A DNA stretch of 64,000 nt, from assembly GCA_947565425.1 (NCBI GenBank), contig CANOFW010000001.1, positions 1 through 64,000 of the forward strand. Reading direction: 5' to 3'. Numbering within the stretch: position 1 is the first letter of the stretch; each line of letters starts with the position of its first letter. This document shows, in pieces, positions 1-64,000 of the stretch. The notes under the pieces are model-generated. The model did no database searches and had not been told where the DNA came from. It saw nothing but the letters and a program-made list of their open reading frames with translations. The translations under genes and the position numbers were made by a program. This DNA comes from an uncultured Lachnospiraceae bacterium (GTDB lineage: Bacteria; Bacillota; Clostridia; Lachnospirales; Lachnospiraceae).

Positions 1-18
1 GTTATTTTTTGCATAGAA

Positions 19-57
19 AAGGAGCTGCGCACTAATTACTTAGTGCGACAGCCCCTT
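19..57 (-). terminator. ppdK terminator made from the GGGGCTGTCGCAC repeat arm
   Basis: Read on the minus strand, an arm GGGGCTGTCGCACTAA pairs with TTAGTGCG-CAGCTCC, with one base missing from the second arm, and is followed by TTTTCT. It lies about 145 bases beyond the ppdK stop, so it can end that transcript. The arm matches the outer arm of the repeats at 19778, 21378, 31147 and 52687, so this is the shortest member of that family, used here as a rho-independent terminator. Confidence 0.7.
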
Positions 58-200
58 GCAGAACTTATATATAGACTTTTACCACAATATCTTTAAATCT
101 GTTAGCCTTTGTGTACTCTGGACGTTCAGCCATAAATGCCCTTACATCCTCTCTCGACACCGTTAAGGTACAGAAGTAAATATAGGGTTGTCTAATTCCT

Positions 201-2825
201 CTAGTTGTTAATAGCCGCCTGTGCAGCCGCGAGGCGCGCAATTGGTACACGGAATGGAGAACAAGAAACGTAATCCAATCCAATTTTGTGGCAAAATTCA
301 ACGGAAGAAGGATCTCCGCCATGCTCGCCGCAAATACCAACGTGAAGCGCTGGATTTACCGGCTTACCTAACTTGATTGCTGTCTCCATAAGTTTTCCTA
401 CGCCTGTCTGGTCAAGCTTTGCAAATGGATCATTCTCAAAAATCTTAGCATCATAATATGCATTTAAGAACTTGCCTGCATCGTCACGTGAGAAGCCAAA
501 AGTCATCTGTGTCAAATCGTTCGTACCGAAACAGAAGAAATCAGCTTCCTTGGCAATCTCATCTGCCGTCAGAGCAGCTCTCGGAATCTCAATCATCGTA
601 CCTACTTCATACTCTAAGTCAGCACCTGCCGCAGCAATCTCTGCGTCGGCAGTCTCAACAACTACTTTCTTTACAAACTTTAACTCTTTGATATCGCCAA
701 TCAAGGGAATCATAATTTCCGGCTTGAGCGCCCAGTCCGTATGTGCTTTCTTAACATTGATTGCCGCACGGATAACTGCGCTCGTCTGCATTTTAGCAAT
801 CTCAGGATACGTAACAGCAAGACGGCATCCACGATGTCCCATCATCGGGTTGAACTCATGCAGGGAATCTATCAAAGCTTTGATATCCTCGACAGATTTA
901 CCCTGGGCATCTGCCAATTTCTTGATATCTGCTTCTTCAGTAGGAACAAACTCATGCAATGGCGGATCCAGGAAACGAATGGTAACTGGATTCCCCTCCA
1001 AAGCTTCATATAATTTCTCGAAATCACTCTGCTGATAAGGAAGGATTTTTGCCAATGCTTCTTCTCGTTCTTCCACGGTATCTGCACAAATCATCTCACG
1101 GAACGCAGCAATTCTGTCCTCTTCAAAGAACATATGCTCCGTACGGCAAAGCCCAATACCTTCTGCACCCAGCTCGCGTGCTTTTTTCGCATCCACCGGT
1201 GTATCCGCATTCGTACGAACCTTCAATGTTCTAAATTTATCAGCCCAGCTCATGATTCTTCCAAATTCGCCAGCAATAGTTGCATCAACAGTGGGAATTA
1301 AGCCATCATAGATATTACCTGTCGTACCGTCAATGGAAATCGGGTCTCCTTCATGATACTCTTTGCCAGCTAATGTAAACTTCTTATTCGCCTCATCCAT
1401 AATGATGTCTCCGCAGCCAGATACACAACATGCTCCCATACCACGGGCAACAACGGCTGCGTGGCTTGTCATACCACCGCGTACAGTCAAGATACCCTGA
1501 GCTGCCTTCATACCGGTAATATCTTCCGGAGAAGTCTCAAGACGCACCAATACGACCTTCTCTCCTCTTTCTGCCCATGCTACGGCATCATCCGCTGTAA
1601 ATACAATCTTACCACAGGCAGCTCCGGGGGATGCACCAAGACCTTTTCCTGCGGGAGTCGCTGCTTTGAGTGCAGCAGCGTCAAACTGTGGATGTAATAA
1701 GGTATCTAAATTACGAGGCTCGATCATAGCGACTGCCTCTTCCTCGGTTCTCATGCCTTCATCTACCAAATCACAGGCAATCTTCAATGCTGCCTGCGCA
1801 GTTCTCTTACCGTTACGCGTCTGCAACATATAAAGCTTCTCATGCTCAACGGTAAACTCCATATCCTGCATATCTCTATAATGATTCTCAAGCGTCTCAC
1901 AAACTTCTTTGAACTGTTTAAACGCTTCTGGGAATTTCTCTTCCATCTGTGCAATCGGCATCGGAGTACGCACACCAGCAACCACATCCTCACCCTGTGC
2001 ATTCGTCAGGAATTCACCCATCAGCTTGCGCTCGCCAGTAGCAGGATCACGCGTAAAGGCAACACCAGTTCCACAATCATCACCCATATTACCAAACGCC
2101 ATACTCTGTACGTTTACCGCAGTACCCCAGGAATAGGGGATATCGTTGTCGCGACGATATACGTTGGCACGTGGGTTGTCCCAAGAACGAAATACCGCTT
2201 TCACAGCTCCCATAAGCTGTTCCTTGGGGTCATCCGGGAAATCCTCGCCAATTTTTTCTTTATATTCAGCCTTGAACTGAGACGCCAGCTCTTTCAGGTC
2301 GTCTGCCGTAAGATCTACGTCCTGAGTAACGCCCCTGTCAGCCTTCATCTTATCAATCAGCTCTTCAAAATATTTCTTGCCTACTTCCATAACGACATCG
2401 GAATACATCTGGATAAATCTCCGGTAACAATCCCATGCCCAACGCGGATTCCCAGATTTCTCAGCAATTACATTTACTACAGTCTCATTGAGACCCAAAT
2501 TCAAGATGGTGTCCATCATACCAGGCATGGAAGCTCTTGCACCAGAACGAACAGATACTAAGAGCGGATTCTCATGATCTCCGAATTTCTTACCTGTAAT
2601 CTCTTCCATCTTCCCAATGTACTCATTAATCTGTCCCTGGATTTCCTCGTTAATCTGACGTCCATCCTCATAATACTGAGTACAAGCCTCTGTCGTGATT
2701 GTGAAACCCTGTGGTACCGGAAGACCTAAACTGGTCATTTCAGCAAGATTCGCGCCTTTGCCTCCAAGAAGTTCACGCATGCTTGCATTTCCTTCTTTGA
2801 AGAGATAAACCCATTTGTTTGCCAT
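201..2825 (-). CDS. ppdK: Pyruvate, phosphate dikinase
   Basis: An 874-residue PPDK, the usual length for the bacterial enzyme. It interconverts pyruvate, ATP and phosphate with PEP, AMP and pyrophosphate in the cytoplasm, and in fermenting clostridia often runs in the glycolytic direction. The N-terminal ATP-grasp part begins with VYLFKEGNASMRELLGGKGA. The phosphohistidine site is GGMTSHAAVVARGMG near residue 450. The C-terminal PEP-binding barrel ends with GICGEHGGDPSSVEFC, which holds the conserved cysteine. The start is ATG at 2825, directly after ATAGGAGGAATT; the open frame runs 25 codons further upstream but has no ribosome site there. It has its own promoter and follows glyS in the same direction. 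I did not see the PPDK regulatory kinase gene in this window. Confidence 0.97.
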   Translation of the reverse strand: MANKWVYLFKEGNASMRELLGGKGANLAEMTSLGLPVPQGFTITTEACTQYYEDGRQINEEIQGQINEYIGKMEEITGKKFGDHENPLLVSVRSGARASMPGMMDTILNLGLNETVVNVIAEKSGNPRWAWDCYRRFIQMYSDVVMEVGKKYFEELIDKMKADRGVTQDVDLTADDLKELASQFKAEYKEKIGEDFPDDPKEQLMGAVKAVFRSWDNPRANVYRRDNDIPYSWGTAVNVQSMAFGNMGDDCGTGVAFTRDPATGERKLMGEFLTNAQGEDVVAGVRTPMPIAQMEEKFPEAFKQFKEVCETLENHYRDMQDMEFTVEHEKLYMLQTRNGKRTAQAALKIACDLVDEGMRTEEEAVAMIEPRNLDTLLHPQFDAAALKAATPAGKGLGASPGAACGKIVFTADDAVAWAERGEKVVLVRLETSPEDITGMKAAQGILTVRGGMTSHAAVVARGMGACCVSGCGDIIMDEANKKFTLAGKEYHEGDPISIDGTTGNIYDGLIPTVDATIAGEFGRIMSWADKFRTLKVRTNADTPVDAKKARELGAEGIGLCRTEHMFFEEDRIAAFREMICADTVEEREEALAKILPYQQSDFEKLYEALEGNPVTIRFLDPPLHEFVPTEEADIKKLADAQGKSVEDIKALIDSLHEFNPMMGHRGCRLAVTYPEIAKMQTSAVIRAAINVKKAHTDWALKPEIMIPLIGDIKELKFVKKVVVETADAEIAAAGADLEYEVGTMIEIPRAALTADEIAKEADFFCFGTNDLTQMTFGFSRDDAGKFLNAYYDAKIFENDPFAKLDQTGVGKLMETAIKLGKPVNPALHVGICGEHGGDPSSVEFCHKIGLDYVSCSPFRVPIARLAAAQAAINN

Positions 2826-2888
2826 TTGAATTCCTCCTATACAACTTTTCATAATTAATGTTCCCTGTCTGCCTAAGCACACACACTC

Positions 2889-2916
2889 ATTGTAACACAC
2901 TTTTGCCGCTTGGCAA
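2889..2916 (-). promoter_or_regulatory. Sigma-A promoter for ppdK
   Basis: On the minus strand TTGCCA (2916-2911), a 16-base spacer and TACAAT (2894-2889) lie about 65 bases before the ppdK start. The -35 box sits inside the small hairpin TTGCC-GCTT-GGCAA. Predicted from consensus match only. Confidence 0.55.
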
Positions 2917-3045
2917 TATATTTTTCTATATTTTTCCTATTTTGTACGCAGTTGCGCTATACTATGCGTAAAATTCTGCCCTGTGCTTTGCCCATGTCTT
3001 CACAAGTTCGATATTACTTATTGGGAGCGGCAGGTTTAACTGTAT

Positions 3046-4446
3046 CTAAAAATCAAACTTGTCTGCAAAATATGCATCCAAATCTTCAATCTTAATGCGC
3101 TCCTGCTCCATACTGTCACGGTCGCGAACAGTCACCGCACCGTCATCCTCCGACTCGAAATCATATGTAACACAAAACGGCGTGCCGATTTCATCTTGCC
3201 TACGATAGCGCTTGCCAATATTTCCTCTATCATCAAACTCACAATTATATTTCTTAGACAACTGTGCATAAATCTTCTCAGCGCCCTCATTTAGCTTCTT
3301 AGAAAGCGGTAAAACACCAATCTTCACCGGAGCCAATGCCGGATGGAAATGCAGTACGGTACGCATATCAGGCTTCTCCTCTGTACCGATATTCTCCTCA
3401 TCATATGCAGCGCATAAGAAAGCAAGCACTACGCGGTCAGCGCCCAACGACGGCTCGATGACATAGGGGATATATTTCTCCTTCTTTTCATCATCAAAGT
3501 AACTCATATCCTGCCCAGAAGTATTCTGATGCTGTGTCAAATCATAATCCGTACGGTCTGCGATTCCCCACAACTCACCCCAGCCAAAGGGGAATAAAAA
3601 TTCAAAGTCTGTCGTTGCCTTGCTGTAAAACGCCAGCTCTGCCGGATCATGGTCGCGCAAGCGCAGCTCTTCTTCTTTCATGCCAAGGCTCAACAGCCAG
3701 TCGCGGCAAAAACCTCTCCAATACTGGAACCATTCTAAATCTGTGCCGGGCGCACAGAAAAATTCCAGTTCCATCTGCTCAAACTCCCTGGTGCGGAATG
3801 TAAAATTACCAGGTGTAATCTCATTACGGAAAGACTTTCCAATCTGGCAGATACCAAAAGGCACTTTCTTACGGGAAGTTCTCTGCACATTTTTAAAATT
3901 GACAAAGATACCCTGTGCTGTCTCCGGTCGCAGATATACCGTGTTCTTTGCATCCTCCGTTACTCCCTGGAATGTTTTAAACATTAAGTTAAATTGACGA
4001 ATATCTGTAAAATTATGCTTCCCACAGGTCGGGCAGGAAATCTGATGTTCTTCGATGAACTTCACCATCTCCTCCTGGCTCCATCCATCCACACTAGATT
4101 CCAGCGTAATGCCTTTTTCTTCTGCAAAATCTTCAATAATCTTATCTGCACGGAAACGTTCATGACATTCTTTACAATCCATCAGCGGATCCGAAAAGCC
4201 GCCCAGATGACCGGAAGCTACCCATGTCTGAGGATTCATAAGTATCGCGCAGTCTACACCTACATTGTAGGGATTCTCCATAACAAATTTCTGCCACCAC
4301 GCCTTCTTCACATTATTTTTCAACTCCACACCAAGATTTCCATAATCCCAGGTGTTCGCAAGTCCGCCATAGATCTCGGAACCCGGATATACAAATCCTC
4401 TTGCCTTTGCTAATGCTACGATCTTTTCCATTGTCTTTTCCATCAT
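3046..4446 (-). CDS. glyS: Glycyl-tRNA synthetase, single-chain class II type
   Basis: A 466-residue homodimeric GlyRS that charges tRNA-Gly with glycine. It is the eukaryote/Gram-positive single-chain form, not the alpha-beta GlyQS form. Class II signatures are visible: [15 protein letters not shown] followed by [20 protein letters not shown] (motif 2), then a C-terminal anticodon-binding domain beginning near [13 protein letters not shown]. Two ATG codons are adjacent (4446 and 4443) behind AGAGAGGTAGC; either could be used, and a third methionine at codon 6 is less likely. It lies downstream of recO and the lipoprotein gene, as glyS genes often do near recO in Firmicutes. Confidence 0.96.
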
Positions 4447-4537
4447 GCTACCTCTCTCTTTCTACCATCCGCACTCCCACGGACTTCTATGCATTGAACC
4501 TTTTTAACGCCTTAATTCCTAACGGAAACTACCTTCT

Positions 4538-5158
4538 TTATTTATACACGACATATACCAAGGTCATCTCGGAACCATCCTGGGCTTCCTCAGGAATCTC
4601 AATTGCCACCGTATCTTTTGACTTAAGCGTCGTATAATCGGAAGACATATACTGAACAGTACCATCTACTTTCACATCAATCTTCTCACTAAGAATAACC
4701 ACCTTGCAATCGCTATCCATAACGGTAGTATTATCAATACTACCAGCCGCTTTGCCGTCCTTAACTTCCGTAAACTCTGTGTTAAAATTGAAGCCTGCGG
4801 CTAAAGCTTGCGGCACTGTCCCGGAAAACAAGGTTACCTCATTAAAATCTTGATAACTCTCGCAGTCTTCATATTTCATGTACAGCTTTGCCACTTTGTC
4901 TTCCACAATAAATTCTTCAATCCCTACACTTTTTTTCCCATGCTCCTCCTGATATGCCAGAACCCTTTCCTCTATGTATTTCCTGAGTTCCTCCTCGTCA
5001 TAATATTCCTTGTCTAATTCGGAAATAGCTGCACAGATCACCTTACCCTTTTTTTGCACGTACACCGTATCACAGTCTGCTGTCAAAGAATTTCCACATG
5101 CACTGAATAATCCGGTTATCAATAGACAGATCAGACTAACTGAAATTATTTTTTTCAT
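4538..5158 (-). CDS. Putative lipoprotein of unknown function
   Basis: A 206-residue protein with a lipoprotein signal peptide: MKKIISVSLICLLITGLFSA followed by the lipidated cysteine at residue 21 (lipobox LFSAC). The mature part is acidic and has no domain I recognise. It contains a charged helical stretch (about residues 50-80) and beta-rich segments after residue 110. It has its own well-formed promoter and the ribosome site GAGGTTGAC before the ATG. It sits between recO and glyS, a slot that is variable between related genomes. Function unknown; anchoring to the outer face of the membrane is the only prediction I would make. Confidence 0.85.
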   Translation of the reverse strand: MKKIISVSLICLLITGLFSACGNSLTADCDTVYVQKKGKVICAAISELDKEYYDEEELRKYIEERVLAYQEEHGKKSVGIEEFIVEDKVAKLYMKYEDCESYQDFNEVTLFSGTVPQALAAGFNFNTEFTEVKDGKAAGSIDNTTVMDSDCKVVILSEKIDVKVDGTVQYMSSDYTTLKSKDTVAIEIPEEAQDGSEMTLVYVVYK

Positions 5159-5195
5159 ATGTCAACCTCCTCAAAACTTAACGTAAACCTCACAT

Positions 5196-5224
5196 ATTAT
5201 ACCCTTTTCTGCAACTTATTGCAA
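5196..5224 (-). promoter_or_regulatory. Sigma-A promoter for the lipoprotein gene
   Basis: Minus strand TTGCAA (5224-5219), 17-base spacer, TATAAT (5201-5196), about 37 bases before the start codon. Both boxes are close to consensus. Confidence 0.7.
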
Positions 5225-5290
5225 CCGTTGATTTCCAAATTTTATGTTCGTTAAGACACATGAGGTTCCTGCCCGCCCGCTATCAAAATC

Positions 5291-6058
5291 TCATGAATGA
5301 AATCTCCTTGCAAACCCCACATTTTCTTCCAGCACCCGCAATGAATGAAACTCTCTATCTATGTAAAATCTCATATATTCATCCATAATCTGCGCAAGAT
5401 CCTTTAAAACCTCAGCAGAAACCTTAAATGTGTAAAGCTTTTCTATTTTTGCAGTAATGATATATTGCAGGGTATAAAGTGTTGACTTGTCAAGTTTCCT
5501 GGTCTGCACTACTTGCCTTGCGCAATTTTCACAGAGCGTACCGCCACTCCTCACATGGAAATATGGCAATTCTTTTTCCTTGCCACACTTCAAACAGATA
5601 AACACATTGGGATATTCCCCATTCAAAACCATCGCTTTTAGCTCAAAAATACGACGCACAAGACGATTATCTAAGCTTGCGCTCTCTAAGGCACGAAGGG
5701 ATTGGTAAAGAAGCTTCAGCATATGTACTGCATCCAGGTTCTCTCTCGCATAATAGTCGGCAATCTCCATAAAATAAAAGCCATAATAGGCTCCTTCCAC
5801 ATCTGCGGCAAGCTCCCGAAAATAATTAGAAATCTCTGCTTTTACAATGGTATAGGAACTGCGCCCTTCATACGCTTCAAATGTTCCGAAAGAAAAAGGA
5901 TTGCTTGCTGCAATTAGCTGGCTGTTCGGTCTACGTGCCCCGCGCGCAAATGCAGAAACCTTCCCTCTTTCTTTCGTCAGAAGCACTATTCTCTTGTCAT
6001 ATTCCCCTATCGGGACCGCTGAAAGAACCATGCCCGTCAGCGTTATGGTCTGCGCCAT
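5291..6058 (-). CDS. recO: DNA repair protein RecO
   Basis: A 255-residue RecO, which helps load RecA on SSB-coated single-stranded DNA in the RecFOR pathway. The N-terminal OB-fold starts with TLTGMVLSAVPIGEYDKRIVLLT. A zinc-binding cluster is visible as CLKCG (near residue 155) followed by CENC about 19 residues later. Family length is about 240-260. The start at 6058 lies inside the upstream YqzL-like ORF, so the two are overlapping and probably coupled. The order era-yqzL-recO matches Bacillus subtilis. Confidence 0.95.
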   Translation of the reverse strand: MAQTITLTGMVLSAVPIGEYDKRIVLLTKERGKVSAFARGARRPNSQLIAASNPFSFGTFEAYEGRSSYTIVKAEISNYFRELAADVEGAYYGFYFMEIADYYARENLDAVHMLKLLYQSLRALESASLDNRLVRRIFELKAMVLNGEYPNVFICLKCGKEKELPYFHVRSGGTLCENCARQVVQTRKLDKSTLYTLQYIITAKIEKLYTFKVSAEVLKDLAQIMDEYMRFYIDREFHSLRVLEENVGFARRFHS

Positions 6059-6212
6059 ATCCTCTCACACTCCTGCCTGTGGAATTTCTGCCCGCCAGCA
6101 TAGCGCCTGTGGCATCTCCGTAAATCCCTTCCGCCTCCTGATGGCTCTTATAGTTTAAGTAATCCTGAATACTTCCCGTACTTGCAAATCTCTTCCATTC
6201 CTGCTCAATCAT
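5997..6212 (-). CDS. yqzL: YqzL-like small protein with extended C-terminus
   Basis: A 71-residue ORF. Its first 25 residues, MIEQEWKRFASTGSIQDYLNY, resemble YqzL, a short protein of unknown function encoded between era and recO in Bacillus (about 47 residues there). The start at 6212 is chosen because ATG follows AGGGGGGCGCTAC; an upstream in-frame ATG at 6239 has no clear ribosome site. The C-terminal 30 residues are Gly/Asp/Ser-rich and lie over the first 62 bases of recO in another frame. Position plus the N-terminal motif support the name; function is unknown. Confidence 0.7.
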   Translation of the reverse strand: MIEQEWKRFASTGSIQDYLNYKSHQEAEGIYGDATGAMLAGRNSTGRSVRGYGADHNADGHGSFSGPDRGI

Positions 6213-6417
6213 GTAGCGCCCCCCTGTTCTTCTGTTCATCTCTATTAGGGTGTCCTGTCCACATGCACATATACTAGCAAAAATCTGGTAGTTTGTAAGC
6301 ATGACGGCTATACTAGATACCTGCAATGTAAGGGCTCTGATTCAAAGATTCACGCTTGCGCGGCTGTTTGGCTAAGCGCCTTGTGGGACGCATTGCTCAC
6401 GGGATAATTCTTAAATC

Positions 6418-7326
6418 TTATTGCCTTTCTTCCTGGTAGCCAAAATTTTTAAGCAGATAGTCACTGTCTCGCCAATCTTTCTTGACCTTCACCCAGAGCT
6501 TCAAGTTGACCTTGCAGCCTAAAAGCCGTTCTATCTCAAAACGAGCATTCGTACCAATCTTTTTTAACATGATGCCGCCTTTACCGATAATAATCCCTTT
6601 ATGCGAATCCCGCTCACAGACAATCGTAGCCTCTATATCCGTGATCCCCCCCTTTGAGCGTTCCTTCATTCGTTCAATAGTAACCGCGATGCCATGGGGA
6701 ATTTCTTCTTCCAGAGCATGCAATGATTTCTCGCGAATAATCTCCGCCACAATCTGACGTTCCGGCTGATCCGTAATAGTATCTTCGTCATAAAACATCG
6801 GTCCATAGGGCAGATATTTAAATATTAAATCCGGCAAAATCTCTGTATTTTCTCCGCGCAATGCTGAGAGCGGCACGACTTCTGCAAAATCATACTCTTT
6901 GCGGTAAGTGTCAATATAAGAGAGTACTTCTTCCCTCTTCACAGTATCAGTCTTGTTGATAATGAGAATTACCGGCGTCTTGACGCGCGCAAGCTTTTCT
7001 AAAATATGACGCTCACCAGCGCCGATGAAATTGCTCGGATCCACCAGCCACAAGATGACGTCCACCTCTTGCAATGTGCGCTCCGCCACATTGACCATAT
7101 ACTCTCCCAACTTATTCTTTGCCTTGTGGATGCCCGGCGTGTCCAGAAAGACAATCTGACCTTTCTCTTCATCGGTATATACCGTCTGAATACGGTTTCT
7201 GGTGGTTTGCGGCTTCTTAGAAGTAATTGCAATCTTCTGCCCAATCAGACGATTCATCAGCGTAGATTTCCCCACATTCGGTCTGCCAATCAATGTTACA
7301 AAGCCAGATTTTAAATTAGCTTCCAT
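6418..7326 (-). CDS. era: GTPase Era
   Basis: A 302-residue Era GTPase that binds the 3' end of 16S rRNA during 30S subunit assembly. Walker A is GRPNVGKST, switch/G3 is DTPGIH, G4 is NKTD, and the C-terminal KH RNA-binding domain contains GKGGIMLKKIG. The ATG at 7326 follows AAAGGAGAACTT; the frame extends 23 codons upstream without a better start. It begins 10 bases after the M16C protease stop, so the two are likely co-transcribed. A 205-base gap with no recognisable feature separates it from the YqzL-like ORF. Confidence 0.97.
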   Translation of the reverse strand: MEANLKSGFVTLIGRPNVGKSTLMNRLIGQKIAITSKKPQTTRNRIQTVYTDEEKGQIVFLDTPGIHKAKNKLGEYMVNVAERTLQEVDVILWLVDPSNFIGAGERHILEKLARVKTPVILIINKTDTVKREEVLSYIDTYRKEYDFAEVVPLSALRGENTEILPDLIFKYLPYGPMFYDEDTITDQPERQIVAEIIREKSLHALEEEIPHGIAVTIERMKERSKGGITDIEATIVCERDSHKGIIIGKGGIMLKKIGTNARFEIERLLGCKVNLKLWVKVKKDWRDSDYLLKNFGYQEERQ

Positions 7327-7336
7327 AAGTTCTCCT

Positions 7337-10252
7337 TTAGTATAAATTCTTAATTTCCTGAAACAGTTCTTTTTCCTGGTTGAGCTTTTCTTCATTGCCG
7401 ATTACACACAAGGCGTCTTCTTTGAGTACCGCACGCACAATGCCGGCAAGCGCGCGAATATCTTCCCTTGTAGCATTTAAAATCTCTGCCCGCTCCCGCT
7501 GTAACAGTTCATCTGTCACGCCGGTGAGATATGCCGTTGCGCTGCGGCTAGTCTTTGCAGACGGGGTCAGAGGAGCGTCCACACTGCTGAAAGTACCGAT
7601 AATATACTTTGTCATCTCTTTTTCCTCTGCGGTAAACTGCTCTAAATATGCAGGAATTCCTTCATAGACTTCATTTGTCCTGCTAAGATGTGGATCGCGA
7701 TAGGAAGTGAAATAACCATCCCCACTCCTCGTAAAGCCACTCATACATCCATATGCGCCACCTTTGACGCGGACATTCAGCCACAGATAGTCGTAACTGA
7801 GGAGTACTTTCAAAATCCGCAGCGCACCGGTATAGTTGTAACCTTCTCTGCGGAAATTTCCAGCACGCGACACATACTGCACCTGAGAGGCGTCCAAAAA
7901 GCCCTCGTTCTTTTTTTCTAATCCCAACGGCTTAGGCTCACAATCGGAATTTTTAGAATGCAGAACTTCTTTTAACCCAGGCACTTCCTGTTCTATCAGC
8001 TCCATGCCCTGCGTTTCAGCGCCAATACTAAACATCAGGTTTTCTTTACAGAAAATTTCTTCTACAAGTGCTTCTAATATCTGGCCAAGTTCATCCTTTT
8101 TCTCCTCAAAATGCTCCTCGATGTCCTTCACAAGCTGATAAAATTCGATCCCTTGCGTCATATCTGTATATTTTGCATTGTCTGAAAAATAAGACATAGC
8201 GCGCATAGAAGAAACCGAATGTCCAGCAGCGCTCATATTCATCTGTAACCGCGATTTCAGTTCGGCGATAATCTCATAAAGGCGCTCCTGTCCACGGAAA
8301 TTACTGGCAGAAATCATTTCTCGAATAATACCCATCGCCTTAGGTATTTCATGGTACAATGACTTCACCTTTACCTCGTATTTGAGAGAAATACTGCCTT
8401 TTTCCACATGCGGATAGATGCCAATACTGCTGAAAATTCCCCCGGTATGCAAATTAATCTCATTGGCAAGCTCTGGGTAAGTGTAAGATTTCGTATCTAC
8501 ATAACCCAAAACGGATTTGAGAATTCCCAAATAGGGAATCTTCTCTATTGCCAAATCTGTCACATCAAACATCAGACTGAAATAGGCGATGCCATTTGTG
8601 TCGATATCATGGCACAAAAGCAGCGTATCATCTGTATATTGTTCACGGATAAAGAGCTTTTCTCCTTCTTTCTTGATGTCCTGCCTCGTGAGCGTCGGAA
8701 GTTTATCCATATCTTCTGCCGACGATGGCTCCTCCTGATACCGGCGCAAATGGTGCGTAAAATCCACAATCTCCTGAAGCTGCCCCGCGTCTAAAGATTC
8801 TTTGTATTGTAAAAGCTTCTTGGCAAGTGCTTCATCCTTCTTGGCATTCAACCCATATTCCGGCCTGGCTACGACTACAGCTGCATGGGGATTGTCCAGC
8901 AGATATTTCTGTACAATTTCTTCAAAATAACCAGTCTCCACCTGCTGTTTTAATAATTCAATTATTTCAAGCCCTTCCAAATGCAAAAACGGCTTGCTAT
9001 CATCATATAGCCAGCTATCCAAACATTTTATGCCAAATAAAAGCCCTTTGGGGAACTGCCCATAATCCGCCTCCCGATAGCGGAACTCAAAACTGTTAAT
9101 TCCAGCCAGCAGAGATTTCTTATTGATACCGTTTTCTGCCTGCTCCCTCAACACCCTTTGAATAATCTCTAAAAATTCCTCTTTGCGCTCCAAGTTACTG
9201 TTCTTTGCCACTACGGAAAGCATCGGCTGCAACGTATAACTGTCAAAAGAAGCCATAATATCTTTACCAATCCTGGCGTCTAAAAGGGCCTGCTTCAAGG
9301 GCGCTCCCGGCGCGGAGAGCAATGCATAATCAAGAATGTCAAAGGCTACATACAATGTGCGATCCAGAATATTTCCAGCACTCACATTGTAGGAAAGATA
9401 CGTATTATCTTCTAATGGTTCTCCACTCGCAATGTTGTAGGGGATTTCCACCTCCTGCACTTTGTCAAATGGTTTCTGCTCTTTTACCTCTGAATTCACT
9501 ACAATGGCATCAAATTTACTGAGATATTCGCGGTCCAGCCAATTCAGTTTCTCCTCCATATCCATATCTCCGTAGAGATAGATATAGGAATTACTGGGAT
9601 GATAATATTTCTGGTGGAATGCCAAAAACTGCTCATACGTAAGTTCTGGGATTACTTCTGGGTCCCCACCCGACTCAAAAGAATAAGACGTTTCCGGATA
9701 CAGTGTGCGCAAAATCTCCCGGCTAAGTACTTCATCGGGAGAAGAAAAAGCTCCCTTCATCTCATTATACACTACACCATTGACCGTAAGAGGCGCATTG
9801 AGGTCCTCCAGCTCATAATGCCAACCCTCCTGGCAGAAAATTTCTTTATGCCGATAGATATTCGGATAGAGGACAGCGTCTAAATAAACCTCCATCAAAT
9901 TCTGAAAGTCTTTGTCATTGCAACTTGCCACAGGATAAATCGTTTTGTCTGGATATGTCATGGCATTTAAAAATGTGTTGAGCGAACTTTTTACTAACTC
10001 CACAAACGGATCTTTTACCGGAAATTTTTCTGAACCGCAAAGCACTGAATGCTCGAGGATGTGCGCTGCCCCTGTACTGTCCAAAGACGGGGTACGAAAA
10101 CCTATATAGAATACCTTGTTTTCATCATCATTGGAAATCAGGCTGATTCTCGCTCCGCTCTTCTTATGGCGCAGCAAATAACCCATTGATTTGATATCGT
10201 CCAGTTTCTTTTCTTGCAGCACTTCATATGCCGTACAATTGTTTAAATTCAT
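7337..10252 (-). CDS. Presequence protease-like M16C metallopeptidase
   Basis: A 971-residue zinc peptidase of the insulinase/pitrilysin M16C family, which degrades unstructured peptides in a closed clam-shell chamber. The inverted zinc motif HILEHSVLCGS (HxxEH) is at about residue 85, with the downstream acidic ligand region near NEMKGAFSSPDE. Four homologous half-domains are expected from the length. No signal peptide is visible, so it is probably cytoplasmic. The ribosome site GGAAAGGATATAGGAAG precedes ATG. It sits between mscS and era on the same strand. Confidence 0.93.
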   Translation of the reverse strand: MNLNNCTAYEVLQEKKLDDIKSMGYLLRHKKSGARISLISNDDENKVFYIGFRTPSLDSTGAAHILEHSVLCGSEKFPVKDPFVELVKSSLNTFLNAMTYPDKTIYPVASCNDKDFQNLMEVYLDAVLYPNIYRHKEIFCQEGWHYELEDLNAPLTVNGVVYNEMKGAFSSPDEVLSREILRTLYPETSYSFESGGDPEVIPELTYEQFLAFHQKYYHPSNSYIYLYGDMDMEEKLNWLDREYLSKFDAIVVNSEVKEQKPFDKVQEVEIPYNIASGEPLEDNTYLSYNVSAGNILDRTLYVAFDILDYALLSAPGAPLKQALLDARIGKDIMASFDSYTLQPMLSVVAKNSNLERKEEFLEIIQRVLREQAENGINKKSLLAGINSFEFRYREADYGQFPKGLLFGIKCLDSWLYDDSKPFLHLEGLEIIELLKQQVETGYFEEIVQKYLLDNPHAAVVVARPEYGLNAKKDEALAKKLLQYKESLDAGQLQEIVDFTHHLRRYQEEPSSAEDMDKLPTLTRQDIKKEGEKLFIREQYTDDTLLLCHDIDTNGIAYFSLMFDVTDLAIEKIPYLGILKSVLGYVDTKSYTYPELANEINLHTGGIFSSIGIYPHVEKGSISLKYEVKVKSLYHEIPKAMGIIREMISASNFRGQERLYEIIAELKSRLQMNMSAAGHSVSSMRAMSYFSDNAKYTDMTQGIEFYQLVKDIEEHFEEKKDELGQILEALVEEIFCKENLMFSIGAETQGMELIEQEVPGLKEVLHSKNSDCEPKPLGLEKKNEGFLDASQVQYVSRAGNFRREGYNYTGALRILKVLLSYDYLWLNVRVKGGAYGCMSGFTRSGDGYFTSYRDPHLSRTNEVYEGIPAYLEQFTAEEKEMTKYIIGTFSSVDAPLTPSAKTSRSATAYLTGVTDELLQRERAEILNATREDIRALAGIVRAVLKEDALCVIGNEEKLNQEKELFQEIKNLY

Positions 10253-10302
10253 CTTCCTATATCCTTTCCATTAATATTCCGGTGACTTTTCTCAATTTAT
10301 CA

Positions 10303-11247
10303 TTATATATTCTCATTGTTTTTCAAAGATACCGTGAGTTGATTGTAGGGAATTTCGATCTGATTCTCGTCAAACTTTGTCTTTATCTGCTCGGTCACCC
10401 GCCATTTTGCATTCCAGTAATCATGGGTTGCCACCCAAAAACGCAGTCCCAGGCGAACGCTGCTGTCTTCTAAGGAATCCACAAATACCACAGTCTCTTC
10501 CTCTGCAAGCCTTGCAGGTTCCGTCTCAATAATTTTACTTAATATTCCCTTTGCTGTCTGAATATCTGCCTCATAAGAAATTCCCACATAGAGATCTACC
10601 CTGCGCTTGTCCTGATGCGTCACATCCGTGAGACTGGAATTGGCAAGCGTTCCATTGGGAATGACCACTGTGCGGTTGTCCACGGTCAGAAGCCTCGTGT
10701 AAAATATTTGAATTTCTGTAACAGTCCCTTCATTTTTATGTGTATCTTCAATAATATAATCCCCGACTTTAAATGGTTTAAACCACAAAATCAGTACGCC
10801 ACCGGCGAAATTAGCAAGACTTCCCTGCAAGGCAAGTCCAACGGCAAGACCGACGGAACCAAGCACTGCCACCATAGAAGTCGTTGCCACGCCAAGCTGA
10901 TTAATGACAGCCATTGCCAAAACAACATACAGAAAGATTTTCGCTGCGGAATCGAGAAACTGACAGACCCCTTCATCTACGGCTGAACGCTCCAATGCGC
11001 GCTTTAGAATCTTTCGTATCCATTTAATTAATTTCTTCCCAATCACATAGATAATAAGTGCAAATAACACACGCACTGCAAAGTCCACAAGCACAGGAGT
11101 CACATCTTCTAAATAACTCCTTAACATGCCTGGCTTTGCCATTTTTTGCAGCTCCTCAAGCTCTGCTAAATTGTCTGTCACACCCTCTGTATCTGCTTTC
11201 GCCAAAAGGCTGTTGAGAGCTAAAACATTTGCCATTAAAAACCGCAT
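10303..11247 (-). CDS. mscS: Small-conductance mechanosensitive channel, MscS family
   Basis: A 314-residue MscS-type channel that releases ions and solutes on hypo-osmotic shock. It has transmembrane helices near residues 55-75 and 110-135. The pore-lining TM3, rich in Gly and Ala (VLGSVGLAVGLALQGSLANF), is at about 135-155, followed by the beta domain PFKVGDYI and a cytoplasmic alpha/beta domain. The ATG at 11247 is chosen for the upstream AGAGGTG; the frame continues 12 codons upstream. It is transcribed divergently from the HD-domain gene and shares a palindromic promoter region with it. Confidence 0.94.
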   Translation of the reverse strand: MRFLMANVLALNSLLAKADTEGVTDNLAELEELQKMAKPGMLRSYLEDVTPVLVDFAVRVLFALIIYVIGKKLIKWIRKILKRALERSAVDEGVCQFLDSAAKIFLYVVLAMAVINQLGVATTSMVAVLGSVGLAVGLALQGSLANFAGGVLILWFKPFKVGDYIIEDTHKNEGTVTEIQIFYTRLLTVDNRTVVIPNGTLANSSLTDVTHQDKRRVDLYVGISYEADIQTAKGILSKIIETEPARLAEEETVVFVDSLEDSSVRLGLRFWVATHDYWNAKWRVTEQIKTKFDENQIEIPYNQLTVSLKNNENI

Positions 11248-11276
11248 TTTTTCACCTCTGCATTCTCCATACTCAA

Positions 11277-11333
11277 TTGACACTTCATTTGAACTATACT
11301 ATAATTATAGTATAGTTACCGTACGAAAAGCAA
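11277..11333. promoter_or_regulatory. Divergent promoters overlapped by a 26-base perfect palindrome
   Basis: Plus strand: TTGACA (11277-11282), 17-base spacer, TATAAT (11300-11305), a perfect sigma-A consensus facing the HD-domain gene. Minus strand: TTGCTT (11333-11328), 18-base spacer, TATAAT (11309-11304), facing mscS. The -10 boxes overlap within a perfect palindrome at 11292-11317 (arm AACTATACTATAA). The two promoters cannot be occupied at once. The palindrome may be only the chance outcome of two facing -10 boxes, or a dimeric repressor site. Confidence 0.75.
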
Positions 11334-11372
11334 ATGGTATTTTACCGATTATCTGAAAATGGAGGTGTAAGT

Positions 11373-12650
11373 ATGAACAAGCCTCAACTAATCAATGTTG
11401 TTGATGTTATCTGTCGTTCTTTCCGGCATCTGGATCCACGCCTCATCAGCCACGGTGAACGTGTAGGCTACATCCTCATGAAAATGCTGGAAGAGACCAG
11501 GCGGTATACTCCGCAGGAAAAACACGATATTTTTATGCTTGGGCTTCTTCATGACATCGGCGCATACAAAGATAGTGAGATTGATTCCATGCTCAGTTTT
11601 GATACAGATGATTCCATGGAACACTCTGTGTTCGGCTATCTTCTGTTCAAGAATTTTTCTCCCTTATCGCAGTATGCTGATGTTGTTTTGTATCACCATA
11701 ACTGCAACGCACAATATTATTCTGTTCCCATCAGCAATTACCATCGAGACATCGCCAAGCTGATTTACCTCGCTGATCGAATTGACATCTTCTGTGTGCA
11801 GCATATGGACAAAGAGCTGTCTGCTTTTCTTGAACAATACAGCGGACGCATTTTCTATCCTGCTGATATTCATTGGTTTTGGAATACGCAGGAAAAACAT
11901 CATATCTTAGAAAAAATGAAATCGTTGGAATACCGGGAAGAAATCTCTGACTACATCAGCCGGCACGCCAACCTTATGGCAGACCAAATGGATAAGTATC
12001 TGCGAACACTTACTTTTGCTTTGGATTTTCGCAGCGAATACACTGCACTGCACACCGATTATGCAGTACATTTGAGCAAAAACATCGGCAATGCGCTTCA
12101 TATGCCGACGACCGCCCTTGAATCAGTCAAATTTGCTGCACTGCTACATAATATCGGAAAAGTTTCTCTTCTCGCCCCAGCGGGCAGCATTGAAGATTAT
12201 GACAATTATCTGCGTTCCTTGTATGACAGCCCCACCCTGGACGTCACCAAACAGATTCTTTTGGGGAATGTGGAAGAAGATATTTTAATTCTCATTGAAG
12301 AATCTTTCCTTTTATTGAAATGTTGGACAAATGGACAGCCCATCACCTTTTCACCAGCCCCGGCTGCCGAAGTTGTGGCATTGTCCTATCTGATGAGCAA
12401 TTCACTTTCTATGGAAATGAATGTCTCCTACCACCACCATCCCCGGTTGCTTGCCTTCCTGCGGGAAAAATACAGGGTTACAAACCTGGACGACACCATA
12501 CTAAAGACTTTGGAAATATCTTTTGATAAGATTATTGATAAAACACAATCAGCTTGCTCGACCATCTACGACATTTATCAGAAAATGATGGAAGAATACC
12601 GCTCTCTTATCATTGTTCTGCAACATTACAATAATAAGTATTTCTTATAA
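11373..12650 (+). CDS. Tandem HD-domain protein, second domain with an altered metal motif
   Basis: A 425-residue protein with two HD-type phosphohydrolase-like domains. The first has H at SHGERVG, the HD pair in LLHDIGAYK, then EHSVFGYLL, LYHHNC and LADRID, so its metal site looks complete. The second has HTDYAVHLSK and LLHNIGKVSLL, where the usual HD is HN, so that site is probably weak or dead. HD-GYP-like proteins often hydrolyse cyclic dinucleotides, but the GYP motif is not evident and I do not assign a substrate. The start at 11373 follows GGAGGTG. It is monocistronic, with its own consensus promoter and a terminator shared with serA. Confidence 0.85.
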   Translation: MNKPQLINVVDVICRSFRHLDPRLISHGERVGYILMKMLEETRRYTPQEKHDIFMLGLLHDIGAYKDSEIDSMLSFDTDDSMEHSVFGYLLFKNFSPLSQYADVVLYHHNCNAQYYSVPISNYHRDIAKLIYLADRIDIFCVQHMDKELSAFLEQYSGRIFYPADIHWFWNTQEKHHILEKMKSLEYREEISDYISRHANLMADQMDKYLRTLTFALDFRSEYTALHTDYAVHLSKNIGNALHMPTTALESVKFAALLHNIGKVSLLAPAGSIEDYDNYLRSLYDSPTLDVTKQILLGNVEEDILILIEESFLLLKCWTNGQPITFSPAPAAEVVALSYLMSNSLSMEMNVSYHHHPRLLAFLREKYRVTNLDDTILKTLEISFDKIIDKTQSACSTIYDIYQKMMEEYRSLIIVLQHYNNKYFL

Positions 12651-12663
12651 GAGAAGAAAAGTG

Positions 12664-12791
12664 GTTGCCGCAGTCAAATAGCCATGCAAGCATGGCTATT
12701 TGACTAAGTACCCTCTAAGTGTATTGCTCGCGGAAATAAAGATAAAACATACAATACAAAGCATTTTTCCTTATTGCGGCAGCTTTTTTGT
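12664..12791. terminator. Two-way terminator with an inserted 16-bp hairpin
   Basis: Outer arms GTTGCCGCA (12664-12672) and TGCGGCAGC (12775-12783), followed by TTTTTT, end the HD gene on the plus strand; serA ends at 12795 on the other side. Between the arms lies a second hairpin, AGTCAAATAGCCATGC with its exact complement (12672-12705), plus about 70 unpaired bases. This hairpin-in-hairpin layout recurs elsewhere in the window. Confidence 0.65.
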
Positions 12792-12794
12792 GAC

Positions 12795-13958
12795 TTATTT
12801 AATCACTCTCACCTTTAAGACACCTTCAATTTGCTTTAACTGCTCTACGGCCGCATCTGTAACCGGAGAGTCGATATCTAACAGAGAGTATGCATAATCC
12901 CCGCGGCTCTTATTCGTCATATCGGAAATGTTGATGTTATTGTTTCCCAACACAGCCGTATACTTACCAATGAGTCCCTTAACATTCTTGTGAAGCACTG
13001 CCACACGTCCAGCCGTGGAGCAGACGCCCATATCACAATTGGGATAATTTACGGAATTATGGATATTACCATTTTCCAGATAATCCTTCACTTCCTGGAC
13101 TGCCATCTGTGCACAATTGTCCTCAGATTCTGCCGTAGAAGCCCCCAAATGTGGAATAACAATACATCCCTCTTGTCCGGCTGTCGTACTGTTCGCAAAA
13201 TCAGAAACATACTTTTTCACTTTTCCTGCCTTTATTGCCTCCAGGATTGCTTCCTCATCTACCAGAAGATCTCTGGCAAAATTGAGGATAACTACACCGT
13301 CCTTCATGATAGCAAACGCTTCTTTGTTGAGCATCTTTCTAGTATCATCTAACAGTGGCACATGGATCGTAATGTAGTCGCATTCGCGGTAGATATCTTC
13401 CACATTGCTGATATGTTTCACATACCTTGATAAATTCCACGCTGCATTGACAGAGATAAACGGATCATAGCCATACACTTCCATACCAAGCTTTGTCGCA
13501 GCGTTCGCCACTCTGACACCGATTGCCCCAAGGCCGATGATACCCAATTTCTTGCCGGAAATCTCACATCCTGCAAATGCTTTCTTTGCCTTCTCCGCGT
13601 CCTTACCGACATTCTCATTGTCCTTATTTTCCAACACCCAGTTGATACCGCCGATAATATCGCGTGAAGCCAGAAGCATTCCTGCAAATACCAGCTCTTT
13701 CACGCCGTTAGCATTCGCTCCTGGTGTGTTGAATACTACAATTCCCTGATCTGCACATTTTTCTAGCGGGATATTATTGACCCCAGCGCCGGCCCTTGCA
13801 ACAGCCTCAAGCCCCTCAGGAAGCTCCAAGTCATGCATCGCTGCGCTTCTTACCAACACCGCCTGCGCTTCTTTCATATCATCTGTTTTCGTGTAATTCT
13901 CGCCAAATAAATCTAAACCTACATTGGCAATTGGATTTAAACAATTATATTGAAACAT
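12795..13958 (-). CDS. serA: D-3-phosphoglycerate dehydrogenase
   Basis: A 387-residue NAD-dependent enzyme that oxidises 3-phosphoglycerate to 3-phosphohydroxypyruvate, the first step of serine synthesis. The NAD-binding Rossmann motif is LGIIGLGAIGVRVA near residue 145, and the catalytic His lies in VIPHLGAST. The C-terminal 75 residues form an ACT domain (AVLGNNNINISDMTN) that may bind serine. It lacks the extra ASB domain of long forms. The ATG at 13958 is just past the serC stop, with AGGAGAATT inside the end of serC, so the two are translationally coupled. Confidence 0.96.
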   Translation of the reverse strand: MFQYNCLNPIANVGLDLFGENYTKTDDMKEAQAVLVRSAAMHDLELPEGLEAVARAGAGVNNIPLEKCADQGIVVFNTPGANANGVKELVFAGMLLASRDIIGGINWVLENKDNENVGKDAEKAKKAFAGCEISGKKLGIIGLGAIGVRVANAATKLGMEVYGYDPFISVNAAWNLSRYVKHISNVEDIYRECDYITIHVPLLDDTRKMLNKEAFAIMKDGVVILNFARDLLVDEEAILEAIKAGKVKKYVSDFANSTTAGQEGCIVIPHLGASTAESEDNCAQMAVQEVKDYLENGNIHNSVNYPNCDMGVCSTAGRVAVLHKNVKGLIGKYTAVLGNNNINISDMTNKSRGDYAYSLLDIDSPVTDAAVEQLKQIEGVLKVRVIK

Positions 13959-13959
13959 T

Positions 13960-15039
13960 TTAATTCTCCTCTTCAAATTTCTTCATAAACGCTACAAGTT
14001 TCTCAACGCCTTCCTTGGGCATTGCATTGTAAATGCTGGCGCGCATTCCGCCAACTGTCCGATGACCTTTGAGGTTCACAAATCCTGCTGCCTCTGCCTC
14101 TTTGACAAATTTGGCGTCGAGGTCTTTATCTCCGGTAACAAAAGGCACGTTCATCAGCGAGCGGTCTTCTTTGCGCACGGTTCCCTTAAACATCTTGCTC
14201 TCATCTAAGAAATCATACAGGAGCTTTGCTTTCTCTTCGTTGCGCTCTTTCATAACGCCAAGTCCACCCATTTTCTTGAGCCATTTGAATACCTTGCCAC
14301 AGACATAAATGCCATATGCGGGCGGCGTATTGTAAAGGGAATCCGCATCCGCATGCGTCTTATATTTGAGCATGGTCGGTGTACCCGGCAATGTATCTTC
14401 CGTAATTAAATCTTCACGGATAATGACAATTACCACACCAGCCGGTCCGATATTCTTCTGTACACCGCCATAAATAATGCCATATTTCGACACATCCACC
14501 GGTTCGGACAGGAAACAGGAGGACACATCTGCTACCAACGTATGTCCCTTGGTGTTGGGTAATGTCTTATATTTCGTTCCATAAATAGTATTATTCTCAC
14601 AAATATAAACATAGTCTGCATCTTCCGGGATGGCAAGGTCCGAACAGTCCGGAATATAGGAAAAGGTCTCATCCTCGGAAGAAGCTACCTTGATTGCCTC
14701 GCCATAATTCTGAGCCTCCTGGAAAGCCTTTTTTGCCCACTGACCAGTTACAATATACGCTGCTTTCTTGTTTTTCATCAGGTTCATGGGAATCATAGCA
14801 AACTGCTGGGACGCTCCGCCTTGCAAAAACAATACCTTATAATTATCCGGGATATTCATTAAATCCCGCAGATCTGCTTCCGCCTCCTTGATAATCCCAT
14901 CGTACACTTTGGAACGGTGGCTCATTTCCATTACGGACATGCCGCTTCCTTTATAATCCATCATTTCCTCTGCCGCTTCACGCAATACTTCTTCCGGCAG
15001 GACTGCCGGCCCTGCGGAAAAATTATAAACTCTGCTCAT
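13960..15039 (-). CDS. serC: Phosphoserine aminotransferase
   Basis: A 359-residue PLP enzyme that converts 3-phosphohydroxypyruvate and glutamate to phosphoserine, the second step of serine synthesis. It starts YNFSAGPAVLPEEVLREA, a standard SerC N-terminus. The PLP lysine is in YGGVQKNIGPAGV near residue 195. The ribosome site GAGGAGGAAG precedes ATG at 15039. It lies directly upstream of serA and downstream of ilvB, forming part of an amino-acid synthesis gene run. Confidence 0.97.
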   Translation of the reverse strand: MSRVYNFSAGPAVLPEEVLREAAEEMMDYKGSGMSVMEMSHRSKVYDGIIKEAEADLRDLMNIPDNYKVLFLQGGASQQFAMIPMNLMKNKKAAYIVTGQWAKKAFQEAQNYGEAIKVASSEDETFSYIPDCSDLAIPEDADYVYICENNTIYGTKYKTLPNTKGHTLVADVSSCFLSEPVDVSKYGIIYGGVQKNIGPAGVVIVIIREDLITEDTLPGTPTMLKYKTHADADSLYNTPPAYGIYVCGKVFKWLKKMGGLGVMKERNEEKAKLLYDFLDESKMFKGTVRKEDRSLMNVPFVTGDKDLDAKFVKEAEAAGFVNLKGHRTVGGMRASIYNAMPKEGVEKLVAFMKKFEEEN

Positions 15040-15091
15040 ATTCTTCCTCCTCTTTATTGCCTATAGGCAATTGACTATTTTAAAGTTACAT

Positions 15092-16771
15092 TTATTTATG
15101 ATTAATATCTCCTTCATCAAATGCCTCGCTAATGGCATTTCCGGGAGCTACCATCGGCCATACCTTATCATCACAATCAATGATACAATCAATCAAGACT
15201 GGCATATCGCTGTCCATCGCCTTTGCAAAAGCTTCTGCAAATTCCTCCCGCGTATTCGCACGGTAAGCAGTCGCCCCCATTGCCTCCGCCAGCTTCACAA
15301 AATCAACGCTGTCATTGAGCACGGTCGCAGAATAATGTTGTTCATAGAATAAGGTCTGCCACTGACGCACCATTCCCAGCACATGATTATTGACTACCAC
15401 CTGGATTAATGGAAGCTTCTGACGCACTGCTGTGGCCATCTCATTCATGTTCATACGGAAACATCCATCCCCGGCAATATTGATTACCTGCTTATGAGGA
15501 TTTGCCATCTGTGCGCCAATCGCCGCGCCAAGGCCATATCCCATCGTCCCTAAACCGCCAGACGAAATGAGGGTGCGCGGCTGTTTATATTTATAATACT
15601 GTGCCGCCCACATCTGATGCTGCCCAACTTCCGTTACCATAATGGCATCACCTTTCGTCTGCCTGTAAATCTCCTCTATAATATAAGGCCCGCTCAACCC
15701 GGAATCTAGATATCTTAGCGGATATTTCTCCTTATATTCCATAATTCTGTCAATCCACTCCTGATGCTCCTGGTGTTCCAGCTCCTGATTCAAACGTGCC
15801 AGAATATCCTTGATATCTCCAATAACATGAGCATCGGTGATAATATTTTTGTTAATCTCCGCCGGGTCAATATCGAACTGCAAAATCTTGGCATTTTGGG
15901 CAAATTTCTTCGCATTTCCAGTCACCCGGTCGCTGAAACGTACACCCACGGCAATCAACAGGTCACATTCACTAACTCCATAATTAGAAGTCTTCGTTCC
16001 ATGCATTCCCAACATTCCAGTATAGAGCTCGTGGTTGCCGTCAAAAGCGCCCTTACCCATCAGAGAATCCGCTACCGGAAGCTGCACTTTTTCCACAAAT
16101 TCCAACAGTTCACGGCTAGCGCCTGAAATAACTGCACCGCCGCCGACAAACAGATATGGCTTTTTCGATTTGTAAATCATCTTTACCGCGCGCGCAATTG
16201 CTTCATCTGTGATTTCGTCTGTGCACTGCCGCTCCTGTTCTACCGCAACAGGCTTAAATTCCGTCTTGTTTGAGGTAACATCCTTAGGGATATCCACAAG
16301 CACTGGGCCCGGCCTGCCTTTCTGCGCAATGCGGAATGCACGCCTGATTGTCCCTGCAAGTTTCGTAATATCCTTCACAATAAAATTATGCTTTGTAATC
16401 GGTGTGGTGATTCCTGCAATGTCAATTTCTTGAAAACTGTCTTTGCCCAACAGGGAAACCCCTACATTACAAGTAATCGCCACCATAGGAACAGAATCCA
16501 TATAGGCGGTGGCAATCCCCGTCACAAGATTGGTAGCCCCCGGGCCTGAGGTGGCAAAACAAACGCCGACTCTTCCCGTTGTACGAGCATAACCGTCCGC
16601 CGCATGGCTTGCCCCCTGCTCATGAGAAGTCAGCACATGCTTTATCTCATGGCTATGCTTATATAATTCATCATATACATTTAAAATGGCTCCACCCGGA
16701 TAGCCAAAGACAGTATCCACACCTTGCTCTTTCAGACATTCAATAACAATCTGTGCTCCTGTCAACTGCAT
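15092..16771 (-). CDS. ilvB: Acetolactate synthase large subunit
   Basis: A 559-residue TPP- and FAD-dependent synthase, the first common step of valine, leucine and isoleucine synthesis. The catalytic glutamate region is TSHEQGASHAADGYAR near residue 47. The TPP/Mg motif is AGDGCFRMN followed by VVVNNHVLG near residue 465. The start is ATG at 16771 behind GTGAGGAACGAAAAG; a GTG five codons upstream overlaps that ribosome site and is unlikely. It begins 25 bases after the leuB stop. No regulatory subunit gene (ilvN/ilvH) is adjacent, so either one is elsewhere or this is an unregulated form. Confidence 0.94.
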   Translation of the reverse strand: MQLTGAQIVIECLKEQGVDTVFGYPGGAILNVYDELYKHSHEIKHVLTSHEQGASHAADGYARTTGRVGVCFATSGPGATNLVTGIATAYMDSVPMVAITCNVGVSLLGKDSFQEIDIAGITTPITKHNFIVKDITKLAGTIRRAFRIAQKGRPGPVLVDIPKDVTSNKTEFKPVAVEQERQCTDEITDEAIARAVKMIYKSKKPYLFVGGGAVISGASRELLEFVEKVQLPVADSLMGKGAFDGNHELYTGMLGMHGTKTSNYGVSECDLLIAVGVRFSDRVTGNAKKFAQNAKILQFDIDPAEINKNIITDAHVIGDIKDILARLNQELEHQEHQEWIDRIMEYKEKYPLRYLDSGLSGPYIIEEIYRQTKGDAIMVTEVGQHQMWAAQYYKYKQPRTLISSGGLGTMGYGLGAAIGAQMANPHKQVINIAGDGCFRMNMNEMATAVRQKLPLIQVVVNNHVLGMVRQWQTLFYEQHYSATVLNDSVDFVKLAEAMGATAYRANTREEFAEAFAKAMDSDMPVLIDCIIDCDDKVWPMVAPGNAISEAFDEGDINHK

Positions 16772-16796
16772 CTTTTCGTTCCTCACTTTCTAATGG

Positions 16797-17897
16797 TTAA
16801 ATCCTCTCAGCAATCAAATCCCCCATTTGCTCCGTTCCCACCTGGGTAACAAGAGATTTCTTCTTCTCCTCCTGAGGCATAATGTCTATCGTACGGTAAT
16901 TTTCCTTCAATACCTGTCTGACCGCTTCCTCAATGGCATCTGCTTCACGGTCCAAATCAAACGAATAGCGAAGCATCATCGCCGCGCTTAAAATCGTAGC
17001 AATCGGATTGGCAATGCCCTTGCCCGCAATATCCGGTGCAGAACCGCCGCTGGGCTCATAGAGGCCAAATTTCGTATCATTCAGGCTCGCCGATGATAAC
17101 ATGCCGATAGAACCTGTCACCATACTAGCTTCATCTGATAATATATCACCAAACATATTCTCTGTCAAAATTACATCAAACTGCCCTGGGTCTTTGACTA
17201 ACTGCATCGCACAGTTATCCACGAGCATATGCTCTAAAGCTACATCTGGATAATCCTTTGCCACCTCTTCCACTACCTTCCTCCAGAGGCGTGAAGAATC
17301 CAAGACATTTGCCTTATCCACACTTGTCACTTTCTTCCTACGCTTCCTGGCAATATCAAATCCACGTTTGGCAATCCTGCGAATCTCCTGCTCATTGTAG
17401 GTAAGCGTATCTACCGCTGTCATAACGCCATCGCGTTCCTCTGTCACCCTGTCTCCAAAATACAGGCCACCGGTCAGCTCACGCATAATCATCATATCAA
17501 AACCATCCCCGATAATATCATCCCGTAGAGGACATGCCTCGCGCAGCTCCCCATACAAATACGCAGGTCGCAAATTGGCAAATAAGTTCAAGGACTTGCG
17601 CAATTTTAAAAGACCTGCCTCCGGGCGCAAATTCGCAGGCAATTTATACCAAGGAGACGTGCTTGTATTCCCGCCAATTGAACCCATCAATACAGCATCA
17701 GCCGCCTTTGCCTGCGCAATTGCTTCGTCTGTCAGCGGTACTCCTGTGGCGTCTATGGAAACACCGCCCATCAAAATTTCATCATAGGTAAAAGAATGTC
17801 CGTATACCTCCCCTACCTTATCTAAGACTTTCTTTGCTTCCTTTACGATTTCTGGCCCGATTCCATCTCCAGAAATCACTCCAACTCGATAATTCAT
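16797..17897 (-). CDS. leuB: 3-isopropylmalate dehydrogenase
   Basis: A 366-residue NAD- and Mg-dependent beta-decarboxylating dehydrogenase of leucine synthesis. The N-terminal GDGIGPEIV, the ELTGGLYFG loop, the [11 protein letters not shown] segment and the signature [20 protein letters not shown] are all present. The ATG at 17897 follows AAGGAGGAAGTT. No leuA, leuC or leuD is adjacent, so the leucine pathway is split in this genome. A short hairpin separates it from yajC upstream. Confidence 0.96.
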
Positions 17898-17917
17898 AAC
17901 TTCCTCCTTCATAAAAT

Positions 17918-17943
17918 GCCCCGCAACAAGTTGCGGAGCACTC
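17918..17943 (-). terminator. Hairpin between yajC and leuB
   Basis: On the minus strand GCTCCGCAAC pairs with GTTGCGGGGC around a 2-base centre, then ATTTTAT. The stem starts next to the yajC stop. The weak T-run suggests partial termination or mRNA processing between yajC and the leuB-ilvB-serC-serA run. Confidence 0.5.
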
Positions 17944-18264
17944 TTACTTACCTTCTTTTTCCACCGCATCTTCTGGCTTCTCTACCATGGCAATGGCTGA
18001 CTTCTGCATAGGAATACGGCAATTCTTATTGCTTCCGAACTCTACAATAATCGTATCTTCCGTAATGTCAATGATTGTCCCATAAAATCCACTTGTCGTC
18101 AAAATCGTATCGCCTACTGCAAGCTCTGAAAGCATGGCATTTTTCCTTTTGGTCTCCTTCTGTTGCGGACGAATCATCATAAAATAAAGCGCCACTAACA
18201 TTACTATGATCCAGATAAGTGAAAATCCCGACATACTTCCGGCATTTGCTGCTAAAATAGACAT
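17944..18264 (-). CDS. yajC: Preprotein translocase subunit YajC
   Basis: A 106-residue small membrane protein that associates with SecDF at the Sec translocon. One transmembrane helix ([20 protein letters not shown], about residues 19-38) is followed by the family motif RPQQKETK and a small cytoplasmic domain ([15 protein letters not shown]). The ribosome site AGGAGGAAAG precedes ATG. It lies downstream of tgt, the classic tgt-yajC order, although a 288-base spacer with a large nested palindrome lies between them. secD and secF are not next to it here. Confidence 0.95.
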
Positions 18265-18399
18265 ATTCTTTCCTCCTGCTTCTCTTTGCTATTTAAAATG
18301 CACATTTCACCCGCGTAAAATTACGCGCTTATACTATTTTACACAAAATGGTACATGAGGGCAAGTGTTTTCCTGGATTTTATAAAATTTTAAGCAACA

Positions 18400-18550
18400 G
18401 TTCAGCCAGCCGGATAAATCGTGTGAAATCGTGCTCGCATGAATTTTACACGATTCATCCCGGCTGAGGGAACGCCATTTTATGAGCAAAGTTAGCTGCG
18501 AAGCAGCGGGAAAACGCCGCAGGCGTCTTTGCGAATGGCGTGAGCTGAAC
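18400..18550. repeat. Branched nested palindrome between tgt and yajC
   Basis: The outer stem is GTTCAGC (18400-18406) with GCTGAAC (18544-18550). Inside it, arm A pairs AGCCGGATAAATCGTGTGAAAT (18408-18429) with its near complement (18443-18465). Arm B pairs ACGCCATT (18472-18479) with AATGGCGT (18534-18541) and contains GCAAAG/CTTTGC, GCTGC-GAA-GCAGC and ACGCC-GCA-GGCGT. The element begins 3 bases past the tgt stop. The remaining bases 18265-18399 hold nothing I recognise. Confidence 0.75.
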
Positions 18551-18552
18551 GG

Positions 18553-19677
18553 TTACCTTCCCATCCGATACAACTTTTCCTCCTTATAAGACCGAAATCT
18601 CCCTGCATCCAAAGCGTCCCTGATTTCTGTCATCATCGTATTATAGAAATACAGATTATGAAGCACACAAAGACGCATGCCCAGCATTTCCTTCGCTTTA
18701 AGAAGATGACGGATATACGCCCTGCTGTAATGCCTGCACGCCGGACACTGGCAGCCTTCCTCAATCGGCTTTTGATCAAGCTCAAATTTCTGGTTAAAGA
18801 GATTCAACTTGCCATCATTTGTATACACGTGCCCGTGCCGCCCATTACGGCTGGGATACACGCAGTCAAAAAAGTCCACGCCACGTTCCACTCCTTCTAA
18901 GATATTTGCTGGTGTTCCCACGCCCATCAGATAAGTGGGCTTATCTTTCGGAAGATGGGGCACCGTTATATCCAATATATGGTACATTTCTTCATGGCTC
19001 TCCCCTACCGCAAGCCCTCCGATGGCATAGCCGTCTAAGTTAAGCTCCGCAATTGCCTTAGCATGGTCAATGCGAATATCGTCAAAAATGGCTCCCTGGT
19101 TGATGCCAAACAACATCTGCTGTCTGTTAATCGTTCCTTCCAGCTCATTTAACCGCTGCATTTCCCGCTGACAGCGTTTCAGCCATCTGGTTGTGCGCGC
19201 CACGGAATCCTCAACATAAGAGCGTTTTGCCACACTTGACGGGCACTCGTCAAATGCCATGGCAATCGTGGAACCAAGATTTGACTGTATTTGCATACTT
19301 TCCTCCGGCCCCATAAAAATCTTTTTCCCATCAATGTGGGAATGAAAATATACGCCTTCCTCTTTAATCTTTCGCAGCCCGGCAAGAGAAAATACCTGAA
19401 ACCCGCCGGAATCCGTGAGAATTGGCTTGTCCCACACCATAAATTTGTGCAGTCCTCCAAGCTTCTTGACAACTTCATCCCCTGGACGCACATGAAGATG
19501 GTATGTGTTAGAAAGCTGCACCTGCGTGCCGATTTCCTGCAAATCCTGTGTCGACACAGCGCCCTTGATTGCTGCTACCGTTCCTACATTCATAAATACT
19601 GGAGTCTGAATCGTACCATGTACGGTATGAAATTCTCCGCACTTTGCACGACCTTCTTGTTTTAATAATTTATACAT
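18553..19677 (-). CDS. tgt: tRNA-guanine(34) transglycosylase
   Basis: A 374-residue enzyme that swaps guanine for preQ1 at the wobble position of GUN-anticodon tRNAs, leading to queuosine. The catalytic aspartate motif is DSGGFQVFSLAGLRKI near residue 90, substrate recognition includes GGLAVGE, and the zinc site is CQCPACRHY followed about 25 residues later by a His in CVLHNLYF. The ATG at 19677 follows AGAAAGGAACTATTTT. It has its own promoter. Confidence 0.97.
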   Translation of the reverse strand: MYKLLKQEGRAKCGEFHTVHGTIQTPVFMNVGTVAAIKGAVSTQDLQEIGTQVQLSNTYHLHVRPGDEVVKKLGGLHKFMVWDKPILTDSGGFQVFSLAGLRKIKEEGVYFHSHIDGKKIFMGPEESMQIQSNLGSTIAMAFDECPSSVAKRSYVEDSVARTTRWLKRCQREMQRLNELEGTINRQQMLFGINQGAIFDDIRIDHAKAIAELNLDGYAIGGLAVGESHEEMYHILDITVPHLPKDKPTYLMGVGTPANILEGVERGVDFFDCVYPSRNGRHGHVYTNDGKLNLFNQKFELDQKPIEEGCQCPACRHYSRAYIRHLLKAKEMLGMRLCVLHNLYFYNTMMTEIRDALDAGRFRSYKEEKLYRMGR

Positions 19678-19708
19678 AAAATAGTTCCTTTCTGCCCTAA
19701 TCGAACAA

Positions 19709-19737
19709 AGTATAACAGATTTATTTTTCTTTCTCAA
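19709..19737 (-). promoter_or_regulatory. Sigma-A promoter for tgt
   Basis: Minus strand TTGAGA (19737-19732), 17-base spacer, TATACT (19714-19709), about 32 bases before the tgt start. Confidence 0.6.
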
Positions 19738-19777
19738 GCAAAAACTTCTTTTCATTGCGGCTGATATTGTCTATAAT

Positions 19778-19968
19778 GGGGGTGTCGCACAAATTTATTT
19801 CCTCGTTCAAAAGGTCTTGCCGCTCATGCGGCAAAGACAGAATGCACAAAAATCACTCTGGGAAGCTAGCTTTCCAAGATAATTTTTGTGCATGTTGTTT
19901 ACATTGCTATGCAATGTAAACCTTTTGAATGAATCATAGCTTGTAACTTATGTTAGTGCGACATCCCC
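19778..19968. repeat. Cloverleaf palindromic element, fullest copy of the GGGG(N)TGTCGCAC family
   Basis: The outer stem GGGGGTGTCGCAC (19778-19790) pairs with GTGCGACATCCCC (19956-19968) with one G-T wobble. The inner closing stem TTCAAAAGGT (19806-19815) pairs with ACCTTTTGAA (19920-19929). Inside it are three arms: TTGCCGC-TCAT-GCGGCAA (19817-19834); ATGCACAAAAAT (19842-19853) with ATTTTTGTGCAT (19882-19893), itself capped by a smaller hairpin; and GTTTACATTGC-TAT-GCAATGTAAAC (19897-19921). It lies in the intergenic gap between tgt and aroC, with no coding capacity. Confidence 0.85.
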
Positions 19969-19970
19969 TG

Positions 19971-20106
19971 GTGATTTTTGCATGAAAGTTCGCTTCGCGA
20001 AGCAAAAATCACTTATTGTATCATGTTCTTACGCAACCAGACAACAAGTGTCTGGCTGCTGTGTGAACAGTAACCTATCATGTTACTGTTCAAAGGGATA
20101 ATCCCT
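19971..20106 (+). promoter_or_regulatory. Chain of four hairpins in the aroC leader
   Basis: Directly after the cloverleaf element come GTGATTTTTGC/GCAAAAATCAC (19971-20012, enclosing TTCGCGAA), CCAGACA/TGTCTGG (20037-20055), GAACAGTAAC/GTTACTGTTC (20065-20091) and AGGGAT/ATCCCT (20094-20106). None has a long T-run. I see no convincing promoter or known riboswitch. The stretch 19738-20141 is otherwise without genes. Confidence 0.6.
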
Positions 20107-20141
20107 TACCAAGTAAAATGTAAAAATTTAAGGAGGTCTTT

Positions 20142-21284
20142 ATGGCTGGCTCAACATATGGAAAACATTTTCAGATTACAACCTGGGGAGAATCCCATGG
20201 AAAAGGAATCGGCGTTGTCGTAGACGGCTGCCCGGCAGGACTTGCTCTGTGCGAATCTGATATACAGAAATTTTTAGACAGGCGCAAACCTGGCAAGTCC
20301 AGATATTCCACTCAACGCAAAGAAGGTGATAAGGTAGAGATTCTTTCCGGCGTCTTTGAAGGACGAACAACCGGAACCCCCATCAGCCTGGTAATTTTCA
20401 ACGAAGATCAGCGTTCCAGAGACTATGGTGACATTGCCTCTTACTATCGTCCGGGACATGCAGACTACACATTTGACGCGAAATATGGATTTCGGGACTA
20501 CCGGGGCGGCGGACGTTCCTCTGGTAGAGAAACAATAGGACGAGTTGCCGGAGGCGCTATCGCCGTAAAAATATTAAATGAACTGGGCATTTCTTTGCTG
20601 ACATACGCTCGCTCCATCGGAACAATTACCATCCCACAGAACGCAAATGACTTGTTGGCCGCTTGCAGGCAAAACAACACCTACTGTCTGCAAGAAATAG
20701 AAACACGCGTTCTGCAAGACCCCCTGTATATGCCGGATAGAGATTCCTCTCAACAAGCCCAGGAATATTTAGAAACATGTATGGAACAAATGGATTCTGC
20801 TGGTGGAATCGTGGAAGGAATTGTCACCGGCGTCCCGGCAGGTATCGGAGAACCTGTATTTGACAAACTTGACGCCAACCTTGCAAAAGCAATCTTTTCT
20901 ATTGGTGCAGTCAAAGGTTTTGAGATTGGCGACGGTTTCGCGGCTGCGGCTGCCAAAGGCACTGAAAACAATGATAATTTCTGCATGAATAACGAACAGG
21001 TTACCACTGCCACCAACCATGCCGGTGGCATTTTCGGCGGTATCAGCAGCGGTGCTCCCATCATTTTACGTGCCGCATTTAAACCTACCCCCTCTATCGC
21101 CGCCACACAGCAAACGGTCAATACATCTGGCAAAGAAATTTCTATTTCCATTCATGGTCGCCATGACCCAATTATCGTACCGCGTGCCGTAGTGGTAGTG
21201 GAATGTATGACTGCACTTACAATCTTGGATTTGCTGTTAGAACATACCGGAGCACGAATGGATATTTTGAAAAAACTCTATTGA
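20142..21284 (+). CDS. aroC: Chorismate synthase
   Basis: A 380-residue FMN-dependent enzyme that makes chorismate from EPSP, the last shared step of aromatic amino acid synthesis. The N-terminus GSTYGKHFQITTWGESHG, the motif RGGGRSSGRETIGRVAGGA near residue 125 and the C-terminal GRHDPIIVPRAVVVVE are family signatures. The ATG at 20142 follows AAGGAGGTCTTT. It stands alone on the plus strand between minus-strand tgt and the surface protein gene, with no other shikimate genes nearby. Confidence 0.97.
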   Translation: MAGSTYGKHFQITTWGESHGKGIGVVVDGCPAGLALCESDIQKFLDRRKPGKSRYSTQRKEGDKVEILSGVFEGRTTGTPISLVIFNEDQRSRDYGDIASYYRPGHADYTFDAKYGFRDYRGGGRSSGRETIGRVAGGAIAVKILNELGISLLTYARSIGTITIPQNANDLLAACRQNNTYCLQEIETRVLQDPLYMPDRDSSQQAQEYLETCMEQMDSAGGIVEGIVTGVPAGIGEPVFDKLDANLAKAIFSIGAVKGFEIGDGFAAAAAKGTENNDNFCMNNEQVTTATNHAGGIFGGISSGAPIILRAAFKPTPSIAATQQTVNTSGKEISISIHGRHDPIIVPRAVVVVECMTALTILDLLLEHTGARMDILKKLY

Positions 21285-21308
21285 TACAGAACAAAGTGTG
21301 CATAATTG

Positions 21309-21377
21309 TTTTTGTCTTATTAGGAAAGATACTTTCACGCTTTAGCGTGACAATGTCTTTCCTATAAGACGAAAAAA
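21309..21377. repeat. Long hairpin with a TTTCACGCTTTAGCGTGA tip
   Basis: The base of the stem is TTTTTGTCTTAT with ATAAGACGAAAAA. The middle pairs GGAAAGA with TCTTTCC. The tip is TCACGC-TTTA-GCGTGA (21335-21350). It starts 25 bases after the aroC stop and could act as its terminator, though no clean T-run follows. The tip and 3' half resemble 63912-63955 at the window end, so this may be a second repeat family. Confidence 0.6.
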
Positions 21378-21452
21378 GGGGCTGTTGCACTCATTTAGCT
21401 ACTCGAGCAAAAGGTCTTGCCGCTTATGCGGCAATGTTCGTGCGACAACCCC
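21378..21452. repeat. Shortened copy of the cloverleaf element, probable two-way terminator
   Basis: Outer arms GGGGCTGTTGCAC (21378-21390) and GTGCGACAACCCC (21440-21452) enclose CTCGAGCAAAAGGTC and the arm TTGCCGC-TTAT-GCGGCAA (21417-21434). Relative to the copy at 19778 it has lost two arms and one side of the inner stem. It is flanked by AAAAAA on the left and GCTTTTT on the right, so it can end both aroC and the facing surface protein gene. Confidence 0.75.
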
Positions 21453-21476
21453 TGCTTTTTCTATTTTCACTCCATT

Positions 21477-23795
21477 CTAATAATTCAATCTTTGAATATA
21501 GGCTACTCTTCCGTTCTGAATATAAACATATAGTGTGGTGGAACCCCTTCTATATACCCATTGAATCGTTCCTCCCCAGTTATTTCGCTTAGGCGTTCCC
21601 CATGTTGTCAGACATGCTTCCTCCGCAGACATTCCAACATAGATACTGTCGCTAAAATAAACCATATCCCGGTGCGTGTCTTTCACTTTGCCAAACTTGT
21701 CACACAACGTTGCTACAATACCGGTCCCCGCGGCTGCCGGATGGATATTGACTGTCACATTCTGGGTTTTCTTTGTCTTCTTTATGGTCTTGGTATAGAT
21801 TGTACCGCCTATATTCACTTTAATCTTATCTCCCTTTTGCCCATTTCTAACTTTGAGGGAAATACTGTTGCTTGTTCTAAATACGTAATTTGGAATATCA
21901 ATAAAACCATATGCAAGCTTTACTTTCACCGTCTTAGACTTTGTATAACCTTCCGGTGTAACAACAGATACCTTTACCTTGGTTCCTACTTTCGTCTGTC
22001 TAATCTTGATTGCGTACTTTCCAGCTTTATTTGCTTTTCCTTTATATTTTTTTCCTTTTATTTGAGCCGTGACTTTGGATCCGGGAGTCGTCTTACCAGT
22101 AATCTTCACACTTCCTGAATCCACACTCGCTACCGATAACTTGGGCGAAATATTTTTTAGTTTGATACTGCCTGTGCAACGATAGCCTTCTTCATCTGTA
22201 ATTATAATCTTAACGTAAGAATTCACTTTCTGTCTGGGATACGATACGGAAAATTTATAACAAAGATCACCTTCTTCATCCCAACTTCTCGACAACTTAC
22301 AGTTGTATTGCTTGCCAGACGCTATAACGACAATTTTTGCTTTAATGTCGCTAAAATATGTTCCGCTAAGGCTTGTCGTCTTCGCCTTTGCTGTATACTT
22401 TATTTTCCTGTCATAAATTTTATATGTCGCTGGCTCTGTAAATGAAGTATTTTTGTGCTCTAACCAGATTTTAACGTATGTTCCAACTTTCTGCTGTGGA
22501 TAACTAACCCGCACCAGTTCATCGCGCATATTGGAATACTGGCTGTAATAAGTCTTCCCTCCAATTTTAACGCATAACCGCAAGTCTTTGTACGGCATTT
22601 CTGCTCTGGCAGATTTCGTCAGTATATCTTCCTTATAGACATATTCTCTCGTAGTGTCATCGCTTAGACTATCATTTACCATACCTGAGCGTGAAAAAGT
22701 ACATCCATGTTTATCTACAAATACAAACTCCTGAACATAATTCTTCACTCCCGGATATTTCAGAGTGAATGCCCCATTTTTTACATCCGCCTGATATGTA
22801 CGGCCATATACCATAGTAGATACTGACAATACCGATTGACCATACGCATTCGCTTTGACCGTTCCAATAGCCTTCCCAGGATATACATTGAAATCATACT
22901 TGCAATCCTCTAGCCTACAGTCTTCTATATCATATGTCTCCTCTGTGGATCTGCTGCCATTTTTGCATTCCACCCAAACGGTCACCGAAGAAATATTATC
23001 GGGTACTTCTGGATATTCTACTACATTTCCATCATTCCCTACGCCGTAACCACTATAATAGATTTCCTCTCCTATCTTCACCGCAAGCCTGCGATCAGAA
23101 TACAACTTATCGTAGACGAGCGCCACGCTCTCACGAAAGACATCCAGGCTAGGAATCGAAACATAGCTATCGCTTTCTACTTTCTTATCACTTGTGCCCA
23201 AACAACCATAATCATCCCACCATTTCAGTTGAACATAAGTCCCATCCTCCTGATGCGGATATTCAATGATAACCGTTCCATTTTCATCCTGCACCCCTTC
23301 ATATTCCTGAAAATTCACAATCGCAGATACATGCAAACCATCCCAGTGAAACTTGCTTATTTCTAGCCAATTTGGATAAGCGGTTGCTAACAGCACAATA
23401 TTGTTATGATGATGCAAATACGCTCTCTGGGTATCAGTAGCAACATTTCCTTGCTCATCTTTCAAATACACATAATACGATGTTACTGAAGATTCAGGAT
23501 CTTCATTCGCTCTCAGACACTCTTCACCCGCCAAATCAATCACAATATCCTCTTTCTGATTGGAAATGGAAAATTGCTTGGATAACACTTCTTCCTTCTG
23601 AGCATTCATCACTACTACCGTTGCGCTCTGCGCTTTTTCCACTTGTTCAACTCTAAAGGATATCTTCTCATGAGACAACTGTATGCCCAAAATCCCCCAT
23701 TTAAAGGTTGCTGCTTCTGTGGAAACTGTGCCCAAAGCCAGCAGAATAATTCCCATACAAACTAATAATAACAGCACCTTTTTCCTTTGTTTCAT
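21477..23795 (-). CDS. Large secreted protein with repeated beta-sandwich modules
   Basis: A 772-residue exported protein. The start is ATG at 23795, giving a signal peptide (MKQRKKVLLLLVCMGIILLA, cleavage near VSTEAA); the frame runs 30 codons further upstream without a signal. The body has recurring beta modules, each with a phrase like YPQQKVGTYVKI, YPRQKVNSYVKI or YPHQEDGTYVQL, and a paired phrase like LRLCVKIGGKTYYSQYS and RRLAVKIGEEIYYSGYG. An Ig-like domain follows (VKITGKTTPGSKVTAQI to VVTPEGYTKSKTVKV, about 560-625). The last 55 residues (GMSAEEACLTTWGTPKRN) resemble the small BamE/SmpA-like fold. There is no sortase motif. It is probably a secreted or wall-bound protein; ligand unknown. 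Confidence 0.85.
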   Translation of the reverse strand: MKQRKKVLLLLVCMGIILLALGTVSTEAATFKWGILGIQLSHEKISFRVEQVEKAQSATVVVMNAQKEEVLSKQFSISNQKEDIVIDLAGEECLRANEDPESSVTSYYVYLKDEQGNVATDTQRAYLHHHNNIVLLATAYPNWLEISKFHWDGLHVSAIVNFQEYEGVQDENGTVIIEYPHQEDGTYVQLKWWDDYGCLGTSDKKVESDSYVSIPSLDVFRESVALVYDKLYSDRRLAVKIGEEIYYSGYGVGNDGNVVEYPEVPDNISSVTVWVECKNGSRSTEETYDIEDCRLEDCKYDFNVYPGKAIGTVKANAYGQSVLSVSTMVYGRTYQADVKNGAFTLKYPGVKNYVQEFVFVDKHGCTFSRSGMVNDSLSDDTTREYVYKEDILTKSARAEMPYKDLRLCVKIGGKTYYSQYSNMRDELVRVSYPQQKVGTYVKIWLEHKNTSFTEPATYKIYDRKIKYTAKAKTTSLSGTYFSDIKAKIVVIASGKQYNCKLSRSWDEEGDLCYKFSVSYPRQKVNSYVKIIITDEEGYRCTGSIKLKNISPKLSVASVDSGSVKITGKTTPGSKVTAQIKGKKYKGKANKAGKYAIKIRQTKVGTKVKVSVVTPEGYTKSKTVKVKLAYGFIDIPNYVFRTSNSISLKVRNGQKGDKIKVNIGGTIYTKTIKKTKKTQNVTVNIHPAAAGTGIVATLCDKFGKVKDTHRDMVYFSDSIYVGMSAEEACLTTWGTPKRNNWGGTIQWVYRRGSTTLYVYIQNGRVAYIQRLNY

Positions 23796-23854
23796 AAATT
23801 TAAACCGCCTTTCTGCGAAAGGTACCAATCGTAAACCCCTTCGCCACATATCGC

Positions 23855-24316
23855 CTAGAGATAAATACTTATCATCCGCTCCCACGCGTCACAGATCGCT
23901 TCTCTCTCCTCCTGCGTAAAATTGTCTGACAGCATTTCCCGATTGATATAAATCTTCTCGCTGACAATTTTATTATAAAAATCCACGCTAGGTAACACCC
24001 TGGCATATATTTCCTCCATCTCATAGTAACAGGCAAGGCTAAACCTGTGCAGGCCATCAAATAATTTGTTGTCCATATCAATCATGATATCGCATTCCTC
24101 TTGATACCCGCACCTGTACCAATTTTCAATCAGGTAAAGAAAACGTTCCAGACGCTTTGCCGCCGTCCGTTCCTCACAATGAATCTGCTGCATTTTGACA
24201 TACGCGCGATAACCGATATCATTTTTTCCATAATAATTCTCAATTGCCAGATAACGAATTGCCACCGCGTAATAACCCTCCGCCTGTTGTCTGCGCAGAA
24301 TATCCCCGACCTTCAC
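23855..24316 (-). CDS. Unknown helical protein, probably the second half of a frameshifted gene
   Basis: A 153-residue ORF starting with GTG at 24316, whose first four bases overlap the stop of the preceding ORF (GTGA). There is no separate ribosome site. The first 20 residues (VKVGDILRRQQAEGYYAVAI) read like the helix and strand that should complete the Rossmann-like domain encoded by the ORF upstream, so the two are probably one gene of about 235 residues split by a lost base near 24315, possibly in a run of G. The rest is mostly helical and acidic, with no family I recognise. The alternative is two coupled genes. Confidence 0.55.
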   Translation of the reverse strand: MKVGDILRRQQAEGYYAVAIRYLAIENYYGKNDIGYRAYVKMQQIHCEERTAAKRLERFLYLIENWYRCGYQEECDIMIDMDNKLFDGLHRFSLACYYEMEEIYARVLPSVDFYNKIVSEKIYINREMLSDNFTQEEREAICDAWERMISIYL

Positions 24317-24558
24317 CTTCGTATGACGTTGGCAAGTAATATAAAAATATTTGTGCCCGCAATGTCTTCAGATACCTTAATCGGTACGCCTGCAATGTCC
24401 CTGCCAGGTTCTGGCACGTCTGACACAACAAAACAACGGACCCTATGGTGCAGATTACGAATTTTCAATATATAATAGAGCTTTTTACCAACCTCTCCTG
24501 CTCCATAAATAGCAATATCATTTCTTTTTATTCTCTCTAATAACTCCGGCGTCTCCAT
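24313..24558 (-). CDS. NAD-binding-like N-terminal half of a probably frameshifted gene
   Basis: An 81-residue ORF that begins METPELLERIKR at 24558, five bases after the lactonase stop, so it is coupled to that gene. It contains a Rossmann nucleotide-binding motif, DIAIYGAGEVGKKLYYILK, then CFVVSD and GVPIKVSEDI, ending in the strand IFILLA. Such short domains precede sugar-modifying or methyltransferase enzymes, but here the fold stops one helix early. A -1 shift continues into the next ORF. I treat the pair as one damaged or mis-sequenced gene of unknown function. Confidence 0.55.
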   Translation of the reverse strand: METPELLERIKRNDIAIYGAGEVGKKLYYILKIRNLHHRVRCFVVSDVPEPGRDIAGVPIKVSEDIAGTNIFILLANVIRR

Positions 24559-24562
24559 ACGA

Positions 24563-25621
24563 TCACACCAATTTATGAATGTGTATACAGTTCGGCTCAT
24601 CAATAGAAATTGGCTTCGCCATCATCAGAAAGTACTTTTTATCATAATCTATGCGGAAAGTCGTAATCTCGTTCGTATCATGATTCAAACTAACAAAATG
24701 CCTGCCATCCGGGAAAATTGCCAACGTCTTAGGGTAATCTCCGCTTATCTTCGATTCACACACTTCTGTCAATTCCCCGCTCGTCTCATCAATCTCATAA
24801 ATCATCACAGAATTGGCGCCTGCGTTAGAACAGAACAGATATTTACCATCCGGACTGATCTCCATACCGGAAGCTGCACAGCCGGTTCGTCCATCTTCTT
24901 TATTTACTGTGGGCACATTCTGAACCTCCTCAAATACTGGTCCCTCCGGGGCGCATTCATAACGATACACGTTAATCTCATTGCTCTCCTCACATAATAC
25001 ATAGGCATGTTCGCCCTTCTTACCAAACCGAATCATACGCGGGGAAGAATCCAGTGGAGATCGTATGATGTCTGCCAGTTTGAGCTTACCTTTCTCATAG
25101 TCAATCTCATAAATCTTCACATGGTCCAAACCGCCGTCCACCGCACATAAGAACTTCTGCCATGGCGTCAATTCCACACAATTTACATGAGGGCGATAAT
25201 TATGCTCTGCAATACTTCTGCCCATCCCTGTATGGAAAATACCATCTGCAATGCCCGCAATGCTTCCATCCTCATTCAACCTCATCATCGAAACACGCCC
25301 ATCATGATATCCGCCCACAAACAAATAGCGATTCTCACTGTCCACCGACACATAGCAGCCGCGCATACCGCCAATCCATTTCTCATTGATCGGCTCCAAA
25401 TCTCCATCTTCCAAAATACGGAAAGCCGCCACGCCTTCGTCCGCTATAGAATACAGAAATTTCCCATTGGCAGAAACAGTCAAATCAGAAGGATTGCTAA
25501 TCGGAACCACTTTTCGTTCCGTCAATTTCCCTTCCTCCACATCCATATCATAAATGTGAATGCCAACGCTGCTCCCATGTGTGTACGTTCCTACATATGC
25601 TACATATCTGTCCTTATTCAT
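24563..25621 (-). CDS. Beta-propeller lactonase family protein (6-phosphogluconolactonase-like)
   Basis: A 352-residue seven-bladed propeller of the YbhE/Pgl type (Pfam lactonase). Typical blade phrases are YVAYVGTYTHGSSVGIHIYD at the N-terminus, then NCVELTPWQKFLCAVD, SGMEISPDGKYLFCSNAGAN and LAIFPDGRHFVSLNHD. In some bacteria this family hydrolyses 6-phosphogluconolactone, but other members have other substrates, so the reaction is uncertain. The start at 25621 follows AAAAGGAGGAGCAGGCAG and overlaps the end of the U32 gene by 8 bases, implying coupled translation. Confidence 0.85.
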   Translation of the reverse strand: MNKDRYVAYVGTYTHGSSVGIHIYDMDVEEGKLTERKVVPISNPSDLTVSANGKFLYSIADEGVAAFRILEDGDLEPINEKWIGGMRGCYVSVDSENRYLFVGGYHDGRVSMMRLNEDGSIAGIADGIFHTGMGRSIAEHNYRPHVNCVELTPWQKFLCAVDGGLDHVKIYEIDYEKGKLKLADIIRSPLDSSPRMIRFGKKGEHAYVLCEESNEINVYRYECAPEGPVFEEVQNVPTVNKEDGRTGCAASGMEISPDGKYLFCSNAGANSVMIYEIDETSGELTEVCESKISGDYPKTLAIFPDGRHFVSLNHDTNEITTFRIDYDKKYFLMMAKPISIDEPNCIHIHKLV

Positions 25622-26855
25622 CTGCCTGCTCCTCCTTTTCCTGTCTGCGCAATATATCAAACTTTGCTAACGGCTGTCCTAAATCAATATATAACACCTG
25701 TTTGGGATGTGGCGCTGAATCCATCTCATTGCCCTCCTCATCCCGAATTGCTTTCACAATCACCGACACATTCTCTCCACCCGGCTTCATCACCTCAATC
25801 TGCTCGCCAACCGAAAACTTATTTCGCTGCTCGATGCGATACCCCTGATCTGTCCGTTCTCCCACAATTCCCAGATAAGTATATTCTTTTACATATGTGT
25901 TATTGTCATAAATTTGAGTATGCTCATCCGGCTTCCCGAAGAAAAAACCGCTCGTAAACTGCCGATATGTGCATCCCACAATCTGCTCTAAATACCAAGG
26001 CATATTTCTCTCATACTGCTCCTGGGAAATGAAATAATCATCTATTGCTCTGCGGTATGTCCTCGCCACTGTTGCCACATAGAGCGCCGTTTTCATTCTG
26101 CCCTCTATCTTAAAACTATCAATGCCTGCCTGTATAAGTTGTGGAATATGCTCAATCATGCATAAATCCTTGGAGTTAAAAATATAAGTCCCTCTCTCAT
26201 TCTCATATACCGGCATATATTCCCCCGGCCGAGTTTCCTCCACTACCGCATATTTCCAGCGGCAGGGATGCGTACATGCACCCCGATTGGCGTCCCGCCC
26301 GGTAAAGTAATTACTCAACAAACATCTTCCTGAATAAGAAATGCACATCGCACCGTGAATAAACGTCTCAATCTCCAAATCCTCCGGGATATGTTCACGA
26401 ATCTCTGCGATCTCCTGTAAAGACAACTCCCTGGCTGAAACTACACGCCTCGCCCCCAGCTTATGCCAAAAACGATAGGTGCCATAATTGGTGTTGTTTG
26501 CCTGCGTGGAAATGTGCACATCCAGTTCTGGACAAATTTCTCTGGCAATGGCAAACACCCCTGGATCCGAAATAATCAAAGCATCCGGTTTCAGTCCTTT
26601 TAACTCTGTAAAATATGCTCTCACGCCGTCAAGCTCCCCATTATGCGCCAAAATATTAGCTGTTACATAGACCTTGACATGATGCGCATGCGCAAAATCA
26701 ATGCCTTCGCGCATATCCTCCATGGAAAAATTCTTCGCCTTCGCCCGCAGCCCAAATGATTCTCCACCTATATAGACGGCATCCGCGCCAAAAACCACGG
26801 CAATCTTTAAGACTTCAAGACTGCTCGCAGGTACAAGCAATTCCGGTTTCTTCAT
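25614..26855 (-). CDS. Peptidase U32 family protein
   Basis: A 413-residue U32 protein (YrrN/YrrO/RlhA/TrhP group). It starts KPELLVPASSLEVLKIAVVFGADAVYIGG, a TIM-barrel-like N-terminus, and carries the four-cysteine segment GRCLLSNYFTGRDANRGACT followed by HPCRWKY that binds an iron-sulfur cluster in this family. Known relatives hydroxylate tRNA uridine-34 or 23S rRNA cytidine, or were described as collagenases, so an RNA hydroxylation role is the likeliest. It overlaps the O-methyltransferase gene by 4 bases. YrrM- and U32-type genes are neighbours in Bacillus as well, and tRNA U34 5-methoxylation uses both. Confidence 0.9.
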   Translation of the reverse strand: MKKPELLVPASSLEVLKIAVVFGADAVYIGGESFGLRAKAKNFSMEDMREGIDFAHAHHVKVYVTANILAHNGELDGVRAYFTELKGLKPDALIISDPGVFAIAREICPELDVHISTQANNTNYGTYRFWHKLGARRVVSARELSLQEIAEIREHIPEDLEIETFIHGAMCISYSGRCLLSNYFTGRDANRGACTHPCRWKYAVVEETRPGEYMPVYENERGTYIFNSKDLCMIEHIPQLIQAGIDSFKIEGRMKTALYVATVARTYRRAIDDYFISQEQYERNMPWYLEQIVGCTYRQFTSGFFFGKPDEHTQIYDNNTYVKEYTYLGIVGERTDQGYRIEQRNKFSVGEQIEVMKPGGENVSVIVKAIRDEEGNEMDSAPHPKQVLYIDLGQPLAKFDILRRQEKEEQADE

Positions 26856-27499
26856 ACATTCCTCCTAAAACTAACAGTTACGCCGTCCCCAATGGGAAGC
26901 ACAGAAGTTGTCAGCACATCCATATGTGTCAATTCATACAAGTACTCACGCATCCTCTTATGAATCGTACGATTTCTCCTTGTGACAGCAAAATGAGATT
27001 CCAAAATCTCTCCGTCCTGCAATACATTGTCAGAAACTAAGATCCCACCCGGCTTCAACAGTCGTAAAATCTCTGGAAGAAAATGGATATATTGAGCCTT
27101 AGCAGCGTCCATAAAAATGAAATCATACGGTTCTTTCAATTCCTGCATAACAAGCTTCGCATCTCCCTCTAACAATTGTATCACATCCTCTTTGCCAGCG
27201 CGCATAAAATTTTCACGGGCAATAGGTATTCTCTTCGCATAATTCTCAATCGTCGTAATCTTACAAGGCACCGGATTAAAATATTCCATCAATAATGCGG
27301 AAAATCCCACCGCAGTCCCCACCTCCAGAATGCGTTCCGGGCGGTTCATAGCAAGCAGGAGTTTCAAAAGATTCTGCGTTTCTTTTAAGATTATAGGCAC
27401 ATAATTTTTATGTGCCTCCTCTTCCAATTCCACTAAAAAACCAGGATTTCCTCTGTCTAAGGAATTGATATACGTGCTCAAACGTTCGTCTGTTATCAT
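26852..27499 (-). CDS. trmR: SAM-dependent O-methyltransferase, YrrM/TrmR-like
   Basis: A 215-residue class I methyltransferase of the catechol-O-methyltransferase type. The SAM motif is ILEVGTAVGFSALLME near residue 65, and the acidic motif and metal ligands are FIFMDAAKAQY near residue 135, with VSDNVLQDG downstream. In Bacillus, YrrM (TrmR) methylates 5-hydroxyuridine-34 in tRNA to 5-methoxyuridine, acting after U32 proteins. The adjacent U32 gene here fits that pathway. It overlaps the genes on both sides by 4 bases. Confidence 0.85.
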   Translation of the reverse strand: MITDERLSTYINSLDRGNPGFLVELEEEAHKNYVPIILKETQNLLKLLLAMNRPERILEVGTAVGFSALLMEYFNPVPCKITTIENYAKRIPIARENFMRAGKEDVIQLLEGDAKLVMQELKEPYDFIFMDAAKAQYIHFLPEILRLLKPGGILVSDNVLQDGEILESHFAVTRRNRTIHKRMREYLYELTHMDVLTTSVLPIGDGVTVSFRRNV

Positions 27500-27879
27500 T
27501 CTACGATTTCCTCTATCTCTTCTTCTGCCATTACCTGCATCATTTCTTTTGCAGTCTGGGACGTATTGAGTGTATAAGTTCCCGCTTTCAGCTTGTCATC
27601 ATAGTCAAGCACGGTAAGCTGAAGCATAAACAAAACTCCGCTTTGCACCAGTTTCTTTTCTTCCAACAAACTGCCAAGCTCCATGGCTGAAACTCCCGCT
27701 TCTACCTTGACTGTCACGTCCTGTCCTGGGGCTTCCTCCATCGCCGGTTCGGTAAAAATCCGATAACCAAAATCATATGCCACTTTCCCAGTCTTTAAGA
27801 CCGCAATCACAACAAGAACCATAATGGAAAAACTCAATATGCTGCTCACAACACTCAATACAATTTTGCCTCTTCCCAT
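27496..27879 (-). CDS. Short MltG-like membrane protein lacking the catalytic domain
   Basis: A 127-residue protein with one N-terminal transmembrane helix (about residues 8-30) and an external domain resembling only the N-terminal LysM-like part of MltG/YceG (VKVEAGVSAMELGSLLEEKK, KAGTYTLNTSQTAKEMMQVM). The catalytic glutamate-bearing domain of full MltG (about 330-380 residues) is absent, and the protein ends in EEEIEEIVE. The start at 27879 is preferred over 27885 for spacing from AAAGGG. Its place next to YrrM- and U32-type genes is the mltG (yrrL) position in Bacillus, so it is a reduced mltG descendant, not a lytic enzyme. Confidence 0.8.
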   Translation of the reverse strand: MGRGKIVLSVVSSILSFSIMVLVVIAVLKTGKVAYDFGYRIFTEPAMEEAPGQDVTVKVEAGVSAMELGSLLEEKKLVQSGVLFMLQLTVLDYDDKLKAGTYTLNTSQTAKEMMQVMAEEEIEEIVE

Positions 27880-27890
27880 AACCATACCCT

Positions 27891-28229
27891 TTATGTCTCA
27901 AATCCCAGATCAAACTCAATCTCCATCATCAAACCATAATTGATGCGCTGTATCATCCGACACACGGCAAGTTCTGCCGCCAGATACTCATTGACATATG
28001 GCTGAGCACGCAGCGATGCAAACTCTCCCTCAAGACGATCCATCTCTGCATACAAATCTACATTACGGCATTTATGCAATTCAAAATTGCGTCTGCGGAA
28101 TTCATTGATTGCCCGCTCTTTCTCCGGTTCCTGGTGAACAAGCTCCCGTATTCTCTGGTATTCCTTATATTCGGGACTATCCTTTACCGCTTCTATTAAA
28201 CCCGCCAAACATTCGTCTATCCGATCCAT
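27891..28229 (-). CDS. YlbF/YmcA family protein
   Basis: A 112-residue all-helical protein of the Com_YlbF family. The phrase IRELVHQEPEKERAINEFRR and the C-terminal MIQRINYGLMMEIEFDLGF are typical. In Bacillus, YlbF, YmcA and YaaT form the iron-sulfur Y-complex that directs RNase Y; this protein may play a similar part or be a standalone paralogue. It lies between RNase J and the MltG-like gene, so an RNA-decay link is consistent with context. The function is inferred only. Confidence 0.85.
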   Translation of the reverse strand: MDRIDECLAGLIEAVKDSPEYKEYQRIRELVHQEPEKERAINEFRRRNFELHKCRNVDLYAEMDRLEGEFASLRAQPYVNEYLAAELAVCRMIQRINYGLMMEIEFDLGFET

Positions 28230-28270
28230 AACAACCTCTTGCTTTCGTCTGCCAAACCTGCCTATGCTCT

Positions 28271-29935
28271 CTACACTTCCATTATTATCGGCATAATCAT
28301 AGGCCGGCGTTTCGTCTTTTTCCAGACAAACTCACTGAGCTCCTCTTTTACTTCTGTTTTTATCTTACCCCAGTCTGTAATGTTCTTGCTCATACAATAA
28401 TCCATCACATCATCTAATACTTTCTTCGCCTCATCCATCAAGCTCTCGGCTCCCCTCACATAAACGAAACCGCGGCTGACAATATCCGGTCCCGCCAATA
28501 CTTGGCCGCTGCCAGATTCTAACGTCATTACCACAATAATAATTCCATCTTCGGCAAGATGCTGGCGATCACGCAACACAATATTTCCCACATCGCCGAC
28601 GCCAAGCCCGTCTACCAATATATCGCCTACCGGAACCTGTCCTGTAACCTTCGCCTCATTCTCATCTAACTCTAACACATTTCCAGAAGAAAGAATAAAA
28701 ATATTCTCTTTATCATATCCAAGTTCGCGGGCAATCGATGCCTGCGCTTTCAGATGCTTATATTCTCCATGAACCGGAATTGCATACTTCGGCTTCACCA
28801 GAGAATAAATCAGCTTGATCTCCTCCCGACATGCATGTCCGGAAACATGCGCATCCTGGAAAATCACCTCCGCGCCCTTCATGAATAATTCGTTAATTAC
28901 ATTAGAGACGGCCTTTTCATTGCCTGGGATGGGATTGGAGCTGAATATAATGGTATCTCCCGGCTTAATCGTTACCTTCTTGTGCAGATTTGCCGCCATC
29001 CTAGACAACGCCGCCATAGACTCTCCCTGGCTTCCTGTCGTAATCAACACAGTCTGCTCATCTGGATAATCCTTGAGCTGCTCAATATCAATTAACGTGT
29101 TCTCTGGCATTTGCAAATAGCCAAGTTCCGTGGCAATTGAGATGATATTCACCATGCTCCTGCCCTCCACGACAACTTTCCTGCCAAACTTATATGCAGA
29201 ATTAATAATCTGCTGAACACGGTCCACATTGGAAGCAAACGTTGCAATGATGATACGCGTGTCTCTATGATCTGAAAATATATTATCAAATGTCTTTCCA
29301 ACCGTGCGTTCCGAATTGGTAAAGCCCAGCCGTTCCGCATTCGTACTGTCGCACATCAACGCCAGCACGCCTTTCTTACCAATTTCCCCAAAACGCTGCA
29401 AATCAATAGCGTCTCCAAATACCGGCGTATAATCTACTTTAAAGTCACCGGTATGCACAACAATTCCAGCTGGTGAATAAATTGCCAGCGCTGCGGCGTC
29501 CTGGATGCTGTGATTCGTCTTAATAAATTCCACACGGAAACAACCTAAATTGATATGTTGCCCGTATTTTACTACCTTACGCTTCACCTTCGTGAGCATA
29601 TTATGCTCGCGAAGCTTGTTGTCAATAATTCCGATTGTCAATTTCGTTGCATAAATCGGCACGTTGATATCACGAAGCACATAGGGAATTGCACCGATAT
29701 GATCCTCATGCCCATGTGTAATAAAAAATCCTTTGACTTTATCAATGTTATCCTTCAAATATGTCACATCCGGGATTACCAGATCAATTCCCAGCATATC
29801 GTCCTCCGGAAAAGACAATCCGCAATCCACAACAATAATACTGTCTTCATATTCAAAGGCAGTAATGTTCATTCCAATTTGCTCTAATCCCCCGAGCGGA
29901 ATGATTTTCAGTTTTGAGTTATTTTTTTTCTTCAA
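28271..29935 (-). CDS. rnj: Ribonuclease J
   Basis: A 554-residue metallo-beta-lactamase/beta-CASP nuclease with 5'-3' exonuclease and endonuclease activity in mRNA decay and rRNA maturation. The dizinc motif is THGHEDHIG near residue 75, followed by the beta-CASP domain (ATFASNVDRVQQII) and a C-terminal domain with DRQHLAEDGI. I chose TTG at 29935, after GGAGAGGTGCATT, because the protein then starts KKKNNSKLKIIPLGG as RNase J does; a GTG at 29968 overlaps the upstream stop. A B. subtilis-type rnjA/rnjB distinction cannot be made here. Confidence 0.94.
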   Translation of the reverse strand: MKKKNNSKLKIIPLGGLEQIGMNITAFEYEDSIIVVDCGLSFPEDDMLGIDLVIPDVTYLKDNIDKVKGFFITHGHEDHIGAIPYVLRDINVPIYATKLTIGIIDNKLREHNMLTKVKRKVVKYGQHINLGCFRVEFIKTNHSIQDAAALAIYSPAGIVVHTGDFKVDYTPVFGDAIDLQRFGEIGKKGVLALMCDSTNAERLGFTNSERTVGKTFDNIFSDHRDTRIIIATFASNVDRVQQIINSAYKFGRKVVVEGRSMVNIISIATELGYLQMPENTLIDIEQLKDYPDEQTVLITTGSQGESMAALSRMAANLHKKVTIKPGDTIIFSSNPIPGNEKAVSNVINELFMKGAEVIFQDAHVSGHACREEIKLIYSLVKPKYAIPVHGEYKHLKAQASIARELGYDKENIFILSSGNVLELDENEAKVTGQVPVGDILVDGLGVGDVGNIVLRDRQHLAEDGIIIVVMTLESGSGQVLAGPDIVSRGFVYVRGAESLMDEAKKVLDDVMDYCMSKNITDWGKIKTEVKEELSEFVWKKTKRRPMIMPIIMEV

Positions 29936-29964
29936 AATGCACCTCTCCGTATTAAATTTTTGCC

Positions 29965-30225
29965 TCACATGACGATGTCAACATCTTCCAACATCTCCAC
30001 AAAAATCTTGGATATGTATTCCAATTCATCCTCGGCCTCTACCATCTCATAGACAGCTTCTTCTTCCTCCTCCTGTGACACTCGTCTCAAAATTAATGCC
30101 TCACAGTCGCCCTCTTCTTCCTCCGTGACAAGAAGATAATCCACACCATTAATACGTGTCTCCTCCATCACATAAAATTCTAAAGCCTCTCCATCCTGGG
30201 GAGACTGAAACGTCACTTTTTCCAT
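29965..30225 (-). CDS. DUF1292 (YrzB-like) protein
   Basis: An 86-residue acidic protein: VTFQSPQDGEALEFYVMEET and DYLLVTEEEEGDCEALILRR match the DUF1292 pattern of predicted beta strands. It follows ruvX by 11 bases, as yrzB follows yrrK in Bacillus and many Firmicutes. Function unknown. Its stop lies just inside the long upstream frame of RNase J. Confidence 0.88.
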   Translation of the reverse strand: MEKVTFQSPQDGEALEFYVMEETRINGVDYLLVTEEEEGDCEALILRRVSQEEEEEAVYEMVEAEDELEYISKIFVEMLEDVDIVM

Positions 30226-30236
30226 ATAATATTCCT

Positions 30237-30689
30237 TTACAATTCTCTGTTCTCGTTCTGCTCTTTTTGAAATGCCTGTGCATCCAGATAACCCTGTAAT
30301 ATCAATACAGCCGCAATCTTATCCACATAGCTCTTGCGCCTCTCTCTGCGCACACCACTCTCCATCAACGTACGCTGTGCCGCTACCGTAGTGAGACGCT
30401 CGTCCCACAAAATGACGGGAAGCCCACTCCGTCTCTCTAGCATTTCCTTAAATTCCAACGTCTTCTCGCAGCGCGCACCTTCCTCATTATTCATCATTTT
30501 AGGATAGCCAAGTACAATTGTCCCGACCTGGTACTCTTTAATCAGCTCTTCTACTCTCGCTAAAGTCTGCCTGAGCTTTGCAGGCGACTTCCTTGGGATC
30601 GTCTCTACTCCCTGCGCTGTTACAAGCATTGCATCGCTCACTGCAACGCCCACCGTTTTGGAGCCAAAGTCCAAACCCATAATCCGCAT
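30237..30689 (-). CDS. ruvX: Holliday junction resolvase-like / pre-16S rRNA nuclease YqgF
   Basis: A 150-residue RNase H-fold protein: [19 protein letters not shown] with the first catalytic aspartate at residue 6, [13 protein letters not shown], then [11 protein letters not shown]. The family trims the 5' end of 16S rRNA in Escherichia coli and has been proposed as a RuvC substitute. It is 10 bases downstream of ireB, in the conserved order ireB-ruvX-yrzB. Confidence 0.94.
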
Positions 30690-30699
30690 CTGGCGCCTC

Positions 30700-30963
30700 C
30701 TATTCCCAAAAATTATTCTTAATATATTGGCGCAAGATTTCTTCTACCAGTTCATCACGTTCCACTTTCATAATGAGGCTTCTAGCATTCTTATGGCTAG
30801 TAATATAAGTAGGGTCGCCGGACATAATATACCCCACGATCTGATTCACTGGATTGTAGCCTTTCTCCCGCAGTGCACTATACACGATTTCCAAAATATC
30901 GTTTACATGTATCTTCTGCTCTTTTTCTACTTTAAAAAATTGAGTATTGTTTTTATCCTGCAT
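30700..30963 (-). CDS. ireB: IreB family regulatory phosphoprotein
   Basis: An 87-residue UPF0297 protein: [38 protein letters not shown] and the C-terminal RQYIKNNF are nearly invariant in the family. In Enterococcus, IreB is phosphorylated by the Ser/Thr kinase IreK on N-terminal threonines and affects cephalosporin resistance; here one candidate is the threonine in NNTQFF. In many Firmicutes it follows alaS, but here the upstream neighbour is a repeat region and then mtaB. Confidence 0.93.
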
Positions 30964-31014
30964 ATTTCCCGCCCTTATTTCGCTCTTTCGTTCTGATAAA
31001 TCTTCCTTTTTACT

Positions 31015-31067
31015 ATTCTAATACAAATGTTCACAAAACTCAAGATGTTTCTTTTATTTGAGTTTTG
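31015..31067 (-). promoter_or_regulatory. ireB promoter overlapped by an inverted repeat
   Basis: Minus strand TTGAGT (31043-31038), 17-base spacer, TAGAAT (31020-31015), about 52 bases before ireB. The -35 box lies in CAAAACTCAA (31034-31043), which has an exact inverted partner TTGAGTTTTG at 31058-31067, centre to centre 24 bases. This could be an operator or a weak terminator for mtaB. Confidence 0.5.
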
Positions 31068-31094
31068 GAGACGCTTTGGTGTTATAGCTTCAAT

Positions 31095-31243
31095 CAAAAG
31101 GTTTACATTGCAAAACAATGTAAACAGCATGCACAAAAATTATCTTGGGGTTGTCGCACTAACATAAATTACAAGTTATAATTCGTTCAAAAGGTTTGCA
31201 TTCTGTCTTTGCCGCATAAGCGGCAAGACCTTTTGAACGAGTA
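31095..31243. repeat. Mosaic, rearranged copy of the cloverleaf element
   Basis: On the minus strand the order is TTCAAAAGG, arm TTGCCGC/GCGGCAA (31209-31226), GACAGAATGCA, CCTTTTGAA, then the outer 3' arm ending GTGCGACAACCCC (31147-31159). This is followed by a second partial unit with AAGATAATTTTTGTGCATG and the arm GTTTACATTG/CAATGTAAAC (31101-31125) and another CCTTTTGA. Every piece matches the copy at 19778 but in a different arrangement. It occupies most of the gap between mtaB and ireB. Confidence 0.8.
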
Positions 31244-31275
31244 AATATCCTAATTCTGGTATAAGATTATGAAAT

Positions 31276-32616
31276 TTATAGACAATAATCCTCCATCAAC
31301 AAAATGTGTTCTTTCAGCTTTGCTGTAATCAATCCCTGCATGAACTTATTTTCCAAATTCTTGTCTTCCTGCCCAGAGACAGCAACTGCTATTTTTACAT
31401 ATTCTTTCGTATGCCCCAGAAAATATTCCTGCCCCGAGAAAGAAACTTTCTCTTCCAGCAGCACTTCTACCTGCCTGCCCATATAATAGTTTAAGAATTC
31501 CTCGTTCATTGGCACAAGGTCTGCAAACAGCGTTTCGCTGCGCGCCTGCTTCACTTCTTCAGGCACTTGTTGTTTCATCTTCGCTGCCCGCGTCCCTTCG
31601 CGTCTGGAATATTTAAATATATGAATTTCAAAAAATCCAATCTGCCGCAAAAACCGTCTGGTCATCTCAAACTCTTGGTCCGTCTCTCCCGGAAACCCTA
31701 CGATAACATCGGTTGTGATTGCCGGATGAGAGAAATTACTTCTGAGAATCTCACAAACCTGTTGGTATTCCCGGCAAGTGTATTTGCGATTCATGCGCTG
31801 CAACGTCTCATCACATCCGCTCTGCAAAGACAGATGAAAATGCGGACAGATCTTGGGTAGTTTAGAAAGCCGGCACGCAAACTCCTGTGTGACGATTTTC
31901 GGCTCTAAGGAACCGAGACGAATACGTGCAATCCCCGGCACCTTATGCACTTCTTCTATCAGACGTAAAAAATTCGTTCCTAAGTCTACGCCATAGGAAC
32001 TCAGATGGATTCCCGTGAGCACCACCTCTTGACAACCACTAGCGGCAATACGCGCTGCTTCCTGTAATACATCCGCAATCTCCCGGCTTCTGACACGGCC
32101 TCTGGCATAAGGAATGATACAGTAACTGCAAAACTGGTTGCAACCATCCTGTACTTTCAAAAACGCCCGCGTGCGCTCCGCTGTTCGGCTGATAGATAAT
32201 GTCTCATAACCGTTGTCTTTTGCAATATCTTCCACACAAGACATAGTCGGAGAAGATAGTTTGGCTTCACGCGATGCAAAAAAACGCTCTAACAATATCG
32301 GCAGCTCATGTTTCTTATTATTGCCGATCAAAATGTCTACCGCATCGTCTTCTTCCACCCGTTCTTTTGCCGTCTGCACATAACATCCCGCAGCAACCAC
32401 TACACTTTGCGGATTTTTCTTCTTGGCACGGTGAATCATCTGCCTAGACTTGCGGTCAGCGACATTCGTAACGGAACATGTGTTAATCACATAGACGTCG
32501 GCAGCCTCCTCAAAAGGCACAATCTCATACCCTGCCTTCTCCAAAAGTTGCTGCATACTCTCTGTCTCATACGCGTTTACTTTGCAGCCAAGATTATGCA
32601 ACGCTGCTTTCCTCAT
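31276..32616 (-). CDS. mtaB: tRNA threonylcarbamoyladenosine methylthiotransferase MtaB
   Basis: A 446-residue radical-SAM methylthiotransferase that makes ms2t6A37 in tRNA. The N-terminal UPF0004 domain (LGCKVNAYETESM, VINTCSVT, AAGCYVQT) holds three cysteines for one iron-sulfur cluster. The radical-SAM motif is CNQFCSYCIIPYARG (CxxxCxxC) near residue 150, and a TRAM domain ends the protein. I chose ATG at 32616 because homologues start about eight residues before LGCKVN; in-frame ATGs at 32628, 32640 and 32646 are alternatives with weak ribosome sites. Confidence 0.93.
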   Translation of the reverse strand: MRKAALHNLGCKVNAYETESMQQLLEKAGYEIVPFEEAADVYVINTCSVTNVADRKSRQMIHRAKKKNPQSVVVAAGCYVQTAKERVEEDDAVDILIGNNKKHELPILLERFFASREAKLSSPTMSCVEDIAKDNGYETLSISRTAERTRAFLKVQDGCNQFCSYCIIPYARGRVRSREIADVLQEAARIAASGCQEVVLTGIHLSSYGVDLGTNFLRLIEEVHKVPGIARIRLGSLEPKIVTQEFACRLSKLPKICPHFHLSLQSGCDETLQRMNRKYTCREYQQVCEILRSNFSHPAITTDVIVGFPGETDQEFEMTRRFLRQIGFFEIHIFKYSRREGTRAAKMKQQVPEEVKQARSETLFADLVPMNEEFLNYYMGRQVEVLLEEKVSFSGQEYFLGHTKEYVKIAVAVSGQEDKNLENKFMQGLITAKLKEHILLMEDYCL

Positions 32617-32724
32617 ATTACTTTTCATACCTTTCTTCATCTTCATTTCCAGATAACTATTTCGCCCATATCATTGGCAACAACGGAACGATTATTTTTC
32701 TTCCTTAAATTGGTTATGGCGTTA

Positions 32725-32753
32725 TTGACTTTTCCCATAAAAGGCGATAAGAT
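32725..32753 (+). promoter_or_regulatory. Sigma-A promoter for the HPr-like gene
   Basis: TTGACT (32725-32730), 17-base spacer, TAAGAT (32748-32753), about 60 bases before the start codon. Confidence 0.5.
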
Positions 32754-32813
32754 AAAGAAAATGTTTCTAAACAGTAAAACATAATATAATTTAATATTAA
32801 GGAGGCTTTTATC

Positions 32814-33044
32814 ATGATAGAAGTACAAATTTCTTTAAATTCCATCGACAAGGTGAAATCTTTCGTCAACGCCATTACACAGTTTGATTTTGACTTTGAC
32901 TTGATATCTGGAAGATACGTTATCGACGCCAAATCCATTATGGGAATCTTCAGCCTGGATTTATCCAAACCCATTGATTTGAAAATCCATGTAGAGGATA
33001 ACAAAGATGAAGTTATGGAAGTAATCAAACCGTACCTTGTTTAA
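32814..33044 (+). CDS. HPr-family protein without the phosphorylatable histidine
   Basis: A 76-residue HPr/PtsH-like protein. The Ser-46 region is recognisable as SGRYVIDAKSIMGIFSLDLS, and the C-terminal helix is present. The usual N-terminal GLHARPA with His-15 is missing; the first strand reads MIEVQISLNSIDKVKSFVNA. It therefore cannot take part in PTS phosphotransfer through His, but could be a Crh-like regulatory form that HPr kinase phosphorylates on Ser. The start follows TTAAGGAGGCTTTTATC. It is monocistronic with its own promoter and terminator. Confidence 0.85.
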   Translation: MIEVQISLNSIDKVKSFVNAITQFDFDFDLISGRYVIDAKSIMGIFSLDLSKPIDLKIHVEDNKDEVMEVIKPYLV

Positions 33045-33061
33045 TATGACGGCTTACCGTC

Positions 33062-33090
33062 CCCCCATGAACGCTCATGGGGGATTTTTA
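33062..33090 (+). terminator. Rho-independent terminator after the HPr-like gene
   Basis: CCCCCATGA (33062-33070) pairs with TCATGGGGG (33075-33083), followed by ATTTTTATT. The stem ends just before the thiI stop on the other strand. Confidence 0.9.
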
Positions 33091-34269
33091 TTATTTTACA
33101 ATGATTGTCTCTGTTGTCTCAATCGCCGTTTTCACCATCTCACCAATCTGCTCTTTCAGATGGGTCTCTGAACGCCTGATTACCTTGAGGCTGGGCTTTG
33201 TCACCGGATGTTTTGCTACGAAAATCGTACAGCAATCTTCATATGGCAAGATAGATGTCTCAAACGTACCAATTTTTTTGGACAGTTCAACGATTTCCTG
33301 CTTGTCAAAACCAATCAGGGGACGATACACCGGCATCGTACATACTTCATCTGTCGACGCTAAGGACTGCATCGTCTGGCTTGCCACCTGCCCGATGCTC
33401 TCTCCCGTAATCAGCCCCAAAGATTCTGTTTCTCTGGCAAAATGCTCCGCTATACGCATCATGTAACGCCGCATAATAATGGTCAGCTCATCATGCGGAC
33501 ATTTCTCATAAATGTACATTTGAATATCTGTAAAATTCACAACTTTCAAATAGATTGGCCCCGTATATCTTGCCACAATCCTTGCCAAATCCACAACCTT
33601 CTGCTTGGCGCGCTCGCTGGTATAAGGGGGCGCATGGAAATAAACGGCGTCAATCTTCACTCCGCGCTTGGCAATCATATAACCGGCAACCGGACTGTCA
33701 ATTCCACCTGACAACAGCAGCATTCCTTTGCCGTTCGTACCAACCGGCATACCGCCAGGTCCGGGGATAACCTCTGAGTATATGATAATCTTCCCACGTA
33801 TTTCTACATTCACAAGGATGTCCGGGTTGTGCACGTCCACCTTCATCTCAGAAAATGCATCGAGGATTTTTTCACCCAAAGCCGCATTCACTTCCATGGA
33901 CGGCATAGGATAGCTTTTGCGCGCCCGTCTGGTATTGACCTTGAACGTCTTATGCTTATCGGGATAACGCTTATCCACATAAGATACCACATCCGCTGCA
34001 AGCTTGTCAAATCCCTCTTCTTCTGTAAGCACAACCGGGCAAATACCCACAATACCGAATACGCGCTGCAAACTCTCTACCGTCTCATCATAATCAAACT
34101 CCGTCAATGCCTCGATATAGATGCGTCCCTGTTCTTTGCTAATTTGAAACTCTCCTTCCACAGGCTTTAGCGCATATTTTATCTGCCGTACCAATGCATC
34201 CTCAAATAAATGACGATTTTTCCCCTTAATTCCAATTTCCCCATATTTTATCAAAAATGCTTTGAACAT
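33091..34269 (-). CDS. thiI: tRNA 4-thiouridine synthetase ThiI
   Basis: A 392-residue ThiI that adenylates U8 of tRNA and transfers sulfur to make s4U. It has an N-terminal ferredoxin-like domain, a THUMP domain (about 60-165) and the PP-loop motif LLSGGIDSPVAGYM near residue 180. It lacks the C-terminal rhodanese domain of the Escherichia coli form, as in other Firmicutes, which use a dedicated cysteine desulfurase. That partner is the next gene upstream (34282-35436). Confidence 0.96.
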   Translation of the reverse strand: MFKAFLIKYGEIGIKGKNRHLFEDALVRQIKYALKPVEGEFQISKEQGRIYIEALTEFDYDETVESLQRVFGIVGICPVVLTEEEGFDKLAADVVSYVDKRYPDKHKTFKVNTRRARKSYPMPSMEVNAALGEKILDAFSEMKVDVHNPDILVNVEIRGKIIIYSEVIPGPGGMPVGTNGKGMLLLSGGIDSPVAGYMIAKRGVKIDAVYFHAPPYTSERAKQKVVDLARIVARYTGPIYLKVVNFTDIQMYIYEKCPHDELTIIMRRYMMRIAEHFARETESLGLITGESIGQVASQTMQSLASTDEVCTMPVYRPLIGFDKQEIVELSKKIGTFETSILPYEDCCTIFVAKHPVTKPSLKVIRRSETHLKEQIGEMVKTAIETTETIIVK

Positions 34270-34281
34270 GTTATTTCCTTT

Positions 34282-35436
34282 CTAATGTCTGGTGTATTTT
34301 CCCAGCATGGGAACTAGCTCTTTTAAATTGGCAATACAGTATGCCACTTCCTCCAATGTATTCTGCGCACAGAAGCTGATGCGCACCGTCGAATCTAGGT
34401 GTTCCCTCCTGACGCCAATTGCCGTAAGTGTCGCGCTGATCGCCGGTTTATTTGATGCGCAAGCGCTACCAGCAGACACATAAATCTGTCTATCCTCAAG
34501 GGCATGGAGCAACACTTCGCTGCGCACGCCGTCTACGCTGAGACTAACAATATGCGGCGCACTGTCTGCCCCAGTCTTTCCATTGATGTGTGCCCATTCC
34601 TCACCAGCAAGCCCCTGGATGAAAGCTTCCTTTAACGCATACAAATGTGCCTGCTTGGAGGCAAAATCTTCATAGGCTTCCTGCGCAGCTTGTCCCAATC
34701 CAGCAATCCCCGGCACATTTTCCGTTCCGGAGCGCATATTTTTCTGCTGTCCGCCACCATAAATCAATGGTTTTAACTTAGTCTTTTCCCTCACATAGAG
34801 AAATCCGCTTCCCTTAGGTCCATGAATCTTATGTCCACTGACAGACATCATATCAAGACCCAATTTACCTGGATGAATGATATATTTGCCGTATGCCTGA
34901 ATCGCGTCCACATGAATCAGCGTTCGCGGATTTTTCTGCTTGATAATCTTTGCTGCCTCCGCAATCGGCTCTACCGCTCCAATCTCGTTATTTACATACA
35001 TGATAGACACCAGGATCGTCTCATCCGTCAGCGCATCTTGCAGCTTCTCTAAGGAAATACACCCATCCTTATCCACATCCAGATACGTCACCGCAAATCC
35101 CTGCTCCTGTAAAAACTTCATCGGCGCGGACACCGCCGGGTGTTCTATCCTGGTAGTAATCAAGTGCATTCCGCTACGCCTGTTTGCCATGGCGCCTCCT
35201 AAAATAGCAAGGTTGTTCGACTCGGTTCCCCCGGAAGTAAAAATTAACTCCGACTCCTTTGCCTTGAGCGTCCTGCAAATCTTTGCCCTGGCGTCCCGAA
35301 TATAATTCTCTCCCTGCATCCCTTTGCCATGCAAAGAGGAAGGGTTACCATAATCCTCCACCAACGTACGCACCATGATATCCTTTACACCCTGGGAACA
35401 GCGCGTTGTTGCAGAATTGTCAAAATATGCTTCCAT
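34282..35436 (-). CDS. Cysteine desulfurase, NifS/IscS family (ThiI partner)
   Basis: A 384-residue PLP enzyme that takes sulfur from cysteine. MEAYFDNSATTRC is the family N-terminus, the PLP lysine is in SVSGHKIHGPKGSGFLYV near residue 205, and the active-site cysteine is in SAGSACASNKPA near residue 325. The ATG at 35436 is one codon inside a TTG that also follows GGAGGATTAG. Its position immediately upstream of a rhodanese-less thiI indicates it supplies sulfur for 4-thiouridine, as NifZ does in Bacillus. Confidence 0.94.
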   Translation of the reverse strand: MEAYFDNSATTRCSQGVKDIMVRTLVEDYGNPSSLHGKGMQGENYIRDARAKICRTLKAKESELIFTSGGTESNNLAILGGAMANRRSGMHLITTRIEHPAVSAPMKFLQEQGFAVTYLDVDKDGCISLEKLQDALTDETILVSIMYVNNEIGAVEPIAEAAKIIKQKNPRTLIHVDAIQAYGKYIIHPGKLGLDMMSVSGHKIHGPKGSGFLYVREKTKLKPLIYGGGQQKNMRSGTENVPGIAGLGQAAQEAYEDFASKQAHLYALKEAFIQGLAGEEWAHINGKTGADSAPHIVSLSVDGVRSEVLLHALEDRQIYVSAGSACASNKPAISATLTAIGVRREHLDSTVRISFCAQNTLEEVAYCIANLKELVPMLGKYTRH

Positions 35437-35442
35437 CAAATA

Positions 35443-36174
35443 CTAATCCTCCACTGCGTACATCAACATAGAAAGCGCACAGAGCCCCGCTGTCTCCGTG
35501 CGAAGAATCCGGTTCCCGAGCGAAACCAGCTCCATATCCTCCTTCACAAACGCTATCTCCGCGGAATCGTAACCACCCTCTGGGCCAATAAAGATACCCA
35601 CGGAAGAACCCTTGGGGATGCTAGCAAACACTTCCCTCGTATGCGCCATACCTCTCTGATTTTCATAGGGGAGAATCCGCCAATCTAATGCTTTTGCATA
35701 TTCTACCGCCTGCACAAAGCTCATCGGCATACCAACGGAGGGGATCATACTGCGCTTAGATTGTTTCGCTGCACTCTCTGCAATCGCCTGCCATCTTGCC
35801 TGCTTCGCGACGGAGCGTTTGCCATCCAGTTTCACCACACAGTTCTTCATGGCAACTGGAATAATTTCCGATACGCCTAGCTCTACCGCCTTCTGAATAA
35901 CAAGCTCCATTTTATCACCTTTGGGAAGTCCCTGAAACAGCGTAACTTTTAATGTCGGCTCCGTTCCTTCTGCCTCTTTTAAAATAGTGAAAAAAATCTG
36001 TTCCTGCTCAATGTTCTCTATTTCACAATATAGATCTCTGCCTGCGTTGTCACTGATGCGTACTTTTTCTCCTGTGCGCATCCGCAATACATTCTTTATA
36101 TGATTTACATCACTACCTGTAATGACAACTTCTTTCTCCCGAATCTGCTCCGGTTCCACAAAAAACTGGTACAT
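35443..36174 (-). CDS. rsmE: 16S rRNA m3U1498 methyltransferase RsmE
   Basis: A 243-residue SPOUT-class methyltransferase. MYQFFVEPEQI begins the PUA-like domain. The SPOUT knot is marked by VGIFIGPEGGYDSAEIAF near residue 190 and SLGNRILRTETAGLCALSML at the C-terminus. It methylates N3 of U1498 in assembled 30S subunits. It follows prmA by 15 bases, a very common pair in Firmicutes, often together with dnaJ genes. Confidence 0.96.
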   Translation of the reverse strand: MYQFFVEPEQIREKEVVITGSDVNHIKNVLRMRTGEKVRISDNAGRDLYCEIENIEQEQIFFTILKEAEGTEPTLKVTLFQGLPKGDKMELVIQKAVELGVSEIIPVAMKNCVVKLDGKRSVAKQARWQAIAESAAKQSKRSMIPSVGMPMSFVQAVEYAKALDWRILPYENQRGMAHTREVFASIPKGSSVGIFIGPEGGYDSAEIAFVKEDMELVSLGNRILRTETAGLCALSMLMYAVED

Positions 36175-36189
36175 TCCCTTACTCCTATA

Positions 36190-37137
36190 CTATTTTCTAG
36201 CCGTAATACTACGCCATTCTCCCTGACTACAAACTTCTAAAACTTCAAATCCAGCATCCATAACAGCCCTTCTTACCGCCTCTTCTTTAAAATCAATAAT
36301 CCCACTCATAATATAGATGCCATCCTTTTTGATATGATTGGGAATCACTGGCGTTAATGGAATAATGATATCAGCAAGAATATTAGCAACTACAATATCA
36401 TATCCATCCCCTACCTTTTTTTGCACATCCGCATCGTCAATAAGATTGCCATGGAAAAAATGATTGCCCTCCATAGGCAGACGATTAATTTGCATATTGT
36501 CTGCCGTCGCTTCCATACAGATGGGATCGATGTCCGTCCCGGTCACCGAAGAAGCTCCCAGTTTTAGACTGACGAGAGACAAGATACCGCTTCCACAACC
36601 AACATCCAGCACCCGGTCACCCGGCTTCATATATTTACAGAGCTGTCGAATACAAAGCTGAGTAGTCTCATGCTTTCCTGTGCCAAAAGATGTTCCGGGA
36701 TCAATCTCAATGATATGGCGATAATTTCCCTGGTCAGGCAACTCCTCCCAGGTCGGTTTTATGAGGATATCCTCAATTACAAAAGACTTGAAATATTTCT
36801 TCCAGTTATCAATCCAGTCCTTATCTTCCGTCTCTTTCTGGACAATCCTTGCGCTTCCCACATCTACAAACATTCTTAGATTTTCCAGCTCTTCGCGCAC
36901 GCGTGAGAGAAACTCTTCATGATCGCCGTCATCATCCAAGAAAAAGCTAATCTTAGCAAGTCCCTCGTCTGGCGGCAACTCCGGCAGAATATCTATATAC
37001 ATCTTTTCTTTATCTTCCTTTGAAAGCGGAAGATTATCTTCAATCTGTACCCCTGCAACTCCCAAATCTGCCAACATGCCACTGACTAAATCCTCAGCAT
37101 GGGTAGTCGTCTGGATAGTGTATTGTTTCCACTTCAT
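36190..37137 (-). CDS. prmA: Ribosomal protein L11 methyltransferase
   Basis: A 315-residue SAM-dependent enzyme that trimethylates ribosomal protein L11. The N-terminal substrate-recognition domain (MKWKQYTIQTTTHAEDLVSG) is followed by a class I methyltransferase domain with RVLDVGCGSGILSLVSLKLG near residue 180 and VVANILADIIIPL. It lies between the J-domain gene and rsmE on the same strand. Confidence 0.95.
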   Translation of the reverse strand: MKWKQYTIQTTTHAEDLVSGMLADLGVAGVQIEDNLPLSKEDKEKMYIDILPELPPDEGLAKISFFLDDDGDHEEFLSRVREELENLRMFVDVGSARIVQKETEDKDWIDNWKKYFKSFVIEDILIKPTWEELPDQGNYRHIIEIDPGTSFGTGKHETTQLCIRQLCKYMKPGDRVLDVGCGSGILSLVSLKLGASSVTGTDIDPICMEATADNMQINRLPMEGNHFFHGNLIDDADVQKKVGDGYDIVVANILADIIIPLTPVIPNHIKKDGIYIMSGIIDFKEEAVRRAVMDAGFEVLEVCSQGEWRSITARK

Positions 37138-37145
37138 ATTTACTC

Positions 37146-37637
37146 CTAAGAATTGAATTGTTTTTTCAGACTTTCATAGGCTCGATTAATTACCTGCAAT
37201 GTACCAGTATCGCCCGACACATTGTCTGGATGGTAAATTTTCGTAAGGTCTTTGTACCTCTTTTTCAGGGCATGAATATTATCCACTCCTGAAAAGAACA
37301 TCTGCGCCTGCGGAGCAAGCTCTTCTATATTCTTCCCCGGACGGCTCTGCGCACCACGAGAATAACGTTTCTTTTCAGCTTCTATATCCTCTTTGTCCTG
37401 GGCAAGCCTCTGCAATTCCCCCTCCAGGATTTTCCACTTCATCTGGAATAGATTTTTTTCCTCTGCCATACGCTTTTTTTCCAAACTCTGTCTCCGGTAG
37501 AAATCCTGCTGCTCCTGTTTGAATCTGCGTCTGTCTTCCTCCAGTTGCTTTCTCTCTTTGCGCAGCATTCCGGACTGAAGCTCCTCCGACATTGGTTCCC
37601 GAATCATTCTCCCCATCTGCCGTTTCGGCTGATCCAT
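37146..37637 (-). CDS. J-domain protein with an N-terminal coiled coil
   Basis: A 163-residue protein. The N-terminal 95 residues are a charged, coiled-coil helix rich in Lys, Glu, Gln and Arg. The C-terminal part is a J domain with the HPD motif (IYHPDN near residue 134), so it can stimulate an Hsp70 such as the DnaK encoded 5 kb away. It has no zinc-finger or substrate-binding domains, so it is a class C J-protein. The start at 37637 follows TAAAGGGGGAAGAAAG; the frame extends 12 codons upstream. Confidence 0.85.
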   Translation of the reverse strand: MDQPKRQMGRMIREPMSEELQSGMLRKERKQLEEDRRRFKQEQQDFYRRQSLEKKRMAEEKNLFQMKWKILEGELQRLAQDKEDIEAEKKRYSRGAQSRPGKNIEELAPQAQMFFSGVDNIHALKKRYKDLTKIYHPDNVSGDTGTLQVINRAYESLKKQFNS

Positions 37638-37739
37638 CTTTCTTCCCCCTTTATACCTGCCCAGTCTGGGCACAGCCGACTTACGTCGGCATGACTTCTG
37701 GGGTTAGGGCGCAAAACGCCCTACCTCCTAACAGTTCTG

Positions 37740-40700
37740 TTACTTTTTCACCTTTTTTACGCTTTTTACATTACTGTACGCTCCGTAAATTTTATCTCCA
37801 TCGACACGCGTATAGGCACGCATGCGGAAACTATATGATTTTTTCTTACTCAGCCCCGTTTTTGTAAAAGTGAGCGTACTGCCTTTTCCTACTGTTTTTA
37901 CTTTCTTATACTTGCCACTGCCAGTTTTCATAAAAATCTCATATCCACTGGCGCCAGAAACTCGTTTCCATGTAAGCCGAATCTTATTGCTCCCTTTTCG
38001 CTTTGCCGTACTTAATTTTGCTTTCTGAGGCGTAGTTGCCGTCTTTACTGCTGCGGTATCCTTGGCAAAAACATTCTGCCGATTGACGACACGGTAAGGC
38101 GTAACTCTCAGCGTGTAAATGGTTGCTGAACTCAAATTCGTATAAGTATAAGTGTTCCCTGTGACAAACTTGGTGGAAATCACATTAGCACCTTTATAAA
38201 ACATGAGACGATAATTTACCCCCGCTGTCTTTTTCCAAGAAAAAGTCAAGGAATTTGTTGTTCTTTTGGACAGTTTCAGATTTGATACCCTTGCTGGCCT
38301 TGCCGGTGCAAGCATAGAAATTTCTTCTGTATATATTTTGCCGCACAATTTACAAGTATAAGTCCTCTGTCCTTTTTGCGTCTCCGTAGGCTTTTTATCT
38401 ACTACACACTCATACTGATGTCCTGGACATACAATCTCTACCGACACCTCTATATCGATAACCATCTGATAATTAACCTGGTCTGCGGGCCTGTAACAAA
38501 CCAAAAACTTCTCATATCCTATCTTCGTAAGCTTGGTTTCAGGGTCCGACTGCCAGAGAAAACCGTCCGGCAATTCTATCGAACCAAGAGCCGCACCACT
38601 AGAACCCTTGAGGTTCATAGGCACTGTATATTTCGGAACTGCACGCGTAATCTCCACTTTAACGCTGCCAACAAAAGGCTGATATCCGTCTCTTGCTACT
38701 TTGTACATCAGATCGTATATCCCAGCATTAATCATCTCCGGCTGCTGATCTTGGAACGCCTCGCCTTGCAGAGCAAATTGAACGGAATCATCATCCATGA
38801 GCCCATTAATTGTAATAGTATAAGACTTACCAGTATAAATTCCTGTGACATCCGAAGCCGTTATCCCTGTAATCACAGGCAAATCTTTATCAATCTCCTC
38901 TGTATAAGTATGCCCACAAAGCGTACAGGTATAAGTCATCACTCCGTTGTGATCTTCTGTGGGGGGTGTTGTTATCTCAGAAGCATATTTGTGTCCCGGA
39001 CATTCCACCTCTACTTCAACTTCTATACCGCTGACAGTTTTATAATTTTTGCTATCTTTGGGTATATATTTTACGAGATATTTCTTTGTCCCTTTGCCTT
39101 CCAGGATTATATTTGCATCTGTCTGCCAGACAAAACCGTCCGGCAGTTCTACTGAACCAAGATTCTTCCCTATGTACCCGATAAGGCCCGTTGGTGCTTC
39201 ATAGGAAGGCTCTGCCTTCTCAATCGTCACCGACGCTTTGCCAAAAAAGGCGGTATAACCGTCCCGGTTTACTTTATACCGGACTTCATATTTGCCTGCA
39301 TCTATCATCTGCGGCTGCACAGACTGATATACCCCGTCTGCTCCTGCATACTGTACCACATCGCCGTCTTTGAGCCCCTTGACCTCTATCATATAAGGAC
39401 TGCCATTATAGACCCCTGTTACATCCTCAGCGGTAATTCCAGATAATACCGGAAGCGTAAGTTTTCGTATCATCTGTTTCTGTGACAAATTCGGTTCACT
39501 TTGCGGCGCATACCAGAATTCATCGCCGCGTACCGTAAATCCATAAATTGATTTGCCGAAAAGATCCTGCGGGCTATAGAGATTTTTCACACTTCCATCT
39601 ACGCTTACCTGCCAAATTTCTGTCTGTGTATTAAAATAAAGATTGTTATTCGCTTTAGAAAGATACATAAAACTTCCGGAATAAAACATCCCATCGCTTA
39701 TCCAAACGGAGACAGCATGTACTTCCTCATAACTATCACCCAACAACTGACCGTGTTTCTTCTTTAACAATTTGACTGCCTTGGTGATATCGCTTTCTTC
39801 CTTCTGATATTGCGAATAGTACCACGCTCCATTAAAATAACAGATTGCCGAATTAACGCTGGACCAAAATGCATTATCGTAATAAGAAGAAACTGCTGTA
39901 TGATTCTTGCTCCAGGAAAAATGGTTATTGCCTGATGGTGCATTGGGACTGTTATTCGATATCTTGCTATCACTTAACAGAAAATAACTATGTCCTACCC
40001 TGCCAATACAATCCCATGCCGGATCGTCCCAAGTAGCATCCACATGATACCAACTGCCGCCAATCTCAATCATATTCCAAGCATGCGCCATCGCACTGCT
40101 GCTGACTACTTCACAGGAAATCCCCAGCTTATCTCTCATAATATAACAAAAAGCATCTGCATAACCGTCACACACAGCAGTCTTATTTACCAACGAGCCA
40201 TACATGGTGTGAGAAAGCTCTGGCACACGGTTATTCTGATAATTTTCATAATCATATTCACAATTCTGTACCAAGTAATCGTGTATTACAAGCGCCTGCT
40301 GATAATCATCCAAAGAGTCATCCACCTGAGACACGGCCTCCGTTACCGCCGCTTCTAATTCCTGCCGCATCCTTGTAAGGTCATCCTTCGTCAACCCATC
40401 AAGATATGACACTGTATAAGACTTAACGGTATCTCCTATGTAGGAATATTGAAATTGACCTTTTACATAGAATAACTGCGGGTTATTATTTAATATCTTG
40501 AAAAACTCTTCTACTTCTGCAACCGGAAGATTATAGGCTGATACATCTATCGTCGGCTCCATGTTCTCCAATGCCGCAACAATATATTCCTCCAGAGACT
40601 GTCCCGCAGCTCTTGTCAGGCTACGCTTCTGCCCCACTGCAAACCTTAGCGCCGGTTCTCCATAGTATTCCTCATTATACCGTTCATCCCCGCTTTGCGT

Positions 40701-40802
40701 GACACTCTCGCTCTTTACCGTATTCGCCTGCGCATGTACCTGAACTGCGCTGATTACGAGAAACGCCATCGCCAAAAGCGGCACAAAATATCTTTTCTTC
40801 AT
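37740..40802 (-). CDS. Secreted transglutaminase-like protein with duplicated modules and two FnIII domains
   Basis: A 1020-residue exported protein with signal peptide MKKRYFVPLLAMAFLVISA (cleavage near VHAQA). A transglutaminase/protease-like domain holds the triad: Cys-211 (NKTAVCDGYADAF), His-240 (SAMAHAWNM) and Asp-255 (YHVDATWDD). Residues 310-440 are a beta-rich region that may be a propeller. Residues about 452-642 and 643-830 are a tandem duplication of a 190-residue block. Each block has a beta module (GITAEDVTGVYNG / GITASDVTGIYTG), the phrase GSVELPDGFVWQ / GSIELPDGFLWQ, and CPGH...YTCTLCG / CPGH...YTCKLCG, which look like small zinc knuckles. Two FnIII-like domains end it. It has its own promoter. 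The substrate is unknown; a wall-associated role is likely. Confidence 0.9.
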   Translation of the reverse strand: MKKRYFVPLLAMAFLVISAVQVHAQANTVKSESVTQSGDERYNEEYYGEPALRFAVGQKRSLTRAAGQSLEEYIVAALENMEPTIDVSAYNLPVAEVEEFFKILNNNPQLFYVKGQFQYSYIGDTVKSYTVSYLDGLTKDDLTRMRQELEAAVTEAVSQVDDSLDDYQQALVIHDYLVQNCEYDYENYQNNRVPELSHTMYGSLVNKTAVCDGYADAFCYIMRDKLGISCEVVSSSAMAHAWNMIEIGGSWYHVDATWDDPAWDCIGRVGHSYFLLSDSKISNNSPNAPSGNNHFSWSKNHTAVSSYYDNAFWSSVNSAICYFNGAWYYSQYQKEESDITKAVKLLKKKHGQLLGDSYEEVHAVSVWISDGMFYSGSFMYLSKANNNLYFNTQTEIWQVSVDGSVKNLYSPQDLFGKSIYGFTVRGDEFWYAPQSEPNLSQKQMIRKLTLPVLSGITAEDVTGVYNGSPYMIEVKGLKDGDVVQYAGADGVYQSVQPQMIDAGKYEVRYKVNRDGYTAFFGKASVTIEKAEPSYEAPTGLIGYIGKNLGSVELPDGFVWQTDANIILEGKGTKKYLVKYIPKDSKNYKTVSGIEVEVEVECPGHKYASEITTPPTEDHNGVMTYTCTLCGHTYTEEIDKDLPVITGITASDVTGIYTGKSYTITINGLMDDDSVQFALQGEAFQDQQPEMINAGIYDLMYKVARDGYQPFVGSVKVEITRAVPKYTVPMNLKGSSGAALGSIELPDGFLWQSDPETKLTKIGYEKFLVCYRPADQVNYQMVIDIEVSVEIVCPGHQYECVVDKKPTETQKGQRTYTCKLCGKIYTEEISMLAPARPARVSNLKLSKRTTNSLTFSWKKTAGVNYRLMFYKGANVISTKFVTGNTYTYTNLSSATIYTLRVTPYRVVNRQNVFAKDTAAVKTATTPQKAKLSTAKRKGSNKIRLTWKRVSGASGYEIFMKTGSGKYKKVKTVGKGSTLTFTKTGLSKKKSYSFRMRAYTRVDGDKIYGAYSNVKSVKKVKK

Positions 40803-40885
40803 AACTTCCTCCTGCTTATCGCGTCTTCTTAACATTCATTGCCTCTCACATCCGTAACTCTTTTGTTCTTTCCTACACTGCTTCC

Positions 40886-40914
40886 ATTATATAATAGGCA
40901 AAACAGATTGGCAA
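40886..40914 (-). promoter_or_regulatory. Sigma-A promoter for the transglutaminase gene
   Basis: Minus strand TTGCCA (40914-40909), 17-base spacer, TATAAT (40891-40886), starting directly after the dnaJ terminator. Confidence 0.65.
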
Positions 40915-40954
40915 GAAAAAAAGCTGTACTCTGCGGTAACTCACAGAATACAGC
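40915..40954 (-). terminator. Terminator of the hrcA-grpE-dnaK-dnaJ operon
   Basis: Minus strand GCTGTATTCTGTG pairs with CGCAGAGTACAGC (G-T wobbles allowed), followed by TTTTTTT. It lies 8 bases past the dnaJ stop. Confidence 0.88.
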
Positions 40955-40961
40955 CCATTTT

Positions 40962-42137
40962 CTACATATCTTCCAATGTCTCTTTAATCTTTCCCATAAA
41001 CCCTTTTTTCTTCTTCTCTGTTCCCGCTGCGCCATCCTGTTTCCTTAAAGACTGCCCGCTCACCTCGTCAAACTTGCGCAGCGCTTCCTTTGCCTCAGCG
41101 TTTAAGCTAGTTGGCACCTGGACTACCAAGGTAACATAATGATCACCGCGTATGGAAGCATTGCGCAGTGACGGAATACCTTTTCCTTTGAGACGTATTC
41201 TGGTATCTGTCTGCGTACCAGGCTTTACATCGTATAAAATATCACCGTCAATCGTATTGATACGCACCTCGCCACCTAAAGCTGCCTGTGCAAATGAAAT
41301 CGGCGCTGTCGAGTAGATATTGATATCTTGACGCTGGAAGATTGGATGCCTGCTGACATTCACTTCTACAAGCAGATCTCCTCTGGGTCCGCCATTCGTA
41401 CCTGGCTCTCCCTTTTCCCGGATACGGACACTCTGCCCATTATCAATACCTGCCGGAATCGAGACTTTGATCTTCTTGCGCTTTGCGATATAACCGGTGC
41501 CATGACAATCCGGGCATTTATCTTTGATTATTTTGCCAGTTCCCCGGCAATCCGGGCATGTCTGCACATTCTGTACCATACTGCCAAAGAAGCTCTGCGT
41601 ATAAACGACCTTACCTTTACCGCCGCATTTTGAACATGTCTCTGGACTAGTTCCCGGTTTGGCTCCAGTCGTATGGCACGTCTGACACTCATCTTTCAAT
41701 GTAATCTCAATTTCTTTCTCACAGCCAAACGCCGCCTCCTCGAAGGTCACACGCACGGCTGCACGTAAATTTGCTCCCTTCATAGGACCATTGCTGGCTG
41801 AAGAGCGCCTACGCCCTCCGCCAAAAAAATCGCCAAATATATCACCAAATATATCGTTAAAATCCATACCGGAGAAATCGAATCCTCCACCTCCGCCCAT
41901 ACCGCCTTCAAATGCGGCATGACCGAATTGATCGTACTGACGCTTCTTATCCGGATCACTCAGCACTGCATATGCCTCAGATGCTTCTTTAAATTTTTTT
42001 TCTGCTTCCGCGTCACCCGGGTTCATGTCAGGATGATACTTTTTGGCAAGCTGACGGTATGCCTTTTTAATCGTTGCATCATCTGCACTTTTATCAACGC
42101 CCAGGACTTCGTAATAGTCTCTCTTCTGCTCTGCCAT
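40962..42137 (-). CDS. dnaJ: Chaperone protein DnaJ
   Basis: A 391-residue class A Hsp40 that stimulates DnaK ATPase and delivers substrates. The J domain has HPD ([10 protein letters not shown] near residue 35), then a Gly/Phe-rich linker ([13 protein letters not shown]). The cysteine-rich zinc domain has four CxxCxGxG-type repeats ([32 protein letters not shown]), followed by two C-terminal beta domains. The ATG at 42137 follows AAAAAAGGGAGTTTATC. It is the last gene of the HrcA-controlled operon. Confidence 0.97.
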
Positions 42138-42221
42138 GATAAACTCCCTTTTTTGCAAGTTATCTGTGAAAACCAGCCGCTACATGCTCCGCATTCTCGC
42201 GCCTTCCATCATTCATTGTTT

Positions 42222-44102
<1,881 letters not shown>

Positions 44103-44158
44103 TTAAAAATGATTATCTGAATTATTTATAGTGATTGGGTGTCAAACTTGCTATAATT

Positions 44159-44833
44159 TTATTGGACTACTGCTACCATACTATGCCTTACCACGCTGTC
44201 CCGGTACATATAACCTTTTTGAAGCTCCTGTGCCACTACGCCGGATTCAAATTCGTCGCTCTCCACCTGCATGACTGCATTGTGAAACTCGGGGTCAAAC
44301 TCTGTTCCCACTGCTTCAATCGGCTTCACTTCTAGGTTCTCCAGCTCCGTCATAAGCTGTTTATATATTTTATCCATTCCCTCTACAAAAGGGTCGCCTT
44401 TCGCGTCCTCGGGAACAGCGGATAAACCTCTCTCAAAATTATCTACCACCGGAAGGATTTTCTCAATAATGCTTTTGGCTCCCACCTCAAACATCTGCGC
44501 CTTCTCCTTCTCCGTACGTTTACGAAAATTATCAAACTCTGCCATTTGACGCTGCACACGGTCGTTCAGCTCAGCAATCTTCTCTTCCTGCTTATTCTTT
44601 TTTTCCTTTTTCTTAAATAAGCCCTTTTTTCCGCTCTGTTCTTCTCCGGAATTCTCTTCCGCCACAATTTCTTCTTCAGAATTCTCTTCTATCGCTTCTT
44701 CTTCCACTTCTGAAGTTCCCTTTTCCCCATCTGCGTCAGCCTCACAATCGGCTTCCTCCATGACACAATCGGCTTCTTCCATGCTATCCGTTGTTGTATC
44801 TATGTCTTTGTTATCCGTCGCTTCCATATCCAT
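44159..44833 (-). CDS. grpE: Nucleotide exchange factor GrpE
   Basis: A 224-residue GrpE that releases ADP from DnaK. The N-terminal 75 residues are a long, very acidic low-complexity tail (repeats of MEEADC and EENS). A dimerising helix follows (EEKIAELNDRVQRQMAEFDN), then FDNFRKRTEKEK, and a C-terminal beta domain with GTEFDPEFHNAVM. The tail is longer than in Bacillus and contains three cysteines, which is unusual. Confidence 0.95.
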   Translation of the reverse strand: MDMEATDNKDIDTTTDSMEEADCVMEEADCEADADGEKGTSEVEEEAIEENSEEEIVAEENSGEEQSGKKGLFKKKEKKNKQEEKIAELNDRVQRQMAEFDNFRKRTEKEKAQMFEVGAKSIIEKILPVVDNFERGLSAVPEDAKGDPFVEGMDKIYKQLMTELENLEVKPIEAVGTEFDPEFHNAVMQVESDEFESGVVAQELQKGYMYRDSVVRHSMVAVVQ

Positions 44834-44849
44834 CCACCTCTCTGCTCAC

Positions 44850-45890
44850 TTATTTGTCTTTATTTTTTTGAAACACGGAATCTAGCTGACTTTTCAAAGT
44901 CTTTAGATTATCCATGACATTCTCATAATCCATGCGCTTGGGACCAATGATTCCAATGGTTCCTCGCATTCCTTCGCCAAGCTGATACGTTGCTGTCACC
45001 ACACTACAATCTTTCATATTCTGAATCGGCGACTCATCTCCTATATAAACCTGAATTCCAGTCTGCTCCCCGGAAGAAAACGCCTCATTTACCAAAGTAA
45101 CTAGCTGCTGTTTCTCTTCAAAAGCACTTAACAGTTCACTTGCCTTCTGGGAATCACTCAATTCTGGATATTTCAGAATATTCGTAGTCCCGCTGGTATA
45201 AATCTCTAACTCTTCATCCTCCTCAAACGCACATGCCAAAGCATCCAGTACGTCGCCCACAATATTGCTGTGGATTCCCGCCTGCTCTTTGAGCTTTGCA
45301 ATTGTCGCCAAATTAATCTGATCCGCCGACAAGCCATTGAGACTACTGTTGAGCAGAATATTTAATTTCAATAAAGTTTCATTATCTAAGGCTTCCCTGG
45401 TAGAAATCATCTTATTCTTTACCATATTGCCCTCTGTCACAATGACGGCAAGAAGTTGTTCCTCATCTACCTGCGAAAGCTGTAAAAACTTCACCTTATT
45501 CCGTTGATAAGACGGCGCTGTTATCATTGCCGTGTAGTTGGTATTCGCCGCTAACGTCTTTGCCACTTGCTGCAATACCTGTTCCACACGCTCTGTATGC
45601 TCAATCATGAACTCCTTCATCTGTGTAACTTCCCGATCCTTCTCTAAAATCAGGTTGTCTACATAAAAGCGATAGCCTTTATCGGAAGGGATTCTACCCG
45701 CAGAAGTGTGCGGCTGAAGGATATAGCCAAGCTCCTCTAAATCCGACATTTCATTACGAATTGTCGCAGAACTCAGATTCAAATCAGAATACTTTGAAAT
45801 CGTCCTCGAGCCTACCGGCTCACCTGTATCCAGATAGTTACGGATGATGGCATTTAAAATTTTCCTTTTGCGTTCGTCCAACTCCTGCAT
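44850..45890 (-). CDS. hrcA: Heat-inducible transcription repressor HrcA
   Basis: A 346-residue repressor that binds CIRCE and is kept active by GroE. The N-terminal winged-helix DNA-binding domain contains GEPVGSRTISKYSDLNLSSA and a following TIRNEMSDLEELGYI. A GAF-like and inserted dimerisation domain follow. The ATG at 45890 follows AGCAGGAAGGAAGATTGTA; the frame extends upstream into the CIRCE element. First gene of the operon, autoregulated. Confidence 0.97.
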   Translation of the reverse strand: MQELDERKRKILNAIIRNYLDTGEPVGSRTISKYSDLNLSSATIRNEMSDLEELGYILQPHTSAGRIPSDKGYRFYVDNLILEKDREVTQMKEFMIEHTERVEQVLQQVAKTLAANTNYTAMITAPSYQRNKVKFLQLSQVDEEQLLAVIVTEGNMVKNKMISTREALDNETLLKLNILLNSSLNGLSADQINLATIAKLKEQAGIHSNIVGDVLDALACAFEEDEELEIYTSGTTNILKYPELSDSQKASELLSAFEEKQQLVTLVNEAFSSGEQTGIQVYIGDESPIQNMKDCSVVTATYQLGEGMRGTIGIIGPKRMDYENVMDNLKTLKSQLDSVFQKNKDK

Positions 45891-45916
45891 TACAATCTTC
45901 CTTCCTGCTCTTGTTG

Positions 45917-45943
45917 TTAGCACTCAACTTTCAAGAGTGCTAA
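45917..45943. promoter_or_regulatory. CIRCE operator (HrcA binding site)
   Basis: A perfect TTAGCACTC (45917-45925), 9-base spacer, GAGTGCTAA (45935-45943). It lies between the hrcA promoter and start codon, so bound HrcA blocks transcription of hrcA-grpE-dnaK-dnaJ until heat or misfolded protein draws GroE away. Confidence 0.97.
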
Positions 45944-45955
45944 CATCTATGTATT

Positions 45956-45984
45956 AAGATAGCACTATCAAAATTTCTTGTCAA
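45956..45984 (-). promoter_or_regulatory. Sigma-A promoter of the hrcA operon
   Basis: Minus strand TTGACA (45984-45979), 17-base spacer, TATCTT (45961-45956). The predicted start point lies just ahead of CIRCE. Confidence 0.8.
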
Positions 45985-46012
45985 TAGGAATTTGAGAATT
46001 TATACTTTGTTT

Positions 46013-46305
46013 ATAAATTCAGAACCCCATAGGAATAAAAATCCAGACCTTCCAAATTTATTTGGTAAGGGCTGGGGTTCTATTCCTATGAGGGTGATAA
46101 TCCTCACAGCCACAGGCTAGAGCTTTAGGAGGAAAGCAAATGCGAAGCATTTCCGGAATGCTTTCCGACGAGTTGGCAGGTGACGCAAAGCGGCGCGTGC
46201 CGATACCGCGAAAGCGATTGGCAGCTTTGCTGACATGCCTGTGGCTGGGGGGTTCTGAATTTATCGTTCAACCTTATTTAGGATAGGCGGGGGTTCTGAA
46301 TTTAT
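46013..46305. repeat. Branched nested palindrome with a duplicated outer arm, between hrcA and asnB
   Basis: The outer arm ATAAATTCAGAACCCC (46013-46028) pairs perfectly with GGGGTTCTGAATTTAT (46249-46264), and the latter is repeated at 46290-46305 within a direct repeat of about 30 bases, 41 bases apart. Inside are arm 1, CATAGGAATA/TATTCCTATG (46028-46090) with further nested pairs, and arm 2, AGCCACAGGC (46108-46117) with GCCTGTGGCT (46237-46246). Arm 2 encloses GGAAAGCA/TGCTTTCC and AAATGC-GAA-GCATTT. No coding capacity. It fills the 45.99-46.31 kb gap between the hrcA promoter and the end of asnB. Confidence 0.8.
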
Positions 46306-46317
46306 TCCTCAACCTTA

Positions 46318-48177
46318 TTAATAACCACGAACTTTAATTTCATACCGTTCCATCCAGGCATTAACCTGTATCAAATAGGCAAGCATCTGCGGACCAGCCA
46401 TAAGCTGTCCGTACCAGGGCTTCCCATAATCAGAGGGCCGCGCCAGAAACGCCTCTACTTTATCCTTATTTAAAAACTGCAATACCGGAGCGCTGCCGTC
46501 CATCATCAACTGACGCATTCTGCCCTTGAGAAGATTCTCATAACGCGGGTCGTATGTCTTAGGATATGGAGATTTTCTGCGAAACAGCACTTCATCTGGC
46601 AAAACCCCTCTGCCAGACTGCCGGAGCAGATTCTTCACCACGCCGTCCTTCGCTTTCATCTCCCAGGACACGTTCCAGACGTATTGCACAATCCGTTTAT
46701 CTGCAAATGGCACCCTCGCTTCCAATCCACTGTACATGCTGGTGCGGTCCATGCGGTTTAACAAGGTTTGCATGAACCATCTAAGATTCAGCCAGGAAAT
46801 CTCTCGCCGCCTCGCCTCTTTGGAGCTATCTTCTGCACATTTTGGCGTCTCTGCTATAGACTTCTGATAACACTCTTTTACATACTCATCCATGCGCAAA
46901 AATTCCAAAAATTCATCTGCAAGCAGTTCTTTTCGTGGAAAAAGATCCATTGTCCACGGAAACGTATCTGCCTGAAAGCACTCTTCCTTATGAAACCAGG
47001 GGTAACCGCCAAAAATCTCATCCGCACATTCCCCAGTCAACGTCACCTTATGGCTTTTGCTCACCTGGGAGCAGAAATATAACATAGAAGAATCTACATC
47101 CGCCATTGCCGGTAAATCATGAGCCTTCACCGAATCAAACAGCATTTCTATCTGATGCTCATTGTCACATTCAAGAAAATGATGTTCGGAACCGATATAC
47201 GCCGCCATTTTCTCAACATACGGGCGGTCTTGCGAAGGTTGGAATGCATTTGCTTTAAAATTTTTCTGATTGTCAACAAAATCAAAGGAAAAGGTGGTAA
47301 GTCTTTTTCCCTGCTTTTTCAACTCCGCTGCACACACCGCGGACACCAAGCTGCTGTCCACACCACCGGATAAAAAGGTACAGATTGGCACATCCGACAC
47401 CATCTGCCTGCGTATGGAATCTTGCACCAACTCAGAAACAGTTTCGACTGTCCGTTTATAGCTGTCTGTATGCGGGTAGCTTTCCAGTCTCCAATACAGC
47501 TTACGCTGCAAAGCCCGCTTCTTTCCATACGTAATATATTCTCCCGGGCACACTTCCCGCATACCTCTGAACACGCCGCATCCTGCGCTTCTCGCTGGCC
47601 CAACGCCAAAAACCTCGTTCAAGCCCTCTCTGTCAAGTTCTGCCGTCACTGCTGGATGTGCGAGAATACCTTTCGGCTCCGAAGCAAAAATCAGCTCATG
47701 TTCTTTCTTCATATAAAATAAAGGCTTCACGCCCAAAGGATCGCGAAAAAGATACAACATATCCTCCCGCTCGTCTAAAATGGCAAAAGCAAAAATTCCG
47801 TTCAGTTTTGAGGCAATTTCCACTCCATACTCCATAAATCCAAGTAAAATCACTTCTGTGTCACAGGATGTCTCAAAACACCATCCTTTGTCTTTTAATT
47901 CTCCACGCAGTTCTTTGGCATTATACAATTCTCCATTGTATGCAATGGCGCAGACACGCTCCCCTTGTCTGCGTATCATTGGTTGGTGTCCTCCTGACAA
48001 ATCAATAATGGAAAGGCGGCTGTGTGACAATCCGCACTGTCCACTTAGATAAACGCCCGCATCGTCCGGTCCCCTACGGCTCAATTCTTCGTGCATAGCA
48101 ACAAGGATGGAGCGGTAATACGTCCCATCCTTTCCATAATCCTTTTCTCTATGATAAAACCCTGCGATTCCGCACAT
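46318..48177 (-). CDS. asnB: Asparagine synthase (glutamine-hydrolysing)
   Basis: A 619-residue AsnB. The Ntn glutaminase domain begins MCGIAGF with the nucleophile Cys-2 and includes RLSIIDLSGGHQPM and AYNGELYNAKELR. The synthetase domain has the PP-loop FLSGGVDSSLVSAVCA near residue 270 and later TGECADEIFGGYPWF. It makes asparagine from aspartate, glutamine and ATP. It stands alone on the minus strand. Confidence 0.95.
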   Translation of the reverse strand: MCGIAGFYHREKDYGKDGTYYRSILVAMHEELSRRGPDDAGVYLSGQCGLSHSRLSIIDLSGGHQPMIRRQGERVCAIAYNGELYNAKELRGELKDKGWCFETSCDTEVILLGFMEYGVEIASKLNGIFAFAILDEREDMLYLFRDPLGVKPLFYMKKEHELIFASEPKGILAHPAVTAELDREGLNEVFGVGPARSAGCGVFRGMREVCPGEYITYGKKRALQRKLYWRLESYPHTDSYKRTVETVSELVQDSIRRQMVSDVPICTFLSGGVDSSLVSAVCAAELKKQGKRLTTFSFDFVDNQKNFKANAFQPSQDRPYVEKMAAYIGSEHHFLECDNEHQIEMLFDSVKAHDLPAMADVDSSMLYFCSQVSKSHKVTLTGECADEIFGGYPWFHKEECFQADTFPWTMDLFPRKELLADEFLEFLRMDEYVKECYQKSIAETPKCAEDSSKEARRREISWLNLRWFMQTLLNRMDRTSMYSGLEARVPFADKRIVQYVWNVSWEMKAKDGVVKNLLRQSGRGVLPDEVLFRRKSPYPKTYDPRYENLLKGRMRQLMMDGSAPVLQFLNKDKVEAFLARPSDYGKPWYGQLMAGPQMLAYLIQVNAWMERYEIKVRGY

Positions 48178-48253
48178 ATCATCTGCTCCTTTTTGGCATT
48201 TATTCCATTATATCGCCAAATAGCAAAAAATATGTGGATTCTCTGGAAACTTC

Positions 48254-48598
48254 TTATTTATACTTATTGATAACCTCAAGAATCTGTGCCTGCACGGGAA
48301 GAACATCTATGAGGATTTTTCTTGCCTCCTCTGGATTGCCCTGGCGCAGCAAATCCACAATGTCTGTATATGCCTTGTAAAGCGGCGTCAAAGATAAATT
48401 ACCAGTCGCTCCCTTAATGGCATGTGCGCTCTCAATCACTCCTTGATAATCATTGGCGTCAAATTCCGGATCCACTGTTGTCGCCTCTAACATGGATTGG
48501 ATACGCCCCAGCATTTTCTTATAAAATGCTTCGTTGCCCCCCAGTCGTTTCAATGCTTCATCAACATCTACACCTAAGCTTTTTAATTCTTCTAACAT
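48254..48598 (-). CDS. Stand-alone HPt (histidine phosphotransfer) protein
   Basis: A 114-residue four-helix HPt domain. The phosphorylated histidine is His-59 in ESAHAIKGATGNLSL, the standard HPt motif HxxKG. It has no attached kinase or receiver domain, so it is a shuttle between a hybrid kinase and a receiver encoded elsewhere; none is adjacent. AAGGAAAAGG precedes the ATG. Confidence 0.9.
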   Translation of the reverse strand: MLEELKSLGVDVDEALKRLGGNEAFYKKMLGRIQSMLEATTVDPEFDANDYQGVIESAHAIKGATGNLSLTPLYKAYTDIVDLLRQGNPEEARKILIDVLPVQAQILEVINKYK

Positions 48599-48641
48599 TA
48601 TAACCTTTTCCTTTCATTGATATATATTTTGAGCGTCAAGC

Positions 48642-49334
48642 TCAAATCTCTCTGTATCTTCTCTTCTCACGATACTGTCCTTCGTAAACATCCCGTCTGC
48701 CAAATTGCCATTCTCTTGCATATACAAGTGTATACATGACAAGCGCCATCACACACCCTGTAACCACGTCAAATACAGAATGCTGTTTCAAGAACATAGT
48801 AGAAGCAATAATCGTGCACATTAAAACGAAGGATATCCTTCTAATCCATTTCTTCTCTTTCAACTTCTCGCTGTGCATAACCGCCAAATGTACGCCAAGG
48901 GAATTATACACATGAATGCTCGGAAACAGATTGGTAGGCGTATCAATCATATAAAGCCCTTTAACCATAGAAATAAAAATATTATCTCTCTCAAACACCC
49001 GCGGTCTGAGGTAATGTCCATTGGGATATACCGTTGATATGACGAGAAAGACCGTCATGCCTACAAACAAAAACGTACAGATTTTATAAAAGTCCTGCAC
49101 ATCCTTAAAAAAGAACCACGCAATCGCTAATGCCACATATCCGAACCACAGCAAATAGGGGATAATAAATATCTCTATAAACGGAATATAATCATCCGCC
49201 GCCATATGTACGATATGGAAACGCCTGGTCACCGTACGTTCTACATAGACAAACCATATCTGATAAATCACCAGATATAATAAAATCCATCCATGCCGGT
49301 AACGATAAAGAAGCTCTTTTACTTTGTCTCTCAT
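48642..49334 (-). CDS. PAP2-family membrane phosphatase
   Basis: A 230-residue integral membrane protein with about six transmembrane helices. PAP2 phosphatase motifs are visible as PSIHVYNSLGVH (motif 2, near 140) and LKQHSVFDVVTG (motif 3, near 188), giving the catalytic histidines. Motif 1 is weak. The family removes phosphate from lipids such as phosphatidic acid or undecaprenyl pyrophosphate; the substrate here is not certain. The ATG at 49334 follows AAAGGTGGTCAGC, in preference to a GTG three codons upstream. Confidence 0.85.
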   Translation of the reverse strand: MRDKVKELLYRYRHGWILLYLVIYQIWFVYVERTVTRRFHIVHMAADDYIPFIEIFIIPYLLWFGYVALAIAWFFFKDVQDFYKICTFLFVGMTVFLVISTVYPNGHYLRPRVFERDNIFISMVKGLYMIDTPTNLFPSIHVYNSLGVHLAVMHSEKLKEKKWIRRISFVLMCTIIASTMFLKQHSVFDVVTGCVMALVMYTLVYAREWQFGRRDVYEGQYREKRRYREI

Positions 49335-49514
49335 GCTGACCACCTTTAACTTTGATTACCGTATCTAGTACTTTACTTTTCGTTTATACACGAAATACGG
49401 TCTTTCACCTTATTCTGCACATTATCAAACTGCATTATAGCACAAGACTTCATAAGAGACAACAAAAATTAGCTTACTTTAAGATTTTTTTAATAACTCA
49501 GCATTTCTTTTCCA

Positions 49515-49543
49515 TTTACAATACCAAAAACTCGAGGTATAAT
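49515..49543 (+). promoter_or_regulatory. Sigma-A promoter for the recombinase gene
   Basis: TTTACA (49515-49520), 17-base spacer, TATAAT (49538-49543), about 64 bases before the start. The rest of 49335-49514 is AT-rich with nothing recognisable. Confidence 0.75.
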
Positions 49544-49606
49544 GATAACCAAAATTATGCATTGCAGACATTTTTAAGGATATAAATTTTCAAAGGAGAC
49601 GCACAA

Positions 49607-50671
49607 ATGGATTATGTAGAACAAATCAACTTAGAAAACAAACGGAAACTGCAAGCATTACTAAAGGAACTCCCTAAGTTTTGCAGCGATTTTTTCCGTT
49701 ATCTAGATACGCGAAACACCTCATCACGAACAAGGTTGTCATACGCATACGACATGCGCCTTTTTTTTGAATTTATCCGTGAGAACAACCCTGTCTATGG
49801 AAAAATGGCGATGCACGACATTCCATTAACTGTACTCGATGAGATGACGCCGGTAGATATTGAAGAATACCTCGCCTATCTCTCCTACTATGAAAAAGAA
49901 TCGGGACAGGCTGTAACCAACGGTGAAAAGGGAAAATCCCGCAAGCTTTCCGCTGTGCGCACGATGTATAATTACTATTTTAAAAAAGAGTTTATCAAGA
50001 CCAACGCGCCTTCCATGATTGAAACGCCCAAGAAACACAAGGAAAATATCATTCGCCTGGACAAGGACGAGGTGGCAGAATTAATTGCCGCTGTGGAAAC
50101 TGGCAGCTCTCTGACCCCAAGACAGCTTGCAGCACACCAAAAGACCAAATACCGGGACATTGCTATCCTCACATTGCTTTTAGGCACCGGCATCCGTGTA
50201 TCGGAATGCGTAGGGCTCGACCTTACTGACGTTAGCTTTAAAACTAATGGCATGCGTGTCGTACGCAAAGGTGGAAATGAATCTACCGTGTATTTTGGCG
50301 AGGAGGTTGCCGATGCGCTTTTGGACTATCTGGAAATAGAACGCCCCCGCTTATCAGAAAAAGCGCTTCCCGAACAAGAAAACGCTCTCTTTCTCTCTTT
50401 AAAATACAGTCGTCTTACAACGCGCGCTGTTGAAAAACTAGTCAAAAAATATACGCAGGCTGCAAATATTAACAAGAAAATTACGCCGCATAAACTGCGC
50501 AGCACTTATGGAACGAACCTCTACAAAGAGACCGGGGATATCTATCTGGTCGCCGACGCCCTGGGGCATAAAAGTGTAGAGACTACGCGCCAACACTACG
50601 CAGCTATTGATGATGAACGCAGAAAACTTGCCGGCAAATTCTCCGGAAGTATTTTCCACGAGGACGAATGA
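49607..50671 (+). CDS. Tyrosine recombinase, XerS-like
   Basis: A 354-residue site-specific recombinase. Catalytic residues are visible: Arg in LGTGIRVSECVGLDL (near 205), Lys in RKGGNE, His and Arg in TPHKLRSTYGTNLY (near 303), His in ALGHKSVETTRQHY (near 327) and the nucleophile Tyr in that same segment. The N-terminal domain is longer than in XerC/XerD and includes MHDIPLTVLDEMTPVDIEEY, close to the wording of streptococcal XerS, a single recombinase that resolves chromosome dimers at dif-SL. No phage or integron genes surround it, so a housekeeping role is likelier than a mobile-element one. RBS CAAAGGAGACGCACA. Confidence 0.88.
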   Translation: MDYVEQINLENKRKLQALLKELPKFCSDFFRYLDTRNTSSRTRLSYAYDMRLFFEFIRENNPVYGKMAMHDIPLTVLDEMTPVDIEEYLAYLSYYEKESGQAVTNGEKGKSRKLSAVRTMYNYYFKKEFIKTNAPSMIETPKKHKENIIRLDKDEVAELIAAVETGSSLTPRQLAAHQKTKYRDIAILTLLLGTGIRVSECVGLDLTDVSFKTNGMRVVRKGGNESTVYFGEEVADALLDYLEIERPRLSEKALPEQENALFLSLKYSRLTTRAVEKLVKKYTQAANINKKITPHKLRSTYGTNLYKETGDIYLVADALGHKSVETTRQHYAAIDDERRKLAGKFSGSIFHEDE

Positions 50672-50728
50672 TGCACATCATTCTTTTCCGCCTGTTCCTT
50701 CTGGCAACGCACATTGTTTCTGTTTTTT

Positions 50729-51565
50729 CTAGAATTTTCCGCTCCCGCCGCCGTGCGTATTGCCGGAAGATGACGTATGCGTGCTTGAACCCCCAGAACT
50801 GTCTGAGGAACTGTTTTCTTTTGGTTTTTCCGTGCGGGTAACATCTTTATAAAGGAACAGTTCATGTTCTCTTGTAAGACACAGGCTGTCTTTTTTCATA
50901 TAGCTATCTGCCGTAGACTGGCTGTAAACCGAGTGCAGTCCAAGCCTCATAATTCCCGTAACAATCAACGATATCACAAATCCTGCGATTACAGCAATCA
51001 TAAGAGCGCCCACAGGAGAAAACGGCTCCGTCGGGATATTATCGACATCATACGGTTCACCTGTCTTTGCCTGTGTTATGTAGTCATCGCACTGCTCAGC
51101 GAATATACGAAACGCTTGCGCATATTCTCCGTCACTCAGATAATGCAGAAATTCTTCCGACATATATTCCCTTCCTGCGTCAGTGAGGGCTTCTATTCCA
51201 TAACCTGATGTCGATATACACCAATCCCTTTCTTCCATACTAATCAGGAACAGAATTCCATCATGTTCTGTACCAAAGCCATAACCATTATAATCAAAAA
51301 AATCATCTGCATACTCTACGACAGACGCGCCTTCCAAAGAATCAATCGTAACTACTACAAGATCAACTTGCTGTCGCTCACTGATTTCGTCCAGTTGAAC
51401 TGATAATTCCGCCTCTTCACTGTCTGAAAGCAACCCAGCCCAATCTACCATCCGCATTATATCGTCAGCAGCATCCATGGTAACTGCCAACGCTGTGGAA
51501 ATGGCAAAAGTAAAACTCAAAAACAGGATTAAAAACACCGAACACATTTTATTATGATTTTTCAT
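50729..51565 (-). CDS. TPM-domain membrane protein with glycine/serine-rich tail
   Basis: A 278-residue YgcG/TPM-domain protein. It has a signal-like helix (MKNHNKMCSVFLILFLSFTF), then the TPM domain (VDWAGLLSDSEEAELSVQLD, VDLVVVTIDSL, DGILFLISMEERDWCIST) at about 38-160, and a transmembrane helix near 185-205. A Ser/Gly-rich tail ends HTSSSGNTHGGGSGKF. Plant and bacterial relatives have weak phosphatase or unknown activity. It clusters with the broken zinc-ribbon gene and a TM2 gene, a combination often seen in clostridia. Confidence 0.87.
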   Translation of the reverse strand: MKNHNKMCSVFLILFLSFTFAISTALAVTMDAADDIMRMVDWAGLLSDSEEAELSVQLDEISERQQVDLVVVTIDSLEGASVVEYADDFFDYNGYGFGTEHDGILFLISMEERDWCISTSGYGIEALTDAGREYMSEEFLHYLSDGEYAQAFRIFAEQCDDYITQAKTGEPYDVDNIPTEPFSPVGALMIAVIAGFVISLIVTGIMRLGLHSVYSQSTADSYMKKDSLCLTREHELFLYKDVTRTEKPKENSSSDSSGGSSTHTSSSGNTHGGGSGKF

Positions 51566-51577
51566 TGTCTTCCCCCT

Positions 51578-52650
51578 TTATAGTATACTAATTAGAAAAA
51601 GAATGGCATATATTGCTGCACCGATAACACCTGTCAACCCAAACAGCCATTTTCTGTATGCACTTTTATCTAAGGGAAGATTCCCTACCATTTTGCCGCT
51701 TTGCCCGTTCATAGCAAAAAGATACGGTTGTCCATTCCATGTAGTATTAAGAATCCATACAGGGAAAAGGGTATACTTTACTTTACTATTATTTAAACGA
51801 ATACTTCCTGCTTCCCGTGTAACCGTCGTATATCCCCTCACCGTTTCCGCGAAAGCTTGTCTAATGCGTTCGTTCGCACGCATGGCGCTCTGTGCGGCAT
51901 CTACATCATATTTGTCTGCCAGATACCCTGCCAAATATGCCGTCTGAAAATTAACTGCCGTTGAGAAGTCAAAAGGTTCGAGCGATTCCATCAAATCATC
52001 CGCCATTTTCTCAGAGCCGTCAACAGGAACATTCTTAAATTCAAGATTTCCGCTTCTACACACGGTAAAATAGCTTGTTTCCGTATAATCATATTCGCTA
52101 TCACTCCATCTTCGGACTTTAGTGCCTTATAGCGCATATCCGTACAAGCGTCAGCATCAAACAGCCAAAATGGAACATACACACCTTTCACTTCGTCAAT
52201 GTGATTTTCATTCTTAAATACTTTGGGCAGCAGGGCTTTTCCTTGGTAGTGCTTCTTTAATGCCTCTTTTGCCGCCCTCTTGTCTAACTTGAACGGAATC
52301 ACATAATCCGGCATCAGAGAATCGGAAAACTGATCCATTATGACTACCGGATTTCCACAAAATGGACATGACGCAGCAGCTGTATTCTCGTCACCGACGA
52401 TTTCACCGCCGCAGGATTTGCAAATATAGGAGCGAAGCCCTTGTGTCTCACCAACCTGCCATTCATCCCCTGCATTTGTTTCCCACCTCATGTCAGCGTC
52501 CTGTTCATTTCTCAGTTCATTATCATAACCAACCAGTGTTTCCATCTCAAATTCCGTACCACAATATGGGCATTTCATTTTCTGTATCGTACTGTCAAAG
52601 GTAATCGCACCTTGGCAACACGGACATTTATATTCCTGTATAGCTGCCAT
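51578..52650 (-). pseudogene. Zinc-ribbon protein gene broken by a one-base deletion
   Basis: The first half (52650 to about 52118) encodes a TFIIB-type zinc ribbon pair: CPCCQ...CPYCG and CKSCG...CPFCG, then VIPFKLDKRAAKEALKKHY and VKGVYVPFWLFDADA. After DMRYKALK the frame is lost. In the next frame VRRWSDSEYDYTETSYFTV continues directly into CRSGNLEFKNVPVDGSEKMA and on to a C-terminal transmembrane helix (stop at 51578). A single G missing near 52117 would restore one protein of about 355 residues. Two open pieces remain (51991-52650 and 51578-52063). Either real decay or a sequencing error. Confidence 0.9.
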
Positions 52651-52686
52651 CCAACTTCTCCTCTCTTCCCTAAAATTTATACAAAC

Positions 52687-52736
52687 GGGGGTGTCGCACT
52701 AACATAACTTGTAATTTATGTTAGTACGACACCCCC
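52687..52736. repeat. Minimal palindromic copy of the GGGGGTGTCGCAC element
   Basis: GGGGGTGTCGCACTAACATA(A) (52687-52707) pairs with its complement (52716-52736) over 21 bases with one mismatch and an 8-base loop. No T-run flanks it on either side, so it is not a typical terminator. It sits between the TM2 gene and the zinc-ribbon gene. Confidence 0.85.
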
Positions 52737-52773
52737 ATCCATTCTTTTTATCTGTCACACAAGATGATCAGAA

Positions 52774-52971
52774 TCACTCTGCCCATACATTACCGTTCTT
52801 ATCGGTAAAGCTTCCGGTACAAATTTTAACCAAATCAATCAGCCAACCAATTCCCATGCAGCCAGCCGTCAGCAGCCAGATAACTCCAGTACCTGTCTTT
52901 CCCGCCATAAACCTATGTACGCCAAGCCCTCCAAGAAACACTGTAATCAATATCGCTTTTGTCTTCGTCAT
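52774..52971 (-). CDS. TM2-domain membrane protein
   Basis: A 65-residue protein with two transmembrane helices joined by a short turn: [20 protein letters not shown] and [20 protein letters not shown], the TM2 pattern with the conserved GxxGxHRF and DL. Function unknown; often encoded with zinc-ribbon and TPM proteins. Confidence 0.88.
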
Positions 52972-53048
52972 GGTATCAATCCTCTACTTTCTTTTTTCTT
53001 TCCATTTGCTTTCATGACGTTTTTGGGTTCAATTCTTCAATCTTTTTT

Positions 53049-54872
53049 CTATTTTCGTATAAAAAAGTTATGCAAAGCATCCATGACTTTTGCACCTGCC
53101 ACTCTCTGTAAAATGATCGTGCCTACAAAGAGCAAAATGGCAACGCCTGCAATTACCAGAAAAAGCATTTTACTACCCTTAGCGCTTGTATCGTTGTCAA
53201 TTCGTATCGGCAGAACTGTTGGTACATTTTCCTCCTCATAATTCAGAGTTGACATTTCTTCTCTGGAAGCTGCCAGTGTTTCAGGAGCACGATTGGACGA
53301 TTCATCTTCCATTTTCATTTCTGTTTCAACATCAGCTTCTGTCACAGACCTGACCGCCGCCTCATACTGTGTGGAAGCAGCGCTCTTTTGTTTTCTGGAA
53401 AATTGCATAGGAATTTCAGAGCTATTATTCTCCAATACTTCATGTTCCTCTATTTCTGCTTTCATGACAGGAAAGTCCTTCTTTCGCGGATTTTTCGCTT
53501 CTGGCAGTTCGCCCTCTGATTGTTTGGACAGTTCGGACGTTGATACATCCTCTGATTTTTGCGACAGTCCCGGACGCTGGCCTCCTTCTGTGCTGTCATT
53601 CTTATCGTCTGAGCCTGCATTGCCCTCGTTCCCACCGCTGCCTTTTATTTCCGGTAAGTGAGGCTGTAATTCGTATGTCTCCGGCCACGCAAGGACAAGC
53701 TGCCTGCCATCATATACGCCGCCTTCTATTTTAAATCCCACAAAAAAGGGCGTTGGCTCTTCTTTCGCATCTCGCGCTTTTCTATAAGATAAATATGGCT
53801 CCTGCTCCATTCCTAAAACAAGCCCAAAATCACTGTTTGCCGTGGAAGGCTGTGTATCGACTGCATCAAGCAGAGAAATTCCAGTAATCTCCGTCCATTC
53901 TGACTCTCCCTTCGCAAGGGTATATGCACGAATTGAAGTTGCGCCTGTAGGCTTTAATTGAAATGCCATCTCCAATCCATCATTTGTTTCTGACAACACC
54001 CCGTTAGGCTGATCCGCTTTCCCAACAACATTCAAGATAAGCCGAACTTCATCCGTAGAGGCAAAGCGATTCAAGTTTAACGGTTTATTGGTCTTGTATA
54101 TGCCCGTCGGAGTACTTAGAACGATGCCGGCAGGAACCACAATCTCCTCCGCCGCATCCAGGACTTTCACACGCTCGCCTGCTGTTAGCTGAGGCAGATA
54201 CAACGGCTTCCACTTGACGGGACATTCAACGATATCATCCCCCAGATACTCCATCCCTTTCTCTATCTGAATTTGCACTGGAAGCGTATCAGGCAGTAAT
54301 GCGGATATCTCCTCAGTCGTGGCATCCTCGCTTACCGTAATCTGGTATCTGCCATAATGTTGAAGCTTAGGTGGACGCCCTTCCTTGACAAACACACAAG
54401 GCGCAAATTTTGCAGACACATCAAACTCCTCTTGTACCGTCTGCAATTCCCCCCGTTCAATGATTGCCGCCTGCGTTTCATATGTAATCCCGCCCTCCCT
54501 GACAATACGCAACTTTATGTAAAATCGCTTCAATTCTTTCGCAATATAACTTTTCAAGGGCTCATCGCTGAAATAAAGGCATCTCTGATTCTGCAAAGCT
54601 GCCAGATTGCTTTCATCCTCAGAACCGAGCCATTGCAAATTCCATTCTACTCCACAGTCACGGTATGTTTCCCCGTCTGTCGAGCACATCGGCTGAACAA
54701 GAACGATATCATCTGCAAAGTCTTTCAATACACCCTTCACGCTCCATCCTTGTGGAGAATATTCTAAATAAGCTTCAAACATCGGCTCTGCCTTCACAGT
54801 AAGCCTTACAAACAAGCCTGTTATCATGCACAGTACTATGAAAACGATCCCCAACTTCCTATATATTTTCAT
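53049..54872 (-). CDS. Membrane-anchored surface protein of unknown function
   Basis: A 607-residue protein with signal peptide MKIYRKLGIVFIVLCMITGL, a long external region and one C-terminal transmembrane helix (MLFLVIAGVAILLFVGTIIL, about 563-582) followed by a short basic tail. There is no LPxTG. The external part is beta-rich to about residue 400, then a disordered Ser/Glu/Lys-rich stretch (about 410-550, with repeated S-E-x-S patterns). The start at 54872 follows GGATGGAGGAATTGG; the frame extends 7 codons upstream. It is divergent from the LytTR regulator, and a candidate LytTR site lies between them. Confidence 0.82.
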   Translation of the reverse strand: MKIYRKLGIVFIVLCMITGLFVRLTVKAEPMFEAYLEYSPQGWSVKGVLKDFADDIVLVQPMCSTDGETYRDCGVEWNLQWLGSEDESNLAALQNQRCLYFSDEPLKSYIAKELKRFYIKLRIVREGGITYETQAAIIERGELQTVQEEFDVSAKFAPCVFVKEGRPPKLQHYGRYQITVSEDATTEEISALLPDTLPVQIQIEKGMEYLGDDIVECPVKWKPLYLPQLTAGERVKVLDAAEEIVVPAGIVLSTPTGIYKTNKPLNLNRFASTDEVRLILNVVGKADQPNGVLSETNDGLEMAFQLKPTGATSIRAYTLAKGESEWTEITGISLLDAVDTQPSTANSDFGLVLGMEQEPYLSYRKARDAKEEPTPFFVGFKIEGGVYDGRQLVLAWPETYELQPHLPEIKGSGGNEGNAGSDDKNDSTEGGQRPGLSQKSEDVSTSELSKQSEGELPEAKNPRKKDFPVMKAEIEEHEVLENNSSEIPMQFSRKQKSAASTQYEAAVRSVTEADVETEMKMEDESSNRAPETLAASREEMSTLNYEEENVPTVLPIRIDNDTSAKGSKMLFLVIAGVAILLFVGTIILQRVAGAKVMDALHNFFIRK

Positions 54873-54910
54873 CCAATTCCTCCATCCGTACACTTACCAT
54901 TCACGCGCTT

Positions 54911-54941
54911 TCAGTTACATTTCGCGCCGCTGACAGTTTTA
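54911..54941 (+). promoter_or_regulatory. Candidate LytTR binding site (paired repeats)
   Basis: TCAGTTACA (from 54911) and ACAGTTTTA (from 54933) are direct repeats with start-to-start spacing of 22 bases. LytTR regulators of the AgrA type bind two 9-base repeats about 12-13 bases apart, centred on a GTT core. The last two bases of each repeat do not fit the consensus, so this is a weak prediction. Confidence 0.35.
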
Positions 54942-55091
54942 ACGCCGCTTTATATGTTATATTGATTGTGCGACTTATGCTTTTTACATTATAGGAACTA
55001 TTTTCTTACCATGTCAAGCATTGTTCCCAAATTCCCAATAGCAACTATCCTAGCCGCACAATCATAAAACTCGAAGAAAGGAAAGAAATAA

Positions 55092-55829
55092 ATGATAAAA
55101 ATAGCGTTTTGTGACGATAATCAATCCACGCTAAATGAACTCCATATTCTGCTTGACCAATATCGTATCGAACAAAACAGAAATATTACATATACAGCTT
55201 TTCAAAGTCCTCTGGAATTGCTTGCTGAAATTGAAAAAGGCATACGATTTGACGTATTATTTTTAGATATTATCATGCCAGGTGAAAATGGAATCAGTGC
55301 GGCGAGAGAAATCCGCCAGTATGACAACGCTATAAAAATAATTTTTTTAACATCATCCTCTGAATTTGCAGTACAGTCTTACACAGTTGACGCATACTTC
55401 TATCAGTTAAAACCAATAGGTAAAGAAAGCTTTTTCAGACTTATGGATTCCGTTATTGATGACTGTAAAAAATCACAGTATCGCAGCCTGATCCTGCGAT
55501 GTAAGAGGGGTATCTCGCAAATTAATTTGGACAAGCTGGAATATTGTGAGGTTATTGGGCACACTTTATTGTTTCATATGGAAAACCACACTGTTATGGA
55601 ATGCTCTGGCAGCATGGACGATTTGTGCAATGAATTGATACAATATGAAAACTTCTTGCGGCCGCACCGCTCCTTTTTAATTAATATGGAGTATATCCGC
55701 AATATTTCCTATAAAGCAATTACAATGGACAGCCTTACAAAAATCCCTATTCCTCACGGAAAATGTTCCGAAATCAAAAACATTTACCTAGAATACGTAT
55801 TCAACAGAAAGCAGGTCTTTGTATCATGA
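55092..55829 (+). CDS. LytTR-family response regulator (AgrA type)
   Basis: A 245-residue regulator with a receiver domain (phospho-acceptor Asp-59 in VLFLDIIMPGENG, and acidic pair CDD near residue 8) and a C-terminal LytTR DNA-binding domain (YENFLRPHRSFLINMEYIRN). It overlaps the following GHKL kinase by the four bases ATGA, so they were a coupled pair. Ribosome site GAAAGGAAAGAAATA. Because its kinase partner is damaged, phosphorylation may now depend on another kinase. Confidence 0.93.
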   Translation: MIKIAFCDDNQSTLNELHILLDQYRIEQNRNITYTAFQSPLELLAEIEKGIRFDVLFLDIIMPGENGISAAREIRQYDNAIKIIFLTSSSEFAVQSYTVDAYFYQLKPIGKESFFRLMDSVIDDCKKSQYRSLILRCKRGISQINLDKLEYCEVIGHTLLFHMENHTVMECSGSMDDLCNELIQYENFLRPHRSFLINMEYIRNISYKAITMDSLTKIPIPHGKCSEIKNIYLEYVFNRKQVFVS

Positions 55830-56858
55830 ATATGATCTCCATCATAAACCTTGCTTCTGTGGGGGTTTTGGGCCTGATACTATCTGCCAGATTCTGTGAT
55901 ATACAATGGACGCGACTAAAGATACTGTCCTTGGTAGGTACTTATTGTGGAGCTGATTATCACATTGCCACTACTTTTCATTTTACTTCGTTTTGTCGCA
56001 CCTTCCGTCCGTTCCATTTCACATTATACTACATTGGAAAAATGTCGGTTCGGTCTGGTTCCTTTGTTATATTATGGTTATGACTATTTAACCATATTTT
56101 ACACGGACCTACTTTCAGAAGGGAACCTTGCCGCAGCGGAATTTATGCCTTTCGTATGCAGCGCTGCTTACTTAATATTCGTACTCCGCATTACAAAAAA
56201 CGAACGTATCCGTGTGCAATTAGAACAGACACAGGAATTTTTGAACCTGCAAATGACGCAGGCTATCCGAGAAATTGCAGTTCTCCGGGAATCCCACCAA
56301 AAAACCATCGCCTATCGGCATGATCTGCGGCACCACATGCAGTATCTTTTGTCTTGCATTGAAAATGAACGCTTTAAACAGGCACAGGCATATATCCATA
56401 AAATTTGTTCAGAAATGGAAACGACAAAGGTAATTACTTTCTGTAATAATGAACCAGCAAACCTTATCTTCTCCGCCTTTTCCAGACGTGCCAAAAATCT
56501 TGGTATTGCAATCAATATCAAATCTGCTATTCCGCAAGAAATCTCGATAGCAGAAAATGACTGGTGCGTGCTGCTATCCAATGCTCTTGAAAATGCCCTG
56601 CACGCTTGCGAAAAGTTAATAAAAAAGGGACAGCCCAGCTCGATCGAAGTTTCCGCATTCAGCAAAAATGAAAAACAATTTTTACAAGTCGCCAATCCCT
56701 GTGAAGAAAATATTACTTTCTCCCATGGCGTTCCCGTGACAACAAATCCAGGACACGGAATCGATGTGCGCAGTATCTGTATGATTTTGAATCATTATGG
56801 CGGCATATATTCATTTTCTGCTCAAAATGGCGTGTTTCTGTTGCGTATATATTTTTAA
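55826..56858 (+). pseudogene. GHKL sensor histidine kinase gene, frameshifted and shortened
   Basis: The intended start is ATG at 55826 (MNMISIINLASVGVLGLILS, first membrane helix). After about 40 codons (LKILSLVGTYCG) the frame changes to VELIITLPLLFILLRFVAPS, which runs to 56858. The shift lies at about 55940-55950, and the pieces join with far too few membrane helices, so an internal part of the sensor domain also seems lost. The kinase core is intact: phospho-His in YRHDLRHHMQYLLS and the N box in LLSNALENALHAC, and the GHGIDVRSI segment. The open piece 55947-56858 (303 residues) would start with GTG and has no ribosome site. Confidence 0.75.
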
Positions 56859-57031
56859 AATCAAACAACGCCATTCGTCTGTTTTTGTACAGCTCATCCC
56901 TGGCACACAGTCGATTCGTGACATTTTATATGCGATTCATGCATCGTTGATCCAATTTGCCCCGGTAGGACTTAAAATATAACTGCAAGCGAAATAATTG
57001 CATAATACATATACAGGAGGATTAAATTAAC

Positions 57032-57358
57032 ATGAAGAAAATGATTTCCCTTTTACTGGCAATGGCAATGTGCTTTTCTCTAGCTGCCTGCGGTGGTCCT
57101 GATAAGCAACCCGCTATTGACGCCCACAACAAGGCGGGAACTGCCATCAATGAGTTGTCTGAGATTATCAACGCTGATCCCGAAACCTATGCCGATTACA
57201 TTTCTGAAATGAACACACTGGTTGATACCTTGAATCAGTGTGGAGAAGTGCTAGAAGGTGACGAAAAGTTGGAACAGGATGCTTTGGATGAATGGGCAAA
57301 AACATGCGGCGAAATTGAACAGTGGGCGAAAGAAGCCAAAGCCGAGCTCGAACAATAA
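57032..57358 (+). CDS. Small acidic lipoprotein
   Basis: A 108-residue protein with a clear lipoprotein signal (MKKMISLLLAMAMCFSLAAC, cysteine at residue 20). The mature part is helical and acidic, ending EEAKAELEQ-like (KEAKAELEQ), with no known domain. Ribosome site CAGGAGGATTAAATTAAC. It lies downstream of the GHKL kinase remnant and upstream of a shared terminator. Small lipoproteins of this shape commonly accompany such kinase genes and may act as ligands or accessory sensors; this is inference from position. Confidence 0.8.
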   Translation: MKKMISLLLAMAMCFSLAACGGPDKQPAIDAHNKAGTAINELSEIINADPETYADYISEMNTLVDTLNQCGEVLEGDEKLEQDALDEWAKTCGEIEQWAKEAKAELEQ

Positions 57359-57391
57359 CTACAATAAAAATATTCCCTATGCTTTTATTTA

Positions 57392-57433
57392 AAAAAGGAA
57401 GCGCTAACGATACAAAATCGGCGCTTCCTTTTT
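57392..57433. terminator. Two-way terminator
   Basis: AAAAAGGAAGCGC pairs with GCGCTTCCTTTTT around a 16-base loop. It serves the small lipoprotein gene on the plus strand and the histidine kinase gene on the minus strand. Confidence 0.92.
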
Positions 57434-57462
57434 ATATACAGACTCACACGAGTAAACGATTG

Positions 57463-59376
57463 CTAATCCGTGGCGGGAAATTCGATGACAAATTTCGTCC
57501 CTTCTCCTACTTTGGAATCAACATGAATTGTACCGCCAAATTCGTTTACTATGCTGTGAACAATATAAAGCCCTAACCCTGTGCCGCTCTCCCGGTTGTT
57601 TTCTCCCACATAGAAACGCTTAAAAACAAGTGGCAATTCATTCTTTGGTATACCACATCCAGTATCCGCCACAGTCACATATATTTTCCCATTTCCTAGA
57701 TTCGCCGACACCGTAATGCTGCCCTCCGGCGGCGTCGCCCTGAGCGCATTGTAAATCAGGTTCTCAAACAATATATTCAGCTTTTGCGGCTGGGCTGTCA
57801 CAAATGCGTCCTGCGCCGGCGGATTTACCGTAAAATACACTGACTGTACTTGAGCCTCTCCATGATAGACTGCATAAAGCTCTGAAAGCAGTTCCAAAAT
57901 TGACACCCTGACCCTTTCTTCTTCAATCTTGTCCAGTGCATTGATAGCAGAAAGTCCCTGCAAACGACGTGCCATTTCCCACTGTCTGGCTTCTGCTTGA
58001 TCAAGGTAGCCACAAAGCTCCGTATCTACCCCCACACCACTGCGGCGGATTGCCTCAATAAAAGACTGAGTGGCAAATACCGGCGCCTTTAAATCATGTG
58101 CCATATCAGAAAAAAATGCTTTGCGCTCCTCCAAAAGCAACGTCACTTCCTGGGTACGTTTCTTCACTTGTTCTTCCAGATGATTTGTAAGCTCATCATT
58201 TTCTCTTAAAATGCGACGGCTGCGGTAAACCATCATCGCCCCAAACAGAACAACTAGCAAAAGTCCGCACCATTCAAACTGCCAGAAAAACCGAATTGGC
58301 TCAAAATGGTTGGAAAATAACAGGTTGTGTACCAATCCCGCGCCAAACACTGTGCCACCTACCAATACATAGCGGCTCTCCCAATTTTTTACCATTAGTC
58401 CCCTTTCGGTAAAATATACCGCACAGCAAAATGTAAAAATATAATAAAGGTCTGTCACCCTCCCATGCGCAAAGACTGCCCACGGTATTAATGGGATAAG
58501 CAAACTCAAGATAATCAGAATGCTTGGTAGCACCAGCAATACGCCACGCACCCATTTCCACGCCCTGCCACCATCTACACCAGAAGCAAGGACGGTAAGC
58601 CTTACCACGCAAAAACACAAGCCATACAACGCCATACTCTGAATAATAAACCAATACGGTACCACCTGCATAGAAAAAAGAAAAATAAAATAGCGAGACA
58701 TATAAAGCGCATAGCAACAGCACATCAATCCAAAACAGCGGCTTATACTTCCTCCCGTCCTCCACAGAAATAACGTAAACACCGCCAGCGCTAACGGCAA
58801 GAGAAATGCCAGCGCATAGGCCAACCCTTGGATGTTTTCAACCTGCGAAATTGCCTCTGCCGCACCCAATGCCGGTGGAAAATACATACCGCTGTAATAT
58901 CCAATCTTTGACACTGTCTCTACCAGCAACACATGCTCCCCCGGTGTCATCAGAAACGTAATACAGCCATTCCCTTTCCCCGAAGCAAGCTGCATTCCAT
59001 TCAGAGAAATACTGTACGTTGAGGATAATTGGGGAAAATTCACTGATACAACTACAGGTTTTCCAGCATAACATATTGTCAATCTATAAGATGCCTTTCC
59101 GTGCGGAGAAAGCAACCAATCCCTTCTTTGAAGATTAGAAAATTCACCGATATAGGTAGGTTTATCGGTTACGCGCCCGTCTGTCAGCAGCCAGCCATCA
59201 ATAAGAAAAATAAGATTATTATGTATGATATCCTGTTCGTCTATATTTATCCGGCCTGATTTTCCATAAGGTGGAGGCGTTTCATATTTATTATCTGCAT
59301 AGAAGAGTATCAGAAAAAAAGTCACCAATACAACTAAAACTGCCAGTATCTGCCACAAGTCCTTTTTATGCTTCAT
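57463..59376 (-). CDS. Sensor histidine kinase with 7TM-DISM-like sensor
   Basis: A 637-residue membrane kinase. After an N-terminal helix (about 10-30) comes an external jelly-roll-like domain (about 40-190), then about seven transmembrane helices (about 190-380), the 7TMR-DISM layout. A coiled linker is followed by the H box with His-427 (FFSDMAHDLKAPVFATQS), the N box FENLIYNALRATP, G1 DTGCGIP and G2 GTGLGLYIV. The ATG at 59376 follows GGGGAGGCAGAGAGA; the long upstream frame extension (147 codons) overlaps the regulator gene and is not translated. It is paired with the response regulator 31 bases upstream. Confidence 0.9.
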   Translation of the reverse strand: MKHKKDLWQILAVLVVLVTFFLILFYADNKYETPPPYGKSGRINIDEQDIIHNNLIFLIDGWLLTDGRVTDKPTYIGEFSNLQRRDWLLSPHGKASYRLTICYAGKPVVVSVNFPQLSSTYSISLNGMQLASGKGNGCITFLMTPGEHVLLVETVSKIGYYSGMYFPPALGAAEAISQVENIQGLAYALAFLLPLALAVFTLFLWRTGGSISRCFGLMCCCYALYMSRYFIFLFSMQVVPYWFIIQSMALYGLCFCVVRLTVLASGVDGGRAWKWVRGVLLVLPSILIILSLLIPLIPWAVFAHGRVTDLYYIFTFCCAVYFTERGLMVKNWESRYVLVGGTVFGAGLVHNLLFSNHFEPIRFFWQFEWCGLLLVVLFGAMMVYRSRRILRENDELTNHLEEQVKKRTQEVTLLLEERKAFFSDMAHDLKAPVFATQSFIEAIRRSGVGVDTELCGYLDQAEARQWEMARRLQGLSAINALDKIEEERVRVSILELLSELYAVYHGEAQVQSVYFTVNPPAQDAFVTAQPQKLNILFENLIYNALRATPPEGSITVSANLGNGKIYVTVADTGCGIPKNELPLVFKRFYVGENNRESGTGLGLYIVHSIVNEFGGTIHVDSKVGEGTKFVIEFPATD

Positions 59377-59407
59377 TCTCTCTGCCTCCCCATATTCCCA
59401 AACTGTA

Positions 59408-60307
59408 TCATTGGCAATCCGGTGAAACAAAGCGGTAACCCTGTCCCCATATCGTCTCAATAAAATAATGATCTCCCCACGCTTTTTCCAGCTTCCGCCG
59501 CAGATGCGACATATGTATCTGTACCATCTTCCCTTTGTCCCACGGCTGCCCGCACCATACTGCCCGAAAAAGCTCCTCTGGTGAGAATATATGTCCCGCC
59601 TGCTTTGACAGCCGCCACAAAAGCTCGAATTCAATCGGCGTAAGACAAAGATCTTTTTCATGTATGAGCGCTCTTCTTCCCGACAAATCCAACAAAAGCG
59701 GACCGTATCTGAACCTGATACGGTCAGACACTGCCAGTCTGATACGCGTTTCCACTTTTGCCCAAAAAAGCTCAGCAGGTGTATCCTTGGTAATATAATC
59801 CGCACCGCCTGAAGCATACCCTTTTACCTGTTTTTCAGCCTCGGTCAGACAGCTCAAAAAAATAATAGGCGCCTGCGCTAACTCATGAATTTTGTTACAA
59901 AATAAAAATCCATCCTCACCTGGAAGCATTACGTCAAGCAACACACAGTCATATGCTTCATCCTTCGCCCGCTCAAGCGCCTCCTCCCCACTTGCCGCTA
60001 GATGCACCAGACAACCATGGTCTCGCAGAATATTCGCCCAAAGTGTGCGGTCAGCAGGCTCGTCATCCACGAAAAGGATGCGCCATGGTCCCTCGATGTG
60101 CTCCGTCTTTTCCGCTGTCTTCCCCCGCCCAACTCCCTCATGCAAGAGGAAATTCATATAGGCGTTCTGAACCTGCCCGCGCCTCTGCCGTGCCACCGGA
60201 ATTGTATGTCCATTATTTGTCACAATACTTCCCCCGCCGACAGACTGAACATAGCTTAAATTTACAAGATAAGAACGATGAACTTTTAAAAATTCAGGTC
60301 TTGACAA
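59408..60307 (-). CDS. OmpR-type response regulator fused behind part of a LytTR domain
   Basis: A 299-residue open frame. Residues 1-55 are the C-terminal half of a LytTR domain (FLKVHRSYLVNLSYVQSV and VARQRRGQVQNAYMNFLL). Residues 76-190 are a receiver domain (ILFVDDEPADRTLW, phospho-acceptor Asp-125 in CVLLDVMLPGEDG). Residues 200-297 are an OmpR winged helix (TPIEFELLWRLSKQAG, GQGYRFV). The frame starts at TTG with no ribosome site, because an upstream nonsense codon separates it from the rest of the LytTR gene. The receiver and winged helix are intact and could be made from an internal start. It partners the kinase at 57463. Confidence 0.75.
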   Translation of the reverse strand: MSRPEFLKVHRSYLVNLSYVQSVGGGSIVTNNGHTIPVARQRRGQVQNAYMNFLLHEGVGRGKTAEKTEHIEGPWRILFVDDEPADRTLWANILRDHGCLVHLAASGEEALERAKDEAYDCVLLDVMLPGEDGFLFCNKIHELAQAPIIFLSCLTEAEKQVKGYASGGADYITKDTPAELFWAKVETRIRLAVSDRIRFRYGPLLLDLSGRRALIHEKDLCLTPIEFELLWRLSKQAGHIFSPEELFRAVWCGQPWDKGKMVQIHMSHLRRKLEKAWGDHYFIETIWGQGYRFVSPDCQ

Positions 60308-60492
60308 AAATTATTCTTCAATGTCTGTCAATGCAACAGTCACTTCCTGAACCACACCATCTATGAAATGAAAGGATACAATCTTATTTATGACTTCCAC
60401 AACTCAAGCCGCGCAAACACTATCCTGATAATACCGTCCCTGTTTTTCACAACAAACTCTTGGGCATCGTCAGCACATATTGCAATCTGCAT
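60308..60492 (-). pseudogene. Decayed 5' part of the response regulator (receiver deleted, LytTR frameshifted)
   Basis: A ribosome site (AAAAGGAGAGAATTAATAG) and ATG at 60492 start MQIAICADD, the beginning of a receiver domain. This joins in frame to AQEFVVKNRDGIIRIVFARLE, the start of a LytTR domain, so about 100 receiver residues have been deleted. The frame then breaks near 60405; the next frame gives VEVINKIVSFHFIDGVVQEV and TVALTDIEE, a TAA stop, then in the same frame FLSRPEFLKVH. The TAA stands where the family has a lysine codon. Restored, the gene would encode receiver-LytTR-receiver-winged helix. Confidence 0.8.
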
Positions 60493-60540
60493 CTATTAAT
60501 TCTCTCCTTTTATGTTCATTAACCCTAATAATTTATGATA

Positions 60541-60639
60541 AACCAGATAATTTCACAACTGGGCGTAGGCTGTTTTTTACTAATGATAAAGTCGTATATT
60601 TCACAATTGCAGTCTTTATCGTTGCATCATTATCTGGTT
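60541..60639. repeat. Nested inverted repeat upstream of the decayed regulator
   Basis: AACCAGATAAT (60541-60551) pairs with ATTATCTGGTT (60629-60639). Inside, GATAAAG (60585-60591) pairs with CTTTATC (60614-60620), and TTTCACAA occurs twice as a direct repeat. The remainder of 60493-60975 holds the prfA terminator and a seven-codon start-like fragment; otherwise nothing is seen. Confidence 0.55.
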
Positions 60640-60697
60640 CATATAACACAATTTTTTATATTATCATAAGTATATCACACCACCCAATACCACCGCA

Positions 60698-60740
60698 ACA
60701 AAAAAGAACCAGCCACCCTAACCTATAGGAACTGGTTCTT
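60698..60740 (-). terminator. Terminator of the prmC-prfA transcript
   Basis: Minus strand AAGAACCAG pairs with CTGGTTCTT (60740-60704) around a 19-base loop, followed by TTTTGTTG. It is about 235 bases past the prfA stop. Confidence 0.75.
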
Positions 60741-60975
60741 CCACTTCTCATTCTGCAATTGCAATCTTCATTGTGATTGGCCTCCAATACTTTGAGATGT
60801 ATCTTCGTTTCACTACATTCCTAGCATTTGACGGCTGATTTTTTCTCCCTTAAAGTCTATAAACATGTACAGACGTTCCTCTTTTTTTCAAGGTCAAACA
60901 GTTTCTCTTTTTCCTATCTTTCTTCCATTTCCACTAGAACCGGATATTCCCAGAACCCCAGCAAAATTAAGGCTT

Positions 60976-62052
60976 TCAAACCTTATCCTCAAAATTGCTT
61001 AGCTTCGCCGCCTGGTCTGCTGCAATACAGGCGTCAACAATTTCCTGGATATCGCCGTTCAACACCTTATCCAGCTTATACAATGTCAAATTGATACGAT
61101 GGTCCGTGACACGCCCCTGGGGGAAATTATAAGTACGAATCTTCTCCGAGCGGTCACCGGTGCCTATCTGACTTCTCCTTGCCTCCGCCTCCGCGTCATG
61201 CTGCTTCTGACATTCCATGTCGTAAAGTTTCGCACGCAGCAGCGCAAATGCCTTCTCCTTATTCTGTAGCTGAGACTTTTCTGTCTGGCTATAAATGACA
61301 ATTCCGGTGGGATAATGTGTTAGGCGAACTGCTGAATCTGTCGTGTTGACACACTGCCCGCCATTTCCAGAGGCACGCATAACGTCTATACGAATATCTT
61401 TCTCATCAATAACAACATCCACGTCCTCCGCTTCCGGCATGACCGCAACAGTTATCGTAGACGTATGAATGCGTCCGCCTGACTCGGTTTCCGGCACACG
61501 TTGAACACGATGTACACCGGACTCATATTTCATTACAGAATACGCTCCCTGTCCGGTAATCATAAAGGTGACATTCTTCATTCCGCCAATACCTATCTCT
61601 TCACATTCCATTGTCTCCACCTTCCAGCGGTGGGTTTCCGCAAAATGCACATACATACGGTAAATTTCCGCTGCAAACAATGCCGCCTCGTCTCCGCCTG
61701 CGCCCGCACGAATTTCTACAATTACATTCTTATCATCATTCGGATCTTTGGGCAGCAAAAGAATCTTTAATTCTTTCTCTAACTCCTCCACTCTTGCCCT
61801 GGATTCATTAAGTTCTTCTTTCGCAAGCTCACGCATCTCCTCATCATTTTCCTCTTCGAGCATCGCAAGGGAATCCTCGATATTCTGATTTGCCTGCTTA
61901 TATTCCTTATATGCCTCCACAATGGGAGCAAGATCGCTCTGTTCCTTCATCAGCTTACGAAAACGGTTGGTGTCGTTGGCCACATCCGGCTCACTGAGCT
62001 GATTCATAATTTCTTCAAAACGAAGAAGAATATCCTCTAACTTATCAAACAT
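60976..62052 (-). CDS. prfA: Peptide chain release factor 1
   Basis: A 358-residue class I release factor that reads UAA and UAG. The codon-recognition PxT-type motif lies in [20 protein letters not shown] (PET), and the catalytic GGQ is in [20 protein letters not shown] near residue 230. The ATG at 62052 follows AGAAAGGAAGAGAGGT; the frame extends 13 codons upstream. It follows prmC, the enzyme that methylates its GGQ glutamine. Confidence 0.97.
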
Positions 62053-62099
62053 ACCTCTCTTCCTTTCTCTTTCACTAACGGCAAATTCCACAGATAACT

Positions 62100-62936
62100 C
62101 TACTTTATAGACGGCAGGTTGCCACGGACAACCCGGGCGTTTCCCGCAAGGTCTTTGATCACTTTCACATTACGATACCCATTCTCTTCCATAAGAAATG
62201 CCACCCTGCCGCCTTGATCATGCCCGATTTCCAGGCACAGATAACCGTTAGATTTCAAGAACTGCCCGCTCTTTTTTACAATCTGTCGATAGAAATCCAG
62301 GCCATCCTCCCCGCCGTCTAATGCTTCCACCGGCTCAAAATTCTTTACTTCCGGCATCAATGACGCAATCGTCTCTGTGGGAATATAAGGCGGATTGGCA
62401 ATTATCATATCATATTTTCCTATAATATTTTGAAATAAATTGCTGCGCACTAACTGCACCTCTACCCGGTTATTCTTCGCATTCTCTTTGGCAATCAAAA
62501 GAGCCTGCTTTGAAATATCGCTTGCCGTCCCAAACAATTTCTTTTGTCTCAACAGACTGATAATAACACAACCGGAACCTGTACATAAATCCAACACCGA
62601 CATCCCTGGTTCAAGCATTTTCAACGCTTCCTCCACCAAAGTCTCCGTATCCTGGCGTGGAATCAGTACATGAGAGTTGACCTTAAATTCCAAACCCATG
62701 AACTCCTGGCTTCCGGTAATATACTGCAATGGCACCCGCTCCGCACGTTTTTTCAACAGCAACTCATACTCCAAGAATTTGCCGTTTTCCATATCATCCG
62801 TACTGTGCATATAATACCAACTCTTATCCATTTTGCAAGCATATTCCATAAGATACCACGCATCCAACTCACAGTCCGCTACATCTGCATCCCGTAATAT
62901 TCCTTTTCCATATTCCAATGCGCCCTCAAATGTCAT
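62100..62936 (-). CDS. prmC: Release factor glutamine methyltransferase
   Basis: A 278-residue enzyme that methylates the glutamine of the GGQ motif in release factors. It has an N-terminal helical domain, then the SAM motif [16 protein letters not shown] near residue 117 and the catalytic NPPY (IIANPPYIP) near residue 183. It overlaps the DUF1385 gene by 4 bases and lies just before prfA. Confidence 0.96.
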
Positions 62937-63895
62937 GTTGCTTCACTCTCCCTCACGGTCCTGACATAACTCTTCCAGTCAAACACTGCCTCCACAGAAG
63001 CAATACCAACTTCTATCATCTCCTCATCCGGTTCTCTGGTTGTCAATTTCTGCATCCATAAGCCCGGCTTACTGAGCAAATTTATTACTGCATTGTCGCT
63101 TCTTCCAGCCAAACGGATAAATTCATATGAAATGCCCGCGATCAGTGGAATAATGGCAATCCTCAGCAAAAGCCTAAGCAGCCTGGAATCCACACGGATA
63201 AACATTGTAGCAATAATAGCAATGATTACCACAAAAAACAGAAAACTTGTACCGCAGCGTTTATGTTCTCTGGAACTCTTTTTCACGTTCTCCACATTCA
63301 AATCCAAACCATGCTCAATACAATTGATACATTTATGCTCTGCGCCATGATACATAAACACCCGCTTGATATCCTCCATTCTAGAAATCAACAGGATATA
63401 AGCAAAAAAGATGAGAAGTCGCAAAATTCCCTCAATAAGAATTACCAGTGTTTCAGAAGGAATGTATTTTTGAAAAAATAAAGATGCATAAAAGGGAAGC
63501 ACCATAAATATTGCTACAGCTAGCACCAGGGACAAGGCAATCGTAAAACCCATTTCAGCTTTCTCTCTCTTTTCATTTCTTGGCTTTGCCCCACTTGCCT
63601 TGTCATCCTCTTCAAAAAATGAAGCAGAAAACGTCAATGTTGACAATCCTAATACCATAGATTCCACAAAACTTATAATTCCCCGTACAAAAATTAAATT
63701 TCTCAACGCCTTATTCTTGCAGATTCCGCGATACTCCCTTTTTTCTACAATGATTTCGTGATCCGGTTTGCGTACTGCCACAGCGTATGTATCTTTGTAT
63801 TTCATCATCACACCTTCCATGACAGCCTGCCCGCCAATTCCTGAATAAGCCAAATCCTTCACATCCTCTCTGACACGGACAACTTCCTCTCGCAC
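62933..63895 (-). CDS. DUF1385 (YqhQ-like) membrane protein
   Basis: A 320-residue multi-pass membrane protein. The family signature YSGIGGQAVMEGVMMKYKDT is at residues 17-36, and the second, MYHGAEHKCINCIEHG, is near 190 with conserved His and Cys residues. About four to five transmembrane helices follow (for example FLFFVVIIAIIATMFI). It occurs beside rpmE, prmC and prfA in many Firmicutes; function unknown. The start is uncertain: the frame opens at GTG 63895 without a good ribosome site. Confidence 0.85.
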   Translation of the reverse strand: MREEVVRVREDVKDLAYSGIGGQAVMEGVMMKYKDTYAVAVRKPDHEIIVEKREYRGICKNKALRNLIFVRGIISFVESMVLGLSTLTFSASFFEEDDKASGAKPRNEKREKAEMGFTIALSLVLAVAIFMVLPFYASLFFQKYIPSETLVILIEGILRLLIFFAYILLISRMEDIKRVFMYHGAEHKCINCIEHGLDLNVENVKKSSREHKRCGTSFLFFVVIIAIIATMFIRVDSRLLRLLLRIAIIPLIAGISYEFIRLAGRSDNAVINLLSKPGLWMQKLTTREPDEEMIEVGIASVEAVFDWKSYVRTVRESEAT

Positions 63896-63911
63896 AAGTG
63901 CGCATATTCTC

Positions 63912-63955
63912 TTTCACGCTTTAACGTGACAAGATATTTTCTAATTAGAACGAAA
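63912..63955. repeat. Partial copy of the TTTCACGCTTTAGCGTGA element
   Basis: TCACGC-TTTA-ACGTGA (63914-63929), then CAAGATATTTTCTAATTAGA and ACGAAAAG, matching the tip and 3' half of the hairpin at 21333-21377 with scattered changes. Confidence 0.45.
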
Positions 63956-63990
63956 AGAAAGGATGTCCATTTAAAAGACATCCTCTTTCG
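63956..63990 (-). terminator. Hairpin at the window edge
   Basis: GGATGTC and GACATCC pair around CATTTAAAA, flanked by GAAAG and CTTTC, and on the minus strand run into TTTCTTTTCG. It probably ends a minus-strand gene lying beyond the window; rpmE is a common neighbour here, but it is not in view. Confidence 0.6.
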
Positions 63991-64000
63991 GTTCAAATGA

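Follow-up and report, generated by a model that had tools for sequence, protein, structure and literature searches.

IS1272 and TnSha1 are the closest described systems; the reports cited here describe hairpins as their targets, with whole or partial loss of the target stem-loop and no target duplication (PMC4923244; PMC5678879). In Methanosarcina acetivorans, two IS1182-related MITEs of 160 and 169 bp are listed with ISMac2, and their direct repeats are given as 4 and 0 bp, the order of the columns being read from the other rows of the table (PMC3852290). The pneumococcal repeats BOX, RUP and SPRITE are short, cluster with one another and insert into each other, with terminator-like sequences in SPRITE (PMC10969869; PMC3049150). 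REPs are described as palindromes of 20–40 bp (PMC3733652).

We analysed a stretch of 64,000 nucleotides from an uncultured Lachnospiraceae bacterium (the window), in which a 191-bp cloverleaf palindrome occupies positions 19778–19968. Comparison of its ends, copies and junctions leads us to conclude that it is probably a non-autonomous MITE, mobilised in trans by a DDE transposase of the IS1182 family that recognises GGGGCTGTCGCAC ends, and that stem-loops chosen by their shape are the targets it replaces. A preliminary description had proposed a MITE- or REP-like mobile palindrome hosting other palindromes. This was right in kind, as regards the MITE, and wrong in the likeness to REPs, from which the element differs in size and ends. 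REPs are likewise repeated extragenic palindromes; the MITE here measures 191 bp and has IS1182-type ends. In length it does not fit the REP/REPIN class, in which palindromes are 20–40 nt long, although reduced hairpins of 40–50 bp occur. That description also overlooked the partner IS, one end of which lies at bases 1–55 of the window, and the apparent entry by stem-loop replacement.

The home element and its copies

The home element (19778–19968, plus strand) consists of an outer stem that encloses an inner stem with three arms. With 10 bases of flank included on either side, it folded at –89.2 kcal/mol compared to –47.3 (sd 4.1) in shuffled sequences, and none of 200 shuffles was as stable (z = –10.2); its coordinates and 13-bp outer stem were as first described. 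The element is bounded by GGGGGTGTCGCAC / GTGCGACATCCCC. Its terminal inverted repeats, recognised by the end pattern, form the outer stem: GGGGGTGTCGCAC on the left (19778–19790, plus strand), for which the family consensus, GGGGCTGTCGCACTAA, is that of the IS left end, and GGGGATGTCGCAC on the right, read on the minus strand (19956–19968). The core cloverleaf (19806–19929, plus strand) is closed by the inner stem TTCAAAAGGT/ACCTTTTGAA, made of 19806–19815 and 19920–19929. Within it, sequence and fold give arm 1 (TTGCCGC-TCAT-GCGGCAA, 19817–19834) and arm 2, a long hairpin (TGCACAAAAA..TTTTTGTGCA, 19843–19893) whose apex, here GGGAAGCTAGCTTTCC, spans 19860–19875. Arm 3 is the hairpin TTTACATTGC-TAT-GCAATGTAAA at 19898–19920, and all of these parts lie on the plus strand.

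A TATAAT box, the element and then a gene follow one another at this locus; from its first residues, we take the gene to be that of chorismate synthase. Directly after the element, a palindromic stretch of ~106 bp extends over 19968–20073, and two copies of it with 94–95% identity occur in G024 among the matches listed. Hairpins with ends of the GTTAC-NGTTCA type lie near the same gene in the window (20064–20092), in G028 (L136) and in G020 (L155), and G028 carries a large branched structure with ends of this type after the same TATAAT box.

When the genome was searched with a 209-base query, 21 places (the query's own included) matched with an identity of 85% or higher over 160 bases or more; many others listed were shorter or had diverged further. 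The end pattern GGGGNTGTYGCAC occurred 43 times in the genome, the reversed pattern not once. Pairwise identity among the 16 own full-length copies was 82–100%, reaching 100% between different loci. The family of five copies first proposed is therefore real but greatly understated, with 21 near full-length places, 43 occurrences of the end pattern and dozens of copies in the genome. Copies had been said to lie always between genes, and indeed none of the 30 own-genome copies checked fell inside an ORF of at least 90 aa as delimited by a simple ORF caller.

The sequences pointed out elsewhere in the window are all present, but that at 1–55 is an end of the partner IS and not a copy of the MITE. 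The copy at 21378–21452 (plus strand) is internally deleted to 75 bp and lies between CGAAAAAA and TGCTTTTTC. Sequence and genome search showed that at 31089–31247 (minus strand) to be rearranged and nested, a second partial copy joining arm 2 at TTATCTT/GGGG, and the sequence at 52687–52736 (plus strand) is a 50-bp hairpin derivative with both terminal repeats. Positions 21295–21377 hold an 83-bp hairpin repeat (TTTTTGTCTTAT..TCACGCTTTAGCGTGA..ATAAGACGAAAAA), for which the matches listed across the genus number dozens. At L005 and L009, GGGG elements are hosted or flanked by a further long palindromic repeat, which lies around TTCCATAGAACTTTTATA and ACAGCCTTATTCCATAGAA.

Among the matches listed, the element was found in 14 of 29 genomes of the same genus, its own included; in two of these, G019 and G021, the best of the matches listed covers the core only and may belong to the second family described below. 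An exact 38-base core pattern was found in 14 stretches of named records (seven in Lachnospiraceae bacterium A2, six in bacterium 3-1 and one in an uncultured Lachnospiraceae MAG), a search that may omit records near the element's own genome.

Element ends, a probable partner IS and a second family

The MITE ends, GGGGCTGTCGCAC, share 16 identical bases with the left end of a complete IS (consensus GGGGCTGTCGCACTAA). The right end of the IS has only the first 11 bases in common with the MITE end, and each IS end is itself a small inverted repeat. This IS of ~1.9 kb is complete in G003 and G004, with a length of 1888 bp in A2 (G003) and 1897 bp in two G004 copies, and in A2 a DUF772 transposase lies ~260 bp inside a GGGGCTGTCGCAC end. 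The 540-aa transposase belongs to the IS1182 family (NCBIfam NF033551, 303.8 bits with a cut-off of 270) and contains the domains PF13751, PF05598 and PF01609.

Bases 1–55 of the window (minus strand) are the terminal 55 bp of this IS, cut by the contig start and identical at 54 of 55 positions to IS bases 1–55 in A2. Two other contigs of the same genome are also cut within the IS, C14 at position 51 and C15 at 52; three contigs in all break at 51–55, and the IS is seen in this genome as end fragments only, at those three breaks. The draft contained no match to the transposase protein, to PF05598 or to PF13751. We believe that the gene is missing from the draft likely because the repeat collapsed during assembly. 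Near the end of G000:C14 (L122), a GGGG element end lies 37 bp upstream of the IS end in the same orientation, and the IS looks as if it had inserted into a small copy of the MITE family.

Over the 29 genomes, protein matches to the transposase at E 1e-30 or better occurred in 13. Among the matches listed, element and transposase coincided in 7 genomes compared to 6.3 expected by chance (5.4 if the core-only genomes G019 and G021 are excluded), and 7 of the 14 element-bearing genomes were without a transposase match. Co-occurrence this close to chance lends no support to the partnership from that side. The element is short (191 bp), non-coding and multi-copy, has 13-bp terminal inverted repeats and is missing from relatives at the same site (from G024 at the home site, and at the L086 and L025 sites), as a MITE would be. 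On these features and its ends, we read the home element as an IS1182-family MITE.

A second cloverleaf family has different ends, TTTGAGTTTCCCC, and a core homologous to that of the GGGG MITE. Its loci are L110–L121, L232–L244 and L250–L255, and in G016 its ends gave 84 matches with at most one mismatch among the matches listed. Two 1.5-kb spans in G003 (L230, L231) were considered as an autonomous partner with TTTGAG ends and rejected, as both consist of N runs at assembly gaps. Of 200 genomes sampled from the bacterial family, 4 were matched by a covariance model of the core, two within the genus and two beyond it, with one of the latter a weak match. G084, from another genus, has seven free-standing cores without GGGG or TTTGAG arms, one of them internally deleted; the closing stem of each is either CAAAAGG/CCTTTTG or CCATAGGG/CCCTATGG.

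Stem-loops at the junctions

The loci examined included 52 elements with two GGGG ends. At ten loci a parent cloverleaf, from one family or the other, enclosed the element on both sides, and five further elements matched a parent on one side only. At 8 of the 10 nested loci the lost parental stretch was symmetrically bracketed by paired bases, with a shift of 3 or less; when breakpoint pairs were drawn at random, 0.6% reached the same symmetric bracketing. The targets were of four kinds. At L002, L233, L234 and L240 the parent had lost 25 nt, exactly arm 3 in the form it takes in the second family; the apex of arm 2 (16 nt) was gone at L010 and L023, the entire inner cloverleaf (130 nt) at L232 and the branched interior (110 nt) at L091 (the same locus as L235). 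The two exceptions were L237, a few bases off, and L006, which was asymmetric. The children at L233 and L234 are 97.9% identical and the parents 89.1%, and these two loci may descend from one event, so that the eight loci may represent seven events.

We also tried 12 orthologous sites, 11 with a MITE and one with the IS. Three (two MITE, one IS) were clean or nearly so. The MITE of strain 3-1 at L086 lies between GATAGAAAAA and CCTTTTTTTAAAAT, clean on both sides; of the five relatives compared there, four (G009, G007, G001 and G017) show a terminator-like hairpin, while different hairpins occupy the site in G003. The IS in G004 (L173) lies cleanly between GAATGAA and TTTGTTC, with the same type of junction as the MITE. 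At this site G017 and G022 carry the hairpin GAATGAAAAGAGCCGCCC..GGGCGGTTCTTTT (its left part also given as AAAAGAGCCGCCC), G007 carries another hairpin, and strain 3-1 has a different hairpin element with GGGGCTGTGGC ends. The third site, L025, holds a MITE of the home genome whose right end abuts TTTTT cleanly and whose left end may keep a relic of the stem; six of the seven relatives compared have a hairpin there and G027 has none. With the nested copies, the signature of a stem-loop lost on entry was present at 8 of 10 nested loci and 3 of 12 orthologous sites. The hairpin element of strain 3-1 at the terminator site that holds the IS in G004 is L216 (G002:C22:251540-252240), its ends also being given as GGGGCTGTGGCAAAAT.

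At the home site, 19778, G024 is without the element, so that an empty site exists in a relative, and no clear hairpin is present at the junction. The remaining eight sites gave no decisive junction. G024 has its own hairpins at 21378, several relatives have hairpins at L014, and other hairpins occur in relatives at L038 and L066; none of these junctions could be aligned. The left flank is not conserved at L003, and 52687 is conserved on one side only. The genes on either side of L015 are separated in G019 by a terminator-like hairpin, the junction not being base-aligned, and at L029 the flanks were located. A 150-bp flank beside the L029 element is 99% identical in G028:C35:5087-5329 and G000:C18:59895-60137, which belong to two different species, possibly reflecting recent transfer or contamination.

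Palindromes might also undergo homologous recombination, or switch templates with one another during replication, and so give junctions at the bases of stem-loops with no transposase involved. The chimeras L236 and L249, in which both families are joined in the common CAAAAGG/CCTTTTG stem, and the reduced forms L245–L248 agree with such events and point to recombination and internal deletion within the group. As the source of the junctions this route appears unlikely to us, since L086 and the G004 IS site each hold a full element where relatives have an unrelated terminator-like hairpin, with only short tracts in common, and since it is a complete IS that has the MITE-type junction in G004.

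Covariation, flanks and comparison with known systems

Conservation extends to the core cloverleaf as a whole. Across 19 aligned cores of both families 97.2% of cells pair, compared to 38–51% in slid controls. Between the families, two-sided changes were present in all five core helices, in 76 cells compared to 27.8 in shuffled alignments (0 of 500 as high). Counts of pairs showing two-sided changes (13 versus 11.5 in shuffles; 62 of 500 as high) and of further pair types (29 versus 31.9) were not raised in the 19-core alignment. In a set of 29 full-length GGGG elements, two-sided changes affected 8 of 55 pairs, and the covariation term was ~0 (–0.05). None of the outcomes that the preliminary description had named as refuting it was obtained, since copies number dozens, the stems show two-sided changes and one relative is empty at the home site.

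The two-sided changes, the conservation of the core in another genus and the position of the home element between a TATAAT box and a gene would all suit a transcribed cloverleaf selected for an RNA function, its spread being secondary. We rejected such a structured RNA as the main explanation, and consider it very unlikely, because the copies show no bias in orientation or context. Of 30 copies checked for gene context 29 were classified, with 16 in tandem, 7 in convergent and 6 in divergent gaps compared to 10, 5 and 4 in the background, no more convergent than the latter; among the 16 tandem-gap copies, 10 run along the genes' direction and 6 against it. The unraised pair and pair-type counts also argue against selection for RNA, as does the lack of the element upstream of the same gene in G024. 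No Rfam match reached the gathering score in the 64-kb window, and 19700–20150 gave three weak matches far below it. DNA hairpins can keep their pairing through template-switch correction, so the covariation needs no RNA, and beyond covariation the RNA alternative of the preliminary description found no support.

The flanks were compared in 32 non-nested elements, left from 49 rows after nested-copy loci and seven partial or overlapping calls were dropped; the list of 52 elements used shorter flanks than this set. None of the 32 had a target duplication of at least 3 bases, and 2-base flanking repeats were present at 6 compared to 3.25 expected. The fraction of A on the left was 0.54 in the adjacent 6 nt versus 0.34 at 25–40, and that of T on the right 0.48 in the adjacent 6 nt versus 0.29 further out. 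Left and right flanks were not significantly complementary, 771 of 5000 permutations scoring as high. The missing duplication does not exclude an IS1182-family MITE, since IS1272 makes none either. Simple insertion of an ordinary MITE that prefers AT-rich intergenic sites or hairpins is a very unlikely reading, for although the A- and T-rich flanks alone fit a preference for composition and the relative has no visible hairpin at the home site, simple insertion would keep the target stem-loop, which is gone at 8 of 10 nested loci, and usually duplicates its target, which no copy of the 32 has done to 3 bases or more.

In the reading we prefer, an IS1182-family DDE transposase would recognise the GGGGCTGTCGCAC ends and mobilise the MITE in trans, choosing its target by shape and not by sequence, probably in the state of an extruded cruciform. 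A DNA stem-loop that forms an intrinsic terminator, or belongs to a resident cloverleaf as one of its arms, would be excised at or near its base, and the MITE, itself one large hairpin, would fill the vacated place with no target duplication; we infer that replacement proceeds as for IS1272. At terminators the A-tract and T-tract of the host would remain, so the new GGGG..CCCC hairpin with its T's may still terminate. Because each copy carries several stem-loops, later copies could use those of earlier ones as targets and produce the nested structures, and internal deletions would yield hairpins of 40–85 bp.

More tentatively, the core may be an older, distinct mobile unit that was coated at least twice by unrelated ends (the IS1182-type GGGGCTGTCGCAC and TTTGAGTTTCCCC) and is coatless in another genus, in a group evolving by hairpin-for-hairpin swaps at the level of apex, arm, whole cloverleaf and host terminator. 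If this were true, transposon evolution would be recursive here, with secondary structure as both target and cargo, and terminators would have been rewired genus-wide, a hairpin being left behind each time.

In the open-licence literature searched, neither a MITE that replaces stem-loops nor an element of this kind from Lachnospiraceae came up. Like BOX, RUP and SPRITE as these are described, the copies are short chromosomal repeats that are clustered and mutually inserted. The partner and ends of BOX, RUP and SPRITE differ from those of this MITE. Hairpin-for-hairpin replacement does not feature in what the cited account relates of those repeats (PMC10969869). The ISMac2 MITEs resemble ours in being short and ascribed to an IS1182-family partner, and the part of the account that concerns them describes neither a cloverleaf nor stem-loop replacement (PMC3852290).

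The likeness to IS1272 and TnSha1, as far as the cited reports describe them, extends to the transposase family (IS1182), to hairpin targets that include terminators, to deletion of the stem-loop and to the lack of both a duplication and a target consensus. Those two, one an autonomous IS and the other a composite transposon, belong to staphylococci, whereas the MITE here is 40–191 bp long, non-coding and from Lachnospiraceae. The replacement signature of the staphylococcal IS1272 now appears in a MITE of this group, whose nested copies form a built-in record of replaced stem-loops and a natural data set on how a DDE transposase recognises DNA shape. This would account for nested cloverleaf repeats that resemble structured RNAs, and suggests an exchange of terminators for mobile hairpins in these genomes. 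Unlike IS1272 and TnSha1 as reported, the MITE is itself a nested hairpin found replacing arms of its own kind; this is what is new here, together with a core that recurs in a second family and stands alone in another genus.
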